Shown: piece by piece, positions 1-64,000 of the stretch
How the letters are laid out: each line of letters begins with the position of its first letter
Numbering within the stretch: the first letter of the stretch is position 1
Source: Sphingobacteriaceae bacterium
GTDB lineage: Bacteria > Bacteroidota > Bacteroidia > Sphingobacteriales > Sphingobacteriaceae
Reading direction: 5' to 3'
Length of the DNA: 64,000 nucleotides
NCBI GenBank assembly: GCA_947463785.1
Contig: CANHRG010000003.1
Span: 186,001-250,000 of the forward strand
Notes under the pieces: generated by a model
The model's input: only the letters and a program-made list of their open reading frames with translations
Databases searched by the model: none
What the model was told of the DNA's origin: nothing
Made by a program: the position numbers and the translations under genes

Positions 1-319
1 GCTTCGCATCGGTATAGCGAGCTGCAAATTCGATTTCAGAAATAATCGGAATTTGCTTTTCAAGTAGTTTTTTAATAATTGGAGCCTTATCGGGAATACC
101 CGGACTCTTCACCACTTCAGCAGCTTGTAAAATAGCGGCCTCTGTATGTTGATTTTCCTCATACGGGATTTTTAATCGATCTAGTTCTTGCTTATATGCA
201 GGAGCAATAGCGCCAAAATCGGACACAAAAACCTCATAACCCTGCTTTTGGGCAAGATATGCCGCTCCCACCCCGCTTTCGCCGGCACCCAAAATCACGA
301 TATAAGGCTTTGAACTCAT
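1..319 (-). CDS. murD: UDP-N-acetylmuramoylalanine--D-glutamate ligase, N-terminal part (cut by window edge)
   Basis: Only the first 106 codons lie in the window. The translation starts [20 protein letters not shown], a Rossmann-type GxGxSG nucleotide loop typical of the MurD N-terminal domain, which binds the UDP-MurNAc-L-Ala substrate. MurD adds D-Glu in cytoplasmic peptidoglycan precursor synthesis. The ATG shares one base with the mraY stop codon (TAATG), so translation is probably coupled. The position after mraY is the usual dcw order. The ATPase and C-terminal domains are outside the window. Confidence 0.93.
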   Translation of the reverse strand, partial: MSSKPYIVILGAGESGVGAAYLAQKQGYEVFVSDFGAIAPAYKQELDRLKIPYEENQHTEAAILQAAEVVKSPGIPDKAPIIKKLLEKQIPIISEIEFAARYTDAK

Positions 320-1560
320 TAACGTAGCTTGAGGGTTACAATGGTTAAAATGGCCAAGAGAATACCCATAATCCAGAAACGGGTTACAATTTTGGCTTCG
401 TGGTATCCTTTTTTCTGATAATGGTGGTGCAATGGCGACATCAAGAACACGCGTCTGCCTTCACCGTATTTCTTTTTGGTGTATTTAAACCAGCTTACCT
501 GGATAATCACCGACAAATTTTCAACCAAGAAAATTCCACAGAGTACCGGTATCAATAATTCTTTACGAATCATGATGGCAAAAGCAGCGATAATACCGCC
601 AATAGCTAAACTGCCTGTATCGCCCATAAATACTTGTGCCGGATAGGAATTGTACCAGAGGAAGCCTACGCACGCTCCAACAAAAGCTCCGGCAAAAATT
701 ACCAGCTCACCCGAATTCGGGATGTACATGATATTGAGGTAATCGGCAATAATGGCGTTACCAGATACGTAAGCAAGTACCGCCAGGGTGATACCCACAA
801 TCGCTGAAGTTCCGGTAGCTAAACCATCTATACCGTCAGTAATGTTTGCTCCATTAGATACTGCAGTAATGATTACAATTACAAAAAGCATGAATACGAG
901 CAGGGCATATTTTTCATAACCCTCACCCATAAACTTCAATACCTTGGCGTAATCAAACTCGTTGTTTTTGTAGAAAGGAACATTGGTAATGGTCGATTTA
1001 ACATCCTGAGTGTAGGATACCTTGTTATCAACCATGTGAGACTGAACTACTCCAGTGGCAAGTGCCGGATTAGCCACTTGTTCTCTTACCACAATATTGG
1101 GGTGGAAATACATGGTCCAACCAATAATTAGTGCCAAACCCACTTGTCCCATAATTTTAAACCTACCCGCTAATCCTTCTTTATCTTTTTTAAATACCTT
1201 GATGTAATCATCTAAAAAGCCAATAATTCCCATCCATACGGTGGTTATTAACATCAGGATGATGTAAATATTTTCCAGCTTTGCCAATAATAAAGTAGGA
1301 ATGAGGATACCCATCAGGATAATGATTCCGCCCATGGTTGGTGTGCCTTGTTTCTCCAACTGGCCTTCTAAACCCAGGTTACGAACCGTTTCTCCTACTT
1401 GCTGGGCCCGAAGGAAATTGATTAATCGGCTACCGAATACTGTAGTGATGATTAAGGATAAAATAACCGCCATTCCGGTACGGAAGGAGATGTATTGAAA
1501 CAAACCCGCTCCGGGGAAATCGTATAATTTATCTAACCAAGTGAATAGGTAATACAGCAT
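319..1560 (-). CDS. mraY: Phospho-N-acetylmuramoyl-pentapeptide transferase MraY
   Basis: 413 aa polytopic membrane protein that transfers phospho-MurNAc-pentapeptide from UDP to undecaprenyl phosphate, forming lipid I. Family signatures are visible: TPTMGG near residue 73, the catalytic DD pair at 117-118, the [13 protein letters not shown] block at 236-248, [11 protein letters not shown] at 312-322 and the HHH motif at 378-380. It is about 50 residues longer than the E. coli enzyme (360 aa); the extra length is a hydrophilic stretch at about 155-215 between membrane segments, which I recall as common in Bacteroidota MraY. It lies between murE and murD with one-base overlaps at both ends, so it is one translationally coupled operon. 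Confidence 0.97.
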
Positions 1561-3020
1561 CAGTTCATCAGGTTTAGGTTATCGGATAATATTTCTTTGT
1601 CATCAAATGGATATTTTACACCATTGATTTCTTGGTATTTCTCATGACCTTTTCCGGCTAAGAGAATGATATCTCCAGGCTTGGCTAAATGGCAAGCCGT
1701 TTTGATGGCTTCTTTGCGGTCGGTTATTGAAATTGCTTTTTTACGGTTGCTTGGACTTACACCCGCTTCCATCTCCTTAATTATTTGCTCGGGATCTTCT
1801 GTACGTGGATTATCCGAAGTCAGGATTACTTTATCGCTACCCTCACATGCCACTTGTGCCATAATTGGGCGTTTGGTTTTATCTCTGTCGCCACCACAAC
1901 CAATAATGGTGATGACTTGCTCATTTCCTTTTCGGATATCGCGAACGGTATTTAACACATTTAGCACAGCATCTGGCGTGTGCGCATAATCAACAATTCC
2001 AATTACTCCGTTATCTGAGATGAGGTAATCAAAACGACCTTCGGCTCCGTTCAAACGGCTCAGCGTAGTCAATACTTTTAACTTATCCTGATCCAACAAC
2101 ATCGCGGTAGCGTATACCGCCAGCAGATTGTAAGCATTGAAACTCCCAACCATCTTGAACCAAACCTCCTCATCATCTATGTTGAGGAGCAATCCACTGA
2201 ATTGATTTTCAATGATTTTGGATTTGTAATCAGCTAAGTGCTTAAGACCATAGGTTTTTTTGTGAGCACGGGTATTCTGTAGCATCACCAACCCGTTTTT
2301 ATCGTCGATGTTAGTCAATGCAAAAGCTGTTGGCTGCAAATCGTCAAAGAATTTCTTTTTAGCCTTTAGGTAATTGTCAAAAGTTTTGTGGAAGTCTAAA
2401 TGATCGTGAGTAATGTTTGAGAAAACCGCACCGGTAAAGTTCAGACCCTCAATTCTGTGCTGCACAACGGCATGCGAACTCACCTCCATAAAGCAATAAT
2501 CACAACCTAAATCCACCATTTTACGCAACAATTGATTGAGTACAATCGGATCAGGCGTGGTATGTGTAGAAGGAATGATTTCGGCATTAATCTGGTTTTG
2601 TACGGTAGAAATCAAACCAGTTTTATAGCCTAGTTCTCTAAATAATTGAAATAATAGCGTTGCGGTGGTGGTTTTACCATTGGTTCCGGTTATACCCACC
2701 AGTTTTAAATCTTGAGAAGGATTATCGAAGAAGTTGGCCGCAATAGTTCCAAGAGCTTTTGCAGAATCGTCTACTTTGATGTAATTAACTCCGGTTGTTG
2801 TTTGTTCGGGGATGGTTTCACATACGATGGTGCTTGCTCCTGAATCAATAGCACGATCAATAAATTGATGACCATCGGATACGGTTCCTTTAATCGCCAC
2901 AAACAAAGTTCCAGCTGCAACTAATCTAGAATCGAAAGCCAAAGACAGTACATCACTTTCTGTAGATCCGATGACCTGCTGAAGCGAAACTCCGTACAAT
3001 ATGTCTTTTAACTTTTTCAT
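1560..3020 (-). CDS. murE: UDP-MurNAc-L-Ala-D-Glu--2,6-diaminopimelate ligase MurE
   Basis: 486 aa Mur ligase. The ATP loop TGTNGKTTT is at residues 111-119, a central-domain block ITHDHLDFH follows the family pattern, and GKGHE lies near the C-terminus. The DNPR motif at 403-406 is the known specificity signature for meso-diaminopimelate, so Gram-negative-type A1-gamma peptidoglycan is predicted. It is the third amino-acid-adding enzyme of the cytoplasmic pathway. It sits one base after ftsI and overlaps mraY by one base. Length is normal for the family. Confidence 0.97.
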
Positions 3021-5084
3021 TTAGTTCAATTCTAAAACCACCGGATATCCTTTTGCAACTCTAGCTCCAGGTGCCACCGACTGGCGCACTACCTTTCCGC
3101 TTCCTTTTGGTATAACACGCATACCGGCGTTGCCTAATAAAAACATCGCATCTTTTAAACCCATACCGCTAACATTTGGGACTAATCCGGCTTTGTATGA
3201 AGACGGCATTGCGGTATTGCTATCTTTTGGGTTAACTGCAGGCTGAACGCCAAGTTTTTTGGCAACTTTTACAGCAAGTTGGCTATCACCAGATTTGGCC
3301 GAAGGCTTGTTCTGACCAGCAAATTTGTATTGCTGCACATTGTGAAACATTTCCACATCACTTGCATAAACTTTATCGGCCACTTCACGAAAAACGGGAC
3401 CAGCAACTACAGCTGCGTAATACGCACCTTTAGGATCGTTCAATACCACAATCATCGAATATTTTGGCTTATTGGCAGGGAAATAACCGCAGAACGAAGC
3501 TTGGTAAGAACGTTTGCCTTTGTAACCATTTGCGCCATCGGCAACTTGTGCTGTACCGGTTTTGCCGGCAACTTTGTAGTACGGGTTTTTGATCACATCC
3601 TTACCAGTTCCAATTTCTACCACACCTTCCATCATCTTGCGCAATTTGCCCAAAGTTTCATCAGAGCACACCTTTTCATTGATTACCCTAGGCTGAAATG
3701 TCTCTACGGTTTGACCTAAACTTCTAATCTCACGAACAAACAGAGGCGCAACCAATTTGCCATTATTGGCCACCGAATTGTAGAAAGTAAGCATCTGTAA
3801 AGGCGTAATACGCATTTCGTAACCGTAAGCCATTTGCGGTAAGGTTAAATCGCTCCAACTTTTTGATGCCGGATTTTTGATGAGTGGTGTGGCTTCACCC
3901 GGGATTTGCAAACCCAATTTTTTATTCAATCCGAAACTGTAAAGCAAGTCTGTAAAACGTTTTGGATTGTTGTGGTAATTTGTTTCAACAAGTTTGGCAA
4001 TGGCCACGTTAGAAGAAACTTCAAAAGCATGTTTCACAGAAATATTGCCCAAGCCGCCATGCGATTCTTTAATGGTGTGGCTGTGTACATTGTATTTCCC
4101 ATCACCGGTAGCAACTACTGTATTGGTATCTACTTTTTTATCTTCCAATAAGGCCATGTAGGAAGCCAGCTTGAAGGTTGATCCAGGATCAAGGCTCTCG
4201 TTGATGGCGTAATTGAATTTTTCTTTGTAAACGCCGTCTTCTACACGGGTATAATTGGCAATGGCTCGTATCTCTCCGGTAGCTACTTCCATCAGGATTA
4301 CACATCCATGGTTAGCCTGACTGGTAATCAATTGCTTCAGCAAAGCCCGCTGAGCCACATCTTGAATATTAATGTCTATGGTAGAGATGATATCTGCACC
4401 GGGTTTTGGAGAAATTTCTTCGTCTTTATTTACCGGAATCCATGTACCGGCAATTTTTCTCATTAATCTACTTCCAGATTCTCCATCAATATAATTGCTG
4501 TAAGCGCCTTCCAAACCAACAGGTTGCACATTGTCGTTTTTATAACCGATAGTACGTAATGCAAGGTCTCCAAAAGGCTTAATACGTTTATTCCTGCGTT
4601 CGGGCTTTATTCCACCTCCATATTTAAAATTAAAAATTGGAAATTTCTGCACTTCTAATAATTGCTGATGAGTAATCTTACGCTTAATCAAAATGTTTCG
4701 GTTACCAACTTGCCGAGCATTACGAAGCAATTGAGCGTATTCACTAGCTGTTTTATCTTTAAAGTAATTTGCCAGACTTGTGGCAAGAGAGTCCACCTTC
4801 TCATTGAACACTTCATTCTCCTGTAACTCGCCAGAAAGTACATCCATCCTCAAATCATACTCTGGTACAGAAGTCGCCAACAGACTACCATCAATAGAAT
4901 ATATATTACCTCGGATAGCCTCGACCTTAATCATTCTAGTAGATAAACTATCCGCTACTTTACGCCAGTGTTTTCCCTGCACAATCTGCACATGAAACAG
5001 CTTGAATAGCACCGCCAAGGCAAACAGAACGATTAGCCCAAAAGCGCCATAAACGCGAATCAATATATCAGTTCTGATATTCAT
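3021..5084 (-). CDS. ftsI: Septal transpeptidase, class B PBP3 with C-terminal PASTA domain
   Basis: 687 aa. There is one N-terminal membrane segment (about residues 11-31), then a PBP dimerisation domain and a transpeptidase domain with all three active-site motifs: STFK at 302-305 (acylated Ser302), SSN at 357-359 and KTGT at 508-511. The last ~60 residues (VPNVSGMGLKDAMFLL...) form one PASTA repeat, a domain known mainly from Gram-positive PBPs and serine kinases but also found in Bacteroidota FtsI. It crosslinks septal peptidoglycan with FtsW. It overlaps ftsL by 17 bp, consistent with a stoichiometric divisome pair. Confidence 0.95.
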   Translation of the reverse strand: MNIRTDILIRVYGAFGLIVLFALAVLFKLFHVQIVQGKHWRKVADSLSTRMIKVEAIRGNIYSIDGSLLATSVPEYDLRMDVLSGELQENEVFNEKVDSLATSLANYFKDKTASEYAQLLRNARQVGNRNILIKRKITHQQLLEVQKFPIFNFKYGGGIKPERRNKRIKPFGDLALRTIGYKNDNVQPVGLEGAYSNYIDGESGSRLMRKIAGTWIPVNKDEEISPKPGADIISTIDINIQDVAQRALLKQLITSQANHGCVILMEVATGEIRAIANYTRVEDGVYKEKFNYAINESLDPGSTFKLASYMALLEDKKVDTNTVVATGDGKYNVHSHTIKESHGGLGNISVKHAFEVSSNVAIAKLVETNYHNNPKRFTDLLYSFGLNKKLGLQIPGEATPLIKNPASKSWSDLTLPQMAYGYEMRITPLQMLTFYNSVANNGKLVAPLFVREIRSLGQTVETFQPRVINEKVCSDETLGKLRKMMEGVVEIGTGKDVIKNPYYKVAGKTGTAQVADGANGYKGKRSYQASFCGYFPANKPKYSMIVVLNDPKGAYYAAVVAGPVFREVADKVYASDVEMFHNVQQYKFAGQNKPSAKSGDSQLAVKVAKKLGVQPAVNPKDSNTAMPSSYKAGLVPNVSGMGLKDAMFLLGNAGMRVIPKGSGKVVRQSVAPGARVAKGYPVVLELN

Positions 5085-5484
5085 CTGCAGGTACTATAAT
5101 TTTTTTGGGCGGCTCAACTGGTTCAACAATTCCCAATGTATCGGCCATTTTTGCAATTTCAGTTTTAGTACTCTTGAGCATTAAGTCAGCTTTATAAACC
5201 TTATAATCGGCGCTTAGTTCCAAAACTTCTTTTCTCAGCTTTTCAATGCTCCGGATATTGTTTTCAGCAAAATGACGGTTGCCGATGTACACCATAATTA
5301 AAAACGCCACGAACAGAATAAAGGGCAACATATCTGTTGCAGCTTCTTTAGAAACAACGCCTTCGGTAAATAAAATCGTAAAGAAATTACGAGGCTCCTC
5401 GGCTTTGGGTTCTTCATGCTGAACCTCAGACTGAGCGATTACCTCTTCTTCTTCAATTCGTTCGTTTCTAAAGCGGTTTGCCAT
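5068..5484 (-). CDS. ftsL: FtsL-like divisome protein
   Basis: 138 aa. An acidic N-terminal tail (about 50 residues, rich in Glu) is followed by one hydrophobic segment (MLPFILFVAFLIMVYIGNRHF, about 53-73) and a heptad-like coiled coil (IRSIEKLRKEVLELSADYKVYKADLM). This bitopic layout plus the position between rsmH and ftsI is the FtsL pattern; sequence conservation in this family is too low to be decisive. It would form a periplasmic coiled coil with FtsB and FtsQ. The start MANRF is the only good ATG and lies 10 bp after rsmH. Confidence 0.8.
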   Translation of the reverse strand: MANRFRNERIEEEEVIAQSEVQHEEPKAEEPRNFFTILFTEGVVSKEAATDMLPFILFVAFLIMVYIGNRHFAENNIRSIEKLRKEVLELSADYKVYKADLMLKSTKTEIAKMADTLGIVEPVEPPKKIIVPADEYQN

Positions 5485-5494
5485 TTCGCTTGAA

Positions 5495-6397
5495 TTAATT
5501 TTTAACGGCGATGCGCAATTTGGCGCTTCGTGCCCGGTTGTTTTGCTGTATTTCCTCTACAGATGCCGTAATCGATTTACGATTCACTGCAGTTAAAGGT
5601 TTGAGCTCGTTACCAAAAAAATCTTTCTCTACTTCTCCTTTAAATTTGCCTTTGGCGATGAAATTCTTAACCAAACGATCTTCCAAGGAATGGTAAGACA
5701 TCACCACCAATCTCCCACCAGATTTCAATACATCTACCGATTGCTCCAGAAATTCCTGAAGTGCCTCCAACTCTTGGTTAACTTCAATTCGCAATGCTTG
5801 GAACACCTGAGCCAGGTACTTATTTTCTTTTCCTTTCGGGATGAGCTTGCCGATCACGTGCTTAAATTCTTCAACCGTTGCTATAGATTGGTTTAAGCGA
5901 GCCGTAACTATGGTTTTGGCTAGTGATTTTGCATTTTGAATTTCACCATACATGCCAAAAATTCGGTGCAAAGCCTCTTCCGGATAGGTATTGATTACTT
6001 CCTTCGCAGTCAATGGAGCCGAACGATCCATACGCATGTCCAAATCGGCATCAAAACGAATTGAAAAACCGCGATCAGCTTGATCAAACTGATGAGAAGA
6101 AACCCCCAGATCAGCTAGAATGCCATCTGCAGGAATAGCTCCATGCAAACGACAATAATTTTTTAGGTACTTAAAATTCTGATCGATAAAAATCAATCGA
6201 TCATCGGCAGGAATATTTTGCTGCGCATCTACATCCTGATCAAAAGCCAACAATCGGCCTTTCGGACCGAGCTGTTTTAAGATTGCTTTAGAATGACCAC
6301 CACCCCCGAAGGTAACATCCACATAAACGCCGTCGGGCTTAATTGCCAAACCATTCAGGCATTCCTGCAGCATCACCGGAACATGGTAATCAGTCAT
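5495..6397 (-). CDS. rsmH: 16S rRNA (cytosine(1402)-N(4))-methyltransferase RsmH
   Basis: About 300 aa. It shows the MraW/RsmH signatures: HVPVMLQECLNGL at the N-terminus, the SAM-binding VDVTFGGGGHSKAIL, GILADLGVSSHQFD, and the C-terminal SYHSLEDRLVKNF. It methylates N4 of C1402 in the ribosomal P site. I chose the ATG before TDYHVPVM (8-bp overlap with mraZ) because homologues start just before this motif; an in-frame ATG seven codons upstream (6418) is possible but would only add LQGGMR. It follows mraZ in the standard dcw order. Confidence 0.95.
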   Translation of the reverse strand: MTDYHVPVMLQECLNGLAIKPDGVYVDVTFGGGGHSKAILKQLGPKGRLLAFDQDVDAQQNIPADDRLIFIDQNFKYLKNYCRLHGAIPADGILADLGVSSHQFDQADRGFSIRFDADLDMRMDRSAPLTAKEVINTYPEEALHRIFGMYGEIQNAKSLAKTIVTARLNQSIATVEEFKHVIGKLIPKGKENKYLAQVFQALRIEVNQELEALQEFLEQSVDVLKSGGRLVVMSYHSLEDRLVKNFIAKGKFKGEVEKDFFGNELKPLTAVNRKSITASVEEIQQNNRARSAKLRIAVKN

Positions 6398-6857
6398 TCG
6401 CATTCCTCCTTGCAGCATTACCCATTACTTCCTCAGCCAGATTGGCGAAGTTTTCTGGTTCGTTATCCAATTGCGAATCGTAAGCCTCTTTAGCCCAGAT
6501 TTCTATTTTATTGAATTGACAAGAGAGCACAACCTCTCCGGCAATTCCGGCATATTCTAATAAGGATTTAGGCAGCAAGACCCGATTGGCTGCATCTAAG
6601 GTTAACTCGGATGCCCCACGAGTGAAGTAGCGAATAAACTCACGGGTTTTCTTTTCGTAGGTATTCAGTTTTGATAACTCGTCTACAATAATCTCCCACT
6701 CTTTGCGGGTATACACCACCAAATGTTTTTCAAAACCACGGTTCACCACCAGGCCTTCACGCTCTGCTTCAGGCAATTGCTTTTTCAAGCCAGCCGGAAT
6801 CATCAGCCTGCCTTTGGCATCGAGTTTACAATCAAATTCTCCTAAAAAGTGAGCCAT
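6390..6857 (-). CDS. mraZ: Division/cell-wall cluster regulator MraZ
   Basis: 155 aa, built of two SpoVT/AbrB-like half-repeats, each with the family DxxxR motif: DAKGRLMIP and DAANRVLLP. MraZ forms a ring-shaped oligomer that binds TGGGN direct repeats in its own promoter and controls the dcw operon. The start is placed at MAHFLGEFDCKLDAKGRL, which matches the family N-terminus; the reading frame is open 28 codons further upstream but that part overlaps the putative operator. It is the first gene of the cluster. Confidence 0.93.
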   Translation of the reverse strand: MAHFLGEFDCKLDAKGRLMIPAGLKKQLPEAEREGLVVNRGFEKHLVVYTRKEWEIIVDELSKLNTYEKKTREFIRYFTRGASELTLDAANRVLLPKSLLEYAGIAGEVVLSCQFNKIEIWAKEAYDSQLDNEPENFANLAEEVMGNAARRNAND

Positions 6858-6901
6858 TGCGCCTTTTGTGGTTTTATTCAACAGTAAAAATAAGTAGATT
6901 C

Positions 6902-6957
6902 TCCACTTTTTACCACAATCTCCCACAAAAAAGTTTTCCACAGTCTTTTTCTCCCAC
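6902..6957 (-). promoter_or_regulatory. MraZ box array upstream of mraZ
   Basis: Read on the minus strand there are five TGGN elements: TGGG (6956-6953), TGGA (6940-6937), TGGG (6925-6922), TGGT (6915-6912) and TGGA (6905-6902). The last three are spaced exactly 10 bp apart, which is the known MraZ-binding arrangement (TGGGN with 5-bp spacers). The array ends 45 bp before the mraZ start. Autoregulation of the dcw cluster by MraZ is inferred from this match. Confidence 0.75.
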
Positions 6958-6963
6958 TTTGAC

Positions 6964-7006
6964 CAAAAAAATAGCCCCGATTCGAAAGTTTTCGAATCGG
7001 GGCTAT
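6964..7006 (-). terminator. Rho-independent terminator of pgk
   Basis: A perfect 16-17 bp inverted repeat (arms 6971-6987 and 6990-7006, core AGCCCCGATTCGAA) is followed on the minus strand by six T residues (6970-6965). It lies 20 bp after the pgk stop codon and separates pgk from the mraZ promoter region. Confidence 0.9.
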
Positions 7007-7026
7007 TGAATATACTTTGGTAAAAG

Positions 7027-8217
7027 CTAGTCGTTAATGGCTTTCACACCCGGCAGCACTTTACCTTCCATGTATTCCAGTAAAGCGCCACCACCTGTAG
7101 AAACATAACTTACTTGTTCGGTCAGGTTGAATTTTGAAACAGCTGCCGCCGAATCGCCACCACCAATGAGTGAAAAAGCACCATTTTTTGTGGCTTCAAC
7201 AACTGCAAGTGCAATAGCACGGGTTCCTTGCTCAAAACTCTCCATTTCGAAAACCCCCATTGGGCCATTCCATAATAAGGTTTTAGAAGATTTTACCACT
7301 TCAGCAAATAATTCCCGAGTCTTCGGACCAATATCTAAGCCCATCCATTCGGCCGGAATTTGCGAAGTATCTGCAAGACCTGTTTGAGCCTCATTGGCAA
7401 ACGCATCGGCAATTACGGTATCTACCGGAAGATATAGCTTAACACCCCTGTCTTTTGCTTTTTTAATCAGGCTCAGCGCCAAATCCAATTTATCATTTTC
7501 ACAGATGGATGTACCGATCTGACCGCCTTGGGCTTTGGCAAAGGTATAAGCCATACCCCCACCAATAATCAGATTGTCTACTTTACCTAATAATTGTTCA
7601 ATCAGCTCGATCTTATCTGAAACTTTAGCTCCACCCATAATGGCTGTAAACGGACGCTCGGCATGATTCAGTACTTTTTCGGCATTGGCCAATTCGCCAG
7701 CCATTAAATAACCAAAGTATTTGGCCTGAGGGAAAAACTGCGCAATCACTGCTGTTGAGGCATGGGCACGATGAGCTGTTCCAAAGGCATCGTTAACATA
7801 TACATCGCCCAATCGGGCCAATTTTTCGGCAAAATCCACATCGCCTTTTTCTTCTTCTTTGTAAAAACGTAGGTTTTCGAGGAGCAAAACCTCTCCTGCT
7901 TGTAATTCAGCAGCTTTAACCTCAGCTTCCTTACCAATACAATCCTGAACAAATTCAACCGGGCGGTTTAAGCATTTCGATAAATGTGCGACAATATGTC
8001 GTAGGGAGTATTTATCGGTCGGGCCTTCTTTTGGTCGGCCTAAGTGCGACATTAAAATCACGCTGCCGCCATCATTTAAGATTTTAGTGATGGTGGGTAG
8101 TGCCCCCTGAATGCGGTTGTCGTCAGTGATTTGAAAATTTTCGTCTAAAGGGACGTTAAAATCTACGCGGATAAGGGCTTTTTTACCTGAAAAGTTAATT
8201 TGATCGATCGTTTTCAT
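7027..8217 (-). CDS. pgk: Phosphoglycerate kinase
   Basis: 396 aa, normal length. It carries the PGK signature RVDFNVPLD near residue 17, the SHLGRPK substrate loop, the [19 protein letters not shown] block and the C-terminal nucleotide-binding GGGDSAAAV. It makes ATP and 3-phosphoglycerate in glycolysis. A -7-like TACCTTCG (minus strand, 8243-8236) lies 19 bp before the ATG. gapA lies just upstream with one small gene between, so the two consecutive glycolytic steps are neighbours; the strong terminator downstream closes the unit. Confidence 0.97.
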
Positions 8218-8256
8218 GAATTCTAATTTCGAAAACGAAGGTAAGAAAAAACGCTT

Positions 8257-8688
8257 TTATTGTATTTTAAGATACATTGCTTTATGAGGACCTATTTCCG
8301 GAAATTCGAATTCTTCAGAAATAAACTCAAAGCCTAAACTTTGGTAAAACCGATACGCTTTTTTACGGGCATTACACCAGAGGTAATTTGCGCTTTGACC
8401 TCTTAAGTAAACGATGGCAAAATTAAGCAGTTGATTGCCGATGCCCTTACCCTGCCAATCGGGATGGGTAGCCATGCCACGAAGCTTATATGCTTTCCCG
8501 GGAAACCCTTCTGTCCCTTTGAGGTAAAAACTAGCTATGCAAATGATATCACCGTTTTTTTCATAACCCAGGTGAAAGGAATCCAGGTCTTCATCGCCCG
8601 GAAAAACACAGTCGATCTCGGGTTTACCATTCCTCAAAACAAGGGAACGCAAGGGTAGAACTTGGTTGGGCTTAATAAAACGGACCAT
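8257..8688 (-). CDS. GNAT-family N-acetyltransferase
   Basis: 143 aa, one GNAT domain. The acetyl-CoA-binding segment is visible as LRGMATHPDWQGKGIGNQLLNFA (motif A, Q/R-x-x-G-x-G), with ARKKAYRFYQSLGFEFISEEF matching the end of the fold. The substrate cannot be told from the sequence. It overlaps the gapA stop by one base and lies between gapA and pgk, so it is probably co-transcribed with them; whether it acts on a glycolytic protein or metabolite is unknown. Confidence 0.88.
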   Translation of the reverse strand: MVRFIKPNQVLPLRSLVLRNGKPEIDCVFPGDEDLDSFHLGYEKNGDIICIASFYLKGTEGFPGKAYKLRGMATHPDWQGKGIGNQLLNFAIVYLRGQSANYLWCNARKKAYRFYQSLGFEFISEEFEFPEIGPHKAMYLKIQ

Positions 8689-9683
8689 TATTTTAATTGG
8701 GAAATACGTTGAGCTAATTCGGCTAGTCGGTTTGAATAACCCGATTCGTTATCGTACCAACCCACCACTTTAACCAAGCCACCAACCACGGAAGTGAGTC
8801 GGGCATCAAAAATGCAGGAATGCGGATTATCTAAAATATCAACCGAAACGATAGGATCTTCGGTATAGGATAAAATGCCTTTTAATTCATTATCGGCAGC
8901 TTTTTTAAATGCTGCGTTAATTTGGGCTACACTTACCGGCATTTTGAGCGTACAGGTAAAATCGGTTAAAGAACCATTTAATACGGGTACTCGAATTCCA
9001 GCACCACCCAATTTACCTGCTAAATGAGGGAAAATAGCGGTAATGGCTTTTGCTGCTCCCGTGGAAGTAGGAATAATTGATGCTGATGCTGCACGAGCTC
9101 TGCGTAAATCTTTATGCGGTGCATCGTGTAAATTCTGGTCACCGGTCATAGAGTGCACCGTGGTGATGGAACCATCTACCACTCCGGCAAGTTCGTCTAA
9201 TACTTTTACCATTGGCGCCACATTATTGGTGGTACAAGAGGCATTCGATAAAATCGGCGAACTGAGATCGATTTGCTCATCGTTCACACCCAAAACTACA
9301 GTTGGTACATCTTTATCCGCCGAAGGCGCAGAAATGAGCACTTGTTTTGCCCCCGCAATAAGGTGCTTATTGGCACCTTCACGTGAGGTAAAATGTCCGG
9401 TAGATTCAATAACCAAATCTATACCGAAATCTTTCCAAGGCAGATTTACCGGATCTTTTTCTGCAAAAACACGAATGGATTTGCCGTTGATGATCAGCTC
9501 CTGGGGTTTGGCACTCACCTCTCCCTGAAACCCGCGGTGCACAGAATCGTATTTGAACAAGTGTGCCAGCGTAGCGGTATCGGTCAAATCATTAATGGCA
9601 ACAACTTCCAAATCTGCTTTTTGCAGCAAGGTACGAAGGCTGATACGCCCAATACGTCCGAAACCGTTGATGGCTATTCTCAT
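8688..9683 (-). CDS. gapA: Glyceraldehyde-3-phosphate dehydrogenase, type I
   Basis: 331 aa. It has the NAD-binding NGFGRIGR at residues 6-13, the catalytic SNASCTTN with Cys150, and YDNESGYSNRL near the C-terminus. It oxidises glyceraldehyde-3-phosphate to 1,3-bisphosphoglycerate, the substrate of the Pgk encoded nearby. A TAACTTTG box (minus strand, 9695-9688) ends 4 bp before the ATG; if used, the mRNA would be almost leaderless. Otherwise it is read from obgE, 18 bp upstream. Confidence 0.97.
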   Translation of the reverse strand: MRIAINGFGRIGRISLRTLLQKADLEVVAINDLTDTATLAHLFKYDSVHRGFQGEVSAKPQELIINGKSIRVFAEKDPVNLPWKDFGIDLVIESTGHFTSREGANKHLIAGAKQVLISAPSADKDVPTVVLGVNDEQIDLSSPILSNASCTTNNVAPMVKVLDELAGVVDGSITTVHSMTGDQNLHDAPHKDLRRARAASASIIPTSTGAAKAITAIFPHLAGKLGGAGIRVPVLNGSLTDFTCTLKMPVSVAQINAAFKKAADNELKGILSYTEDPIVSVDILDNPHSCIFDARLTSVVGGLVKVVGWYDNESGYSNRLAELAQRISQLK

Positions 9684-9701
9684 GATACAAAGTTAGTGCA
9701 A

Positions 9702-10709
9702 TTATAATTCGGAATCAGCATGGATGGCTGTCCAAATTAAATCCTTGAGCTCTACCAAACCTTTCTGGGCAACCGATGAGATGAATACGGATGGAATTCC
9801 GGGAAGCTCTTTTTTCATTTCTTGCTGCAATTCATCATCCAACATGTCTGATTTGGTGATGGCTAACACTCTCGGTTTATGCATCAGTTCCGGATTGTAT
9901 ACTTCCAGTTCATGGAGTAAGATTTGGTATTCCTCTTTAATACTCCTGCTGGTATCAGCCGGCACCATAAACAACAATACGGAATTACGCTCAATGTGGC
10001 GTAAAAACCGAAATCCTAAACCTTTACCCTTAGAAGCTCCTTCGATAATTCCAGGGATATCGGCCATGATGAAGGATTTGTTATCCCGGTAGGATACAAT
10101 GCCCAGATTAGGTACCAGGGTTGTAAATGCATAATCGGCAATTTCGGGCTTAGCAGCCGAAACTACAGAAAGTAAGGTTGATTTTCCGGCATTGGGGAAA
10201 CCCACCAAACCGACATCGGCCAGTACTTTTAATTCCAAAATCATCCACTGCTCCAAACCGGATTCACCAGGTTGCGAAAAACGTGGAGTTTGTTGAGTAG
10301 ACGATTTAAAATGCCAATTACCCAATCCACCACGTCCTCCAGGAGTCAGAATTTTGGTCTCCCCGTCTTTTGTAATCTCAAACAAGATTTCTCCAGTTTC
10401 CGCATCTTTTGCGATAGTTCCCAATGGAACTTCCAAAATTTCGTCTTTACCCGTTCTTCCAGTTTTTAGTGCACTTCCACCCGGCTCACCATTTTCGGCA
10501 ATAACGTGTTTGCGGTATTTCAGGTGAAGTAAGGTCCAAAGCTGGGCATTCCCTTTTAGAATGATGTGACCGCCACGTCCCCCATCGCCACCATCAGGCC
10601 CGCCTTTAGCGGTGTGCTTGTCGCGGTGCAAATGCGCTGAGCCTGCCCCTCCATGACCGGAGCGACAACAGATTTTTACATAATCTACAAAATTAGATCC
10701 TTGCGACAT
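9702..10709 (-). CDS. obgE: Obg-family GTPase (CgtA)
   Basis: 335 aa. The N-terminal Obg fold is glycine-rich ([26 protein letters not shown]) and is followed by a G domain with P-loop GFPNAGKST at 170-178, switch region [10 protein letters not shown], and TKSD as the G4 motif. It is an essential 50S-assembly and stress GTPase. The start [13 protein letters not shown] was chosen because it matches homologues; an upstream in-frame ATG would add 16 residues without family support. The long C-terminal extension seen in E. coli is absent. Confidence 0.96.
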
Positions 10710-10783
10710 TTGACTTTTTATTGGGTACAAAAATAGCGGATGGACAGCTGATGTCACATCCGCTATGCTTTATTTTTTAGGTT

Positions 10784-11356
10784 TTACAGTTGATTAATTA
10801 CCAGACACAGTGAAGCAAAAATTTCATCGATTGCGCCTATACCGTCAATACTATAGAATTTTTGCTGTGCTTTATAGAAATTTGCCACTGGTGCAGTTTT
10901 AGTGTTGTACTCTACGATACGTTTACGAATTACTTCAGGATTGGCATCGTCTGGTCGGCCTGAATCTTTTCCTCTCAACAACAGGCGACGCTCCAATTCA
11001 TCATCATTTACCTCCAAAGCTAACATTCCGGCAATAGCTGAATTTTTTGAAGCCAAGAGCTGGTCTAAAGCCTCAGCCTGTGCCACCGTACGTGGAAATC
11101 CATCAAAAATAAAACCTTTGGCATCTTTATTGGCATCCAGTTTATTGCTGATCATACCAATAACCACATCATCTGGAACTAAAACCCCCTGATCCATCAA
11201 TTTCTTTGCTTCCATACCCAAGCTTGTGCCCTGAGCAATTTCACTTCTCAATAAATCACCAGTAGAAAGATGAATCAACTGATATTGATCGATCAATTTT
11301 TGAGATTGGGTTCCTTTACCTGCTCCCGGAGGGCCAAATAACACCAGATTAAGCAT
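10784..11356 (-). CDS. adk: Adenylate kinase
   Basis: 190 aa. P-loop GPPGAGKGTQS at 8-18, STGDLLRSE in the AMP-binding region, FDGFPRTVAQA signature and a short LID segment (RGKDSGRPDDANPEVIRKR) without the four zinc cysteines. It converts ATP + AMP to 2 ADP. It is followed after 74 bp by obgE in the same direction, a common pairing in Bacteroidota. Confidence 0.97.
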   Translation of the reverse strand: MLNLVLFGPPGAGKGTQSQKLIDQYQLIHLSTGDLLRSEIAQGTSLGMEAKKLMDQGVLVPDDVVIGMISNKLDANKDAKGFIFDGFPRTVAQAEALDQLLASKNSAIAGMLALEVNDDELERRLLLRGKDSGRPDDANPEVIRKRIVEYNTKTAPVANFYKAQQKFYSIDGIGAIDEIFASLCLVINQL

Positions 11357-11383
11357 TTTTTTCTGAATCGTGTTTAAAATTTG

Positions 11384-11413
11384 AAGCCTTTTCGGTTGTG
11401 ATCGAAAAGGCTT
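11384..11413 (-). terminator. Hairpin between tRNA-Arg and adk (possible terminator)
   Basis: A perfect 11-bp inverted repeat, AAGCCTTTTCG at 11384-11394 and its complement at 11403-11413, with an 8-nt loop. It lies 10 bp downstream of the tRNA on the minus strand. The following minus-strand bases contain only a short TTTT run, so termination is possible but weak. Confidence 0.45.
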
Positions 11414-11423
11414 GCATGTATTG

Positions 11424-11497
11424 TGGACCTGAAGGGAGTCGAACCCCTAACCTCCTGATCCGTAGTCAGGTGCTCTATCCAATTAAGCTACAGGTCC
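11424..11497 (-). tRNA. tRNA-Arg (anticodon ACG)
   Basis: A 74-nt cloverleaf can be folded on the minus strand. The acceptor stem GGACCTG pairs with CAGGTCC, the discriminator base is A, the anticodon stem CCTGA/TCAGG encloses loop CTACGGA with anticodon ACG, and the T arm GGGGTTCGACTCCC is canonical. ACG (A34 modified to inosine by TadA in other bacteria) reads CGU/CGC/CGA arginine codons. CCA is not encoded. It stands alone between a peroxiredoxin gene and adk. Confidence 0.95.
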
Positions 11498-11557
11498 TCG
11501 TGTTTAACGGACTGCAAAAATAGCAGTTCCGCTCAAAAAAGCAAAGTGTTTTCGTAT

Positions 11558-12025
11558 TTATTGATTTACTGCTTCACGAATGGCATTAAAATCAGGCAAA
11601 TCACCTGCCGACTCCAATACCTCAGCATATACAATTTCCTGATTTTCATTCAGAACAAATGCCGCTCTTTTCGAAACGCCTTTTAAGTTAAATACGAACT
11701 CTTCGTAACAAGAACCATAGGCTTTAGAAACTTCTTTATTAAAGTCTGATAGTAATGGGAACTGATAATTCTGCTCTTCTTTGAACTTAGCCAAGGTAAA
11801 TGGAGAGTCAACTGAAATGGCGATAACCTCAGCGCCTAATCCTTCGTAGTAACCAAAAGTATCTCTCATGGTGCACAATTGAGTGGTGCACACTCCGGTA
11901 AAAGCCATTGGAAAGAAATGGATAACCACTTTCTTTCCGGCATAATCACTTAAACTTATTTCTTTCAGCTCTGTGCTGAATAATTTGAAATCAGGGGCCT
12001 TTTGGCCTACGCTTAAATTTGCCAT
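11558..12025 (-). CDS. Peroxiredoxin (AhpC/TSA family)
   Basis: About 155 aa, thioredoxin-like fold. The peroxidatic cysteine lies in FFPMAFTGVCTTQLC, the PxxxTxxC motif variant of peroxiredoxins, with a second Cys four residues on and another in YGSCYEEF. It reduces peroxides with a thiol donor in the cytoplasm. It resembles the AhpE/BCP groups; the exact subfamily is not certain. The start MANLSVGQKAPDF was chosen over an ATG six codons upstream because it matches the family N-terminus. Confidence 0.9.
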   Translation of the reverse strand: MANLSVGQKAPDFKLFSTELKEISLSDYAGKKVVIHFFPMAFTGVCTTQLCTMRDTFGYYEGLGAEVIAISVDSPFTLAKFKEEQNYQFPLLSDFNKEVSKAYGSCYEEFVFNLKGVSKRAAFVLNENQEIVYAEVLESAGDLPDFNAIREAVNQ

Positions 12026-12050
12026 GTTTTTTATTTTGGTCAAAGATAAC

Positions 12051-12962
12051 TTAATGAGTAAAGGACTTCAGTTGTTTATCTAAAATTGACAATCCTTCAA
12101 TAAATGAATGCGGCTGATAGCCCAGTTCTCGGATTGTTTTATCTAGAACAAATCCGGTCTTGGGTGGTCGTTTAGCTTTTTGATTTAAGCTTTCAGAACT
12201 AATCGGCTTGATCAGACTTTTATCTAAATGCCAGAAATCCGCTACATTTTCAACCAGTTCAACCATATTCATCAAATCTTTACCAGATGCATTGAAAATT
12301 CCTGTAGCCTCTTTCTTCGCAGCCAACAAGCAACATGCAGCTAAATCTTCAGCTAGGGTAGGCATACGCCACTGGTCGTTAACTACAGAAATGGGATCTC
12401 CTTTTTCCAAAGCCCCTTTGGCCCAAAGCACTATATTGGTTCGGCTCATGTCATTAACAATGCCGTACACAATAATGGTTCTTAAAATAGCCGAACGGCA
12501 TCCCGAAGTTTGAATAATTCGCTCTGCATCTAATTTAGATTGACCGTAAAAACTTAGCGGATTGGGTTCGTCTTCTTCAGTATAGGGGCCATTGGCTCCG
12601 TCGAAAATAAAATCGGTTGAAAGGTGAATTAAATGGATGTTTTTTTCACTACAAATCGTCGCCAAACTCTTCACCGCATCCACATTCAGTTTCCGGCAAG
12701 CCTCACGATCGTCCTCACACGCATCTACATTGGTCATTGCTGCCGTGTGAATGATTACATCGGGTTGAATTTTGGTTATTGTACTGAATAATTGATCAGC
12801 ATCGCAAATATCTAAATCTACGTATTGATAACCCGATGCAACAGGATACCGATTAGGGCCTTTAGAACTGGCAAACAAGTCAATTTCCTGATCTAAAAGC
12901 GCTAAATCGGTAATTTTTTGCCCTAATAACCCATTACTACCCGTAACCAAAATTGTTTTCAT
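12051..12962 (-). CDS. RmlD-like NAD(P)-dependent sugar-nucleotide reductase (SDR)
   Basis: 303 aa extended SDR. N-terminal dinucleotide loop TGSNGLLGQKI, IIHTAAMTNVDACE near residue 75, and the catalytic YGQSKLDAE (YxxxK). The overall order matches dTDP-4-dehydrorhamnose reductase. No other dTDP-rhamnose gene (rmlA/B/C) is nearby, so the function may differ from rhamnose synthesis. It ends 26 bp before the peroxiredoxin start. Confidence 0.82.
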   Translation of the reverse strand: MKTILVTGSNGLLGQKITDLALLDQEIDLFASSKGPNRYPVASGYQYVDLDICDADQLFSTITKIQPDVIIHTAAMTNVDACEDDREACRKLNVDAVKSLATICSEKNIHLIHLSTDFIFDGANGPYTEEDEPNPLSFYGQSKLDAERIIQTSGCRSAILRTIIVYGIVNDMSRTNIVLWAKGALEKGDPISVVNDQWRMPTLAEDLAACCLLAAKKEATGIFNASGKDLMNMVELVENVADFWHLDKSLIKPISSESLNQKAKRPPKTGFVLDKTIRELGYQPHSFIEGLSILDKQLKSFTH

Positions 12963-13006
12963 GCTTCAAAATAGCAGAATTTTAGCGGATGAAACAAATG
13001 CTGTAA

Positions 13007-13300
13007 TCAGCGTTTATCCTTGTAGCGGTTCTGTTCACGGTCTAAGGGGCCCTTGCTTGTTTTTCTGCTCAAAGCTAAAATCAGAATAACAGCCACAATA
13101 ATAATCACAAACCAAACCCATCCTTGGTCGTACCACTTGCCCGTACTGGCTCGTGTGCCCCTGCTCGTTATGGCAGAATCCTGCGCTTTCACGCTTAAAT
13201 TGATCGAAAAGAGGGTTAAAAAAGCACAAACCCTAGGTAATGCTTTAATCATGGTACTTAATACATTCATATTGGTGTTTTTTATCTTCATTTTAAACAC
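13007..13300 (-). CDS. Small exported membrane protein of unknown function
   Basis: Up to 97 aa. An N-terminal signal-like segment (ALPRVCAFLTLFSINLSVKAQ, cleavage after AQ plausible) is followed by a short polar linker and one strongly hydrophobic segment (GWVWFVIIIVAVILILALS), then a basic tail (KDKR). The start may instead be the Met at codon 11 (13270). I do not recognise the family. Convergent overlap with other genes is absent, and the gene lies between the SDR gene and the atpD promoter. Confidence 0.6.
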   Translation of the reverse strand: MFKMKIKNTNMNVLSTMIKALPRVCAFLTLFSINLSVKAQDSAITSRGTRASTGKWYDQGWVWFVIIIVAVILILALSRKTSKGPLDREQNRYKDKR

Positions 13301-13366
13301 TTTAGCTCAGATTAAGTTCTCAGAAATTACGATGAAATAGTCTGTAAAAAATCTTTCAAACTGGTG

Positions 13367-13396
13367 TTTGATTTTCGGCTATAAAATGTATTTTTG
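13367..13396 (+). promoter_or_regulatory. Bacteroidota sigma-A promoter of atpDC
   Basis: A -33 TTTG (13367-13370) and a -7 TATTTTTG (13389-13396, consensus TAnnTTTG) are separated by 18 bp, close to the Bacteroidota primary sigma consensus. This predicts a 5' leader of about 70 nt before the atpD ATG. Confidence 0.75.
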
Positions 13397-13460
13397 CGGA
13401 CCGAAAAGAACCGCCTCTGAAGTGTTAGCTTCAAGTTGGAATAAAAAAATCAAAAAATAG

Positions 13461-14978
<1,518 letters not shown>

Positions 14979-14986
14979 TAGTACAG

Positions 14987-15058
14987 AGTATTTAGTGGTT
15001 AGTATTTAGATCTCATTCTAAAATCTTTCTAACTACTAAGTACTAACTACTAAATACT
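14987..15058. repeat. Imperfect palindromic repeat between atpD and atpC
   Basis: The left arm at 14987-15010 (two copies of AGTATTTAG separated by TGGTT) and the right arm at 15028-15058 (TACTAACTACTAAATACT, preceded by a related CTAACTACTAAG) are nearly complementary: 17 of 18 bases match over the outer part. A long stem in the atpDC mRNA is predicted. The internally repetitive TAGTATTTAG/ACTAACTAC composition is that of a dispersed element rather than coding or leader sequence. Confidence 0.7.
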
Positions 15059-15064
15059 AGAAAA

Positions 15065-15313
15065 ATGAAATTAGAAATCTATACCCCTGATCAAACGGTA
15101 TTTGAAGGTGATATTACTTCAGTAACAGTTCCTGGAACTTCAGGATCTTTCGAAGTATTGAGCGGACACGCTCCGATCATTTCTACCTTAGAATCAGGTA
15201 AAGTAACCGTTCGTGGTACTGATAAAACTGCGAATACCTTTCAAATAAAAGGTGGTGTAGTTGAGGTACTGCAAGATAAAATTGTAGTACTGGCGGACGG
15301 CCTAGCTGAATAA
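15065..15313 (+). CDS. atpC: F1 ATP synthase subunit epsilon (short form)
   Basis: 82 aa, matching only the N-terminal beta-sandwich of epsilon (LEIYTPDQTVFEGDITSVTVPGTSGSFEVLSGHAPIIS...). The C-terminal two-helix inhibitory domain (about 50 aa in E. coli) is absent. This short form is common in Bacteroidota. Regulation of ATP hydrolysis by the epsilon C-terminal helices is therefore not expected here. It follows atpD and is closed by a strong terminator. Confidence 0.95.
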   Translation: MKLEIYTPDQTVFEGDITSVTVPGTSGSFEVLSGHAPIISTLESGKVTVRGTDKTANTFQIKGGVVEVLQDKIVVLADGLAE

Positions 15314-15330
15314 GCAGATCAAACCTAACT

Positions 15331-15359
15331 AAAAAAGCATCCAAATTGGATGCTTTTTT
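15331..15359 (+). terminator. Bidirectional-type terminator after atpC
   Basis: A perfect 14-bp palindrome with a one-base centre: AAAAAAGCATCCAA (15331-15344) and its complement (15346-15359), ending in TTTTTT on either strand. It lies 18 bp after the atpC stop. Confidence 0.93.
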
Positions 15360-15412
15360 GTTTGCCCGCATTCGTATTAACAATTTAATCTTCAAGTTAC
15401 ATTTTCTTAATA

Positions 15413-16126
15413 ATGGTGCTTTATTTTCGAAGCACTATGATTTTATCCATAAAAAACATTTTTGATCGGTCGAAGTGGTATTTTTCTGCTTCATTGGTGC
15501 TAATTGCCCTTTTACTCATTCTTTTATTGACCTTCGGAAAGATAAAATCATTTGTATTACTGAACAGTTTTCATTCTGATTTTCTAGATTGGTTTTTTAT
15601 AGTTTTCACAAATGTTGGTGATGGCATTTTTGCAATTTTACTAGCATTAATAGCTCTTTTAGTTTATCGAAACAAAACTCCTGGATTGGCGATTATATAT
15701 TCATTTCTAGTTTCTGGGATATTAGCACAATTAATGAAAAGAATTGTTGAGGCGCCCAGACCCGGACTAATATTTCAAGATACTGATTATACGAAATTTG
15801 TTGAAGGAGTAAAACTAGCCTTTTATCACAGTTTTCCCTCTGGCCATACTGCTACAGCTTTTGCCATAGTTACTGTAATTGCCACACTAATGAGAAGCAG
15901 AAAATGGCAATTACAATTACTGATTTTAGCAACCTTAGTAGGTTTTTCTCGTATTTATTTGGGACAACACTTTTTGGAAGATACTATTGCAGGAGCAGGT
16001 ATTGGTATCCTATCAGGGGTAGTAGCGATATACTTGGCCAACAACTATCCTTGGCTTAATAAATTCTTAAAAAGAAAATGGGAAAACCCCATTTCAAATC
16101 CTGATCAGGATCACCAATTCATCTAA
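15413..16126 (+). CDS. PAP2-family membrane phosphatase
   Basis: Up to 237 aa with about six membrane segments. All three PAP2 motifs are present: KRIVEAPRP (K109 to R116-P), FPSGH (142-145) and SRIYLGQHFLED (R180, H186, D190). Such enzymes dephosphorylate lipid phosphates, for example undecaprenyl pyrophosphate or phosphatidylglycerol phosphate. The start could be the Met at codon 9 (15437). It is followed after two bases by the GtrA-like gene, so a role in recycling or remodelling a polyprenyl carrier is an inference from context. Confidence 0.88.
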   Translation: MVLYFRSTMILSIKNIFDRSKWYFSASLVLIALLLILLLTFGKIKSFVLLNSFHSDFLDWFFIVFTNVGDGIFAILLALIALLVYRNKTPGLAIIYSFLVSGILAQLMKRIVEAPRPGLIFQDTDYTKFVEGVKLAFYHSFPSGHTATAFAIVTVIATLMRSRKWQLQLLILATLVGFSRIYLGQHFLEDTIAGAGIGILSGVVAIYLANNYPWLNKFLKRKWENPISNPDQDHQFI

Positions 16127-16128
16127 AG

Positions 16129-16512
16129 GTGTACTCTATATTCAAATTAACAATACTTAAATTCGGGGTCGTAGGCATTGCAGGAATGGCGATTGATTTC
16201 TCATGCACATGGTTTTGCAAAGAAAAATTGCATTGGAATAAATACCTTGCTAATTCGGTTGGATTTAGTATGGCAGTGGTGAATAATTTTATTCTTAATA
16301 GAATTTGGACCTTCGGGAATCTGAGCCAGCCTGTCGGTGAGCAATTTCTTAAGTTTCTATTGATTTCTTGCGGCGGACTACTAATAAATAACATAACATT
16401 AAGTTTGCTGATAGCTAGAACCCGTAAAAATTTTTATCTACTTAAGGTGATTGTAATTGGAATTGTATTTATTTGGAATTACCTAATGAATTATTTTTAT
16501 ACGTTTAATTAA
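16129..16512 (+). CDS. GtrA-like membrane protein (GTG start)
   Basis: 127 aa, four predicted membrane segments. It shows the GtrA pattern KFGVVGIAGMAIDFS near the N-terminus and NFILNRIWTF in the middle. GtrA proteins are thought to help move polyprenyl-linked sugars across the membrane for glycosylation of surface polymers. The start codon is GTG, two bases after the PAP2 stop; no ATG fits. The next gene starts directly at the stop codon. Confidence 0.85.
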   Translation: MYSIFKLTILKFGVVGIAGMAIDFSCTWFCKEKLHWNKYLANSVGFSMAVVNNFILNRIWTFGNLSQPVGEQFLKFLLISCGGLLINNITLSLLIARTRKNFYLLKVIVIGIVFIWNYLMNYFYTFN

Positions 16513-18060
16513 TTGGGTTATAAGAAAAAAATTATTGGACTCATTGTACTTGCAAGTACCTTTCGGTTACTATTAGCAAGCAGTATAAACCTTGGTAACG
16601 ATGAGGTTTATTACAGAATTTATGCTCAAGAACTCCACTGGAATTACTTTGACCACCCTCCTTTGGTAGCTTGGCTCATTCGCTTTACCACATACAATTT
16701 AGTTCATGAATCTGAATTATTCATCAGGCTAGGGGCCATACTTTCGGCCGCAACATGTTCCTGGCTACTTTTTATTGCCGGAAAAAAACTAAAAGATGAA
16801 CGAACAGGTTTCCTAGCCGCCTTGATCTACAATTTTAGTATTTATGGTTGCGTTATAGCAGGTACTCTAATTCTACCTGATGCACCGCAAATGGTATGTT
16901 GGACGGCCGCCCTTGTTTTAATGATCAATTTGGCGAAAGATGATGCGATTACCAAGGACAAAGAATACCACTTGATTCTTTTTGGACTAGTAACAGGTCT
17001 GGGTATGATTTCCAAAATACACAGTATTTTTCTTTGGTTTGCACTTTTAGTTTACCTTTTGGTATATCAGCGCAAATGGTTCAGTAAACCTAGTTTATAC
17101 ATTTCCGGCACACTAACCTTGATTATTTTTGCACCAGTAATCAAATGGAATTTTGATCATCATTTTGTTACTTATCTCTACCACAGCAAAAGAGTAAATG
17201 TTGCCAATGGAGGAGTAAATCTTGTGAGTTTTGCCCGATTCACCATTGGACAATTCATTTATATTAGCCCTATCTTGATTTTTTCTCTATTCAAGTCAGC
17301 TTATGATGCTTTAAAAGGACGTTTGACAATAGCAAAACATACTTTAATGATTTTGCTATTCACTGCATTTCCATTGATTACTACCTGCTTATTCATTTCA
17401 CTTTTCAAAGATGTACTTCCGCACTGGACTGGGCCAGCCTATACCGGTTTGATTTTAATTACAGCAGTAAAACTTTCAGATAAAAGATTTAGCAACAGAC
17501 TTCTGTGTACTTCAGGCTTATTTTTAACTATTTTAAGTACTCTGGCAGTTCTTTTCATAAATTTTTATTCTGGCACCATTGGAAATAAATCTCTCAAAAC
17601 TTACGGAAAAGGTGATCTTAGTTTGGACATGTATGGATGGGATCAAACTCGAATATCATTTCAATCTATTTACAAATCGGATATAAAAAATGGCAAAATT
17701 GATCCAGGAGCATATATAATCAGTAATAAATGGTTCCCTGCAGCGCATATAGACCACTATATAGCACAACCTTTGAGTCTTAAATTGATAGCAGTTGGAG
17801 AATTGGCCGACATTCACCAGTATGCTTGGCTAAATCAAAGCAGAAAATTCCCAAGAATTGGAGAAAATGCATATTGTTTGATTCCCTCCGACCATTATTT
17901 TGACCCCTTGAAATTATTTGGTTCCTATTTTAAAAAAATAGAGCTTGAATGCGTAATTCCTATTTACAGAACTGGAAAATTATGCAGAAGGGTCTATGTT
18001 TACCGGTTAGTTTATTTAAAAACTGGCCTAGAATCTCTTCAAGACTTTACAATACGGTAA
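16513..18060 (+). CDS. GT39-like (ArnT/PMT) membrane glycosyltransferase (TTG start)
   Basis: 515 aa. About ten membrane segments. The GT-C signatures are near the N-terminus: NLGNDEVYYRIYAQEL, with the Asp-Glu pair that is catalytic in this superfamily, and YFDHPPLVAWL. It transfers a sugar from a polyprenyl-phosphate donor to an unknown acceptor on the periplasmic face. The frame opens directly after the gtrA stop with TTG, the only plausible start because no Met occurs for about 120 residues. Its 3' end overlaps the convergent ABC ATPase gene by 22 bp. With the two preceding genes it forms a probable surface-glycosylation module. Confidence 0.85.
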   Translation: MGYKKKIIGLIVLASTFRLLLASSINLGNDEVYYRIYAQELHWNYFDHPPLVAWLIRFTTYNLVHESELFIRLGAILSAATCSWLLFIAGKKLKDERTGFLAALIYNFSIYGCVIAGTLILPDAPQMVCWTAALVLMINLAKDDAITKDKEYHLILFGLVTGLGMISKIHSIFLWFALLVYLLVYQRKWFSKPSLYISGTLTLIIFAPVIKWNFDHHFVTYLYHSKRVNVANGGVNLVSFARFTIGQFIYISPILIFSLFKSAYDALKGRLTIAKHTLMILLFTAFPLITTCLFISLFKDVLPHWTGPAYTGLILITAVKLSDKRFSNRLLCTSGLFLTILSTLAVLFINFYSGTIGNKSLKTYGKGDLSLDMYGWDQTRISFQSIYKSDIKNGKIDPGAYIISNKWFPAAHIDHYIAQPLSLKLIAVGELADIHQYAWLNQSRKFPRIGENAYCLIPSDHYFDPLKLFGSYFKKIELECVIPIYRTGKLCRRVYVYRLVYLKTGLESLQDFTIR

Positions 18061-19034
18061 TTGTTTATCTTCAAAAACACCTCATCGCCAACTTTAACTT
18101 GTCCACTGGGAACAGAAAGTGTAAGCGATAATGCTCCGGCTTTTACCTCCAGCTCATCACTGTTTGCCTGATAACGTACCTGCTTTACTTCTGCTGAGAT
18201 TCCTTGCTCTGCAAGACTCAGCTCATAAGGGTAAACTGCCAATCTTTGATCCTCATCCAGCGCTATAGCTAACCAGTTTGCGGCTTCTGCTGGATGTATA
18301 ATGTTCGCTTCCAAAAGCAATTCGGCTACATACGCATTTACCGGCTGTTGCACAATTTGTTTGGGGTGATCATTTTGCAAGATCTTCCCATTTCGGATAA
18401 CTAATAAGTGATCAGCTAAAGAAAGTCCATCAAAAGGATCGTGAGAAACCAAAATTAGGGTAATACCTAACTGGGTCGACAAACGTTTCAGGTCAGCCCG
18501 CAACTGCTTGCGCATCATCACATCCACCTGACTGAAGGGTTCATCCAGCAACAAAACTTCGGGTTGAGTAACCAAAGCACGGGCAATGGCCACACGCTGT
18601 TGCTCTCCTCCGCTCAAATCCACTGTACGTCGTTCAGCCAGATGATCTATACGAAGAAACTCCATGGTTTCCAAAGTTTTTCGCCGCTTAGCCTGTAAAT
18701 CTGTATTCGACAACATGCAAGCAATATTTTCGTAAACCTTGGCATAGGTGTTCAAATTAAAATCCTGGGCGATTATTTTCATCTTTTCATGACCAGGAAT
18801 CAATTGTTCTTGCGGCCCTAGTACTCGTTTTCCTTTGAAAAGTATTTCACCTTTTTCTGGACTGAGCAAACCGTATATTAATTTCAATAAGGTGCTTTTC
18901 CCAGATCCGCTTTGTCCTAAAACAGCAACAAATTCACCCTGCGCTATCTGAAGATCGATATCAGAAACTCCTGCCAAGGGATTACCTGGATAAGATTTGG
19001 AAACCTGATTGAGGTGGATATAAGGTTCGGGCAT
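18039..19034 (-). CDS. ABC transporter ATP-binding protein with C-terminal TOBE-like domain
   Basis: 331 aa. Walker A GQSGSGKST, signature LSGGEQQRVAIARA, Walker B VLLLDEPFSQVD and the switch histidine in ILVSHDPFDG are all present. The last ~70 residues (SLAEQGISAEVKQVRYQANSDELEV...) look like an OB/TOBE regulatory domain as in PotA/CysA-type importers. No permease or binding protein is adjacent, so the substrate is unknown. The start MPEPYIHL was chosen because the longer frame includes the terminator of the upstream gene. Confidence 0.85.
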   Translation of the reverse strand: MPEPYIHLNQVSKSYPGNPLAGVSDIDLQIAQGEFVAVLGQSGSGKSTLLKLIYGLLSPEKGEILFKGKRVLGPQEQLIPGHEKMKIIAQDFNLNTYAKVYENIACMLSNTDLQAKRRKTLETMEFLRIDHLAERRTVDLSGGEQQRVAIARALVTQPEVLLLDEPFSQVDVMMRKQLRADLKRLSTQLGITLILVSHDPFDGLSLADHLLVIRNGKILQNDHPKQIVQQPVNAYVAELLLEANIIHPAEAANWLAIALDEDQRLAVYPYELSLAEQGISAEVKQVRYQANSDELEVKAGALSLTLSVPSGQVKVGDEVFLKINNYRIVKS

Positions 19035-19049
19035 GGGTTCAAAGATAAG

Positions 19050-19082
19050 TAAAAACCCCGCCTCCATGTGATGAAGCGGGGT
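19050..19082 (-). terminator. Terminator after the outer-membrane barrel gene
   Basis: Inverted repeat ACCCCGC (19055-19061) / GCGGGGT (19076-19082), followed on the minus strand by a run of five T. It lies 27 bp after the stop of the gene at 19109-20050 and just before the ABC ATPase start. Confidence 0.85.
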
Positions 19083-19108
19083 GCTTTTACAGGTAGATGA
19101 GAAATGGG

Positions 19109-20050
19109 CTAGAATCCCCAGGTAAAACCAAAAGAAAGGTTTCTGAAATCTGCAGGGCCTTGGTTCTTTGCAAAAACATCATTGAAATAATATTTAGCAT
19201 AGATACCCGTATTTTGATAGCCTAAACGGACATGTGCCCCGTAACGGAACGGATTAAAGTTGTAATCGTCTTTGAACTTTTCTTTACCATTTTCTTTACT
19301 GATCTGCTTTACTTTTCCGTTTAATAAAAAGCCTAACTCAGGACCAGCTACAAAACGAAGGTGTTTCCCATTTTGCACTTTTTGATTGAATTCAAATGCG
19401 ATAGGAATTCGTAAATAACGACTGCTAAAACGATTTTTGCTGAAATTTACATTCTCCTGTTCCGCTGTTAACTGGCTCTGGTTTTTCTGAATGGTTACAT
19501 TGTTTACCAACCGAATATGGTTCCAGTCTAACCCGGCTGCCAAATACATACTGAAGCCTGGTGAGGATTTATACTTGAACTCAAAAAAATCGAAACCAAA
19601 GTTTATCGTTTTTGATGGCTGAAACTCCAGGAAACTGTTTGACGGAGAAAGTGTAAAACTACCCTTATCCAGGTAGCGACTAAATCCAAGATCTACGTGA
19701 TCAAAAACAAAACCAACATTTACTGTTCGTTTGGTAGTAGAAGTTTCCTTTACAACAGTTGTTTTTTGGTCGTTGGTATTTATTTTCAAATTACCAATCT
19801 GAATAAAGGTGGTTGATTTAGTTCCTGATTTGGCTTTAGCATCATTGCTAGCTACCACAACCAAGGTATCGGCTTTGCCCTTATCTTGGTCACCGGCAGA
19901 AACCATAACGGTTGTTGTTTTACCTCGAGCGTTTGCCTTGCTGGTGTCGGTACTGGTCACAATAACCAATGGACCTGTCTTTTTCTTTTCCTGAGCCACT
20001 GCAAACGTGCTCAATAAGGCACAAAGTGCCAGTGTAAGTGTGTGTTTCAT
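19109..20050 (-). CDS. Outer-membrane beta-barrel protein with repeated periplasmic N-terminus
   Basis: 313 aa. It has a clear signal peptide (MKHTLTLALCALLSTFAVAQ). Residues ~25-95 contain two related segments (PLVIVTSTDTSKANARGKTTTVMV and DTLVVVASNDAKAKSGTKSTTFIQ). From about residue 110 there is alternating beta-strand sequence ending in an aromatic terminal strand (LSFGFTWGF), typical of small outer-membrane barrels. The substrate or partner is unknown. It is the last gene of a sigma factor / membrane protein / barrel unit. Confidence 0.75.
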   Translation of the reverse strand: MKHTLTLALCALLSTFAVAQEKKKTGPLVIVTSTDTSKANARGKTTTVMVSAGDQDKGKADTLVVVASNDAKAKSGTKSTTFIQIGNLKINTNDQKTTVVKETSTTKRTVNVGFVFDHVDLGFSRYLDKGSFTLSPSNSFLEFQPSKTINFGFDFFEFKYKSSPGFSMYLAAGLDWNHIRLVNNVTIQKNQSQLTAEQENVNFSKNRFSSRYLRIPIAFEFNQKVQNGKHLRFVAGPELGFLLNGKVKQISKENGKEKFKDDYNFNPFRYGAHVRLGYQNTGIYAKYYFNDVFAKNQGPADFRNLSFGFTWGF

Positions 20051-20058
20051 GTATTTGT

Positions 20059-20766
20059 TTATTTAGGGTTTTTATTTTTCATCTTAACTAATCCGATGTT
20101 CAATCCGGTAATTCGCAAACCTTCACCTGGCTCTTCCGATACTTCAATCAGTTTATCTGCTCTGCCATCTACCTGACTCACTACAAAATTGACCAATCGG
20201 CCTAAGCCTCTGGAATGGTGCTTGGTAGTGCTTTCTTCCTCAAAATGCTCCTCCACGTCTGATTTAGCAGGTTCGACATTGGCTACAACCGGTGATTCGG
20301 AAATAGCCGCAGTTGCTTCAGGCTGAACCTCCGTTGTCATTGCAGGTGTATCCACCGGTTTAGATACCGGGTCTGTTACAAACTTCTGGCTCACTATCAA
20401 TGGTTCTTGTTCAATAGGAGACCGATCTACGGCAAGCACAATTTTTTTAGCAGGATTTGCAGCAATGCTAGGAACAATAGCCTGACTAGCCGACTGTAGC
20501 TGTTCAACTGGAGTAGAGGGTATAGTATATTTAACTACTTGATTTTTAACATTTACAACATTCGGGCTACTAAACCAAACCACGTAAGCGCCAACAATGA
20601 GCAAACAGGCAGCCGTAAGCCAAACAAAAGGCAATCTGCTACTTTTCGGCTTTTGATCAAGTTGTTTACTGATCTGCTCCCAAAGTTCAGGAATTGGCTC
20701 AGAGCGGAAGTTTTCAAACTTTGCTTTGAGCAATTTATCGAATGTATTATCTGATCTGTTTTGCAT
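20059..20766 (-). CDS. Putative anti-sigma factor, single-pass membrane protein
   Basis: 235 aa. A soluble N-terminal ~50 residues (DKLLKAKFENFRSEPIPELWEQISKQL, like the zinc-less cytosolic part of Bacteroidota anti-sigma proteins), one membrane segment (LPFVWLTAACLLIVGAYVVWF) and a long Pro/Val/Glu-rich periplasmic part. The function is inferred from this topology and from its 20-bp overlap with the ECF sigma gene upstream. The start MQNRSDNTF was chosen; three more codons are possible. Confidence 0.65.
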   Translation of the reverse strand: MQNRSDNTFDKLLKAKFENFRSEPIPELWEQISKQLDQKPKSSRLPFVWLTAACLLIVGAYVVWFSSPNVVNVKNQVVKYTIPSTPVEQLQSASQAIVPSIAANPAKKIVLAVDRSPIEQEPLIVSQKFVTDPVSKPVDTPAMTTEVQPEATAAISESPVVANVEPAKSDVEEHFEEESTTKHHSRGLGRLVNFVVSQVDGRADKLIEVSEEPGEGLRITGLNIGLVKMKNKNPK

Positions 20767-21307
20767 GATCATCAAACTCTAATTGTTTAATTTTTTCTTT
20801 CAGTAGCGCCCTGGCTCTGGATAATTGTGATTTCGATCCGCTTTCTGTAATGCCCAATTCTTCTGCAATTTCCTTGTGCGAATACCCTTCAAGAGCATAC
20901 ATATTAAATACCATCCGATAACCATTTGGAAGACTTTGAATCACGTTCAACAGATCCTCTACTTCTAAAGCATTCCAGTCTGAAAAACTGACCTCCTCCT
21001 GCACTTCATCTAATGAAACTGCGGTCAATGTTCGCAGGTTTTTACGGTAATGCTCCAGAGCGGTATTTACCATAATCCGCTTCACCCATCCTTCAAAAGA
21101 GCCTTCCATCCTAAAATCACTTATCTTTTGAAACACCCTAATGAAACCCGTTTGCAAAATATCCTCCGCATCGTCCCGATCTTTAGCGTAGCGCAAACAA
21201 ATTCCCATCATCGTGGAAACTAATTGTCGGTATAAACCCTCTTGCGCTTGCCTTTCCCCTCGTTTACACCCCTGTACTAAGTCTTCAATCGTAAAACGCT
21301 GCTTCAA
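20747..21307 (-). CDS. ECF-type RNA polymerase sigma factor
   Basis: 186 aa with region 2 (YAKDRDDAEDILQTGFIRVFQKISDFRMEGSFEGWVKRIMVNTALEHYRKN) and region 4 (LPNGYRMVFNMYALEGYSHKEIAEELGITESGSKSQLSRARALLKEKI). It redirects RNA polymerase to target promoters, probably including its own. The overlapping downstream gene is a likely anti-sigma protein and the third gene an outer-membrane barrel, so an envelope signal is the inferred input. Confidence 0.93.
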   Translation of the reverse strand: MKQRFTIEDLVQGCKRGERQAQEGLYRQLVSTMMGICLRYAKDRDDAEDILQTGFIRVFQKISDFRMEGSFEGWVKRIMVNTALEHYRKNLRTLTAVSLDEVQEEVSFSDWNALEVEDLLNVIQSLPNGYRMVFNMYALEGYSHKEIAEELGITESGSKSQLSRARALLKEKIKQLEFDDHAKQIR

Positions 21308-21371
21308 TCTCAGGTTATTTAATGATTAGATGCAGGCTGATGAGCAATGGTTGCATCAGTCTAAAAAGAAA

Positions 21372-21905
21372 TTAACGATGACGGTAATATTTGTAGATTT
21401 TAACTGCCGACATAATGATAATGCTGAAGAGAATTAGGCCGATGAGACCATAAATCCAGTCGATGGCACTTTTGAGTACTACCGTGAAAACTATGGCAAC
21501 AAGGAAGATGGTTGCTACTTCATTCCAAACACGTAGTTGAGTAGATGTCCAATGAAAAATTCCATTTTTAAGCTGCCCTATGATACGTTGGCAGAGAAAA
21601 TGATATACCAGTAGCCCCAACACAAATCCTAACTTAACCAACATCCAGTCCATTGCTAATAAAGATGGATTGAGGTAAATCATACCCAAGCCCGCCAAAA
21701 CTGCTAACAACATTGCAGGGGTGGTGATGATGTTCCACAACTTGGCTTCCATCACCTCAAATTGTCGATGTAAAACCAAACGCTCTGCCTCCGGACGTTC
21801 ATTTGCTTCGGTATGGTAGATGAACAAACGGACAATGTAAAAAAGCCCCGCCATCCAGCTAACTACAAAAATGATATGCAACGATTTGAGGTAGAGGTAC
21901 GTCAT
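21372..21905 (-). CDS. hemJ: Protoporphyrinogen IX oxidase, HemJ type
   Basis: 177 aa, about five membrane segments. It matches the HemJ/UPF0093 family: YLKSLHIIFVVSWMAGLFYIVRLFIYH with the conserved His residues, then EAKLWNIITTPAMLLAV and WMLVKLGFVLGLLVYH. HemJ oxidises protoporphyrinogen IX in bacteria without HemG or HemY. Its place directly after hemE (one-base overlap) in a heme cluster supports the assignment. Confidence 0.9.
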   Translation of the reverse strand: MTYLYLKSLHIIFVVSWMAGLFYIVRLFIYHTEANERPEAERLVLHRQFEVMEAKLWNIITTPAMLLAVLAGLGMIYLNPSLLAMDWMLVKLGFVLGLLVYHFLCQRIIGQLKNGIFHWTSTQLRVWNEVATIFLVAIVFTVVLKSAIDWIYGLIGLILFSIIIMSAVKIYKYYRHR

Positions 21906-22945
21906 TAGTAGCGGTATTCTTTGATCACTTCAACAGCGTATTTCACGTTATCAAACGGTATATCGGGCATAATGCCGTGACCTAAGTTAAAGATAAATCC
22001 ATTTTCGCCACGCATACGTTCGAACAGACGGTGAATGCGTTCTTTAATTACCGGCTTATCGGCATATAAAATATGTGGATCTAAATTACCCTGTACAGCG
22101 ATACCTTGTGGTAAACGCTGCTTCATATCTTTTAAGTCTACATTCCAGTCGATAGATATCACATCGGGTTTTGCTTCAGCCATCATCGGTGCGAAAACCG
22201 AACTCCCCTTACAGAAAGAAATTACCGGAATATCTTTTCTGTTTAAACCGGCAATAATTTGTTGAATATACTGATGAGAAAACTCCCGGTAATCGTCCCA
22301 ACTCAAGGCCTGTGCCCAGCTGTCAAACATCTGAACGGCATTTACGCCTGCAGCAATCTGTAGATTCAAGTAATCGGTAGTAACTTTAGCAATCTTGGCC
22401 AACAAGCGGTGAGCCAGTTCAGGCTGATTGTGCAGCATGAGTTTGGTTAACTTAAAATCTTTAGACGACCCTCCTTCTACCAAATAACTCATTACCGTAA
22501 AGGGAGCACCCGCAAAACCGATTAGCGGAATTTTACCGTTTAATCGCTGTTGAATCACCTTAATAGCATCGGCTACGTATTGCAATCTATCAATTACTTC
22601 AACCTCCAATGCATCCACATCGGCAGCAGTGCGCACGGGATTGGCGAACTTAGGTCCTACTCCCTGGCTAAAGCTCAAATCGCCACCCATAGCTTCACCA
22701 GTCACCAAAATATCAGAGAACAAAATAGCTGCATCAATATCCAACAGATCTACCGGAAGCATGGTTACGTCTGCAGCAATTTCTGGAGTTTTACACATCT
22801 CCAAAAAGGAGTACTTGTTCTTAATCTCCCAGTATTGAGGCATAAAACGTCCGGCCTGGCGCATCATCCACACGGGTGGGCGTTCTGTTGCTTTTGAAAA
22901 TGCGGATTTGATAAATAAAGATTCTGCTGTATTAGTTTGACTCAC
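21905..22945 (-). CDS. hemE: Uroporphyrinogen decarboxylase
   Basis: 346 aa, normal length. It has the family motifs PPVWMMRQAGRFMPQY near residue 18, ILFSDILVTGEAMG, GFAGAPFTVMSYLVEGG and NLGHGIMPDIP. It decarboxylates the four acetate side chains of uroporphyrinogen III to coproporphyrinogen III. The ATG overlaps the stop of the TPR gene by four bases (ATGA), and its stop overlaps hemJ by one. Confidence 0.97.
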   Translation of the reverse strand: MSQTNTAESLFIKSAFSKATERPPVWMMRQAGRFMPQYWEIKNKYSFLEMCKTPEIAADVTMLPVDLLDIDAAILFSDILVTGEAMGGDLSFSQGVGPKFANPVRTAADVDALEVEVIDRLQYVADAIKVIQQRLNGKIPLIGFAGAPFTVMSYLVEGGSSKDFKLTKLMLHNQPELAHRLLAKIAKVTTDYLNLQIAAGVNAVQMFDSWAQALSWDDYREFSHQYIQQIIAGLNRKDIPVISFCKGSSVFAPMMAEAKPDVISIDWNVDLKDMKQRLPQGIAVQGNLDPHILYADKPVIKERIHRLFERMRGENGFIFNLGHGIMPDIPFDNVKYAVEVIKEYRY

Positions 22946-23460
22946 GATTGCTTTGCGATTTCTTGTTCTATTTTTTGAATAATATGTTTTACCCTGAAGG
23001 TAATTCGAAGTGCTCTGGCTTTATCCAAATAGGCATGAGCACGTTCATATTCTTTTTTACGCAAACTCAAATTGGCCAAATGCACCCAAACCAGGGCTTT
23101 GTCGTTCTGATTGCGTAGCGGGAAGCGGGTAGCCAATTGAAAATGGCGTTCGGCCTCATCATAATTTTGACGATGCAGCTCAATATTACCATAAATGAAT
23201 TCGTAAAATCCACGACGGTGTTTATTCAATCGATCCGGATCTTCAATCTCTTTCAGTAATTCTTCGGCCTTATCGTAATTTTTTTCGTGGAATTCTTTGG
23301 CGGCCATAACTACGGTACCTTCTGTGAAATAGCCCCATACTAATAGTGCAATGCCTACTCCGATTACGGCACCCACTTCGTAAACTTGGAGGTATAGTGT
23401 CCAGGCCAATAGTGCAAGCGCAATGGCAATAACAGTTAATCTGGCTTTACGAGTAAACAT
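22942..23460 (-). CDS. Membrane-anchored TPR-repeat protein in the heme cluster
   Basis: 172 aa. Two hydrophobic segments at the N-terminus (LTVIAIALALLAWTLYLQVY and GAVIGVGIALLVWGYF) are followed by TPR-like helical pairs (YDKAEELLKEI..., YGNIELHRQNYDEAERHFQLATRFP, ALVWVHLANLSLRKKEYERAHAYLDKA). The function is not known; TPRs mediate protein contacts. It is coupled to the response regulator upstream (one-base overlap) and hemE downstream (four-base overlap). Confidence 0.8.
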   Translation of the reverse strand: MFTRKARLTVIAIALALLAWTLYLQVYEVGAVIGVGIALLVWGYFTEGTVVMAAKEFHEKNYDKAEELLKEIEDPDRLNKHRRGFYEFIYGNIELHRQNYDEAERHFQLATRFPLRNQNDKALVWVHLANLSLRKKEYERAHAYLDKARALRITFRVKHIIQKIEQEIAKQS

Positions 23461-24161
23461 CAGTGGTCAATAAATTTATAGCCTACACCACGAATAGAAT
23501 GGAAATACGTAGGATTTTTCTGATCAGGTTCAAAATACTTGCGGAAAGTCAAAATGAAATTATCAATGGTTCGGGTAGAAGGATATACATCGTAATTCCA
23601 AACCGTTTCTAGAATTTGCTCCCGCGATACCGCTTCATTTTTGCGTTCAATAAGCAACTTGAGCAGCATGGTTTCTTTTTTGGTCAATGGGATAATCGTT
23701 CCATCGTCTTTTTTCAACTCAAAAGAGTTAAAATAAATGGTTTTATCGCCAATTTTATACGAGTTCAGCTCTTTCAGGTCATCGCCTTTCATGCTGCGTT
23801 TTACCAAAATTCCAACACGGAGAATCAACTCTTCCAAATTGAATGGTTTAACCAAATAATCATCGGCACCTTTCTTCAGGCCGTTCACCCGGTCTTCGCT
23901 GGTATTTTTTGCGGTTAAGAACATGATTGGAACCTCTGTATTTTCTAAACGGATGGTTTCGGCTACTTGGAAGCCATCTATCTCGGGCAACATCACATCC
24001 AAAATGATTAGGTTAAAACGCTCTTCTTTAAAAATTTTGAGCGCTTTTTTACCATTGGTAGCAGTTGATACCTTGTAACCCTCCAATTCGAGGTTTAGCT
24101 TGATGGCCTCGAGCAAATGCTCTTCATCTTCTACCAATAAAATACGTTGTTTAGTTCCCAT
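23460..24161 (-). CDS. OmpR-family response regulator
   Basis: 233 aa. Receiver domain with LLVEDEEHL, phospho-acceptor Asp55 in LIILDVMLPEIDG, Thr in FLTAKNT and Lys in LVKPFN; then a winged-helix DNA-binding domain (LTKKETMLLKLLIERKNEAVSREQILETVWNYDVYPSTRTIDNFILTFRKYFE...IRGVGYKF). The start MGTKQRILLV was chosen over an ATG eight codons upstream. It overlaps the kinase gene by 11 bp. Targets may include the surrounding hem genes; this is inference from position. Confidence 0.93.
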   Translation of the reverse strand: MGTKQRILLVEDEEHLLEAIKLNLELEGYKVSTATNGKKALKIFKEERFNLIILDVMLPEIDGFQVAETIRLENTEVPIMFLTAKNTSEDRVNGLKKGADDYLVKPFNLEELILRVGILVKRSMKGDDLKELNSYKIGDKTIYFNSFELKKDDGTIIPLTKKETMLLKLLIERKNEAVSREQILETVWNYDVYPSTRTIDNFILTFRKYFEPDQKNPTYFHSIRGVGYKFIDH

Positions 24162-25029
24162 GGGCTTTATTAAATGTGATTTCAAATTTGGTTCCTACAG
24201 GCAAGTTGTCGCTGACTTTTACCTGAGCTTGATGCATGGCTAGCACCTTTTTTACTATGTATAATCCCAATCCGGTACCCTTGGTTTGGCGTGTGTTTTC
24301 ATTACCAACGCGGTAAAATTTTTCAAAAATACGGCTTTTTTCTCCATCAGGAATGCCAGGGCCATAATCGGCCACTTCCAATAAAATCTGATCGCCCTGT
24401 TCCACCAGACTCACCAAAACAACAGCACAGTCTGGAGAATATTTTATGGCGTTTTCAATCAAATTAGAAATTACTGAGGTAATGGCAATCTGATCGCCCT
24501 TGATGTACAAATTAGGAGTAACACAAGCCTTAATGGTTTGCGAATTACACGATTGCACCTGGAGGCGATCTACCACTTTATTCAGCAAGTCTGAAAAGTT
24601 GAATTCGGCTTGTGGAAAGGAATACGAGCGATTCTCAATCTTCGAAGCCAATAACATGTTCTCTACCAAATCATCTAAACGTTCAATGTCTTTTAAGGAA
24701 TTGGCGATAAATGATTTTCGTTGTTCGGCATCCAAATCGCGTTTTAAGATAGTTTGTAAATACAACTTGATGGATGCCAAAGGCGATTTAAGTTCGTGGG
24801 TAACAGAAAGCAGGAAATTTTTTTGCTGATGGTGTAATTTCTCTTTTCTGTTCAGGGTTTTGTGCATTTGAAAAATCCCTAGCACAAGCAAAAATAGAAA
24901 CACAGCACCTTCCCCAATTACCATTGTCTTCCTGTTAGGTTCTGCCTTGATCAATAAAAACCCCCACCAAGTCATCTCAGCAAAAACGTAAAAGGTGATG
25001 ATATAGAACAAAATGAAGGCTTTACGCAT
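24151..25029 (-). CDS. Sensor histidine kinase
   Basis: 292 aa. Two membrane segments at about 4-27 and 38-54 with a very short extracytoplasmic loop, then HisKA with SVTHELKSPLASIK (His78), and a HATPase domain with NLIENAIKYS, ADYGPGIPDGEKSRIFEKFYR and TKGTGLGLYIVKK. There is no separate input domain, so the signal is probably sensed in or near the membrane or through a partner such as the TPR protein. It lies between hemL (5 bp) and its regulator. Confidence 0.92.
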   Translation of the reverse strand: MRKAFILFYIITFYVFAEMTWWGFLLIKAEPNRKTMVIGEGAVFLFLLVLGIFQMHKTLNRKEKLHHQQKNFLLSVTHELKSPLASIKLYLQTILKRDLDAEQRKSFIANSLKDIERLDDLVENMLLASKIENRSYSFPQAEFNFSDLLNKVVDRLQVQSCNSQTIKACVTPNLYIKGDQIAITSVISNLIENAIKYSPDCAVVLVSLVEQGDQILLEVADYGPGIPDGEKSRIFEKFYRVGNENTRQTKGTGLGLYIVKKVLAMHQAQVKVSDNLPVGTKFEITFNKAHGN

Positions 25030-25033
25030 GTTT

Positions 25034-26404
25034 TTATTTTTTAAACACGATGTCTAAACATTCAAAGATAGCCCTTTTCGCCTTCTCTAAATCAATTTTA
25101 CTATGCGCCGCCGATACAAAGCCGACTTCGTAACCGGAAGGACCCAAATAAACACCACGATTCAATAGTTCTCGATGCATGATCTTGAACTTATCCATGC
25201 TAGCCGGATCAATTGCTTCAGCAGTTTGTATAGTCTGATCGGTAAATGCAAACCAGAAGATGGATCCCACACGGAATACCTTAAACGTGTAATTGTGCGT
25301 ATCGGCATAGCGCTGAATCGACTCTACAAATTCAGCGGCTTTGGCATTCAGCTCTTTGTAAAAACCGGGCTTGGCTAACTCGCTCAATTGAGCAATACCT
25401 GCAGCCATAGCTACCGGGTTTCCCGACAAGGTGCCTGCTTGATAAACCGGTCCTTCGGGAGAAATATTTCCCATGATTTCGGCCGAGGCTCCATAGGCTC
25501 CTACAGGCAGTCCGCCACCTATAATTTTGCCATAGGTTACGATATCCGGTTTAACTTGATAATAGCCAGCTGCACCTTCAAAACCAATACGGAAACCAGA
25601 AATTACCTCGTCAAAAATGAGCAGGGTTTTATTTTTTGTACAAATATCACGCAAGAATTCAACAAAACTTTGATCTTGAATGAGCAAACCGTTGTTGGCG
25701 GGTACTCCCTCTATAATTACGGCAGCCAATTGATTCTTGAATTGCTTGAAAGCTTCTTTAACCGCTTTCATATCATTCAAAGGAACAACAATGGTTTCAT
25801 CTGCAAACGATTTCGGAATTCCGGCTGAAGAGGTTTCTCCAAAAGTTACCAAACCGGAACCCGCTTTTACCAACAAGGCATCTACGTGGCCGTGGTAGCA
25901 ACCCTCAAACTTCAAAATCTTATCCCGTTTGGTATAGCCTCTGGCCAAACGAATAGCCGACATCACCGCTTCGGTGCCTGAGCTCACAAAACGAATTTTT
26001 TCCAGGTAAGAATTATTTTTTAAGATGAGTTCGGCCAACTCGTTTTCTAAAGCTGTTGGCGCACCAAAGCTCATGCCGTTCTGCATCACTTCAGTCACCT
26101 TTTCACGAATTTTAGGATGATTATGCCCCAAAATAAGTGGCCCCCAAGAGCAGCAGAAATCGATAAATTGGTTACCGTCTGCATCCCACAAATAACAGCC
26201 ATCGCCTTTCTCGATAAACAGCGGAGTGCCGTAAACCGATTTGAAAGCACGTACCGGACTATTCACCCCTCCCGGGAAATAGTTCTTCGCTTTTTCATAC
26301 AAAGCCGTAGAACTTTCTCTGCTGATGTCTTGCTTATCTACATGAAAAACAGGAGTGCTTGACTCCTGAGATTTAGAAAATAATTTCTTTAAAAAGTTGG
26401 TCAT
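25034..26404 (-). CDS. hemL: Glutamate-1-semialdehyde 2,1-aminomutase
   Basis: 456 aa PLP enzyme. Motifs FPGGVNSPVRAF, GCYHGHVDALLVKAGSG, LIFDEVISGFR and the PLP lysine in VTYGKIIGGGLPVGAYG are clear. It forms 5-aminolevulinate from glutamate semialdehyde supplied by HemA. The N-terminus carries about 30 extra residues (MTNFLKKLFSKSQESSTPVFHV...) before the usual start of the fold; no better start codon exists downstream before the conserved region. Confidence 0.96.
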   Translation of the reverse strand: MTNFLKKLFSKSQESSTPVFHVDKQDISRESSTALYEKAKNYFPGGVNSPVRAFKSVYGTPLFIEKGDGCYLWDADGNQFIDFCCSWGPLILGHNHPKIREKVTEVMQNGMSFGAPTALENELAELILKNNSYLEKIRFVSSGTEAVMSAIRLARGYTKRDKILKFEGCYHGHVDALLVKAGSGLVTFGETSSAGIPKSFADETIVVPLNDMKAVKEAFKQFKNQLAAVIIEGVPANNGLLIQDQSFVEFLRDICTKNKTLLIFDEVISGFRIGFEGAAGYYQVKPDIVTYGKIIGGGLPVGAYGASAEIMGNISPEGPVYQAGTLSGNPVAMAAGIAQLSELAKPGFYKELNAKAAEFVESIQRYADTHNYTFKVFRVGSIFWFAFTDQTIQTAEAIDPASMDKFKIMHRELLNRGVYLGPSGYEVGFVSAAHSKIDLEKAKRAIFECLDIVFKK

Positions 26405-26435
26405 AAGTTTTGTTTAAATCCAAATCAAACGATTT

Positions 26436-27404
26436 CTACATCCACTTATTTTCTAAAATTTCGCGGGCATGATACGAAATAATGATGTTGGCACCGGCAC
26501 GGGTAAAGGCATACATGTTTTCCATGGTTACCTTTTGTTCATCAATCCATCCTGCTTTGGCTGCGGCTTTTACCATAGAATATTCGCCCGATACATTGTA
26601 ACAAGCTACCGGGAGATTGGTGTTATTTTTTAATTGCTGAATTACATCCAGGTAGGCCAAAGCTGGCTTCACCATCAGGATATCTGCCCCTTCTTCTTCG
26701 TCTAAGTAGGCCTCACGCATCATCTCGTTCGGATTGCGAAAATCCATCTGGTAGGCTTTACGATCACCTTTGTTGGGTGCTGAATCGGCAGCTTCACGGA
26801 AAGGACCATAATAGGCAGAAGCAAATTTGATGCTGTAGCTCATAATGGCGGTATTCTCTTGTTGATGCTGATCCAGTTTTTCACGAATAGCCAAAATACG
26901 GCCGTCCATCATGTCTGAAGGAGCAACCATATCGGCACCTGCCAGCGCATGCGACAAAGCCATCTTTGCCAATACATGCACAGTTTCGTCGTTCTGAACA
27001 TAATCGTTTTTCAAAATACCGCAATGCCCATGTGTGGTGTACGCACAGGTACACACGTCGGTAATTACGTAAATGTCTTCTCCAAATGCACTTTTGAGCG
27101 CTCTAACGGCATCAGCCACTACCGAATGGTCGTGGTAAGCCGAGCTGGCATCATCCGTTTTCTGCTCACCAACACCAAATAAAAGCACTTTATTGAGTCC
27201 CAATTTTAGACCGGCTTCTACATCCTTTACCAGCATATCGGCCGAAAAATGAGAAATACCGGGCATAGCCTCAATACCGTGTTTCACTCCCTGACCGGGA
27301 ACAACAAAGTAGGGATATACAAACATGTCTTCAGACAAGCGTGTTTCGGCTACCAGCTCTCGGATAATTGGATTTTTGCGTAGTCTTCTTGGGCGATTTA
27401 GCAT
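26436..27404 (-). CDS. hemB: Delta-aminolevulinic acid dehydratase (porphobilinogen synthase)
   Basis: 322 aa. The catalytic zinc cysteines are in DVCTCAYTTHGHCG (Cys118, 120, 128), so a zinc-type enzyme is predicted. The two active-site lysines lie in SYSIKFASAYYGPFR and ILMVKPALAYLD. It condenses two 5-aminolevulinates to porphobilinogen. It follows the hemCD gene by 3 bp. Confidence 0.97.
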   Translation of the reverse strand: MLNRPRRLRKNPIIRELVAETRLSEDMFVYPYFVVPGQGVKHGIEAMPGISHFSADMLVKDVEAGLKLGLNKVLLFGVGEQKTDDASSAYHDHSVVADAVRALKSAFGEDIYVITDVCTCAYTTHGHCGILKNDYVQNDETVHVLAKMALSHALAGADMVAPSDMMDGRILAIREKLDQHQQENTAIMSYSIKFASAYYGPFREAADSAPNKGDRKAYQMDFRNPNEMMREAYLDEEEGADILMVKPALAYLDVIQQLKNNTNLPVACYNVSGEYSMVKAAAKAGWIDEQKVTMENMYAFTRAGANIIISYHAREILENKWM

Positions 27405-27407
27405 TTC

Positions 27408-29018
27408 TTAAATAGTTAAACCAAATACCGCTTCGGCCAAACCAATTTCATCTGGCGAATACGGTAAGGTATAGTTTACGTTCATTTCATCAAATTTCTT
27501 CCCGGTTGATTTACCAATGCAAATGACCTGCTGTCCTGGTTCGAGCAAATTATTAGCGAAATAAGCATCCACGTTAGACGGACTGGTAAATATCAATACT
27601 TGGGCTAGTGATGGGGCAATATCTTCCTCCATCTCGGTTTCGTAAACCGGCAGATCTATGACTTTAGTATTTTTGTTTAAGGCTTTTTGGACCGTTCTCA
27701 ACGAATCTTTGGCGCCCGGAAATAGAATGGTAGCACCGTTGGCAAGCTTGGCAAACTCTTTGGCTATATCCTGAGTGTCTATTCCATCTTCCTCACCATT
27801 AAAATCAGGGACATGGCCAAAACGTCTCAACATTTCTTCCGAAGCACGACCAATAACGCCAAATTTTACTTTCTTGTTCAATTGAGGTTCAAGTTTAAAG
27901 AAATACTCGATGCCGTTCTTGCTGCTAAAAAAGATCCAATCTACACGTTTCAGGATAAAAGGATCAAGTTTATTGATGACCGGAAAAATTTTGATTAAAG
28001 AGCGGTCTTCAATCTGAATATCGTGTTTGGCCATGGCCTTACGGAAATAGGAATTTTCTGGCAAGGCCCTACTGATAAAAACATTTGAAGGAAATTTTCG
28101 GTTAGGATCAAATTTAGCGACAATTTGCTCGGCTAATCCTTTGCTGCTCGAGGCAGACAAATGCAAACGATCCGGGAAATCTTCACCATCCTCGGCTTTA
28201 GAAACCCATACCTCGTAATTTCCGTCTTCTTTTCTACAATAACAACCCAATGGCATGTGACAGCCTCCTTCAAAAAGCTGCAATACTTTACGTTCCACAC
28301 CAATTTCTCGAGCTACATCAGCATGGTGTAATGGCTTTAATGCTTCAGCTAATTCTTCGTCATTTTCGCGAATCTGGATAGCCAATACGCCTTGTGCAGG
28401 AGCAGGAATAAATTCCATAGGCTCCAATTCTTCAACATAAAATTCGCTCAAATCAATGTCCAAACGTTCCACACCTGCCTTAGCAATCATGATGGCATCG
28501 TAATTTTCATCACGTAATTTCTGAATACGGGTGGGTACATTCCCTCTTAAATCCTCTACCTCTAAATCCGGACGGACCGCTAGTAGTTGAGCCTTGCGGC
28601 GATTGGACGAGGTGCCCACCATACCACCAAATTTGACTGATAATTTGTGTTGTATGTCTACACAATCTTTCAAAATCAGAAGTAATTCTGAAGGATCTTC
28701 ACGCTCCGAAACGGCTGCAATTGTCAAGCCGGGAGGATTAGTGGTAGGTAAATCTTTGTGCGAATGAACGGCAAGATCAATACTACCATTCAACAGTTCT
28801 TCCTCTAATTCTTTGGTAAAAAACCCCTTGCCTTCCAGTTTATCCAGACGAAGGTTGAGAATACTGTCTCCTTGAGTTTTAATGATTTTCAATTCAGCCG
28901 GTATACCCAGCTTCTCTAACTCGGCCTTTACAAAATTAGCCTGCCACAAAGCCAAGTCGGAGCCTCGGGTTCCGATTACTAAAGGTAAACGTTGAGTAAA
29001 GGCTGAAGATTGAGGCAT
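27408..29018 (-). CDS. hemC-hemD: Fused hydroxymethylbilane synthase / uroporphyrinogen-III synthase
   Basis: 536 aa, far longer than HemC alone (~310). Residues ~12-305 are HemC: IGTRGSDLALWQA, the HSHKDLPT loop, VGTSSNRRKAQL and the dipyrromethane-cofactor cysteine Cys253 in FEGGCHMPLG. Residues ~313-536 resemble HemD: ISRALPENSYFRKA, DWIFFSSKNGIEYFF and IFTSPSNVDAYF. Fusion would couple hydroxymethylbilane formation to ring closure. No separate hemD is seen in the window. The frame is continuous; there is no sign of a sequencing join. Confidence 0.9.
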   Translation of the reverse strand: MPQSSAFTQRLPLVIGTRGSDLALWQANFVKAELEKLGIPAELKIIKTQGDSILNLRLDKLEGKGFFTKELEEELLNGSIDLAVHSHKDLPTTNPPGLTIAAVSEREDPSELLLILKDCVDIQHKLSVKFGGMVGTSSNRRKAQLLAVRPDLEVEDLRGNVPTRIQKLRDENYDAIMIAKAGVERLDIDLSEFYVEELEPMEFIPAPAQGVLAIQIRENDEELAEALKPLHHADVAREIGVERKVLQLFEGGCHMPLGCYCRKEDGNYEVWVSKAEDGEDFPDRLHLSASSSKGLAEQIVAKFDPNRKFPSNVFISRALPENSYFRKAMAKHDIQIEDRSLIKIFPVINKLDPFILKRVDWIFFSSKNGIEYFFKLEPQLNKKVKFGVIGRASEEMLRRFGHVPDFNGEEDGIDTQDIAKEFAKLANGATILFPGAKDSLRTVQKALNKNTKVIDLPVYETEMEEDIAPSLAQVLIFTSPSNVDAYFANNLLEPGQQVICIGKSTGKKFDEMNVNYTLPYSPDEIGLAEAVFGLTI

Positions 29019-29067
29019 GAAGTACTTTTTGAGGCTTGAAGTTAAAAAATATAATCCGATCGGGATA

Positions 29068-30297
29068 TTATTGACTGTTATCCACCAGGATTTCTTTTGC
29101 CATCACCATAGGAACGCTGATGTATTTCTTTTCCATATAGTCGATCACTTTTTCCAATACCTCTCGTGAATTTTCGTCCAAATTCTGAACTTCCTCCACA
29201 AAAATACAGTCTAAGGCAGTCCGTTTAATCTCCTTAATTTGCTCCGGAACCTGACGCATGGCTATTTCAATACGTCTTTGTTTTAAAACAGAACGAAACT
29301 CTTCCAAATGCTCATCAATAATTTTCTCGGCATGCACCAATTCGTTGTAACGGCCCTGCTTATTTTTCTTAGCTAGTTCTTGTAAGGTATTTACTTCGAT
29401 AAAATGAATAGGGTAACTATCGATGATGCTCGAATCTATATCGTAAGGAACGGCCAAATCCACAACTACCTTTTTATCGGTCTCACCATTGAGTAACGAC
29501 TCGTAAATTTCTGGAGTGATGATTGGGGCAGTAGCACTGGTGCAAGTAATCAGAATATCAAAACCCTTTTTATAGCTTTTCAACTCTTCCAAAGTATAGG
29601 CTTCCCCATTCAGGGCCAATGCTAATACTTCTGCCTTAGCCAAGGTGCGGTTGAAAACTGCAAAATTTGAATATTTATGCTTTTGCAAATACTGTGCAAA
29701 GGTATTGTTCGTATCACCAGCGCCAACAATCAAGATACGGGCATTGGTAAACGAATTCACATCACGTAATTTGCGGTAAGCAAGCGAAACCACCGATATC
29801 GGATTTCGAGAAATGTCGGTATGTGTATATACTGCCTTGGCTGCTTTCACCACATGATCCATAACCAAACGCAAATAATCGGCAGTAAACCCGGCTAAAC
29901 GGGCTTTTTCGTACGATTGGCGAATTTGAGCTAAAATTTCTTTCTCCCCAACTACCAAGCTTTCGAGCGAACAAGAAACGCGAATCAAATGTTTTAAAGC
30001 ATGAACATCTTCATAAACCTGTAACTGTTCAATGCGGCCCTGAAGTTCCTCTCCCGATAAAGAAACTCCAACTACACGTAGAAATTGCTCCAGAAAAAGC
30101 TGATCAATTGCGCCGCGGTACTTAAATACAAACTCCACACGATTGCAGGTAGCCACGTAGAAAATCTCTTCAATACTCAGTAGAGATTTCAATTGAAGTA
30201 ACACGGGGCTCAGTGAATCTTCGCTGATTACCAGATTACCCAAGTCTTTGAGATCGACTTGCTGATGAGTAAATGCAATTATTCTTAAATTCTTCAA
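29068..30297 (-). CDS. hemA: Glutamyl-tRNA reductase
   Basis: 409 aa. The catalytic Cys51 is in YVATCNRVEF, and SCSLESLVVGEKEILAQIR and the NADPH-binding ILIVGAGDTNNTFAQYL follow. It reduces glutamyl-tRNA to glutamate-1-semialdehyde, the first committed step of the C5 heme pathway. It is the first gene of the heme cluster, with a TACTTTTG promoter box about 30 bp upstream and a GTGA-N6-TCAC palindrome about 160 bp upstream. Confidence 0.96.
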   Translation of the reverse strand: MKNLRIIAFTHQQVDLKDLGNLVISEDSLSPVLLQLKSLLSIEEIFYVATCNRVEFVFKYRGAIDQLFLEQFLRVVGVSLSGEELQGRIEQLQVYEDVHALKHLIRVSCSLESLVVGEKEILAQIRQSYEKARLAGFTADYLRLVMDHVVKAAKAVYTHTDISRNPISVVSLAYRKLRDVNSFTNARILIVGAGDTNNTFAQYLQKHKYSNFAVFNRTLAKAEVLALALNGEAYTLEELKSYKKGFDILITCTSATAPIITPEIYESLLNGETDKKVVVDLAVPYDIDSSIIDSYPIHFIEVNTLQELAKKNKQGRYNELVHAEKIIDEHLEEFRSVLKQRRIEIAMRQVPEQIKEIKRTALDCIFVEEVQNLDENSREVLEKVIDYMEKKYISVPMVMAKEILVDNSQ

Positions 30298-30326
30298 CGA
30301 TTAATCCTGTTCGATAATAACAGGTA

Positions 30327-30334
30327 CAAAAGTA
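30327..30334 (-). promoter_or_regulatory. Probable -7 box of the hemA promoter
   Basis: TACTTTTG on the minus strand matches TAnnTTTG exactly and lies 29 bp before the hemA ATG. A clear -33 TTTG at the right distance is not seen, so an activator may be needed. Confidence 0.55.
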
Positions 30335-30452
30335 AAAAATACAGCTTGCGGCACTGTCACGTCTTTGTAAAACAGCCCCTATTTAGAATGGATATAAATT
30401 TGCATTTAAATAGCTGAAAACAAGGATTTTTAGAAAAATATGGTATGCAAAA

Positions 30453-30466
30453 GTGATGAACATCAC
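30453..30466. promoter_or_regulatory. CRP/FNR-like palindrome upstream of hemA
   Basis: The sequence GTGATGAACATCAC is a perfect inverted repeat and fits the GTGA-N6-TCAC core of CRP-family sites. It lies in the 181-bp ispG-hemA gap, about 120 bp upstream of the hemA -7 box. No T run follows, so it is unlikely to be the ispG terminator. Confidence 0.45.
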
Positions 30467-30478
30467 CGATAGAATCTG

Positions 30479-32443
30479 CTAAATTGAGGGCTCTATCCAG
30501 TTATCGTCCTCCCGGATGATTTCGATCAACTCATCCAAGGCATGCTCAGTATTTACATTTTTCTTTACCACTTCCTTACCACGGTACAAGGTAATCTTAC
30601 CCGGACCAGTTCCCACATAGCCATAGTCGGCATCGGCCATTTCACCCGGACCATTCACAATACAACCCATAATACCGATTTTGATACCCTTCAAATGATC
30701 AGTCCGACTTCGAATCATCTGCGTAGTTTCCTGCAGATCGAACAAGGTGCGTCCGCAACTCGGACAAGAAATGTATTCCGTTTTTGAAATTCGTGAGCGT
30801 GTAGCCTGCAGAATGCCAAAAGAAGTGGTCAATAGCAATTTGGTAGGAATTGCAGGTGCATCCAGCCAAATACCATCTCCAAAGCCATCAATCAGTAAAG
30901 CGCCAGCATCTGTAGCAGCAAACAGCTGAAATTCATTTTCAGAAATATTGCGGTAGCTACGTTTTACAATAACCGGCACATCCAACTGCAGTTCTTCCAA
31001 GTCAAAAAACACTTGGCGCTGCTCTTGCACTCCGTTTTCTGCACTCGTTTCCAGTACAAAAACCAAAGTCTTATCTACCGGTAATTGCGCAAACTGCTCT
31101 CCCTGTAAATCAGCCGCTTCAATACGAACCAAGTTCAATGCAGAGCAACGTTTATCCGCTTGCAAATACTCCTTCAAGGTATACAGCGGATGACAATTTG
31201 TAGCATTGATTAAATTTTTCCAGGTAGTGTAATTGTACAATTGCTTCAAGTTTCCCGGAAAATTGAACGATGGCAAAGCATCTCCCAGATAGGCGAAATC
31301 TATAGACTGCTCACCCATGCTGTATTTATCCAACACCGGCGAATACACATAACCCGCATCAGTTAAAATAGATGGATCTTTTAGATTTTTTGCAGATAGA
31401 TCAACAATAACACGAGGCACCTGGTGTCCGCCAATAAAGGTATTTAACTCTGCTGAAGCTCGTCTTTGGTAGGCATAGGGTGAGAAATCTGTCGGAAGTT
31501 GAATACGCTCCAAACTAGGTTCCACAGACTTGCGTTGCGAATAACGGTTCACCAAATCACGGGCAACCGGAATCTCCAATTCCGGATCTTCAGTTAGCGA
31601 AACCCGAACGGTATCACCCAACCCGTCTTCCAATAAAGTACCGATACCTACTGCCGATTTAATCCGACCATCTTCCCCATCACCGGCTTCTGTAACACCC
31701 AAATGCAGCGGATAATTCATCCCCTCTTTAGCCATGGTCTCTACCAATAAGCGGTAAGCCTGTACCATCACTTGCGGATTACTAGCCTTCATCGAGATTA
31801 CCAGATTTCGATAATCAAGATCTTCGCAAATGCGGATAAATTCCATGGCCGACTCTACCATTCCCAGCGGTGTATCTCCAAAACGGCTCATAATGCGGTC
31901 AGAAAGCGAACCATGGTTAGTACCAATCCGCATAGCCGTACCATATTCTTTACAAATTTGAACTAAAGGAGAAAATTTTTGGTAAATACGCTCCAGCTCG
32001 GCATCGTAAGCGGCCTGCGTATAATCGATGGTTTCAAACTTTTTCTTGTCGGCATAATTGCCCGGATTGATCCGAACTTTCTCTACCAAACGGGCAGCCA
32101 GCTCGGCAGCATTCGGCGTAAAATGAATATCGGCAACTAAGGGTGTATGGTAACCCCGATCTGCCAAACCTTTCTTAATTTCTGCTAAATTTTGAGCTTC
32201 TTTGATGCTTGGAGCAGTAATCCGCACCAATTCGCACCCAGCCTCAATCATACGGATACTTTGCTCTACGGTACCCAGCGTATCCATGGTATCCGTAGTG
32301 GTCATACTTTGGATACGGATAGGATGATGGCCCCCCATTTTCAAATCACCAATACTTACCTCTCGGGTCAAATAACGCTTATAACTGCTCATCGACGAAC
32401 AGTAAATACCAGCTAATTCAATAGGACCTTTGGGCTTCATCAT
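30479..32443 (-). CDS. ispG: 4-hydroxy-3-methylbut-2-en-1-yl diphosphate synthase, long form
   Basis: 654 aa. The N-terminal TIM barrel starts with HPIRIQSMTTTDTMDT, and the C-terminal domain carries the [4Fe-4S] ligands Cys560, Cys563 and Cys594 and Glu601 (CPSCGRTLFD, MGCIVNGPGEM). Between them lies an insert of about 250 residues, as in plant and Bacteroidota/Chlorobi enzymes; E. coli IspG is 372 aa. It makes HMBDP in the MEP isoprenoid pathway. A TATTTTTG box at 32459-32452 is so close to the first ATG that the true start could also be the Met at codon 18 (32392). Confidence 0.95.
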   Translation of the reverse strand: MMKPKGPIELAGIYCSSMSSYKRYLTREVSIGDLKMGGHHPIRIQSMTTTDTMDTLGTVEQSIRMIEAGCELVRITAPSIKEAQNLAEIKKGLADRGYHTPLVADIHFTPNAAELAARLVEKVRINPGNYADKKKFETIDYTQAAYDAELERIYQKFSPLVQICKEYGTAMRIGTNHGSLSDRIMSRFGDTPLGMVESAMEFIRICEDLDYRNLVISMKASNPQVMVQAYRLLVETMAKEGMNYPLHLGVTEAGDGEDGRIKSAVGIGTLLEDGLGDTVRVSLTEDPELEIPVARDLVNRYSQRKSVEPSLERIQLPTDFSPYAYQRRASAELNTFIGGHQVPRVIVDLSAKNLKDPSILTDAGYVYSPVLDKYSMGEQSIDFAYLGDALPSFNFPGNLKQLYNYTTWKNLINATNCHPLYTLKEYLQADKRCSALNLVRIEAADLQGEQFAQLPVDKTLVFVLETSAENGVQEQRQVFFDLEELQLDVPVIVKRSYRNISENEFQLFAATDAGALLIDGFGDGIWLDAPAIPTKLLLTTSFGILQATRSRISKTEYISCPSCGRTLFDLQETTQMIRSRTDHLKGIKIGIMGCIVNGPGEMADADYGYVGTGPGKITLYRGKEVVKKNVNTEHALDELIEIIREDDNWIEPSI

Positions 32444-32528
32444 ATCGCCAACAAAAATAGAAAATATTACGAGTTTGCACCCGGCGCTTCATACTTTAGG
32501 CTAATCATCAACGAATTTCGACTCAAAC

Positions 32529-33137
32529 TTATAAAAGCCTGTCTTTTACCACTAGTGTTCCGGCTAATTTATCGTGCAAACATTGTTGCTTCCGATCCAA
32601 AAACCCCATCAGGTAGCCAATACCGAAGGTTAAAGCACTCAACCACTTGCACAAATTTCGCAGCACCGATTTAGAAAAGCTCAAACGTTCGCCCGAAACG
32701 GCACACACCTTCAAACCCAATAAACGTTTACCCAAACTTGCTTGTTGAGCCGAAGCTTCCATCACCGTTACATACATAGAACGAAATACCGGGACAAGCA
32801 CAATGCTGGCAAAAGGGATGATGATCCTTAATTTACGATCATCTATAAAAAAGTAAATCAACACTAGGGATAAACTGGCGTAAATAGCCCAAACCAGGAG
32901 GTAATCAATTACCCAAGCCAACAAGCGTACATCTAATGTGGCATAATATTGCGGCTGCACCAGTTCCTTTTTGAAACCCAGCAAGTCACGCAGTTCGGCA
33001 AGCTCATGTGCTTCCTTGTAATCATCCATATCAGGACTTTTAACAAAGGTGCCCGGCCGAATGTTCAGTTGTTTTAATTCTTCAATAGAAAATGGGCCTT
33101 GAGGTTTACCCTCAACAACAACCAGGTACGTTTTCAA
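32529..33137 (-). CDS. RDD-family membrane protein with N-terminal GYF-like domain
   Basis: 202 aa. Residues 1-55 (YLVVVEGKPQGPFSIEELKQLNIRPGTFVKSPDMDDYKEAHELAEL) match the bacterial GYF_2 domain, which is thought to bind proline-rich peptides. Residues ~70-200 form an RDD domain with three membrane segments and the conserved LGKRLLGLKV motif. RDD proteins have been linked to ion exchange, but the function here is open. It is one base from the preceding membrane-protein gene on the same strand. Confidence 0.82.
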   Translation of the reverse strand: MKTYLVVVEGKPQGPFSIEELKQLNIRPGTFVKSPDMDDYKEAHELAELRDLLGFKKELVQPQYYATLDVRLLAWVIDYLLVWAIYASLSLVLIYFFIDDRKLRIIIPFASIVLVPVFRSMYVTVMEASAQQASLGKRLLGLKVCAVSGERLSFSKSVLRNLCKWLSALTFGIGYLMGFLDRKQQCLHDKLAGTLVVKDRLL

Positions 33138-33138
33138 C

Positions 33139-34083
33139 TTAATAACGCTTCACTTCAAAATCAGACATGCCGCCTTTCAACTGAATAGTAATTTTTTTGG
33201 CCGATGAATTGAAATTAGACGTAGTATATGAACCATCAGGCTGTTTGGTAAAACCATCAAAATCTTTAGCGGTTAAACCGCCTTTAACTACAATTTGGCA
33301 GCCCGCATCCTCAGGTATAGCTAATTTCACCTCCGCCATTCCGGCTTTAACTTGCACCTCGGTCTGCTTAACAGGCATCCCCAGTTTCACATCAAATGCG
33401 GCGGCACCGCCCTCAATGTTTAATTGCTCCACCTTAAACGCAGATAAATCAAAATCGGCTTCACCCGCACCTACTTCAAGGTTGATAGCCCAAACCGGGT
33501 TTACATTTAGGCGCATTTCAACTTCATTGGCATCCAGTTTATCGAAATCCAGTCTCTTATTTTTTCCATTCATCTTGAAGCTCAACACTTCTACAGAATC
33601 TCGAGTAATTTTTTCCAAACTGTACTGACCAAAGCTGCGCTGAACCTCTGCCTCAAACAACTCGGTGCTAGACTCCTTCAGCGAGTAACGGGTGGCACCG
33701 CCCTTTATATTCAGTTCGGCACGTTGAACTTGAGCAGTGTATGCTTCCGAAAATCGACTATTTTCCAAAGCTCCAAGCTCACTTTGCTCAGTATCATCTG
33801 TGTTATTCCACGACCAAAAACTAGTATAGTCTTGCGGACGACTGATACCCATGTAGCCAATAAAACCCAGAACCAGACAGGTAATTAAAACAATGGCAGT
33901 TTTCCCGGCATTGGTATGCTTACTGTTGGCAAACACCATATTCAACCCAATCAAGATCAAGATCAATGGCCAAAAATGCCATACCGAGCGCCAGTAAAAG
34001 TCAATTACACCAAAATTATCGAGCAATAAAATGGATCCCACGAACACCAGTGTGAGTCCCCAAACAATTTTTTCCGATTTCAT
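33139..34083 (-). CDS. LiaF/DUF5668-like transmembrane protein
   Basis: 314 aa. The N-terminal part holds three or four membrane segments with the pattern IVWGLTLVFVGSILLLDNFG...WHFWPLILILIGLNMVF, as in LiaF-type proteins. The C-terminal ~170 residues are a beta-rich repeat region (RAELNIKGGATRYSL, INLEVGAGEADFDLSAF, LNIEGGAAAFDVKLG, VQVKAGMAEVKLAIP) like the adhesin-type toastrack domain. It lies next to a PspC gene, and such pairs take part in envelope-stress sensing in other bacteria. The start MKSEKIVW was chosen because the longer frame overlaps the PspC gene. Confidence 0.75.
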   Translation of the reverse strand: MKSEKIVWGLTLVFVGSILLLDNFGVIDFYWRSVWHFWPLILILIGLNMVFANSKHTNAGKTAIVLITCLVLGFIGYMGISRPQDYTSFWSWNNTDDTEQSELGALENSRFSEAYTAQVQRAELNIKGGATRYSLKESSTELFEAEVQRSFGQYSLEKITRDSVEVLSFKMNGKNKRLDFDKLDANEVEMRLNVNPVWAINLEVGAGEADFDLSAFKVEQLNIEGGAAAFDVKLGMPVKQTEVQVKAGMAEVKLAIPEDAGCQIVVKGGLTAKDFDGFTKQPDGSYTTSNFNSSAKKITIQLKGGMSDFEVKRY

Positions 34084-34093
34084 AGTAAAAAAA

Positions 34094-34591
34094 TTAATGA
34101 ATAGAAGACGAATCCGATTCTCCGCTGCTTGCCTGATCATCCTTTGGAGTATCAGACGAAGCCTTATCACGAGCATTCAGCAACATAACCAAGCCCGGCA
34201 CAACAAATACCAAAGGCCACAATTTACCCAAGCTAAACCAATACGGAATCAGATCAAACTCATGCAGTAAAAAGAACAAACCCAGAAAAATCAGAATCAA
34301 TCCGCCCACAAACATTGAGCTACTTTTCTTCGGCTGTGCCGCCTCCGAGATTACCGTCTCCGGCTTATCAACACGGTAATCCGTATCGCCATTCATCGTC
34401 CAATTAAAAGGCTGCTCCGGAATCGCGATCCATAATACCAGGTAGGCTAAAAATCCCGAACCACCGAAAATCGTAACCAAAATAAATAAGATGCGCACCC
34501 AGGTTACGTCAATTTCAAGATAGCGGGCCAAGCCGGCAGCAACACCGCCCAATACCCGATCTTTAGTTTCTCTATACAATTTCTTTCCCAT
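34094..34591 (-). CDS. PspC-domain protein
   Basis: 165 aa. The N-terminal PspC domain is clear: KKLYRETKDRVLGGVAAGLARYLEIDVTWVRILFILVTIFGGSGFLAYLVLWIAIP. Two further membrane segments with the LGLFFLLHEFDLIPYWFSLGKLWPLVFVVPGLVML pattern resemble the LiaF-type module of the next gene. The acidic, Ser-rich tail is low complexity. A role in membrane-stress response is inferred from the family. It lies 10 bp before the LiaF-like gene and 10 bp after the SDR gene. Confidence 0.85.
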   Translation of the reverse strand: MGKKLYRETKDRVLGGVAAGLARYLEIDVTWVRILFILVTIFGGSGFLAYLVLWIAIPEQPFNWTMNGDTDYRVDKPETVISEAAQPKKSSSMFVGGLILIFLGLFFLLHEFDLIPYWFSLGKLWPLVFVVPGLVMLLNARDKASSDTPKDDQASSGESDSSSIH

Positions 34592-34601
34592 AATAATCTT
34601 T

Positions 34602-35303
34602 TTAAAATGAACTCGAATGCGGTCTCACCACAATCTCATCGATAGTAGCTCCCACACTCATCTGCAAACAAGTCAATACACAAGTAGCAATATCTTCCGG
34701 TTGAATGAAATGCTCAGGAGCAATAGACGTACCTTCCCACGAATGTGTTAAGGTGGCCCCCGGAATAATCGCCGTTACTTTTACCCCTGCTGGCTTCAAT
34801 TCTTCCCGAAGTACACGAGTTAGACCCATCAAGGCATATTTTGTTACAGAATAAGATCCAGCAGCCACTACCGGCTCAATGCCCGCAACAGAGCAGATAA
34901 TAACAATATGACCCGCACCTGCAGCACGCATCTTTTTACCGAAAAACCGACTCAGTTCATGCGCCGCATAAACGTTCACCTGCATTTGCTGTTCCAAAAC
35001 ACCTTCCGACTCATCCAATAGAGTCGCCGGAATGTAGATCCCAACATTATTAATCAAAGTACCGATATGTCCCAGCTGACTGTGAGCCTCCTCTGCAAAA
35101 ACCCGCAAATCCTGCAAATCACCGCAGTCTGTTGCCCGGGCATAAACTTCTACATCCGGAAATTGAGACTGCAATACTGTACACAAGTCGGCCAATTCAG
35201 TCGGACTTCTGGCACAAATGGCCAAATGATAGCCCGCCTCTGCCAATTTAAAAGCAATGGCCCTACCAATCCCTTTTGTAGCTCCGGTAATTAATGCATT
35301 CAT
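34602..35303 (-). CDS. Short-chain dehydrogenase/reductase
   Basis: 233 aa classical SDR. Cofactor loop TGATKGIG at 7-14, NNVG around 89-92, the catalytic Ser in IICSVAG and YSVTK as the YxxxK pair. It resembles 3-ketoacyl-ACP reductases but is somewhat short, so the substrate is uncertain. It is the first gene of a tightly packed unit with pspC, the LiaF-like gene and the RDD gene. One copy of the 29-bp repeat lies 10 bp upstream of its start. Confidence 0.88.
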   Translation of the reverse strand: MNALITGATKGIGRAIAFKLAEAGYHLAICARSPTELADLCTVLQSQFPDVEVYARATDCGDLQDLRVFAEEAHSQLGHIGTLINNVGIYIPATLLDESEGVLEQQMQVNVYAAHELSRFFGKKMRAAGAGHIVIICSVAGIEPVVAAGSYSVTKYALMGLTRVLREELKPAGVKVTAIIPGATLTHSWEGTSIAPEHFIQPEDIATCVLTCLQMSVGATIDEIVVRPHSSSF

Positions 35304-35312
35304 AGAGTGAAG

Positions 35313-35341
35313 TTAAAACAGATTTTTGGGATTGTGGGTTT
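35313..35341. repeat. 29-bp direct repeat, copy 1 (left border of accessory segment)
   Basis: A stretch with core TTTTTGGGATTGTGGG is identical over 29 bases to 37156-37184, in the same orientation, 1843 bp apart. Similarity continues weakly for about 20 bp (GAT..A.G.AAATTTG). The copy lies just upstream of the SDR start. Confidence 0.9.
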
Positions 35342-35388
35342 AGATAGATGAAAATTTGGGAAACAAATTGAATTAACTCATTAAAACC

Positions 35389-35423
35389 AAAAAACTTCCC
35401 AACTTTTTACTCAGGGAGTTTTT
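35389..35423 (-). terminator. Probable terminator after the SH3-domain gene
   Basis: Inverted repeat AAAAACTTCCC (35390-35400) / GGGAGTTTTT (35414-35423) with one bulged base. On the minus strand it ends in a T run. It lies about 100 bp after the stop of the gene at 35522-36496. The same repeat could serve the other strand. Confidence 0.6.
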
Positions 35424-35521
35424 GTTAACAATACACAATATCCAAACGAGTGTCTATTCCATTCTATTACTATGCCTTTGTGATACAAAATGTGAGTAGA
35501 ACAAAAATAGACTAAGAAAGA

Positions 35522-36496
35522 TTAATTCGCCGGAACAATTCGAGAATTATGCATAAATCCAACAGTTCCATCTGCCAATTTAACCTTAGAGTAGATATCT
35601 CCTTTCTCTAATAACTCAAATTTATCACCCTCATTAACCTTTTTAATAATCTTGCCTCCTGGAGCATCTCTTAAATTGGTATATCCATCCGGATCATTAA
35701 TTTGATATTGAGTTATAACTTCCTCATTAGCAGCAGGTATTGCTTGAGGAGTAGCTGCGCTATCTGCAGCTGCGGAAGGACTATCAGCAGACTGAGTGGA
35801 CTCTTTAGGTATATTCTTGAATAATTCGGATTCCTGTTTGTCTAAATCAGCTAATTCTTCTTCTCGACCCCAGCCAAATTTATACTTCAAATTTCCATAC
35901 AAAACACTCAATGACGAAAAAATACTGATTTTACTTGAACTATTATTGTAAACCTGATCTCCATTTTGCTTTGTATAAAATCCGTTTGTACACATTTCAG
36001 AAGCCACTCCGTACATGTAATCAACAGTCATCTTATCTGGGTCCATATCCAGATCCAAATCGTCCACAACTTTTTGACCACAAGCATCTAGATCTGATGA
36101 ATCATATTCAGTATCAGCAAGCTCTTCAGAAGAAATAGACTTTAACACATAATATTCACCCACCTTTTCACATTCACAATAATCGTAATTCGGATTTAAC
36201 CAACTACCTAAACCAAACAGAAGCAAGCCAGATCCAAACAAAATCAACGTATTGGTTTGTAGAATTTTTTTTGTGTACGTTACCTCTCCGACTTTCAAAA
36301 TATCAAAAATCTGACCTGTTTTTTTCTTCCGAGAAATGGAATATACAAGGTAAGCCACACTAGAAGCTAGAAGTGTGTAACCTAAAAAAACGCCAAAATA
36401 CTTCAAAAAATAAAAGATAATGCTAATAATAACAAGAACAATTATAGTGGCAGTGAACATGCCCACTTTTGATTCATTAGTGTTGGTTTCTGACAT
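35522..36496 (-). CDS. Membrane protein with C-terminal bacterial SH3 domain
   Basis: 324 aa. Three hydrophobic segments in the N-terminal ~105 residues (FTATIIVLVIISIIFYFL, FGVFLGYTLLASSVAYLVY, LILFGSGLLLFGLG), then an acidic soluble part with CECEK and CGQKV/CTNGF cysteines, an Ala/Ser/Pro linker and an SH3_3-like domain in the last ~65 residues (YTNLRDAPGGKIIKKVNEGDKFELLEK...). The function is unknown; such SH3 domains often bind wall or surface peptides. The start MSETNTNESK was chosen; the frame is open 41 codons upstream without support. The gene looks A+T-richer than its neighbours and lies inside the repeat-bounded segment. Confidence 0.7.
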   Translation of the reverse strand: MSETNTNESKVGMFTATIIVLVIISIIFYFLKYFGVFLGYTLLASSVAYLVYSISRKKKTGQIFDILKVGEVTYTKKILQTNTLILFGSGLLLFGLGSWLNPNYDYCECEKVGEYYVLKSISSEELADTEYDSSDLDACGQKVVDDLDLDMDPDKMTVDYMYGVASEMCTNGFYTKQNGDQVYNNSSSKISIFSSLSVLYGNLKYKFGWGREEELADLDKQESELFKNIPKESTQSADSPSAAADSAATPQAIPAANEEVITQYQINDPDGYTNLRDAPGGKIIKKVNEGDKFELLEKGDIYSKVKLADGTVGFMHNSRIVPAN

Positions 36497-36785
36497 AATG
36501 TTTTTACCTACTCGTAAGGCTTTTCGGTTACGCCCCGTTTTTGGAATGGTAGCTGGACTCCATTTGTGAACAATTAAAAATAAACGGGCTATACTTCTAC
36601 AAATAAAATCCCTAAACAAAGATTACAGGAAAAACAACGACTTATAAATATAAATTAAGTGAATTGAGTGATTCACCTAATCGAAAAGCCATTAGAATAC
36701 CTCTTTCAAAATCCGCAAAACATCACTTCTCAATGCATATAAACTTTGGAGCTTATCTAACATAGAAGGAGTACGCACAATCGCG

Positions 36786-37013
36786 TTATCTAACCGGTAT
36801 TTCAAATACATTTAATGGTTGATATTCGAAATAATATTTAACCTCAACAGTGCTCAGCCCTATCGTATCAGCAACAATAAGAGCTTTTAACAAACCTATT
36901 TCCTGCTCATCTAAATTCAGATTATACCTCTTCTTTCGATTGCGATAACGATCAATAACCACACCGGAAACAACCAATACAAAAAGCCCGGTGAGATACA
37001 AACCAGATGACAC
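36786..37013 (-). CDS. Small hypothetical protein with one membrane segment
   Basis: 75 aa: an N-terminal hydrophobic segment (GLYLTGLFVLVVSGVVI), a basic stretch (DRYRNRKKRY) and a soluble tail (NLNLDEQEIGLLKALIVADTIGLSTVEVKYYFEY). The basic residues after the segment suggest the tail is cytoplasmic. I do not recognise it. It is real only if the repeat-bounded segment is still coding; a 43-codon frame on the other strand (37007-37138) overlaps its first codons. Confidence 0.4.
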   Translation of the reverse strand: MSSGLYLTGLFVLVVSGVVIDRYRNRKKRYNLNLDEQEIGLLKALIVADTIGLSTVEVKYYFEYQPLNVFEIPVR

Positions 37014-37155
37014 AATTTTCTCTCCTAGTGGAACAACTGGCCCTGGATTACTTAAAGGAGCTCAAGGATTTATTGTCAGGGCTATTCGTACATTTTATTA
37101 GGCACTGCAACCACGACCTTCCCCTTTCTAGTACTTAATCCCGAACTAGAATGAT

Positions 37156-37184
37156 TTAAAACAGATTTTTGGGATTGTGGGTTT
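37156..37184. repeat. 29-bp direct repeat, copy 2 (right border of accessory segment)
   Basis: Identical over 29 bases and in the same orientation as 35313-35341. Together the two copies bracket the SH3-domain gene and the 75-aa gene. Confidence 0.9.
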
Positions 37185-37315
37185 GGATTGAAGGAAATTT
37201 GCAAACCAACAAGCTCCACTTACTCGTAGATCTGTTTTTTGCGATCAAAAAGGTATATTGTATCCCAAATTAAACAGTATACACCAAGTTTATACTGAAA
37301 TTAACCGGATAACGA

Positions 37316-37323
37316 TAGGTTTG
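37316..37323 (+). promoter_or_regulatory. Probable -7 box of the Nramp-like gene
   Basis: TAGGTTTG matches TAnnTTTG and ends 14 bp before the ATG at 37338. No good -33 element is seen at the expected distance. Confidence 0.5.
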
Positions 37324-37337
37324 ATACGCGATTGGCT

Positions 37338-38603
37338 ATGAAGCAGAAACTATTCTCCTCAAAACTCCTCAAAAGCTGGAAAAAACTCGGGCCCGGATTG
37401 GTAACCGGAGCCAGCGATGATGATCCTTCTGGTATTGCAACCTATTCACAGGCAGGAGCAGCATACGGACTTTCAACCCTTTGGACCTCCATTCTTGCCT
37501 TTCCGCTTATGGCCGCCATTCAGCAGATGTGTGCCCGTATCGGTCTGGTAACTTCACAAGGCCTTACAGGAACCCTTAAAAAACACTATCCCAGACCCAT
37601 TTTATACCTCATGCTGCTGTTCAGCTTTCCAGCAATTGTCATGAATATTGGTGCCGACATTGCTGGCATGGGTGCGGTAGGCAATCTCCTGTTCCCGGCT
37701 ATTGATGCCAACTATTTCAGTGTCTTGTTTACCATTATACTTCTGGGATTGATCATTTACCTACCCTACCAAAAAATTGCATCCGTACTCAAGTATTTGT
37801 GCATCGTCATGATCGTTTATTTTGTGGTGCCTTTTTTATACCAACAAGACCTTGGCGAAATACTAAAAGCCACATTAATTCCAACCCTAAGCTTCGACAA
37901 AGATTTTATAGCCATTTTGGTAGGCATACTAGGTACAACCATTTCGCCTTACCTCTTCTTTTGGCAAGCATCGGTTGAAGTAGAAGAAATGAAACACAAG
38001 CGATCGCACCTAATGGTCAATAAAAAACTCATACATGCCATTGATAAAGATGTAGATTTCGGAATGACCGTATCCGGCTTTGTGATGTACTTCATCATTC
38101 TCACAACCGGAACGGTACTCTACAAAGGCGGTATTCATCAAATAGACACCGTAGAACAAGCCGCCATGGCCTTAAAACCATTAGCCGGAAACCTGGCATA
38201 CTTGCTGTTCGCCATAGGCGTAATTGGAACAGGTCTTATTGCCATTCCGGTACTCAGCGGTTCATTATCCTACATATTCACCGAAACTTTTGGCTGGGAA
38301 CAAGGCCTGGATAAAAAATTTCACGAAGCACGAGGCTTCTATGTCATCATCGCCATTTCATTACTACTCGGCTTATCCTTAAACTACATTGGCATTACCC
38401 CAATGCAGTCCTTAATATACACCGCAATCCTCTACGGCATTACGGCCCCCGTACTAATAGCCATCATCCTGCACATCTCCAACAATAAGAAAATCATGGG
38501 CGAAAACGTAAATAGCCGGATGTCAAATATTCTTGGAGTTGCGGCATTCCTCATCATGACCATTGCTGCAGTGGTGTTAATTTACCTGCAACTAAGCGAA
38601 TAG
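37338..38603 (+). CDS. Nramp-superfamily metal-ion transporter with altered ligand motifs
   Basis: 421 aa, about eleven membrane segments, overall Nramp pattern (LGPGLVTGASDDDPSGIATYSQAGAAYG at residues 17-44). In canonical Nramp (MntH) the first helix has DPGN and the sixth has MPH; here the aligned positions read DPSG (29-32) and SPY (in GTTISPYLFFWQAS). The Asn and Met metal ligands are therefore replaced, which argues against a typical Mn/Fe transporter. I start at ATG 37338; a TTG two codons upstream is unnecessary. It stands alone. Confidence 0.87.
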   Translation: MKQKLFSSKLLKSWKKLGPGLVTGASDDDPSGIATYSQAGAAYGLSTLWTSILAFPLMAAIQQMCARIGLVTSQGLTGTLKKHYPRPILYLMLLFSFPAIVMNIGADIAGMGAVGNLLFPAIDANYFSVLFTIILLGLIIYLPYQKIASVLKYLCIVMIVYFVVPFLYQQDLGEILKATLIPTLSFDKDFIAILVGILGTTISPYLFFWQASVEVEEMKHKRSHLMVNKKLIHAIDKDVDFGMTVSGFVMYFIILTTGTVLYKGGIHQIDTVEQAAMALKPLAGNLAYLLFAIGVIGTGLIAIPVLSGSLSYIFTETFGWEQGLDKKFHEARGFYVIIAISLLLGLSLNYIGITPMQSLIYTAILYGITAPVLIAIILHISNNKKIMGENVNSRMSNILGVAAFLIMTIAAVVLIYLQLSE

Positions 38604-38698
38604 TTAAACAAAATATGCCTAAAGCTGAAGCAAACAAAATAGAAATATCTGCTAACCAAAGAGTGATGCAAAAAGCTAGAATTGAGTTAGACAGTAAA

Positions 38699-38756
38699 AA
38701 GGAAGCAAAAACCGTAGTGGAGGAGGCCACTTTGGGTGTCGGTTTTTTGCTTCCTT
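38699..38756. terminator. Long imperfect hairpin between convergent genes
   Basis: Arms 38699-38714 and 38740-38756 are complementary over 16 bp with one bulged A (GGAAGC...CCG / CGG...GCTTCC), with an inner AGTGG/CCACT stem. T-rich stretches occur on both arms. It lies between the convergent Nramp-like and GH3 genes, fitting a shared terminator or a folded transcript end. Confidence 0.55.
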
Positions 38757-38804
38757 AACTAACCAAAATACAGAGTAAGCTAAATCGTAACTACTCTAAG
38801 ATTT

Positions 38805-41069
38805 TTACTTGCGGAGTGTCCAGTTTTTCTTCAAGAGATCTTCAGAACTCCCTCCAACCATAATTTCAAACTCGCCGGGTTCTACAATAAATTTTCCATA
38901 CTGATCGTAAAAGCCAAATTCAGTAGAATCAAGCTCAAATACCACCAATTTAGTTTCACCTGGCGCTAATAAAACCTTTTCAAATGCTTTCAATTCTTTA
39001 ACCGGACGCACCTGGCTAGCAACCTGATCATGTAAAAAGAGTTGAACAACCTCTTCTCCACTTCGACCACCCTTATTTGTCAATTTTACACTTACCTTAA
39101 GTTTCCCAGATAACTGTTCTTCAAGCTGGAGATCGGCATAGCTAAATTCTGTATAACTCAAACCGTAACCGAATGGATAAAGCGGTTTGTTCGATTCATC
39201 GGTATAATGTGACCAAAATACTTCGGCTTTAGGACCAGGCCTGCCGCTTGCAAAGTGGTTGTAGTAAATTGGAACTTGCCCAACACTACGCGGGAACGAC
39301 ATGGTTAATTTCCCACTCGGATTATAGTCTCCAAATAGAACTTGAGTAATTGCTGTACCAGAAGATGTGCCCAGTTGCCATGCCTCAACAATAGCCGGTA
39401 TGTGTTCATCGGCCCAACTAATGTCAAGGGGTCTACCGTTCATCAATACCAGAACAATATTCGGATTAACACGATAAACGGCCTCTAAAAGTTGTTGTTG
39501 TAAGCCTGGAAGCGTTAATGAAGCCCTGCTTCTACCTTCGCCAGATTGCATACCATGCTCACCGAGTACCATCATTACAACTTCGCTTTGCTTAGCCAAG
39601 GCAACAGCTTGAGCAAATTCGCTGCTATCTTTGGTATTAATCGACAATTCATCTGGGAAGTTGGTTTTGCCATAAACCAGCTCTACCCCCTTAGCATAGC
39701 TGTAGGAAATTTTAGCAGCACTCAAGGCATCGGTAACCGAAACAGCCGAAGAATCGGTAGCAGCTAACCTCCAATTTCCAAGCGGACTGTTTTTATCTGA
39801 AGCCAACACCCCAATTACTGCCAGGTTTTTTTGAGATTTTTTTAAGGGTAGTAGGTTGTTTTTGTTTTTCAACAACACAATCGATTTTTTGGCTACATCC
39901 AAAGCGGCTGCACGGTGTTCTGGGGTCAATAGATTTGATTTCTCAGCCTTAAAATTGCAATACTTATACGGATTGTCAAACAGCCCCAATTCGAATTTTA
40001 ACCTCAGGATTCTACTTACGGCCTCGTCAATAACTTTTAGATCTACCTTACCTTCTTCAACCAATGTTTTAAGGTGATTGATGTACGCATACGATTCCAT
40101 ATCCATATCGCTGCCAGCGTTTGCACTAAGTTCTGCTACCTGTTTCAAATCAGCAGCAAAACCATGGTCGATCATTTCTTTACCCGAACCCCAATCGGAA
40201 ACCACAAAACCCCGATAAGCCCATTTCTTTTTCAATATATCTCTTTGTAGAAAGGAGTTAGCAGTAGCTGGAACACCATTGAGAACATTAAAAGAATTCA
40301 TAAACGTAGCTACGCCGGCATCGGCAGCAGACTTAAATGGAGGAAGTACCGTATTGTACAAAGTATACGTGCCAATATCTACCGTATTGTAATCTTTACC
40401 AGATTCAGCAAATCCATAACCGGCAAAATGCTTAGCACAAGCCGCAATTGAGGTTGGAAACGATAAACTTTCTCCCTGAAAACCTTTAACGCGGGCAGCC
40501 GCAATTTTAGCCCCTAAAAAAGGATCCTCCCCAGCACCTTCCATTACTCTACCCCATCGAGCATCTCTTGAAATATCTACCATCGGTGCAAAAGTCCAGT
40601 TAATACCAACCGCTGCGGCCTCAACAGCGGCAATTCTTGCCGACTGTTCAATCGCTTTCAAGTCCCAACTAGCCGATTCCGCTAGCGGTATCGGGAAAAT
40701 GGTTTTATAACCGTGAATGACATCCGACCCAAAAAGTAAGGGAATACCTAATCTAGATTCGTTAACTACTATTTCTTGGATACGGCGTACATTGTCTACC
40801 CCCGTTACATTCAGTACAGCACCAACCCATCCTTTTTTTAAGTGTTCGTACTTAAGTTTCGCACTTTCTTCCTGTGGAAGTGGACCTGTTGACTCCCAAA
40901 ACCCATTGTATTGATTCATCTGACCAATTTTCTCTTCAAGGGTCATTTGGGCTAACAACTTGGAAACCTTTTGGTCGGTTACCTCAACAGAACTGGGTTT
41001 TTGAGCAAAAGTACTTTGGTAACCTAAAACAATAAATACTAAAAATGTTACCCGCTTATTCAATTTCAT
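38805..41069 (-). CDS. bglX: Glycoside hydrolase family 3 beta-glucosidase
   Basis: 754 aa with a signal peptide (VTFLVFIVLGYQSTFAQ), so it is periplasmic. It has the GH3 N-terminal barrel with KHFAGYG and nucleophile Asp292 in GFVVSDW, the GH3 C-terminal domain (GKAIVEAWQLGTSSG-like VEAWQLGTSSGTAI), and a C-terminal fibronectin-III-like domain (VSVKLTNKGGRSGEEVVQLFL). It matches BglX-type exo-beta-glucosidases and would release glucose from short beta-glucans made by the GH16 enzyme next to it. Last gene of the glucan locus. Confidence 0.95.
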   Translation of the reverse strand: MKLNKRVTFLVFIVLGYQSTFAQKPSSVEVTDQKVSKLLAQMTLEEKIGQMNQYNGFWESTGPLPQEESAKLKYEHLKKGWVGAVLNVTGVDNVRRIQEIVVNESRLGIPLLFGSDVIHGYKTIFPIPLAESASWDLKAIEQSARIAAVEAAAVGINWTFAPMVDISRDARWGRVMEGAGEDPFLGAKIAAARVKGFQGESLSFPTSIAACAKHFAGYGFAESGKDYNTVDIGTYTLYNTVLPPFKSAADAGVATFMNSFNVLNGVPATANSFLQRDILKKKWAYRGFVVSDWGSGKEMIDHGFAADLKQVAELSANAGSDMDMESYAYINHLKTLVEEGKVDLKVIDEAVSRILRLKFELGLFDNPYKYCNFKAEKSNLLTPEHRAAALDVAKKSIVLLKNKNNLLPLKKSQKNLAVIGVLASDKNSPLGNWRLAATDSSAVSVTDALSAAKISYSYAKGVELVYGKTNFPDELSINTKDSSEFAQAVALAKQSEVVMMVLGEHGMQSGEGRSRASLTLPGLQQQLLEAVYRVNPNIVLVLMNGRPLDISWADEHIPAIVEAWQLGTSSGTAITQVLFGDYNPSGKLTMSFPRSVGQVPIYYNHFASGRPGPKAEVFWSHYTDESNKPLYPFGYGLSYTEFSYADLQLEEQLSGKLKVSVKLTNKGGRSGEEVVQLFLHDQVASQVRPVKELKAFEKVLLAPGETKLVVFELDSTEFGFYDQYGKFIVEPGEFEIMVGGSSEDLLKKNWTLRK

Positions 41070-41128
41070 TAATGTTTCGGCATATACAGCGAAATCTTAA
41101 GAAAGAATTCGCTTAACTTAGTTAATCG

Positions 41129-42178
41129 CTATTTATAAATTCTAATATAATCAACTTCCATACTTGCGGCGCTGAAATTTGGATCTACTGCACCACCAAA
41201 TGTGCCGCCCATTGCCACGTTTAAAATCAAGAAAAAATTCTGATTAAAAGGCAATGAAGTCGAATTGCTTACCGTATGGAACAATTGATTGTCAACATAA
41301 AATTTGATGCTGCTTGCAGTCCATTCCATACTATACAAATGAAATTCGGTAGTTGCATTGGCTATAACTTTTGTTGAACCATCTGGATTACCACCAGAAC
41401 GACCCGGATAATGTACAGTACCATAGATTCTGTTCACATCATTCCCCTTGTGTTCCATAATGTCAATTTCACCACAAGCCGGCCAACCAACCGTTGAAAA
41501 ATTGCTTCCCAACATCCAAATGGCAGGCCATGTTCCACCACCAGCGGGTAATTTTGCGCTCACATCTACCCGACCATATTTGAATGAGAATTTATCTTTT
41601 GATAATAGTCGGGTGGAAGTATACGCCATACCACCGAAATTCTCTCGTTTAGCAGTAATTTTCAATACTCCATTAGCAACAATCACATTATCAGCACGAT
41701 TGGTATAATACTGTAATTCCTGGTTACCCCAACCGCCAGATCCGGTACCAATATCGTAGCCCCAAACCGAGCTATTGGGTGCGCCATTGGTGTTAAACTC
41801 TTCCGACCAAAATAAAGTAGGACCAGCCACCTGAACAGTTACAGTTACAGCAATGGTTTTTGAAACCGATTGCCCATTAGCAGATTTAGCGGTAACAATT
41901 ACCGAAAAGGTATTGGTACCATTTAAGGTATACTGGTGGCTAACTACACCACTGGTTTGAGTAACAATTACACCATCACCAAACTCAAAACTATATCTAG
42001 ACGTATTTTCAGCGCTTGCGGTAAATGCAACATTGCCACTACCATCTGTACTAACCACCGCATTAACCTGCAAATTAGCAGGAGCACTAGGTTTTACGCT
42101 ATCTGCCCCTGCTTTTTTGCAGCCAAAAAACAGAACTAATGTGAGTAAATAAAGTCCAGCATTTTTTGATATGCGCAT
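41129..42178 (-). CDS. GH16 endo-beta-glucanase lipoprotein with PKD domain
   Basis: 349 aa. A lipobox LFFGC (Cys20) predicts a lipoprotein, probably surface-exposed. A PKD-type beta domain spans ~30-115 (FEFGDGVIV...HQYTLNGTNTFSVIVTA), followed by a GH16 domain with the catalytic GEIDIMEH motif (Glu237, Asp239, Glu242). The residues around the motif suit laminarinase-type (beta-1,3) enzymes. It would cut the polymer outside the cell before SusC/D import. It is two bases from the next lipoprotein gene. Confidence 0.94.
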   Translation of the reverse strand: MRISKNAGLYLLTLVLFFGCKKAGADSVKPSAPANLQVNAVVSTDGSGNVAFTASAENTSRYSFEFGDGVIVTQTSGVVSHQYTLNGTNTFSVIVTAKSANGQSVSKTIAVTVTVQVAGPTLFWSEEFNTNGAPNSSVWGYDIGTGSGGWGNQELQYYTNRADNVIVANGVLKITAKRENFGGMAYTSTRLLSKDKFSFKYGRVDVSAKLPAGGGTWPAIWMLGSNFSTVGWPACGEIDIMEHKGNDVNRIYGTVHYPGRSGGNPDGSTKVIANATTEFHLYSMEWTASSIKFYVDNQLFHTVSNSTSLPFNQNFFLILNVAMGGTFGGAVDPNFSAASMEVDYIRIYK

Positions 42179-42179
42179 A

Positions 42180-43097
42180 CTATTTTACTTTGAATTTCTG
42201 ATACCATGCATTTCCATCTACACCAATACTTCTTACAGACATGGTGCTTGAAGTAATTTCCATGATTTCGTAGGTTTTAGTACCCAAACCCCAACTTAAC
42301 AAACCATGGCCAGGCACCGTAAACTGTATACGGGTTGAAATGGCAGAAGTAGTATTAGAAGTCGCAGCTGAGAAAGCCAAAACCTTTGTGCCAGTTGCGT
42401 CAAAGTTTTGAAGCTCCCCTGCTGATAAACCATAATAGGCTTTATAATCCGGCACAATAAAGGTTTGACCTTTATTATCCAAAACCATTGAAATACTATT
42501 GGCTCCAGCCTTGGTAAAGCTGATTTCATCGTCATACTCGGCAGCTGTACGAAGACCACCTATTTCAGGCGCACTATACCAAGAAGGCCAAAACGTTTCA
42601 TTTGCCCCCTGAGTAGGTCCTGGCCCAACACCAAAATGAGATGGAGCATCTTTGTCAACGATCCAAATTTTAGAAGCTCCTCCTGTTAAATTGGTCATGA
42701 TATTCGCTGGGATATCAAACAGCGTCAGCACTTTTATCTTCTTAGTTAAAGTTGATATTGTTCCACCCGTACCAATGGCATTCACCGTGATGGTATAATC
42801 GAAGGTACCCGGCATACTGTATTTGTGCACAGTAGTTCCCGGACTTACAATCTTGCTTTCACCATCACCAAAATCAACTTTAAAACTAATCACATCGGCA
42901 GCCGCTAAAGTAATAGACACATTCCCGGAGCCATCGCCGGTTGGAGCTGCATTTGTAGCACCTTGAATGGCCGTAGTAAGCACCAAGCCAGATGGCGTTT
43001 TCAAGTCGCCAAAACTATATTCCTGTTTTTTACATCCGGCTAAAAAAAGCAGGCCGATGAATGCAAACAGACTAATTTTATTTACAATATGTTTCAT
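42180..43097 (-). CDS. PKD-domain lipoprotein, probable surface glycan-binding protein
   Basis: 305 aa. Signal peptide with lipobox LFLAGC. Residues ~35-130 form a PKD-like domain (FKVDFGDGESKIVSPGTTVHKYSMPGTFDYTITV). The C-terminal ~170 residues (IWIVDKDAPSHFGVGPGPTQGANETFWPSWYSAPEIGG...) are rich in Trp and aromatic residues, typical of glycan-binding lipoproteins next to SusD. No catalytic motif is seen. The role is inferred from position. Confidence 0.75.
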   Translation of the reverse strand: MKHIVNKISLFAFIGLLFLAGCKKQEYSFGDLKTPSGLVLTTAIQGATNAAPTGDGSGNVSITLAAADVISFKVDFGDGESKIVSPGTTVHKYSMPGTFDYTITVNAIGTGGTISTLTKKIKVLTLFDIPANIMTNLTGGASKIWIVDKDAPSHFGVGPGPTQGANETFWPSWYSAPEIGGLRTAAEYDDEISFTKAGANSISMVLDNKGQTFIVPDYKAYYGLSAGELQNFDATGTKVLAFSAATSNTTSAISTRIQFTVPGHGLLSWGLGTKTYEIMEITSSTMSVRSIGVDGNAWYQKFKVK

Positions 43098-43120
43098 AAT
43101 CTAATTCTTTTAAGTACTTA

Positions 43121-44680
43121 CTAATTAAGAGTAATGTCGTCGAAATAATACACACTACCTGTGACATGATTAGAAGGGTTAAAGTCGAAGAACACTACCG
43201 CTACTTTGAGAGGATTGCTTGGATTTTGACTTGTAAAATTGAACGTAAGTTCTTCCCAAGCATTTGCAACTGTAGTTACAGCATCAACTTCTATCCCATT
43301 GCCATCTCCTAAGCCATAGTCAAATTTGAACTTCACAGTTTTACCTGCTGCCGGAGACCATACTTTCATTTTTACTACTTTTTGGGTGAAATTGAAAATT
43401 GGATATTCTAAAGGCATGGAAGTACCCGACCAAAACTCATTTCCTTTAATCGCTTTACCCACTTTTGTGCTGGTATTAATTCCACTAGCATCCGGGTTGT
43501 TTACCACTGAAGCTGAAGCTCCACCAAAACTATCCAAGAAATAATTGGTAATTGACGATTGGAAATTAATAGGTAAACTTTGGCCAATTTGACTTTGCAA
43601 ACGGATATCGTCCATGTAGAACGTAAAGTTCGAACTGCCATCACCCATGGTGCCGTTATCAAAAATGAATACTAACTTACTGTAGTTTCCATTAGGGATA
43701 GTTGAATAATCAAATACCAGGTCTTCCCACGCATTAGCAACCGTGGTTACTGCTGTTTTTTCGAAATTGATACCACCAGCTCCCTCTACTTTCAACAATA
43801 CATTTGCTCCCACTCTAGGCGACCACACTTTCATCCGGAAAATTTTGCCGGCCGAAAAATCAATAGGCCCAGAAAGGGATAAGGTACTACCACCCCAAGG
43901 TTGACCACCATTTTTGACCATCTTTAACACCTTAGTACTGGTATTGATACCGCCCGATGCTGGATTATTAACCACCGTAAGTGCACCACCATCAAAATTA
44001 CCAATGGCGCCCGCATAATTCAGCGTAGTAGATTGTAAGGTAATTGGCAAACTGATCGGATCTTCAATCACTACACTTTGCGTAACCGTAGTGGTGGCTG
44101 CACCTCCACTAAGGGCTACAACCTTAACAGTATAAGTACCCGGTGTTGCATAGGTGTGACTCACGGTCTCACCTTCAAGAAAAGATACCGGTACCTCATT
44201 TGCACCGCCATCACCATATGTTACCTTAAATAAAGTTTCGTAGTTAGCCGTAGCAGAAACATTTACTTTAAACTTATTATTCTGATCAATAGCTGCAGTA
44301 ACCTGCAAATCTTCTGGTGCTCTAAACGAAACCGTTAATTGCTTGGTACTTTCAGTTATTTTCCCAGAAACACCAAACGCCACAGATTTTACCGTATAGG
44401 TTCCTTCCGGATAAACGTGAGTTACGCTCTGTCCGGCTGCAACACGCGTAGGGTTAGTACCACCATGACCAAAATAAATATCGTAAGCCGTAGCTCCATC
44501 ACCATTTGGGGTAATGGTAACTAAACCTGTATTATCCTGGGTTATGTTAAAAAAGGGATTCAGATTCGCTGGAGCTTTGGCACTCTCCAGGAAAGCGGTA
44601 TCGCCAAAATTATCCTTCTCACAGCTCGAAAGCACTGCAAGCAGAGTAACCAGACTAAGAATTTTTGTTATCGTTCTCAT
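43121..44680 (-). CDS. Lipoprotein with PKD domains and duplicated CBM-like domains
   Basis: 519 aa. Lipobox LAVLSSC. Two PKD-like domains (about 35-115 and 120-205) precede two related ~150-residue beta-sandwich domains. Shared marks in the two copies are NNPxxxGINTSTKV, MKVWSP, VTTVANAWE(D/E)L.F and YxDDI at the end, so they are an internal duplication of a carbohydrate-binding-like fold. It is a probable surface glycan-binding protein (SGBP-B position) of the glucan locus. The start MRTITKIL was chosen over an ATG five codons upstream. Confidence 0.78.
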   Translation of the reverse strand: MRTITKILSLVTLLAVLSSCEKDNFGDTAFLESAKAPANLNPFFNITQDNTGLVTITPNGDGATAYDIYFGHGGTNPTRVAAGQSVTHVYPEGTYTVKSVAFGVSGKITESTKQLTVSFRAPEDLQVTAAIDQNNKFKVNVSATANYETLFKVTYGDGGANEVPVSFLEGETVSHTYATPGTYTVKVVALSGGAATTTVTQSVVIEDPISLPITLQSTTLNYAGAIGNFDGGALTVVNNPASGGINTSTKVLKMVKNGGQPWGGSTLSLSGPIDFSAGKIFRMKVWSPRVGANVLLKVEGAGGINFEKTAVTTVANAWEDLVFDYSTIPNGNYSKLVFIFDNGTMGDGSSNFTFYMDDIRLQSQIGQSLPINFQSSITNYFLDSFGGASASVVNNPDASGINTSTKVGKAIKGNEFWSGTSMPLEYPIFNFTQKVVKMKVWSPAAGKTVKFKFDYGLGDGNGIEVDAVTTVANAWEELTFNFTSQNPSNPLKVAVVFFDFNPSNHVTGSVYYFDDITLN

Positions 44681-44707
44681 AATTCTTTGATTCAAATAAT
44701 TTGATGA

Positions 44708-46192
44708 TTAATTATATCCTGGGTTTTGAGCTAAACCAGAGATATCTACTTCTGCCTGTGGAATAGGGAACAATTCATTCTTGCCTACCACAAAGCCCGT
44801 AATCTTAGCGGCTGCTTGTCCGGTACGTACCAAGTCGAAGAATCGATGACCCTCCATGGCTAATTCCAATCTACGCTCATCCCAAATAGCCTGACGAAGT
44901 GTTGTTCCGGTAGCAGTAATATCATGGTTATTATCGCCGAAAGCACGTCTACGTACTCTGTTCAAGTAATCTTGAGCCTTAGCATCATTTGGTGTAGTGG
45001 CACGGTTATTTGCCTCAGCAGCCATCAACAATACATCAGCAAAACGGATAGCTCTGTAATTATTCAGGTAATTAAGCTCAACCTGACCAGAAGTTTGACC
45101 ATTTCTAGGTTGGTACTTCTGATTGTAAAGACCCGTGTTTTTATAAGGAGCTACCTTATACGTAATATTAAACGACGGATTGGCTGTCTTGTAGGCTTCA
45201 ATATCCAATATGGTTACAGCTTTACGGGTATCACCAGCTGCATAAGCAGCAGCAAGATTAGCCGTTGGTAAATTCGAGCTCCAACCAGATGCATACGGAC
45301 TGCTACCGGTTAAATTACGGATACCACAAATTTGTACAGCTAAATTTCCCTGTCCTCTGCCCGGATTAGACCAATCATAGAAAGGGTTATTGTTTGAATA
45401 CTGTACTTCAAAAACAGATTCCGGTCCATTTTCACCAGTGGCTAAGAAAATATCATTGAAATTAGTTACCAAGCTAAATGGCCCATTAACTACATTCTCC
45501 AACATGGCAGCTGCCAAAGTAAACTTATCCTGATACAGATAAACCTTACCCAATAGCGCCTGAGCCGCAAACTTAGTAACTCTTCCTTTTTGCGGATTGC
45601 TTAAAGGTAAAGCTGCGATGGCAGCAAGCAAGTCTTTCTCAATTTGCTCGTATACCTTTTCTTTGGTAGCACGCTGAATTTTTTGCGAATCACCAACCGA
45701 TAAGCGCTTGTCTACAAACAAAGGTACACCGCCAAACATTTTTACCAACTCAAAATAATAGTAGGCTCTTAAAAAATAAACCTCACCATACAAGGCAGCT
45801 TTACCGGTAAAGTCCAGCTTGCTTTTATTTTCTTCTAAATAGTTGGCCCGGTTAATTCCTTCATAACACGCTTTCCAAGATTCAGTAAGGTATGAGTTAT
45901 TAGCCTTAAGCTGATAATCATCAATTTCCTGCATTCCTAACTGGTCAGTTGCATTTTCTCCTCCACTAACCGAATTGTCTGAGGCTACATCTCCAATTAC
46001 AGGATTGGCCCATAGCCATTGCATAGGAGAATAAACACCAATGGTTAATTTCTGATAATCATCGGCTGTTTTAAAATAACTATCAGCAGTTACCTGATAA
46101 TCTTCCTTAGGATTGTATTCCACAAATTTTTCGCAACTCAAACTCAAAGATGTTGCTAAAAATAATCCTATTATATAAGTGTACTTTTTCAT
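44708..46192 (-). CDS. susD: SusD-family glycan-binding lipoprotein
   Basis: 494 aa. Lipobox SLSLSC at residues ~13-18. Helical TPR-like core, the RAYYYFELVKMFGGVPL motif and the C-terminal DERRLELAMEGHRFFDLVRTG block identify SusD/RagB. It forms the lid of the SusC transporter and binds the polysaccharide. The start MKKYTYIIGL was chosen because it opens a proper signal peptide; the longer frame runs into susC. Confidence 0.95.
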   Translation of the reverse strand: MKKYTYIIGLFLATSLSLSCEKFVEYNPKEDYQVTADSYFKTADDYQKLTIGVYSPMQWLWANPVIGDVASDNSVSGGENATDQLGMQEIDDYQLKANNSYLTESWKACYEGINRANYLEENKSKLDFTGKAALYGEVYFLRAYYYFELVKMFGGVPLFVDKRLSVGDSQKIQRATKEKVYEQIEKDLLAAIAALPLSNPQKGRVTKFAAQALLGKVYLYQDKFTLAAAMLENVVNGPFSLVTNFNDIFLATGENGPESVFEVQYSNNNPFYDWSNPGRGQGNLAVQICGIRNLTGSSPYASGWSSNLPTANLAAAYAAGDTRKAVTILDIEAYKTANPSFNITYKVAPYKNTGLYNQKYQPRNGQTSGQVELNYLNNYRAIRFADVLLMAAEANNRATTPNDAKAQDYLNRVRRRAFGDNNHDITATGTTLRQAIWDERRLELAMEGHRFFDLVRTGQAAAKITGFVVGKNELFPIPQAEVDISGLAQNPGYN

Positions 46193-46211
46193 TTCAATTT
46201 CTTTAAGTGAC

Positions 46212-49200
46212 TTAGAATTTAACATCGACCCCAAATGACCAAGTACGGGCTTGAGGATAAGAACCACGATCAATACCCGTATCAAAAATTCCTCCTGATA
46301 TCTCTGGGTCAAAACCTGAGTATTTAGTAAATGTGAAAGCATTCTTCACCTGTGCATACAGTCTGATTTTGCTTACGCCCATACGTTTAATAAGGCTTGA
46401 TGGAAGCGTATAACCCAATTGCACATCCTTTATTTTCACAAATGAACCATCTTCCACATAGCGGTCAGATACCCGATTGTTTTGATTGGCATCAATAAAA
46501 CTATAGCGTGGGTTACGAGCATCATTCGTGCTACCCTCACCAGTCCAACGAGCAAGCACACCACGATACTTATTGGTCATCGCCAAATTACGCTCGTAAG
46601 CTCGGTAAATATCGTTACCAATAGAAGCATAAATAAAGGTGTTAAAATCAAAAGCTTTGTAAGTAAGGTTTAAACCCCAACCCATAGTAAAGTCTGGGAA
46701 CGGGTCACCAATTTTGGTTCTATCCAAATCGGAGATTTTTCCGTCACCATTAATATCCACAAAACGAATATCACCAGGTACCGCATCTGTTTGCGTAGGT
46801 GCAGCAGCAATTTCAGCCATATTCTGGAACAAGCCCATGGTTTTAAATCCATAGAAGTATCCAGGAGTAAAGCCTTTCTCAAAACGCGTTACACTTTGGT
46901 ACGGAATACCATAACCACCACCGGTAATTAAACCATTATTGGTTTCGGTAACCTCATTTTGCGCAGTAGTAAAGGTCAGGTTTGAACTTACTTTCCAATT
47001 ACGACCTAAGGCATTGCTATAACCTAAATTCAAGTCAATACCCTTGGTCTCTGTAGTACCAATATTGGCAGTCGGTGCCGCAGCTGTACCTAAGTACAAG
47101 GATAAGCTTGGAGTAAATAACAACCCGCTGATTTTCTTCTCAAAATAATCCGCACTCAGCGAGAACTTATTTTTCATAAAAGTTATGTCAAAACCAGCAT
47201 TCAACTGTTCTTGCTTTTCCCAACCCAAATCGTCATTTCTGAACGAAGCAATAGTAGCTCCAATAGAAGTCGGGTCGTTACCAAAAGTATAACCCGCATT
47301 TTGACCTAAACCGTAGCTGTAAATCTGATTTGAGATCCGTTGAAACTGAGGGTTCACATTTTCGTTACCGGTAATACCGTAACTACCTCTAATCTTGAAA
47401 TAATTGATAAAGTCAGACTTAAAGAAGTCTTCATCAGAAACAACCCATCCTAATGAACCCGCATAAAAATTCGCGAATTTATTATTGATACCAAACGCAA
47501 ACGAACCATCTCTTCTTGCAGAGAAAGACAACAAGTATTTATCCTTGTAGTCGTAATCCAATCTCGAGAAGAAAGAAAGGTTTCTACGCTCATACTGATA
47601 AGAACCCAGATCTAAACCTGAATTCGCAGCCGTTCCAGTTGCCGACGAAATATCTGCATACTCCCAAGAATTAAAAGGCACATCCTGTCTGGTTCCACTA
47701 ACCGAATTACCGGTCACCTTAGCCATAGAGAAACCAAACACCGTTTCAAAATTGTGTACATCATTAATTTTGAAATTGTAATTACCAAAATTCTCAAAAG
47801 TGTAATTGTAGTACGAAGTCTTATACTCATACACACTGTTATGCGCTCCAGTTTTGGCAGAACCATCAGCATTCAAAGTAGAGTTGATGTGGCCTGCACC
47901 ATAAAAAGAGAGTGGCGTAAAGCTTTTACCAGTAACATCCACATTGGTATAACCATAACGAGAAGTAAGCTTTAAATTCTTTAACAACTGGTATTGCATC
48001 TCCAACTTACCATACAATTTCTTCGTATTAGATTTGTTGTACGTATCCTCCAATTGAGTTAATGGATTAAAGATTTCAGATAAGATGGTATTACTTACCC
48101 CATATTTTCCATACACTCCCGGAACAGTGTTGAATACCGGAACCGTAGGATCGAAATTCAACGCATTAGAAATAACACTGTTAATCGAGTTTTCAGGTAC
48201 ACCCGCACCGCGTATGTTCACAAAACTGGTATTGGCAATAAATTTAACTTTACTGCTCATATCAAAATTTAAGTTTGCAGTACCATTGTAACGGTCAAAA
48301 TAAGACTTGTTTTTGCCACCAACAATACCACCCTGGCCAAGGTATCCTCCAGAAATAAAATAACCCATGTTTCCGCTTCCACCCTTTGCAGTAAGTGTTT
48401 GAGAACTAATAGGCGCATTTTTAAAAATTTGATCCTGCCAATTAGTGCCTTTTCCAAGAGCAGAAAGATCAGGGAAAATAACAGCACCACCAGAAGCCAC
48501 ACTACCTTCGTTTACAATAGCTGCATACTCGGTAGCATTCAAAACACCAATAGTGCTCATTACTTGTTGCGTACCGTAGTTGGCTCCATAAGTTACTTCA
48601 GTTTGCTGATTCTTTTTCCCACTCTTCGTAGTAATAACAATCACCCCATTACCCCCTTTCACTCCATAAATAGCGGTAGTTGCAGCATCCTTCAATACGT
48701 TTACCGATTCAATATCAGCCGCATTAATAGAGTTCAGGTCATCTAAACTTTGGATAGAACCATCCACAATAACCACAGGATCTGTACCGGTGTAAGAAGG
48801 AATACCCCTAATCAATACCGTAGGTTTAGCACCTGGAGATCCCGGAGAAATAACCGTTACCCCCGATGCCCTACCCTGTAAAGCATCCTCGGCACGTACC
48901 GGTCTTAGTTTCTCAATGTCCTCACCCTTAACCGTTGAGATAGCCCCAGAAACCTTGGTGATTTTTTGTGTGCCATAACCCAGCACCACAACTTCATCCA
49001 TCACATTAGCAAAATCACTTAAAATCACTTCAATGCTCCCGGCATTTACAACCGTATAACGATACGGCTGCATACCTGTAAACGTGAAGCTCAGCGTACT
49101 ACCCTTAGCAGCGCTGATAGAAAATTTACCATTTGCATCGGTCTGCAGGACAGTCGAAGTCCCCACAACGCTAACTGTTGCACCCGGTAGGGGTTCTGAT

Positions 49201-49310
49201 GTAGACTTACTTTTAACCACACCCGAAACCGTCAGAGTTTGAGCAGCCAGGTGAGTGCCATAAAAAGCAAAAAGTAAGCTAATACAAAACAACTTGAATG
49301 TAAGTTTCAT
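46212..49310 (-). CDS. susC: SusC/RagA-family TonB-dependent transporter
   Basis: 1032 aa. Signal peptide, a carboxypeptidase-regulatory-like domain at ~25-105 (VSGVVKSKSTSEPLPGATVSVVGTSTVLQTDANGKFSI), a TonB-box-like MDEVVVLGYGTQ, a plug domain with LRPVRAEDALQGRASGV and IRGIPSYTGTDPVVIVDG, and a 22-strand barrel ending in SFGVDVKF. It imports oligosaccharides with SusD using TonB energy. First gene of the minus-strand glucan operon. Confidence 0.96.
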   Translation of the reverse strand: MKLTFKLFCISLLFAFYGTHLAAQTLTVSGVVKSKSTSEPLPGATVSVVGTSTVLQTDANGKFSISAAKGSTLSFTFTGMQPYRYTVVNAGSIEVILSDFANVMDEVVVLGYGTQKITKVSGAISTVKGEDIEKLRPVRAEDALQGRASGVTVISPGSPGAKPTVLIRGIPSYTGTDPVVIVDGSIQSLDDLNSINAADIESVNVLKDAATTAIYGVKGGNGVIVITTKSGKKNQQTEVTYGANYGTQQVMSTIGVLNATEYAAIVNEGSVASGGAVIFPDLSALGKGTNWQDQIFKNAPISSQTLTAKGGSGNMGYFISGGYLGQGGIVGGKNKSYFDRYNGTANLNFDMSSKVKFIANTSFVNIRGAGVPENSINSVISNALNFDPTVPVFNTVPGVYGKYGVSNTILSEIFNPLTQLEDTYNKSNTKKLYGKLEMQYQLLKNLKLTSRYGYTNVDVTGKSFTPLSFYGAGHINSTLNADGSAKTGAHNSVYEYKTSYYNYTFENFGNYNFKINDVHNFETVFGFSMAKVTGNSVSGTRQDVPFNSWEYADISSATGTAANSGLDLGSYQYERRNLSFFSRLDYDYKDKYLLSFSARRDGSFAFGINNKFANFYAGSLGWVVSDEDFFKSDFINYFKIRGSYGITGNENVNPQFQRISNQIYSYGLGQNAGYTFGNDPTSIGATIASFRNDDLGWEKQEQLNAGFDITFMKNKFSLSADYFEKKISGLLFTPSLSLYLGTAAAPTANIGTTETKGIDLNLGYSNALGRNWKVSSNLTFTTAQNEVTETNNGLITGGGYGIPYQSVTRFEKGFTPGYFYGFKTMGLFQNMAEIAAAPTQTDAVPGDIRFVDINGDGKISDLDRTKIGDPFPDFTMGWGLNLTYKAFDFNTFIYASIGNDIYRAYERNLAMTNKYRGVLARWTGEGSTNDARNPRYSFIDANQNNRVSDRYVEDGSFVKIKDVQLGYTLPSSLIKRMGVSKIRLYAQVKNAFTFTKYSGFDPEISGGIFDTGIDRGSYPQARTWSFGVDVKF

Positions 49311-49390
49311 ATTGTACTTGTTTTTGGTGAAATAAAATGTGTGTTAGTAATTAAAATTTATAATTGGTTAAATCAAAAATGAGCATAAGC

Positions 49391-49485
49391 ACTACATCAT
49401 CACAAATAAAGTACTACATCAATACTACATCAATTGATTTAAATGCCTGATTTTTAGTGTAGTTTTATACTACAACACTACATCT
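49391..49485. promoter_or_regulatory. ACTACATCA direct repeats in the divergent susC/regulator promoter region
   Basis: ACTACATCA occurs at 49391-49399, 49413-49421 and 49424-49432 (spacings 22 and 11 bp), with ACTACATCT at 49477-49485. An inverted pair TGTAGT (49458-49463) / ACTACA (49469-49474) lies between. The spacing close to one or two helical turns suggests a protein-binding array, most simply for the adjacent LuxR-type regulator. Confidence 0.65.
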
Positions 49486-49490
49486 AAAAA

Positions 49491-49521
49491 TTGTGTATAC
49501 TTACACAAACAGGTAAATTTG
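49491..49521 (+). promoter_or_regulatory. Promoter of the glucan-locus regulator
   Basis: TTG (49491-49493) and TAAATTTG (49514-49521, exact TAnnTTTG) are 20 bp apart. The ATG follows the -7 box after only 7 bp, so the predicted transcript has almost no leader. Confidence 0.6.
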
Positions 49522-49528
49522 AGTAGCT

Positions 49529-52417
49529 ATGAAAAAATTACTGCTGATTATTTTACTTCCACTACAACTCTTCGGGCAAAACACCATTGGCCTACCCGAG
49601 ATTGTAAACTATCCCAAAGACTGGTACAAGGCCGGTCTACAAAACTGGGATATTAAACAAGACCAGCAAGGTATCATCTATTTTGCCAATAACGAAGGAA
49701 TGCTCACATTCGACGGAAATTATTGGAACCTTTTCCCACTACCCAATAAAACAATCGTTCGCTCGCTCGAAATCAGTACAGACGGAAAAATTTATGTAGG
49801 CGGCCAAGATGAACTAGGCTATTTCTTACCCGATAATCGTGGAGTACTCAAATACCACAATCTTGTCAATACCATAGCACCCAAAGACCGCTCATTCGGC
49901 GATGTATGGGATATCGTATCCTTCAAAAACCACGTATTCTTTCGTACAAACAACAAACTATTCAAACTCACCAACAACAAAATACAAACCTACTACCCCC
50001 AATCAGAATGGACTTTTCTGGGCAAATCGGGCGAAACCCTACTCGCACACGATAACAGTACCGGACTCATGCAATTCGAAGATAATGCATGGCTAAGCAC
50101 CAACAATCAGTTGGCACTACCCAAAACAGCAATACCAACAGCATGCCTGGCCATAACTAACAACAGCATCCTAGTCACAACACTAAAACACGGTTTATTC
50201 GTATTAAAACCAACAGGCATTTTTCCATTTGCAAGCCAACAAAAAAGCCTTTTTCAAAACGAACGAATTTACTCGGCAGCCAAAATCAACCAAAACCACT
50301 TGGCCATAGCAACAAGTAACGGAGGGCTCTACATCTTAAATATTGCAGGAGATATCATACAAACATTCTCAAAAAGAGAAGGATTGCAAAACAACAACAT
50401 CCTCAGTGTTTTTACCGATCATCAAAAAAATTTGTGGTTAGGTATGGATACAGGGATCGATTTCGTGGCCTACGACAGTGCCATCAAGCAAATCAACCCC
50501 TTCTTACTCGACGCATCCGGGTATACCGCCATGGTCTACCAAAATAAGCTCTGGCTCGGTACCTCCAACGGTCTATACAACGTTGCTTTGCAAAACCTGA
50601 ACGACATCAGCTTTACCAAAGGCAACTTTACAACAGTTAACAACACCAAAGGCCAAACCTGGGGTTTGGCAAAAATCAACAATCAATTATTACTCGGCCA
50701 CCACGAAGGCGCCTTTATCCTACAAAACAACCAGGCAAAACAACTAGCAGGAAACAGTGGCTTTTGGAACTTTATTGCCCGATCAACCACCAAACCAAGC
50801 AATGAAATTATAGCAGGAACTTACAGTGGTTTAGCTGTGTTCAATACCTCAAAAGGTTTACCTCAGTTTCAGGAAGAAATTCCCGGATTCAAAGAATCAT
50901 CCCGTTTTTTAACTACAGATTCAGAAGGCCGAATTTGGGTATCACACCCCTACCATGGAGTCTATAAAATCGAAAAAAATAAATCAGGAAAATACACAAG
51001 CAAAAGTTACGGTAAAAAAGAAGGACTCCCATCTAACGTAAATAACCACGTCTATAAAATAAATAACGAAATTGTAATTGCTACCGAAGCAGGAATCTAC
51101 CAGTACCAAGCAGCCAAAGATCAATTTAACACAGCCCAATATTACAACAATCTACTAGGCAACAAAAGCATACGCTACCTCAAAGAAGACGATTATGGCA
51201 ACGTCTGGTTCATACAAGAAAAAGCAATTGGCGTAATCGATAAATCAGGCGCAAAATCACAAGTGCTCTATTTCCCCGAGTTAACCAATAAACTCCTCAG
51301 CGGATTCGAATTGATCTACCCAATTAATATGCAAAACATCATCCTATCAGGCGAAAAAGGATTCTTCAATGTCAACTTTCAAAAATACAAAGCCAATATC
51401 CCCAAACTAAGCGTGCAACTACGGCGAGTATTAATAGGCAACCAAAAAGACAGCACCATATTTGGCGGATATTACCGAACATTAACCAGCAAACAACAAC
51501 AAACCGAAAAAGATATACTCGAAATTCCAAGCCATTGGGAAACCATACGTTTTGAATTCTCCTCAACAATATTCAACAACAAATCCATACTCGAATATTC
51601 CTACCGACTAAAAGGATTAACTAAAGAATGGTCTGAATGGACAAAAAGAACCGAAAAAGAATTTACCACCCTGCCTGCAAATTCCTACACATTCGAAGTA
51701 AAAGTCAGGAATAATTTAGGAAACGAGTCACCCCCTGCCACTTACCGCTTCGAGGTACTACCACCCTGGTACCTAACATCTTGGATGAAATCCATTTATG
51801 CAGCCCTATTAATTGCAGGAATAGTATTCGTAAACCGTTGGAACAAACGCAAATTGCAGATGCAACAAGCCCGCCACGAAGAAGAACAAGAAAAATTAAA
51901 ATACATACACGATCTAGAATTAAGCAAAAGCGAGAACGAACTCGTGCTACTCAGAAACCAAAAACTAGAAGCAGAAATAAACCTCATGAACTCCGAGCTA
52001 GCCTCATCAGCCATGCACCTCGTAAAAAAAGGAGAGCTACTCACAAAAAGTAAAGAAGAACTCAGCAAAGTGTTACGCGTAGTAGAACACCCCGAAGCAA
52101 TTTCAGAACTCAAAAAAATGATGCGAAACCTGAACGAGGACGAAAAAATGGACAAAGAGTGGGAAAACTTCTCCAGACATTTCGATAAAGTACACAGCGA
52201 TTTCCTTTCCGCATTAAAAACAAAACACCCATCCATCACGCAAAACGAATTAAAACTGTGTGCTTACCTCCGAATGAATTTATCTACCAAAGAAATTGCC
52301 CAATTAACCAGCATTTCGGTCAGAGGTGTAGAAATTAGCCGCTACAGGCTCCGAAAAAAACTGCAAATACCAAGCGAAACAAACTTAGTAGACTACCTGA
52401 TCACGTTTAAATACTAA
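49529..52417 (+). CDS. Membrane-spanning transcription regulator: beta-propeller, Y_Y_Y domain, LuxR-type HTH
   Basis: 962 aa. Signal peptide (LLLIILLPLQLFGQ), about 14 propeller blades with the two-component-propeller pattern (e.g. LWLGMDTGIDFVAY, NLWLG, GRIWVSHPYHGVYKI) over residues ~30-620, a Y_Y_Y beta domain ending in YTFEVKVRNNLGNESPPATYRFEVLPPWYLT, one membrane segment (SIYAALLIAGIVFVNRW), a charged coiled coil, and a C-terminal HTH (LKLCAYLRMNLSTKEIAQLTSISVRGVEISRYRLRKKL). It has no kinase or receiver domain, so a periplasmic glycan signal would reach DNA directly. It is divergent from susC and probably controls the locus. Confidence 0.9.
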   Translation: MKKLLLIILLPLQLFGQNTIGLPEIVNYPKDWYKAGLQNWDIKQDQQGIIYFANNEGMLTFDGNYWNLFPLPNKTIVRSLEISTDGKIYVGGQDELGYFLPDNRGVLKYHNLVNTIAPKDRSFGDVWDIVSFKNHVFFRTNNKLFKLTNNKIQTYYPQSEWTFLGKSGETLLAHDNSTGLMQFEDNAWLSTNNQLALPKTAIPTACLAITNNSILVTTLKHGLFVLKPTGIFPFASQQKSLFQNERIYSAAKINQNHLAIATSNGGLYILNIAGDIIQTFSKREGLQNNNILSVFTDHQKNLWLGMDTGIDFVAYDSAIKQINPFLLDASGYTAMVYQNKLWLGTSNGLYNVALQNLNDISFTKGNFTTVNNTKGQTWGLAKINNQLLLGHHEGAFILQNNQAKQLAGNSGFWNFIARSTTKPSNEIIAGTYSGLAVFNTSKGLPQFQEEIPGFKESSRFLTTDSEGRIWVSHPYHGVYKIEKNKSGKYTSKSYGKKEGLPSNVNNHVYKINNEIVIATEAGIYQYQAAKDQFNTAQYYNNLLGNKSIRYLKEDDYGNVWFIQEKAIGVIDKSGAKSQVLYFPELTNKLLSGFELIYPINMQNIILSGEKGFFNVNFQKYKANIPKLSVQLRRVLIGNQKDSTIFGGYYRTLTSKQQQTEKDILEIPSHWETIRFEFSSTIFNNKSILEYSYRLKGLTKEWSEWTKRTEKEFTTLPANSYTFEVKVRNNLGNESPPATYRFEVLPPWYLTSWMKSIYAALLIAGIVFVNRWNKRKLQMQQARHEEEQEKLKYIHDLELSKSENELVLLRNQKLEAEINLMNSELASSAMHLVKKGELLTKSKEELSKVLRVVEHPEAISELKKMMRNLNEDEKMDKEWENFSRHFDKVHSDFLSALKTKHPSITQNELKLCAYLRMNLSTKEIAQLTSISVRGVEISRYRLRKKLQIPSETNLVDYLITFKY

Positions 52418-52472
52418 ACAAAACAAGTAACTGCAGCATGCAAGACCCAGCATAAAAATGGAATCCAAATGT

Positions 52473-52739
52473 GCTAAAATCAACACAAATGTTCCGCACT
52501 TTAGCACAATTAATCTGTAATTCTACTTTCCAATACCGGTAAGTTGCATAAGTAGCCCGCACAAACACATCTGCAATTCGTAACACAGCACAACACATCC
52601 GCACAATTGTCTACCAGTTTCGATAATCCGCACAGCTAACCCGCTAATTCGCATAACCTGTGCGCACAACCGCATACCACATCCGCACAGTCGCACCTGT
52701 AAAAGGCACACCCGCACAATAAGGAAGCACACTGCAACG
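52473..52739. repeat. 21-bp degenerate tandem array with two boxes per unit
   Basis: Counting from 52494 every 21 bp, boxes CCGCACT, CCGGTAA, CCGCACA, CCGCACA, CCGCTAA, GCGCACA, CCGCACA, AGGCACA and AAGCACA start at 52494, 52536, 52557, 52599, 52641, 52662, 52683, 52704 and 52725. A second series of boxes shifted by 8 bp starts at 52502 (TAGCACA), 52544 (TTGCATA), 52586 (CAGCACA), 52628 (CCGCACA), 52649 (TCGCATA), 52670 (CCGCATA), 52691 (TCGCACC) and 52712 (CCGCACA). That is about 12 units. 21 bp equals two helical turns, so all boxes of one series face the same side. The array fills the 349-bp gap before an HTH gene. Stop codons interrupt the plus strand, and it is not a CRISPR. Confidence 0.85.
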
Positions 52740-52766
52740 TTTAAAACTAAAATCGACAAAACAGTT

Positions 52767-53135
52767 ATGATAAAGCTCAACCTAGGCCCGCTTTTTGAAG
52801 CCCGCGGCATCGAAAAACCCTACAGCTACCTGCTAAAGAAAGGAATACCACGTCATACTGCCCAACGCATCCTGAGCGGAGAGCATACCCAACTGCACTT
52901 TCGCCATGTAGAATTGCTCTGCAAAGTACTCAATTGCAGCCCCAACGATCTGTTCATCTACATTCCCAACAAAGAAGAACAACTACCCGAAAACCACCCG
53001 CTGCATCAACTCAAAAAAGAAAGCATTGGCTTCAATTGGTTGCAAAACACCGCAAACTTACCCATCAATCAACTCCAACAACTCATCCTACAAATCAAAA
53101 CGCAACTCGATCAAAGCCCGGAGCAACACCGCTAA
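52767..53135 (+). CDS. Small XRE-type helix-turn-helix protein
   Basis: 122 aa. Residues ~5-72 form a Cro/CI-like HTH: LGPLFEARGIEKPYSYLLKKGIPRHTAQRILSGEHTQLHFRHVELLCKVLNCSPNDLFIY. The C-terminal ~45 residues are polar and may be helical (NQLQQLILQIKTQL). Related small HTH proteins are frequent in Sphingobacteriaceae as I remember, with unknown targets. It lies 28 bp after the 21-bp array, so autoregulation through the array is a natural inference. No Shine-Dalgarno site is present. Confidence 0.82.
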   Translation: MIKLNLGPLFEARGIEKPYSYLLKKGIPRHTAQRILSGEHTQLHFRHVELLCKVLNCSPNDLFIYIPNKEEQLPENHPLHQLKKESIGFNWLQNTANLPINQLQQLILQIKTQLDQSPEQHR

Positions 53136-53206
53136 AAAATGCAGCCGTATTCGTAAATACCAATCAAGCTTAGTATTTTTACAAGGCTAAAGCCCTAAAG
53201 CACATT

Positions 53207-53941
53207 ATGTTTTTTCAACCCTTCGGTAAATACATACTCCTCTTAAAAGCCGTATTCAGGCGCCCTGAAAAATGGAGCATTTACCGTAAAGAAATTTTAA
53301 AAGAAATGGTGGCAATTGGCGTAGGTTCGCTAGGCATCATCACCATCATTTCTGTGTTTTTAGGCGCCGTAACCACCGTACAAACCGCCTTCCAATTGGT
53401 GAGCAACCTCGTGCCCCGTTCAGTAATCGGTACCATCGTCCGCGATTCATCCATACTCGAACTCAGCCCCACCATCTCAGCCATTGTGCTGGCAGGTAAA
53501 GTAGGCTCAAGCGTAGCCTCACAAATAGGCACCATGCGGGTAACCGAACAAATAGATGCACTCGAAATTATGGGAATCAACTCACCCGGATACCTTATTC
53601 TACCCAAAATTATTGGTGCAGTAACCATGGTTCCCCTACTCGTAATCATATCCATTGCATTAAGTATTACCGGGGGCTACTTTGCAGGAAGTCTTTCCGG
53701 AGCAGTAACCGCACAAGATTACATTTACGGCATCACCACCGATTTCATCCCCTTCACCTTTACCGTGTGTATGGTTAAATCAGTCATGTTTGCCTTCATC
53801 ATTACCACCATATCTGCCTACCAAGGATACTATACCAGAGGGGGAGCCTTAGAAGTGGGTATTTCCAGCACACGTGGCGTAGTAATAAGCTGCATCATGA
53901 TCCTCTGTGCCGATTACGTCATCGCCCAATTGCTCTTATGA
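53207..53941 (+). CDS. mlaE: MlaE-family ABC transporter permease
   Basis: 244 aa with about five membrane segments. The MlaE/YrbE signatures are clear: GVGSLGIITIISVFLGAVTTVQ, APTISAIVLAGKVGSSVASQIGTMRVTEQIDALEIMGINSPGYLILPKI and VKSVMFAFIITTISAYQGYYTRGGALEVG. It is the permease of a phospholipid transport system between inner and outer membrane. Its stop overlaps the ATPase start by four bases (ATGA). No mlaD-type MCE protein follows here. Confidence 0.93.
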   Translation: MFFQPFGKYILLLKAVFRRPEKWSIYRKEILKEMVAIGVGSLGIITIISVFLGAVTTVQTAFQLVSNLVPRSVIGTIVRDSSILELSPTISAIVLAGKVGSSVASQIGTMRVTEQIDALEIMGINSPGYLILPKIIGAVTMVPLLVIISIALSITGGYFAGSLSGAVTAQDYIYGITTDFIPFTFTVCMVKSVMFAFIITTISAYQGYYTRGGALEVGISSTRGVVISCIMILCADYVIAQLLL

Positions 53942-54684
53942 TAGAAATCAAGAATATCCATAAAGCCTTTGGCGATCATCAAGTCATAAATGGCGTTACT
54001 GCCGAATTCCATCCCGGCATCACCAACCTCATAATTGGCGGATCCGGATCCGGAAAAACCGTATTACTCAAATGCATGGTCGGTTTACACGAGCCCGATC
54101 AAGGGAATGTGCTGTACAATGGGCGTGATTTTACCCGCATGAATTTCGAAGAACGCATTGCCATTCGTAAAGAAATAGGCATGCTCTTTCAAGGTTCGGC
54201 CCTCTTCGATTCCATGACCGTAGAAGAAAATATCCTCTTTCCGCTAAACATGTTTACCAACCAAAGTGCAGCCGAAAAACTTGAGCGGGCCAACTTTTGT
54301 TTAGAACGCGTAAACCTGGCCGGAAAGAACCACCTCTACCCTTCCGAACTATCGGGCGGAATGAAAAAACGCGTAGGTATTGCACGAGCTATCGCGATGA
54401 ATCCGAAATATTTGTTTTGCGATGAGCCCAACTCAGGACTCGACCCACGAACATCCATCGTAATTGACGAACTCATTGCCGAAATTACCGACGAATACCA
54501 AATTACCACCATCGTGGTAACCCACGACATGAACTCCGTAATGGGCATTGGCGAAAAAATCTTGTACCTCCACCAAGGCAAAAAATGGTGGGAAGGATCT
54601 AATGAAGAAATCCTCTCAGCTACCAACAAGGAACTCAACGATTTTATTTTCGCTAGTAAATTCATGAAGGCCCTAAAAAAATAG
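53938..54684 (+). CDS. mlaF: MlaF-type ABC transporter ATP-binding protein
   Basis: 248 aa. Walker A GGSGSGKTVL near residue 37, signature LSGGMKKRVGIARA, Walker B YLFCDEPNSGLDP and switch His in IVVTHDMNSV. The LSGGMKKRV form of the signature is characteristic of MlaF/MKL ATPases. It powers the adjacent MlaE permease in lipid transport that maintains outer-membrane asymmetry. Confidence 0.93.
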   Translation: MIEIKNIHKAFGDHQVINGVTAEFHPGITNLIIGGSGSGKTVLLKCMVGLHEPDQGNVLYNGRDFTRMNFEERIAIRKEIGMLFQGSALFDSMTVEENILFPLNMFTNQSAAEKLERANFCLERVNLAGKNHLYPSELSGGMKKRVGIARAIAMNPKYLFCDEPNSGLDPRTSIVIDELIAEITDEYQITTIVVTHDMNSVMGIGEKILYLHQGKKWWEGSNEEILSATNKELNDFIFASKFMKALKK

Positions 54685-54714
54685 TGAACACTCAAAGAAA
54701 CTTTAGATAAAACG

Positions 54715-55599
54715 ATGATCGATTTACTCAGCCCCAGCCATTGGAAAGACTATGAATTATTAGATTGTGGCGATTTTGAAAAGCTGGAGCGCTTTGGAGA
54801 CCTCATTCTGATAAGACCCGAGCCACAAGCCGTATGGAAAAAATTATGGAACGAAAGCGAATGGACCAAATTACACCACATCCGTTTCAAAGGGCGTTCG
54901 GCAACCTCCGGAGACTGGATTAAGAAAAATCCAAAAACCGCAGACCGCTGGCAAATCAATTACCAAAACAAAGACATCAACATCAAATTCCGTTTAGGCT
55001 TAACCTCCTTTAAACACGTAGGTATTTTTCCGGAGCAAGCCGTAAACTGGGATTTCATTGCCGAACAGATCAGACAATTTAAAAACCCGGAACCTAAAGT
55101 ACTCAACCTCTTCGCATACACCGGAGGAGCATCCTTAGCTGCCAAAGCAGCCGGTGCCGATACCACCCACGTAGACTCCATTAAACAAGTGGTAACCTGG
55201 GCCAACGAAAATCAGGAACTTTCCGGCATAAAGGACATCCGTTGGGTAGTAGAAGATGCGCTCAAATTTGTGAAACGAGAAATCAAACGCGGTAAAAAAT
55301 ACAACGGCATCATCCTCGATCCACCAGCCTATGGCCATGGCCCTAACGGCGAAAAGTGGAAACTCGAAGACCACATACAAGAAATGATGCAAGATGTGGT
55401 ACAACTCTTAGACGAAAAAGAACACTTCCTCATTCTCAATGCCTACTCCATGGGCTTTTCATCCGTCATCATCGAAAACCTGATCAAAAGTTCCTTCCCT
55501 AAGGTGACTAATCTCAACTGTGGCGAACTGTATTTACAAGCTAAAAGTGGCTGTAAATTACCATTGGGAGTTTTTGGCCGCTTTTTCAAGCAGCAGTAG
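54715..55599 (+). CDS. Class I SAM-dependent methyltransferase, RlmI/RlmK-like
   Basis: 294 aa. It has a Rossmann-type methyltransferase core with VLNLFAYTGGASLAAKAAGA (SAM loop), THVDSIKQVVTWANEN, and ILDPPAYGHGPNGEKW, the DPP(A/S)(Y/F) motif of nucleic-acid base methyltransferases in COG1092. A 23S rRNA target is likely but not proven. It is 30 bp after mlaF in the same direction, so it may be co-transcribed; a functional link is not evident. Confidence 0.85.
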   Translation: MIDLLSPSHWKDYELLDCGDFEKLERFGDLILIRPEPQAVWKKLWNESEWTKLHHIRFKGRSATSGDWIKKNPKTADRWQINYQNKDINIKFRLGLTSFKHVGIFPEQAVNWDFIAEQIRQFKNPEPKVLNLFAYTGGASLAAKAAGADTTHVDSIKQVVTWANENQELSGIKDIRWVVEDALKFVKREIKRGKKYNGIILDPPAYGHGPNGEKWKLEDHIQEMMQDVVQLLDEKEHFLILNAYSMGFSSVIIENLIKSSFPKVTNLNCGELYLQAKSGCKLPLGVFGRFFKQQ

Positions 55600-55665
55600 A
55601 TTTTAAAAATTCCAAAAAGCTAAGTACCTTCATAAAAGCTCCAAAAGCAAAATTCAAGCAAAACG

Positions 55666-56682
55666 ATGTACGCGAAAAAACTCATCCCGATCTTACTGAT
55701 TGCTAGTGTTGTGCTGAGCAGCTGTGGCAATAGCAACGGCTCAGCCAAAAGTACTACCGCCGATAGCCTCAATGCCAAACGGGCAGCCACCTATGCTCCG
55801 GTAGATACGATGGCCTATTTGCAAAAAGTTAAGTACTTGGCCAATGGCGATACTACCGGTAAATGGCCGGTAAAAAAACAACCCTACCCACTGCCGGGCG
55901 CAATACTTCCGTTTAAACGAATTGTAGCATACTACGGCAATTTGTACTCGGTACGCATGGGCATATTGGGCGAACTGCCGCCTAAACAAATGCTGGCCAA
56001 GTTAGATCAAGAAGTAAAACACTGGGAAAAAGCCGATCCGAAAACACCGGTGCAACCAGCCTTGCATTACATTGCCGTAGTGGCACAAGGCGATGGCGGT
56101 AAAGATGGTAAATACCGTTTCCGTATGCCCGACAAACAAATAGACTCCGTACTGAGCATTGCCAAAATGCGGAATGCCATCGTGTTCTTAGACATTCAGG
56201 TAGCACTAAGCGATATCCGTTCAGAATTACCGCTACTTGAGAAATACTTAAAATTACCCAACGTACACCTCGGCATAGACCCTGAATTTTCGATGAAAAC
56301 CGGAGCCAAACCCGGCACTAAAATTGGCACTTACGATGCCGCAGATATCAACTACTGCTCTGCTTACCTCGCCAAGCTGGTACAAAATCATGGTTTGCCG
56401 CCCAAAGTATTTACCATACACCGTTTTACCAAAGGCATGGTCACCAACAGCAAACTCATCAAACTGCATCCGGAAGTACAATTGGTGATGCACATGGATG
56501 GCTGGGGAGCACCAGAGTTGAAAAAAGGAACCTACCGCCACTGGATTTATTCGGAGCCAGTTCAGTTTACCGGATTCAAATTGTTCTACAAAAACGATTT
56601 GAAAAACCCACCAAACCGCATGATGACTCCGGAGGAATTACTGAAACTCACGCCTAAACCAAGTTATATCCAATACCAATAA
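55666..56682 (+). CDS. Uncharacterised lipoprotein, probable alpha/beta-barrel fold
   Basis: 338 aa. Lipobox VVLSSC (Cys20) and a Ser/Ala linker. The body shows alternating strand-helix sequence with IVAYYGN, LHYIAVVAQGDGGKDGKYRFRMP, AIVFLDIQVALSDIRSELPLLEKYLKLPNVHLGIDPEFSM, KVFTIHRFTKGMV and VQLVMHMDGWG. The acidic GIDPEF and HMDGWG segments at strand ends look like an active site. From memory, actinobacterial secreted proteins share the LDPEW/HQFT/HVDG pattern, but no function is known to me. msrA follows after one base. Confidence 0.7.
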   Translation: MYAKKLIPILLIASVVLSSCGNSNGSAKSTTADSLNAKRAATYAPVDTMAYLQKVKYLANGDTTGKWPVKKQPYPLPGAILPFKRIVAYYGNLYSVRMGILGELPPKQMLAKLDQEVKHWEKADPKTPVQPALHYIAVVAQGDGGKDGKYRFRMPDKQIDSVLSIAKMRNAIVFLDIQVALSDIRSELPLLEKYLKLPNVHLGIDPEFSMKTGAKPGTKIGTYDAADINYCSAYLAKLVQNHGLPPKVFTIHRFTKGMVTNSKLIKLHPEVQLVMHMDGWGAPELKKGTYRHWIYSEPVQFTGFKLFYKNDLKNPPNRMMTPEELLKLTPKPSYIQYQ

Positions 56683-56683
56683 C

Positions 56684-57217
56684 ATGGAAACGCTGGTTTT
56701 GGGAGGAGGATGTTTTTGGTGCACCGAAGCCGTTTTTCAGCGGTTAAAGGGTGTACAAAAAGTAGTTTCAGGTTATATGGGTGGGCTGTTTGCAAATCCC
56801 AGCTACCGCGAAATATGTACCGGTAAAACCGGACATGCCGAAGTTATTTTAGTGGAGTTTGATCCCGAACAAATCAGTCTGGAAGAACTCTTTTTGGTGT
56901 TTTTTAAAACCCACGACCCCACCACCCTGAACCGCCAGGGAAATGATGTAGGTACGCAATACCGATCGGTTATTTTTTATGCCGATGAGGCCCAGCGAGA
57001 AACTGCAGCAAAGCTGATGCAGCAATTAGAGACAGAACAGGTTTTTGATGCGCCAATTGTAACTGAATTGAGCCCCGCCAGCGAGTTTTATCCGGCAGAA
57101 GAGTACCACCAAAATTATTTCAACCAAAACGGCTACCAGCCCTACTGCTCTTTTGTGATCCAACCGAAACTGGAAAAATTCAGGAAGGAGTTTAAAGAGA
57201 AATTATCCTCAGAATAA
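56684..57217 (+). CDS. msrA: Peptide-methionine (S)-S-oxide reductase
   Basis: 177 aa. The catalytic motif GGGCFWCTEAVF places the reactive Cys at residue 10, followed by YMGG, EVILVEFDPEQIS, FKTHDPTTLNRQGNDVGTQYRS and EEYHQNYF, all conserved in MsrA. No signal peptide, so it is cytoplasmic. It repairs oxidised methionine. Its 3' end overlaps the convergent parC gene by 9 bp. Confidence 0.96.
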   Translation: METLVLGGGCFWCTEAVFQRLKGVQKVVSGYMGGLFANPSYREICTGKTGHAEVILVEFDPEQISLEELFLVFFKTHDPTTLNRQGNDVGTQYRSVIFYADEAQRETAAKLMQQLETEQVFDAPIVTELSPASEFYPAEEYHQNYFNQNGYQPYCSFVIQPKLEKFRKEFKEKLSSE

Positions 57218-59971
57218 TCCCAACTGCCCTTTATCGTCGATCTCCACATCGTCGGGATTAGTGATCTCGAAACCGACAGATTTTACAGGTTTAGTTTCTT
57301 CTGATGGACTGCTTTCTACTACAGTTACATCCTTAACAGGTTCTTCATTTTCTTCGGTCTCTACCGCTGGTATGCTTGGCTCTGCTTCTACTTCAGTTTC
57401 CACAGTTCCTTCGGGTTCAAGCACAGTTTCTTCAGGTTCTTCACTAGTTAAAACAGGAATGGCTTCCTCTGTTTCTTCACCAGGTACTACGCTTACTTTT
57501 TGCACTTCGTGCGGACTCAGTCGGTTTCCCATCGCCTTCATCCCTTTTACATCAATCAGTTCGCTAAGGTCTTGCGTTAGGCTTTCAGGAGTTTGAGTTT
57601 TACCTTTTAAAACATCAATTTGGACTTTAGGCTGCTTTAAACCTGAAATCAGAATTAGTTTAGAACCGCCTTCCTCAGAAATAATAGCCGTCTTTTTGCC
57701 TTCGGCCGTTTTTTCAAATACAAAACGTTTAATGTAGAAATTCTTCGATTTACCGTCGAAATGCACCACAGAATAAACCTTTTCGGGATTGTATTTTTCT
57801 ATTAGGATCAAGTTATCGTCGAAATGCGTGCTTAAATCAAATCCACACAATTCATACACACCGTCGGCATTTACACATAAAATCTGATCGTCACCGTCGA
57901 ACTCACCCAGGTATTTGCCACGTCCATCTACATTTAAACGTTTCAAAATCTCATCAAACCAGATCTTTCTTCCGGCTAAGGTCGATACGCCTTTGCTCTT
58001 CAATACCACCTTCTTAACCGGATATTTGGTTACGGTATTGCCCATAGAGCCACGGCCTTTCACGGCCAGTTCGGCAAAATCGAGATCAAAAGTCAACTTG
58101 CGGAGTTTGGAATGTGGTTTGAGTTGAATGTTCACCACTTCAGCTTCCCCGTTCGGGTTAGCCGTAAAGTACAACACCTGCGAACCTTTGGTACCCTTCG
58201 TCAGGTCGTATTCCTTATCTCGGGTTACGCCCAATACCGAAAAACGCTTTACATAAGATGCACCACTTTGCCCATCCTTGTAAATCATGTTGTAAACGGT
58301 GCGTTCGTCGTTCTTCTTAAACACCTGGGCATGGATAATGTCTTTACCCACAAATACTTTCTCGGCTACTTTGGTAACCGTGAACTTACCGTCTGCACGA
58401 AAAGCAATGATCTCATCCAAATCAGAGCAGTCGCAAACAAATTCGTCTTTACGCAATGAAGTACCAATAAAACCGTCTTCACGGTTCAGGTACAATTTCA
58501 CGTTTGCCAATGCCACTTTAGCGGCCTCCACTTTATCAAACAAACGAATTTCGGTTTTGCGCTCTCTACCCTGGCCATACTTGGCCCGTAAACGCTCAAA
58601 CCAGGCAATGGTATATTCGATAAGGTTTTTTAAGTTCTTGTTTACCCCCTTAATCTCCTCTTCCAACGACAACATCAGCTCATCTGCTTTTTTCACATCA
58701 AAGCGGGTAATGCTGCTCATCGGCTTATCGATCAGTTTCTTGTAATCTTCCGGAAGAATTTCGCGGTAAAATTGCTCTTTGAACGGAGCAAAAAGCTTGT
58801 TCAAAACAGAAACGATATTTTCGAAATCGGTCGAATTCTCATAATCCGGATGCTTGTACATCCCTTCCTGAATAAAAATCTTGAGGAGATTACTAAAGAA
58901 AATTTTCTCCTTCAGTTCGGACAGTTTTATCTCCAATTCCTGCTTCAATAGCGCTTTGGTGTTCTTGGTACATTCCACAAGAATGTCGTTCACACTCATG
59001 AAATGTGGCTTATCACCTTTAATTACACAGGTATTGGGCGAAATAGAAACTTCACAATCCGTAAAGGCATACAAAGCATCAATGGTTACATCAGGAGAAA
59101 TACCCGGTGCCAGGTGTACCATAATCTCTACATCCTTAGCGGTATTGTCTTCAATTTTCTTGATCTTGATTTTGCCCTTATCGTTGGCAGCAATAATGCT
59201 ATCAATTAAACCGCCGGTAGTTGTACTAAACGGAATTTCGGTAATAGCCAGGGTCTTCTTATCGCGTTCTACAATTTTAGCCCGTACTCGGATTTTACCA
59301 CCCCGCTGACCTTCATTGTAAGCTGAGCAGTCTGCTAACCCACCGGTAGGAAAATCGGGTAGTAAATTCGGGCGATTTCCTCTCAACACTTCAATCGAAC
59401 CGTCAATCAGCTCGAGAAAGTTATGGGGCATAATTTTAGTAGCCAAACCTACGGCAATACCATCGGCACCCTGAGCCAGCAGTAAGGGGAATTTGACCGG
59501 GAGCGTTACCGGTTCCTGATTACGGCCATCGTAACTGGATTGCCACTCGGTTGTATCTGGATTGAAAACCACATCGAGTGCAAATTTGGACAAACGGGCC
59601 TCAATATAACGTGGTGCCGCTGCCGAATCGCCGGTAATGGGGTCGCCCCAGTTACCTTGGGTATCAATCAATAAGTTTTTTTGCCCAATTTGAACCATGG
59701 CATCGCCAATAGAAGCATCGCCATGCGGATGGTATTTCATGGTATTACCAATCACATTGGCCGCCTTATTGAACCGGCCATCGTCCATCTCTTTTAAGGA
59801 GTGTAAAATACGACGTTGAACAGGCTTTAACCCGTCGTGAATATGTGGTACAGCACGGTCTAGGATAACGTAAGAAGCGTAATCCAAAAACCAGTTTTCA
59901 TACAATCCCGAAAGGGGGATCACATTGTGTAATTGTTCTTGTTCTGAAAGCGGGTCTAATTCTTCACTCAT
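57209..59971 (-). CDS. parC: DNA topoisomerase IV subunit A with clamp-binding-like C-terminus
   Basis: 920 aa. The breakage-reunion domain starts with YASYVILDRAVPHIHDGLKPVQRRIL, and the catalytic tyrosine is in SAAAPRYIEARLS. A degenerate C-terminal propeller region follows (about 480-790). Residues ~820-900 are a Glu/Pro/Val/Thr-rich low-complexity tail. The last residues are DDKGQLGLF; QLGLF fits the beta-sliding-clamp binding consensus QL(S/D)LF. It decatenates chromosomes with ParE, encoded 32 bp upstream. Assignment to ParC rather than GyrA rests on the pairing with parE and on the propeller lacking a clear GyrA box. Confidence 0.9.
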   Translation of the reverse strand: MSEELDPLSEQEQLHNVIPLSGLYENWFLDYASYVILDRAVPHIHDGLKPVQRRILHSLKEMDDGRFNKAANVIGNTMKYHPHGDASIGDAMVQIGQKNLLIDTQGNWGDPITGDSAAAPRYIEARLSKFALDVVFNPDTTEWQSSYDGRNQEPVTLPVKFPLLLAQGADGIAVGLATKIMPHNFLELIDGSIEVLRGNRPNLLPDFPTGGLADCSAYNEGQRGGKIRVRAKIVERDKKTLAITEIPFSTTTGGLIDSIIAANDKGKIKIKKIEDNTAKDVEIMVHLAPGISPDVTIDALYAFTDCEVSISPNTCVIKGDKPHFMSVNDILVECTKNTKALLKQELEIKLSELKEKIFFSNLLKIFIQEGMYKHPDYENSTDFENIVSVLNKLFAPFKEQFYREILPEDYKKLIDKPMSSITRFDVKKADELMLSLEEEIKGVNKNLKNLIEYTIAWFERLRAKYGQGRERKTEIRLFDKVEAAKVALANVKLYLNREDGFIGTSLRKDEFVCDCSDLDEIIAFRADGKFTVTKVAEKVFVGKDIIHAQVFKKNDERTVYNMIYKDGQSGASYVKRFSVLGVTRDKEYDLTKGTKGSQVLYFTANPNGEAEVVNIQLKPHSKLRKLTFDLDFAELAVKGRGSMGNTVTKYPVKKVVLKSKGVSTLAGRKIWFDEILKRLNVDGRGKYLGEFDGDDQILCVNADGVYELCGFDLSTHFDDNLILIEKYNPEKVYSVVHFDGKSKNFYIKRFVFEKTAEGKKTAIISEEGGSKLILISGLKQPKVQIDVLKGKTQTPESLTQDLSELIDVKGMKAMGNRLSPHEVQKVSVVPGEETEEAIPVLTSEEPEETVLEPEGTVETEVEAEPSIPAVETEENEEPVKDVTVVESSPSEETKPVKSVGFEITNPDDVEIDDKGQLGLF

Positions 59972-60003
59972 CCTCTTGGGTATTTTACTTCTTTAATCAT
60001 CCA

Positions 60004-61896
60004 TTAAGCGCTCAGGCTTTCTTCCGCAGCTGCGGCTTCTGCCAAGCGATCTTGTTCCAGGTAATCTACTTCTACGCGTAAATTTTTAATAATGTGCTGT
60101 TGTCTGTCGGGGGTATTCTTGCCCATGTAGTATTCCAACAGATTTTTAATGCTTTGTTCTTTGGTCAGCAATACCGGATCCAAACGAATATCTTTTCCAA
60201 TAAATAAGCCAAATTCTTCGGGTGAGATCTCTCCTAATCCTTTAAATCGGGTAATTTCAGGCTTGCCGCCCAGTTTTGCAATGGCCCGCTGGCGTTCTTC
60301 ATCGCTGTAGCAATAAATGGTTTCTTTTTTATTACGTACCCGAAATAAGGGGGTTTGTAAAATAGACAGGTGCCTTGATTTGACCAGATCTGGGAAAAAC
60401 TGCAAAAAGAAGGTCATCAACAACAAACGGATGTGCATACCGTCCACATCGGCATCGGTAGCAATCACAATGTTGTTGTAGCGCAAACCATCTAAACCAT
60501 CTTCAATGTTTAGGGCATGCTGCAAGAGGTTAAATTCTTCGTTCTCGTAAACCACTTTCTTAGTAAGCCCATAACAGTTCAAAGGTTTTCCCTTTAAACT
60601 GAAGACTGCTTGCGTTTGCACATCTCTAGATTTGGTAATGGAACCACTTGCCGAATCCCCCTCGGTAATGAACAAGGTCGTTTCTTGTTTACGTTCGTGG
60701 CTATCGTCAAAATGGATTTTGCAATCGCGTAGTTTACGGTTGTGTAAAGAGGCTTTTTTGGCACGTTCGTTTGCTAGTTTTTTAATACCGGCAATGTCCT
60801 TCCGTTCCCGCTCCGATTGCAAAATACGTTTGAGCAAGGCATCGGCAGTTTCGGGATGTTTATGCAGGTAATCATCCAACTCTTTCTTCACAAAATCGTT
60901 GATGAACGTACGTACCGAAGGACCATCTGGACCCACATTCTGTGAACCTAATTTGGTTTTAGTTTGCGATTCGAAAACCGGTTCCTGTACTTTTATGGCA
61001 ATTGCCGAAACAATGGATGCTCGTATATCTGAAGCATCGAATTCTTTTTTGTAGAATTCGCGGATGGTTTTTACCACGGCTTCGCGGAAAGCAGCCTGGT
61101 GGGTTCCGCCTTGCGTGGTATGTTGTCCGTTTACGAATGAATAATATTCCTCACCGTATTGTTGACCGTGAGTCATCGCGATCTCAATATCATCACCTTT
61201 GAAGTGAATAATGGGATAGCGGATATTTTCAGTATCTGAATTTCGAGTTAAAAGATCGTAAAGTCCGCGTTCTGAGAAATACTTCTGACCATTGAAATTG
61301 ATACTTAGGCCCGAGTTCAGGAACACATAGTTCCAAATCATGCTTTCTATAAACTCCGGCAAAAAGCGGTAATTGCGGAAAATACTGTCATCGGGAACAA
61401 AGGAAACCGCTGTACCATTGCGTTGGGTAGTTTCGGTTTCGGGCAAATCGTTTACCAGTTCACCTTTTTCAAACTCTGCCTTTTTTGTTTTGCCATCCCG
61501 GTAGGATTGTACCGTAAAAGCGGTAGACAAAGCATTTACGGCTTTAGTACCAACCCCATTTAAACCCACTGATTTTTGAAAGGCCTTTGAATCGTATTTA
61601 CCTCCGGTATTGATCTTAGAGACACAATCAACCACTTTTCCCAATGGGATACCACGACCGTAATCGCGGATAGTTACCTTGTGTTCGCTTATGCTGATGT
61701 CGATACTTTTTCCGGCTCCCATCACATATTCATCGATGGAGTTATCTACAATTTCTTTGAGCAAAACGTAAATACCATCGTCGTAGGCCGAACCGTCACC
61801 CAGCTTACCAATGTACATGCCGGGGCGTAAACGAATATGTTCTTTCCAGTCGAGCGACCGGATACTATCTTCACTGTAATTCAATTCTTCTGCCAT
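60004..61896 (-). CDS. parE: DNA topoisomerase IV subunit B
   Basis: 630 aa, ParE-like length. GHKL ATPase motifs [21 protein letters not shown] and [14 protein letters not shown], followed by the TOPRIM motifs [10 protein letters not shown] and [12 protein letters not shown]. It provides the ATPase and metal-binding part of the topoisomerase IV heterotetramer. It is the first gene of parE-parC. The start follows a probable non-coding stretch. Confidence 0.94.
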
Positions 61897-62201
61897 AAAT
61901 CAGTACTTCTTTCGCAAATCTAATGGATTTAGGCAGTTCTATTGCGGCTAAATTTCCACATGTGTAGAATTCTCCCCTTAAGGCTAGGGGCCGTGTCCAC
62001 TTTTTAGAACAATTTTGCCATCCCGCAACTAGCTCGAACTTGGTTAAAAACACTGTTTTAAAAGGTTAAAAGCTGATTTTAATCCGGTTTTATCAAGATC
62101 TGTTCAATCGTAATTGGTTTTGGTCGAGCTGTATTGGTATCAAATTGGCTTAGGTTAATTGAGATCTAACACTAGACGTAAATCCATTAAAACCTAACAC
62201 T
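61897..62201. other. Intergenic stretch upstream of parE
   Basis: 305 bp between parE (minus) and a possible small gene (plus). It holds small palindromes (CACATGTG at about 61958-61965 and a CCCCT/AGGGG pair near 61975-61991) and no frame that looks coding. Divergent promoters must lie here, but no exact TAnnTTTG box was found. Confidence 0.5.
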
Positions 62202-62366
62202 ATGAAAAAGAGCAAAAACCCAGATCTGAAAACGCTTACCGAACCCTTCGATCAACTACTAGTTCAACTCATTTACGATGACTTGAGGAATATTAGATTT
62301 CAACAGTTTAAATCACATCTGATAGCAAATCGAGTAAGTAATGTACCCGTCTACAAAAGAAATTAA
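62202..62366 (+). CDS. Possible 54-aa small protein
   Basis: The frame MKKSKNPDLKTLTEPFDQLL...VYKRN starts with ATG after an A-rich leader and encodes a charged, probably helical peptide without membrane segment. I do not recognise it. The support is that a strong plus-strand terminator lies 51 bp downstream, which implies a transcript here; it could instead be a non-coding RNA. Confidence 0.45.
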   Translation: MKKSKNPDLKTLTEPFDQLLVQLIYDDLRNIRFQQFKSHLIANRVSNVPVYKRN

Positions 62367-62416
62367 ACTAGATAACGCTAATTTTTGCGAGAAAAAGCTT
62401 TGATTATTAACGTTTA

Positions 62417-62443
62417 AGGGCCTCTTTAGGGGCTCTTTTTTTT
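62417..62443 (+). terminator. Rho-independent terminator of the small transcript
   Basis: An 8-bp GC-rich hairpin (AGGGCCTC, loop TTTA, GGGGCTCT with two G-T pairs) is followed by a run of eight T (62436-62443). It lies 53 bp before the next gene and so isolates it from the small transcript. Confidence 0.88.
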
Positions 62444-62496
62444 ATGGGTTAAACTTTTAGATCTTTGCGGCATCTTAAAAAAGCATACCAATTGAC

Positions 62497-63270
62497 ATGA
62501 TTCAACTCAATAAAAAAATAAACTGCCTGTTCATTGTGCTAATTCTGGCTGTTATGGGCAATACCAGCATAGCTGTGGCTCAGAAAAATATAAAAGACCT
62601 GGTTCAAAGCAGTAAAGCTCCTGCTACGGTAAGTATTGATGCAAAGCTAAACGAATGGAATTTGGGCGATTTGCAACACAACAAGGCCAGCCAAATCTCT
62701 TTTTTAATTGCCAATAACGACTCTACGTTATTATTGGTTGTAAAAAGTGATAAAGTAGCGGATACCAAACGCTTGTTGGCCGGAGGAATTAGCTTTTCTG
62801 TAAATACCAGTGGCCAAAAGAAACCGAAAGAGACTCTTATTTTCCCGCTTTTTAATCGAAACAACCGTTTGGCTTCCTCCAACAACTCCAAGAAACCTGT
62901 TGACCCGGCGCAAAGACTAAAAGAAGAACTTGCCGGACTGAATGAAATTGGAGTAAATGGATTTGACCAAATTTTAGATGGCAAAATTGCTCTAAATAAC
63001 GATTACGGAATACGTGCCGCGGCCGGACTCAATGAAGATGGATTTCTTGTTTGTGAGTATGCCTTACCCATGAAATTGTTACAAATGAATGGCATTAAAA
63101 GTGATATTTTTGCTTGCCAAATTAGTGTAAATGGATTGAACCTGATACCCGGAAATGGTACAAACACACCAATGCGAATGTCCGGTAGACCTGGATTCCC
63201 AATGATGTCAAGTACTGTAGCTGGGTTCGAACCTTCGGAGTTCTGGGTACTTGTTCGACTTTCAAACTAA
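62497..63270 (+). CDS. Secreted protein of unknown function with CBM9/DOMON-like start
   Basis: 257 aa with a signal peptide (LFIVLILAVMGNTSIAVAQ). Residues ~40-115 (VSIDAKLNEWNLGDLQHNKASQISFLIANNDSTLLLVVKSDK) resemble the beginning of CBM9/DOMON-like domains, which often read IDGxLxEW. The C-terminal part has MRMSGRPGFPMM and ends in a beta-strand (FWVLVRLSN). No lipobox. It is 25 bp before the TonB-receptor-like gene, so they are probably co-expressed; partner status is inferred. Confidence 0.65.
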   Translation: MIQLNKKINCLFIVLILAVMGNTSIAVAQKNIKDLVQSSKAPATVSIDAKLNEWNLGDLQHNKASQISFLIANNDSTLLLVVKSDKVADTKRLLAGGISFSVNTSGQKKPKETLIFPLFNRNNRLASSNNSKKPVDPAQRLKEELAGLNEIGVNGFDQILDGKIALNNDYGIRAAAGLNEDGFLVCEYALPMKLLQMNGIKSDIFACQISVNGLNLIPGNGTNTPMRMSGRPGFPMMSSTVAGFEPSEFWVLVRLSN

Positions 63271-63295
63271 TTGACAATACTGAAGAAAACCCCTT

Positions 63296-64000
63296 ATGAA
63301 AAAAATATCTCTTTTAGCTCTGTTTATCGTTTTATGTTCTAAGATCTTTGCACAAAGTAGTTACGAAGTGCAAGGTGTAGTGCGTGATACCGCTGGTCAG
63401 AGTGTTATTGCAGCCTCAGTAAAACTAATTGCTGCAAAAGACACCTTATTTACCAGAAGCAATGCCGATGGGATATTCGTGTTTAAACTCGTAAAATCTG
63501 GTCAATTCAGTATCAATATTACCAGTATCGGTTTTGAAACCGTTAACCGGAAATACCTCTACAACGAAGGCGAAGGAGTATTGAAACTCGACCCAATTAC
63601 CATGAAAGCTGCAGCAAAACAGCTGAATGAAGTGGTAATTTCTGGTACACCAAGTGTTACCGTGAAACAAGATACCGTGGAATACCGAGCTGCAGATTAC
63701 AAACTGAAAGAGGATGCACAGGTAGAGGATCTCTTAAAAAAACTTCCAGGTGTTGAGGTTGACCAAAACGGTAATGTGAAGGCTCAAGGCAAGCAAGTAA
63801 CACGTGTACGCGTAAACGGTAAAGATTTTTTTGGTGGAGATGTAAAAACAGCAACTCAACAATTACCGGCAAACCTCATTGATAAAGTACAGATTGTGGA
63901 CGATTACGGCGATCAGGCTAATTTTACCGGTATTAGAGAAGGTGAACCTGAAAAAATCCTGAATATCCAAATCAGACCGGATAAAAACAGAGGATATTTT
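63296..64000 (+). CDS. TonB-dependent receptor-like outer-membrane protein, N-terminal part (cut by window edge)
   Basis: The first 235 codons are present. Signal peptide MKKISLLALFIVLCSKIFAQ, then a carboxypeptidase-regulatory-like domain (~24-100: VQGVVRDTAGQSVIAASVKLIAAKDTLFTRSNADGIFVF) and a plug domain (~125-235: YRAADYKLKEDAQVEDLLKKLPGVEVDQNGNVKAQGKQVTRVRVNGKDFFGGD). It is typical of Bacteroidota receptors of the outer-membrane beta-barrel family lacking a SusD partner. The barrel lies outside the window; the ligand is unknown. Confidence 0.88.
   Translation, partial: MKKISLLALFIVLCSKIFAQSSYEVQGVVRDTAGQSVIAASVKLIAAKDTLFTRSNADGIFVFKLVKSGQFSINITSIGFETVNRKYLYNEGEGVLKLDPITMKAAAKQLNEVVISGTPSVTVKQDTVEYRAADYKLKEDAQVEDLLKKLPGVEVDQNGNVKAQGKQVTRVRVNGKDFFGGDVKTATQQLPANLIDKVQIVDDYGDQANFTGIREGEPEKILNIQIRPDKNRGYF

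Follow-up and report, generated by a model that had tools for sequence, protein, structure and literature searches.

A non-coding array of exactly 21-bp units lies directly upstream of a gene encoding a small helix-turn-helix (HTH) protein of the HTH_26 family in the window, the whole 64-kb stretch of Sphingobacteriaceae DNA that we analysed, and arrays with the same motif occur elsewhere in that genome. Judging from sequence comparisons, the array probably serves the downstream HTH_26 protein as a private landing strip of multiple sites; this protein would be autoregulatory and would have further, remote targets of the same motif. Overall, the interpretation given in an earlier sequence-only reading of this DNA was partly supported. 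The features are listed in the table.

Autocorrelation was performed on positions 52473–52739 and compared with 5000 dinucleotide-preserving shuffles, with p taken after the maximum over lags 2–89. Distinct peaks, clearly above the shuffled controls, were observed at lags 21 (z = 6.43), 42 (z = 6.81), 63 (z = 6.09), and 84 (z = 6.38), each with p≤0.0002. This bears out the earlier description of about 12 exact 21-bp units; the 12 in-register units span 52494–52745 and have a consensus of approximately CCGCACAnnTCGCAYAnCnnT. Across the 64-kb window, the score combining lags 21, 42, and 63 was 10.2 at the array compared to ≤4.9 anywhere else. Tandem Repeats Finder, the other check proposed in the earlier reading, did not report the window array even at score 30, although autocorrelation detects it, because the units are too diverged and only the boxes are kept. 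The proposed second box 8 bp further on was upheld only for the lineage of the window. Here, lags 13 (p = 0.03) and 29 (p = 0.01) were significant, and an 8-bp direct offset was found in the self-similarity of the unit PWM (p = 0.010 in the window, 0.07–0.12 in two orthologue arrays), but lag 8 alone was not significant (p = 0.45), and the offset is no general property of homologous arrays.

The word ACGTTTAA/ACGTTAA overlaps the last unit and is common to the three orthologous loci; 27 bp lie between position 52739 and the ATG at 52767. The window array adjoins its own HTH gene, and the promoter word TAnnTTTG, which is enriched after arrays in the family, was not found near it on the plus strand. 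As read from the sequences, the neighbours on this 328-kb contig are mlaE/mlaF-like and SusC/D-regulator genes. Positions 44708–52417 hold a SusC/SusD-type pair (minus strand) and a 962-aa two-component-like/LuxR-type regulator, the 3' end of which borders the array.

Table. Location of the arrays and associated genes in the window and in the remainder of its genome (G000).
Feature	Position	Strand	Remarks
21-bp phased array	52473..52745	+	units at 52494, 52515 ... 52725; one further degenerate unit at 52473
Short leader, array to start codon	52746..52766	+	
HTH protein gene, 122 aa, Cro/C1-type	52767..53135	+	ORF; Pfam PF13443; AF2 model; homologues
Remote array, sodA	C1:36.6k		after sodA; group A
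Remote array, amidase	C1:98.1k		between amidase and M1 peptidase genes, convergent; 3' of amidase; group A
Remote array, SprT	C1:395.4k		after SprT-like gene; group C
Remote array, ETGH	C2:136.1k		after ETGH gene; group B
Remote array, GNAT	C2:308.4k		after GNAT gene; group B
ETGH gene	G000:C2:135349-136077 (L113:15349-16080)		homologues L291-L320, L189-L198

The 122-aa protein matches PF13443 HTH_26 (E = 1.7e-8; 35 bits compared to a gathering cut-off of 22) and carries, in addition to this domain, a C-terminal helical extension of about 50 aa (AF2 pLDDT 84). The predicted recognition helix comprises residues 29–37. Among solved structures, only the HTH part is matched (SaPI2 Stl, CylR2), with a Cro-like fold. 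PHROGs and PADLOC returned nothing specific, and a first contig scan with the window protein as query found no relatives. The protein is the best candidate binder of the window array.

The HTH gene was found in two of the five other genomes of the genus. Upstream of both orthologues, a 21-bp array ends near the start codon (z 7–10 at lags 21 and 42), the unit sequences having drifted while the 21-bp pitch was kept. The genes mlaE/mlaF lie downstream of the HTH gene in three congeners, and the upstream genes differ between species. In the gene-less congener G003, mlaE is present and both the HTH gene and the array are missing upstream of it. Together with the arrays of most distant homologues, this joint presence and absence ties the array to the HTH gene, as had been suggested from the window alone.

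When 395 genomes of the class were searched with a profile, about 45 clear homologue matches were obtained in 24 of them. In all fetched loci except L057, a fragmentary match, the best period among 12–44 bp was 21 (or 42), directly upstream. Near the partial homologue in G233 (L057:1975), a strong and possibly coding 33-bp periodicity was observed. Scanning a GTDB-based collection revealed relatives in Flavobacterium, Chryseobacterium, Epilithonimonas, Arcicella, Imperialibacter, and Acidobacteriota. About 60 distant homologues from Bacteroidota and Acidobacteriota (approximately 30% identity) have an exact 21-bp array just upstream, with a different unit sequence each time, so that the earlier claim that the spacing outlives the sequence is strongly confirmed by comparison with both orthologue and distant-homologue arrays. 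That most relatives own a 21-bp ladder in different letters suggests a private landing strip for each protein.

In named genomes, a strong array (z≥9, ≤900 bp upstream) occurs at 37 of 51 long-form HTH_26 loci, compared to 2 strong arrays elsewhere in 482 kb. About one quarter of the long-form loci have a weak array or none, some of those lacking a strong array showing a weak 21-bp signal. Short HTH_26 proteins, which came mostly from Firmicutes, had no array at any of their 29 loci, and none was found at the two loci checked of Moraxella plasmid relatives, which are also of the short form. The 65 arrays that we delimited have 8–19 units, unrelated consensus sequences, and a median distance of 60 bp to the start codon. 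This short gap, together with the random orientation of the neighbouring upstream gene (30 vs 29), indicates that the array follows the HTH gene. Between array and ATG, the Bacteroidota -7 motif TAnnTTTG occurs 12 times on the coding strand and 2 times on the other. All 11 pairs whose recognition helices are ≥80% identical retain motif similarity, which is mostly lost below an identity of about 60%. This correlation is confounded by common ancestry; C-terminal identity tracks motif similarity equally well over all pairs. Two variants were observed: in L222 (Acidobacteria), the HTH gene is followed by two additional 21-bp arrays, at +715 and +1208 counted from the start of the match, and fused homologues of about 220 aa (L084, L075, L077, L053) combine two tandem HTH_26 domains with one 21-bp array.

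Scanning 1.61 of the 1.81 Mb of the window's genome revealed five further non-coding 21-bp arrays, all away from any long-form HTH_26 homologue; the arrays are therefore not only autoregulatory. The genes beside them were named from the protein sequences, and the arrays were grouped by comparing unit profiles on both strands with column-permuted controls. The HTH, amidase, and sodA arrays have one common motif (group A). The amidase and sodA arrays are present in all three HTH-positive congeners and in none of the HTH-negative species wherever the locus was found. The earlier reading of the window array as an operator array is incomplete, because arrays of the same motif also lie far from the HTH gene, so that the window array would be more than an operator of its own promoter. 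Remote arrays sharing a motif in this way also occur near rplT in Flavobacterium sp. JAD_PAG50586_2 and at two places in G310.

Group B consists of the GNAT and ETGH arrays, with a within-genome similarity of 0.92 in G000 and 0.85 in G004. Their motif is GTGCAG-like in G000 and AGCGCAA-like in G004, having changed in concert at two unlinked loci, as would be expected if one sequence-specific factor acted on both. Proteins of the ETGH family, of about 250 aa and beginning with MASTSETGHAKN, are often encoded in multiple copies. They are unrelated to HTH_26 and gave no match in Pfam, NCBIfam, PHROG, or PDB. Of 35 distinct ETGH loci, 29 have a 21-bp array next to the gene, in most cases immediately downstream, and the two families co-occur (Fisher p = 4e-7, ignoring phylogeny and with the number of HTH-positive genomes in the smaller sample inferred indirectly). 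ETGH is thus probably an array-associated factor. Group C comprises the SprT-type arrays; G001 differs in that its SprT-locus array has the motif of its own ETGH array (similarity 0.96). One group C array was also found in G003, in a negative-control scan covering 0.8 Mb of that genome; neither long-form HTH_26 nor the ETGH family was detected there by these searches, and a third partner is likely to stand behind this type. The G003 array (L349:15290-15625; G003:C1 ~175.3 kb) has a z of 19.4 and a motif resembling that of the SprT-locus array of G005.

From these observations we infer that copies of the HTH_26 protein bind successive units of their own array. Since successive units are separated by exactly two helical turns, the bound copies would all face the same side of the DNA and could contact each other. 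The array beside the promoter of the HTH gene would then probably be filled cooperatively in a filament-like manner, leading to autoregulation, most likely repression. The group A arrays on the 3' sides of the amidase gene and sodA would be further targets of the same protein, acting as regulatory, bridging, or titrating sites. The spacing of 21 bp would be fixed by contact geometry, whereas the protein and its units could drift together in sequence to give a lineage-specific motif. More tentatively, the arrays may represent a previously unrecognised class of chromosomal recognition system in Bacteroidota and Acidobacteriota, in which long-form HTH_26 and ETGH proteins each own a private lattice of 21-bp pitch beside their gene and matching lattices elsewhere, protein and lattice co-evolving at invariant pitch.

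The arrays might instead mainly structure the chromosome, bridging or insulating in a centromere- or NAP-like manner, with HTH and ETGH proteins gathering several arrays and autoregulation being secondary. Same-motif arrays do occur at distant loci, three of the five remote arrays in the window's genome lie between convergent genes, where a promoter is unexpected, ETGH arrays are usually downstream of the gene and not at its promoter, and the concerted change of motif at the two group B loci, like the match between two arrays of G001, would fit as well. Yet only 2–3 same-motif arrays per genome are few for a structural role, and the HTH arrays systematically lie just before the HTH start codon. 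We regard this explanation as unlikely.

A selfish or mobile module, gene and array having spread as a unit and left the remote arrays as copies or relics, would account for the patchy distribution, for several paralogues per genome, and for the joint absence in G003. It is quite improbable given that the locus is the same in the three congeners, with its mlaE/mlaF neighbours, and that no mobility genes were seen beside the HTH gene or the array. Furthermore, none of 8 weak matches on viral contigs has an array, phage and plasmid records gave only weak and short HTH matches, and the boxes in remote arrays are conserved while the spacers randomise. Function as transcribed RNA, either small RNAs or a leader, has been suggested in print for 20–21/52-nt repeats (PMC8161180), but is very improbable here: 16 folds of 11 arrays displayed no consistent excess of structure (z between -1.9 and +1.4 except for a single value of -2.4), the arrays have no Rfam match, and the protein to which they are linked is a DNA-binding one of HTH type. 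An origin as coding heptad repeats, or by neutral duplication in tandem, is hardly credible. It is true that 21 bp equal 7 codons, that one frame is open in several of the arrays, and that the GNAT array of G005 and the G310 arrays are near-perfect recent duplications. However, full-length open frames are found in 58% of arrays compared to 48% of column-permuted ones with no codon-phase conservation, boxes are kept among random spacers, and the genome scan revealed no period other than multiples of three and, in non-coding DNA, only 21 (with 42).

Period-14/28 signals were discarded as arithmetic echoes of 42/84. Near-perfect homologous arrays exist at L046 and L245. The units of Flavobacterium arrays alternate as 42-bp higher-order repeats, indicating that arrays also turn over by duplication. 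At L326:1445-1690 and in the L224 upstream array, 42-bp repeats of two alternating 21-bp units were observed, comparable to eukaryotic satellite DNA.

A landing strip for the HTH_26 protein would in several respects resemble autoregulated XRE/Cro-type repressors, in which a small HTH protein with a Cro-like fold has its sites immediately in front of its own gene. Most XRE operators carry a dyad. In contrast, the arrays described here have 8–19 phased units without a palindrome (no excess of inverted symmetry, and no general direct repeat, was found inside the units of 65 arrays), as well as remote arrays of the same motif. Plasmid partition and replication iterons (ParR/parC, TubR/tubC, omega heptads) likewise consist of short sites in tandem that a small DNA-binding protein occupies, the equivalent here being a candidate. 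They differ in that our arrays have a chromosomal-type context, a 21-bp pitch, and no neighbouring motor, rep, or par gene; as rep/par neighbours are missing, the likeness to iterons drawn earlier is without support. The distinction from CRISPR made in the same reading holds, the 21-bp units keeping only short boxes and not near-identical repeats with unique spacers. BldC, a small MerR-like regulator described as forming head-to-tail oligomers on direct repeats of varying length (PMC5859096), is similar in being a small HTH regulator with asymmetric units in sites of varying length. It is MerR-like, however, and the abstract of that report mentions no 21-bp lattice; oligomerisation of the HTH_26 protein is putative.

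The closest counterparts are the bacterial 20–21-nt and 52-nt tandem repeats of Subirana and Messeguer (2021), constant in size and variable in sequence (PMC8161180). Their 20–21-nt repeats are non-coding, unconserved between species, and present as several families per genome, all of which applies to our arrays. The authors noted the two-helical-turn length, found no function or partner, and suggested an RNA role (PMC8161180). In the open-licence literature, we found no link to two protein families, no paired remote arrays, and no concerted motif change. The catalogued repeats were identified by similarity of unit sequence, whereas the window array is invisible to Tandem Repeats Finder, and our arrays, many of them too diverged for that program, have a unit of exactly 21 bp and are linked to two protein families. 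Repeats so far listed without function or partner thus gain candidate cognate proteins, to which the present analysis adds two-helical-turn geometry, remote target arrays, and within-genus contrasts of presence and absence.
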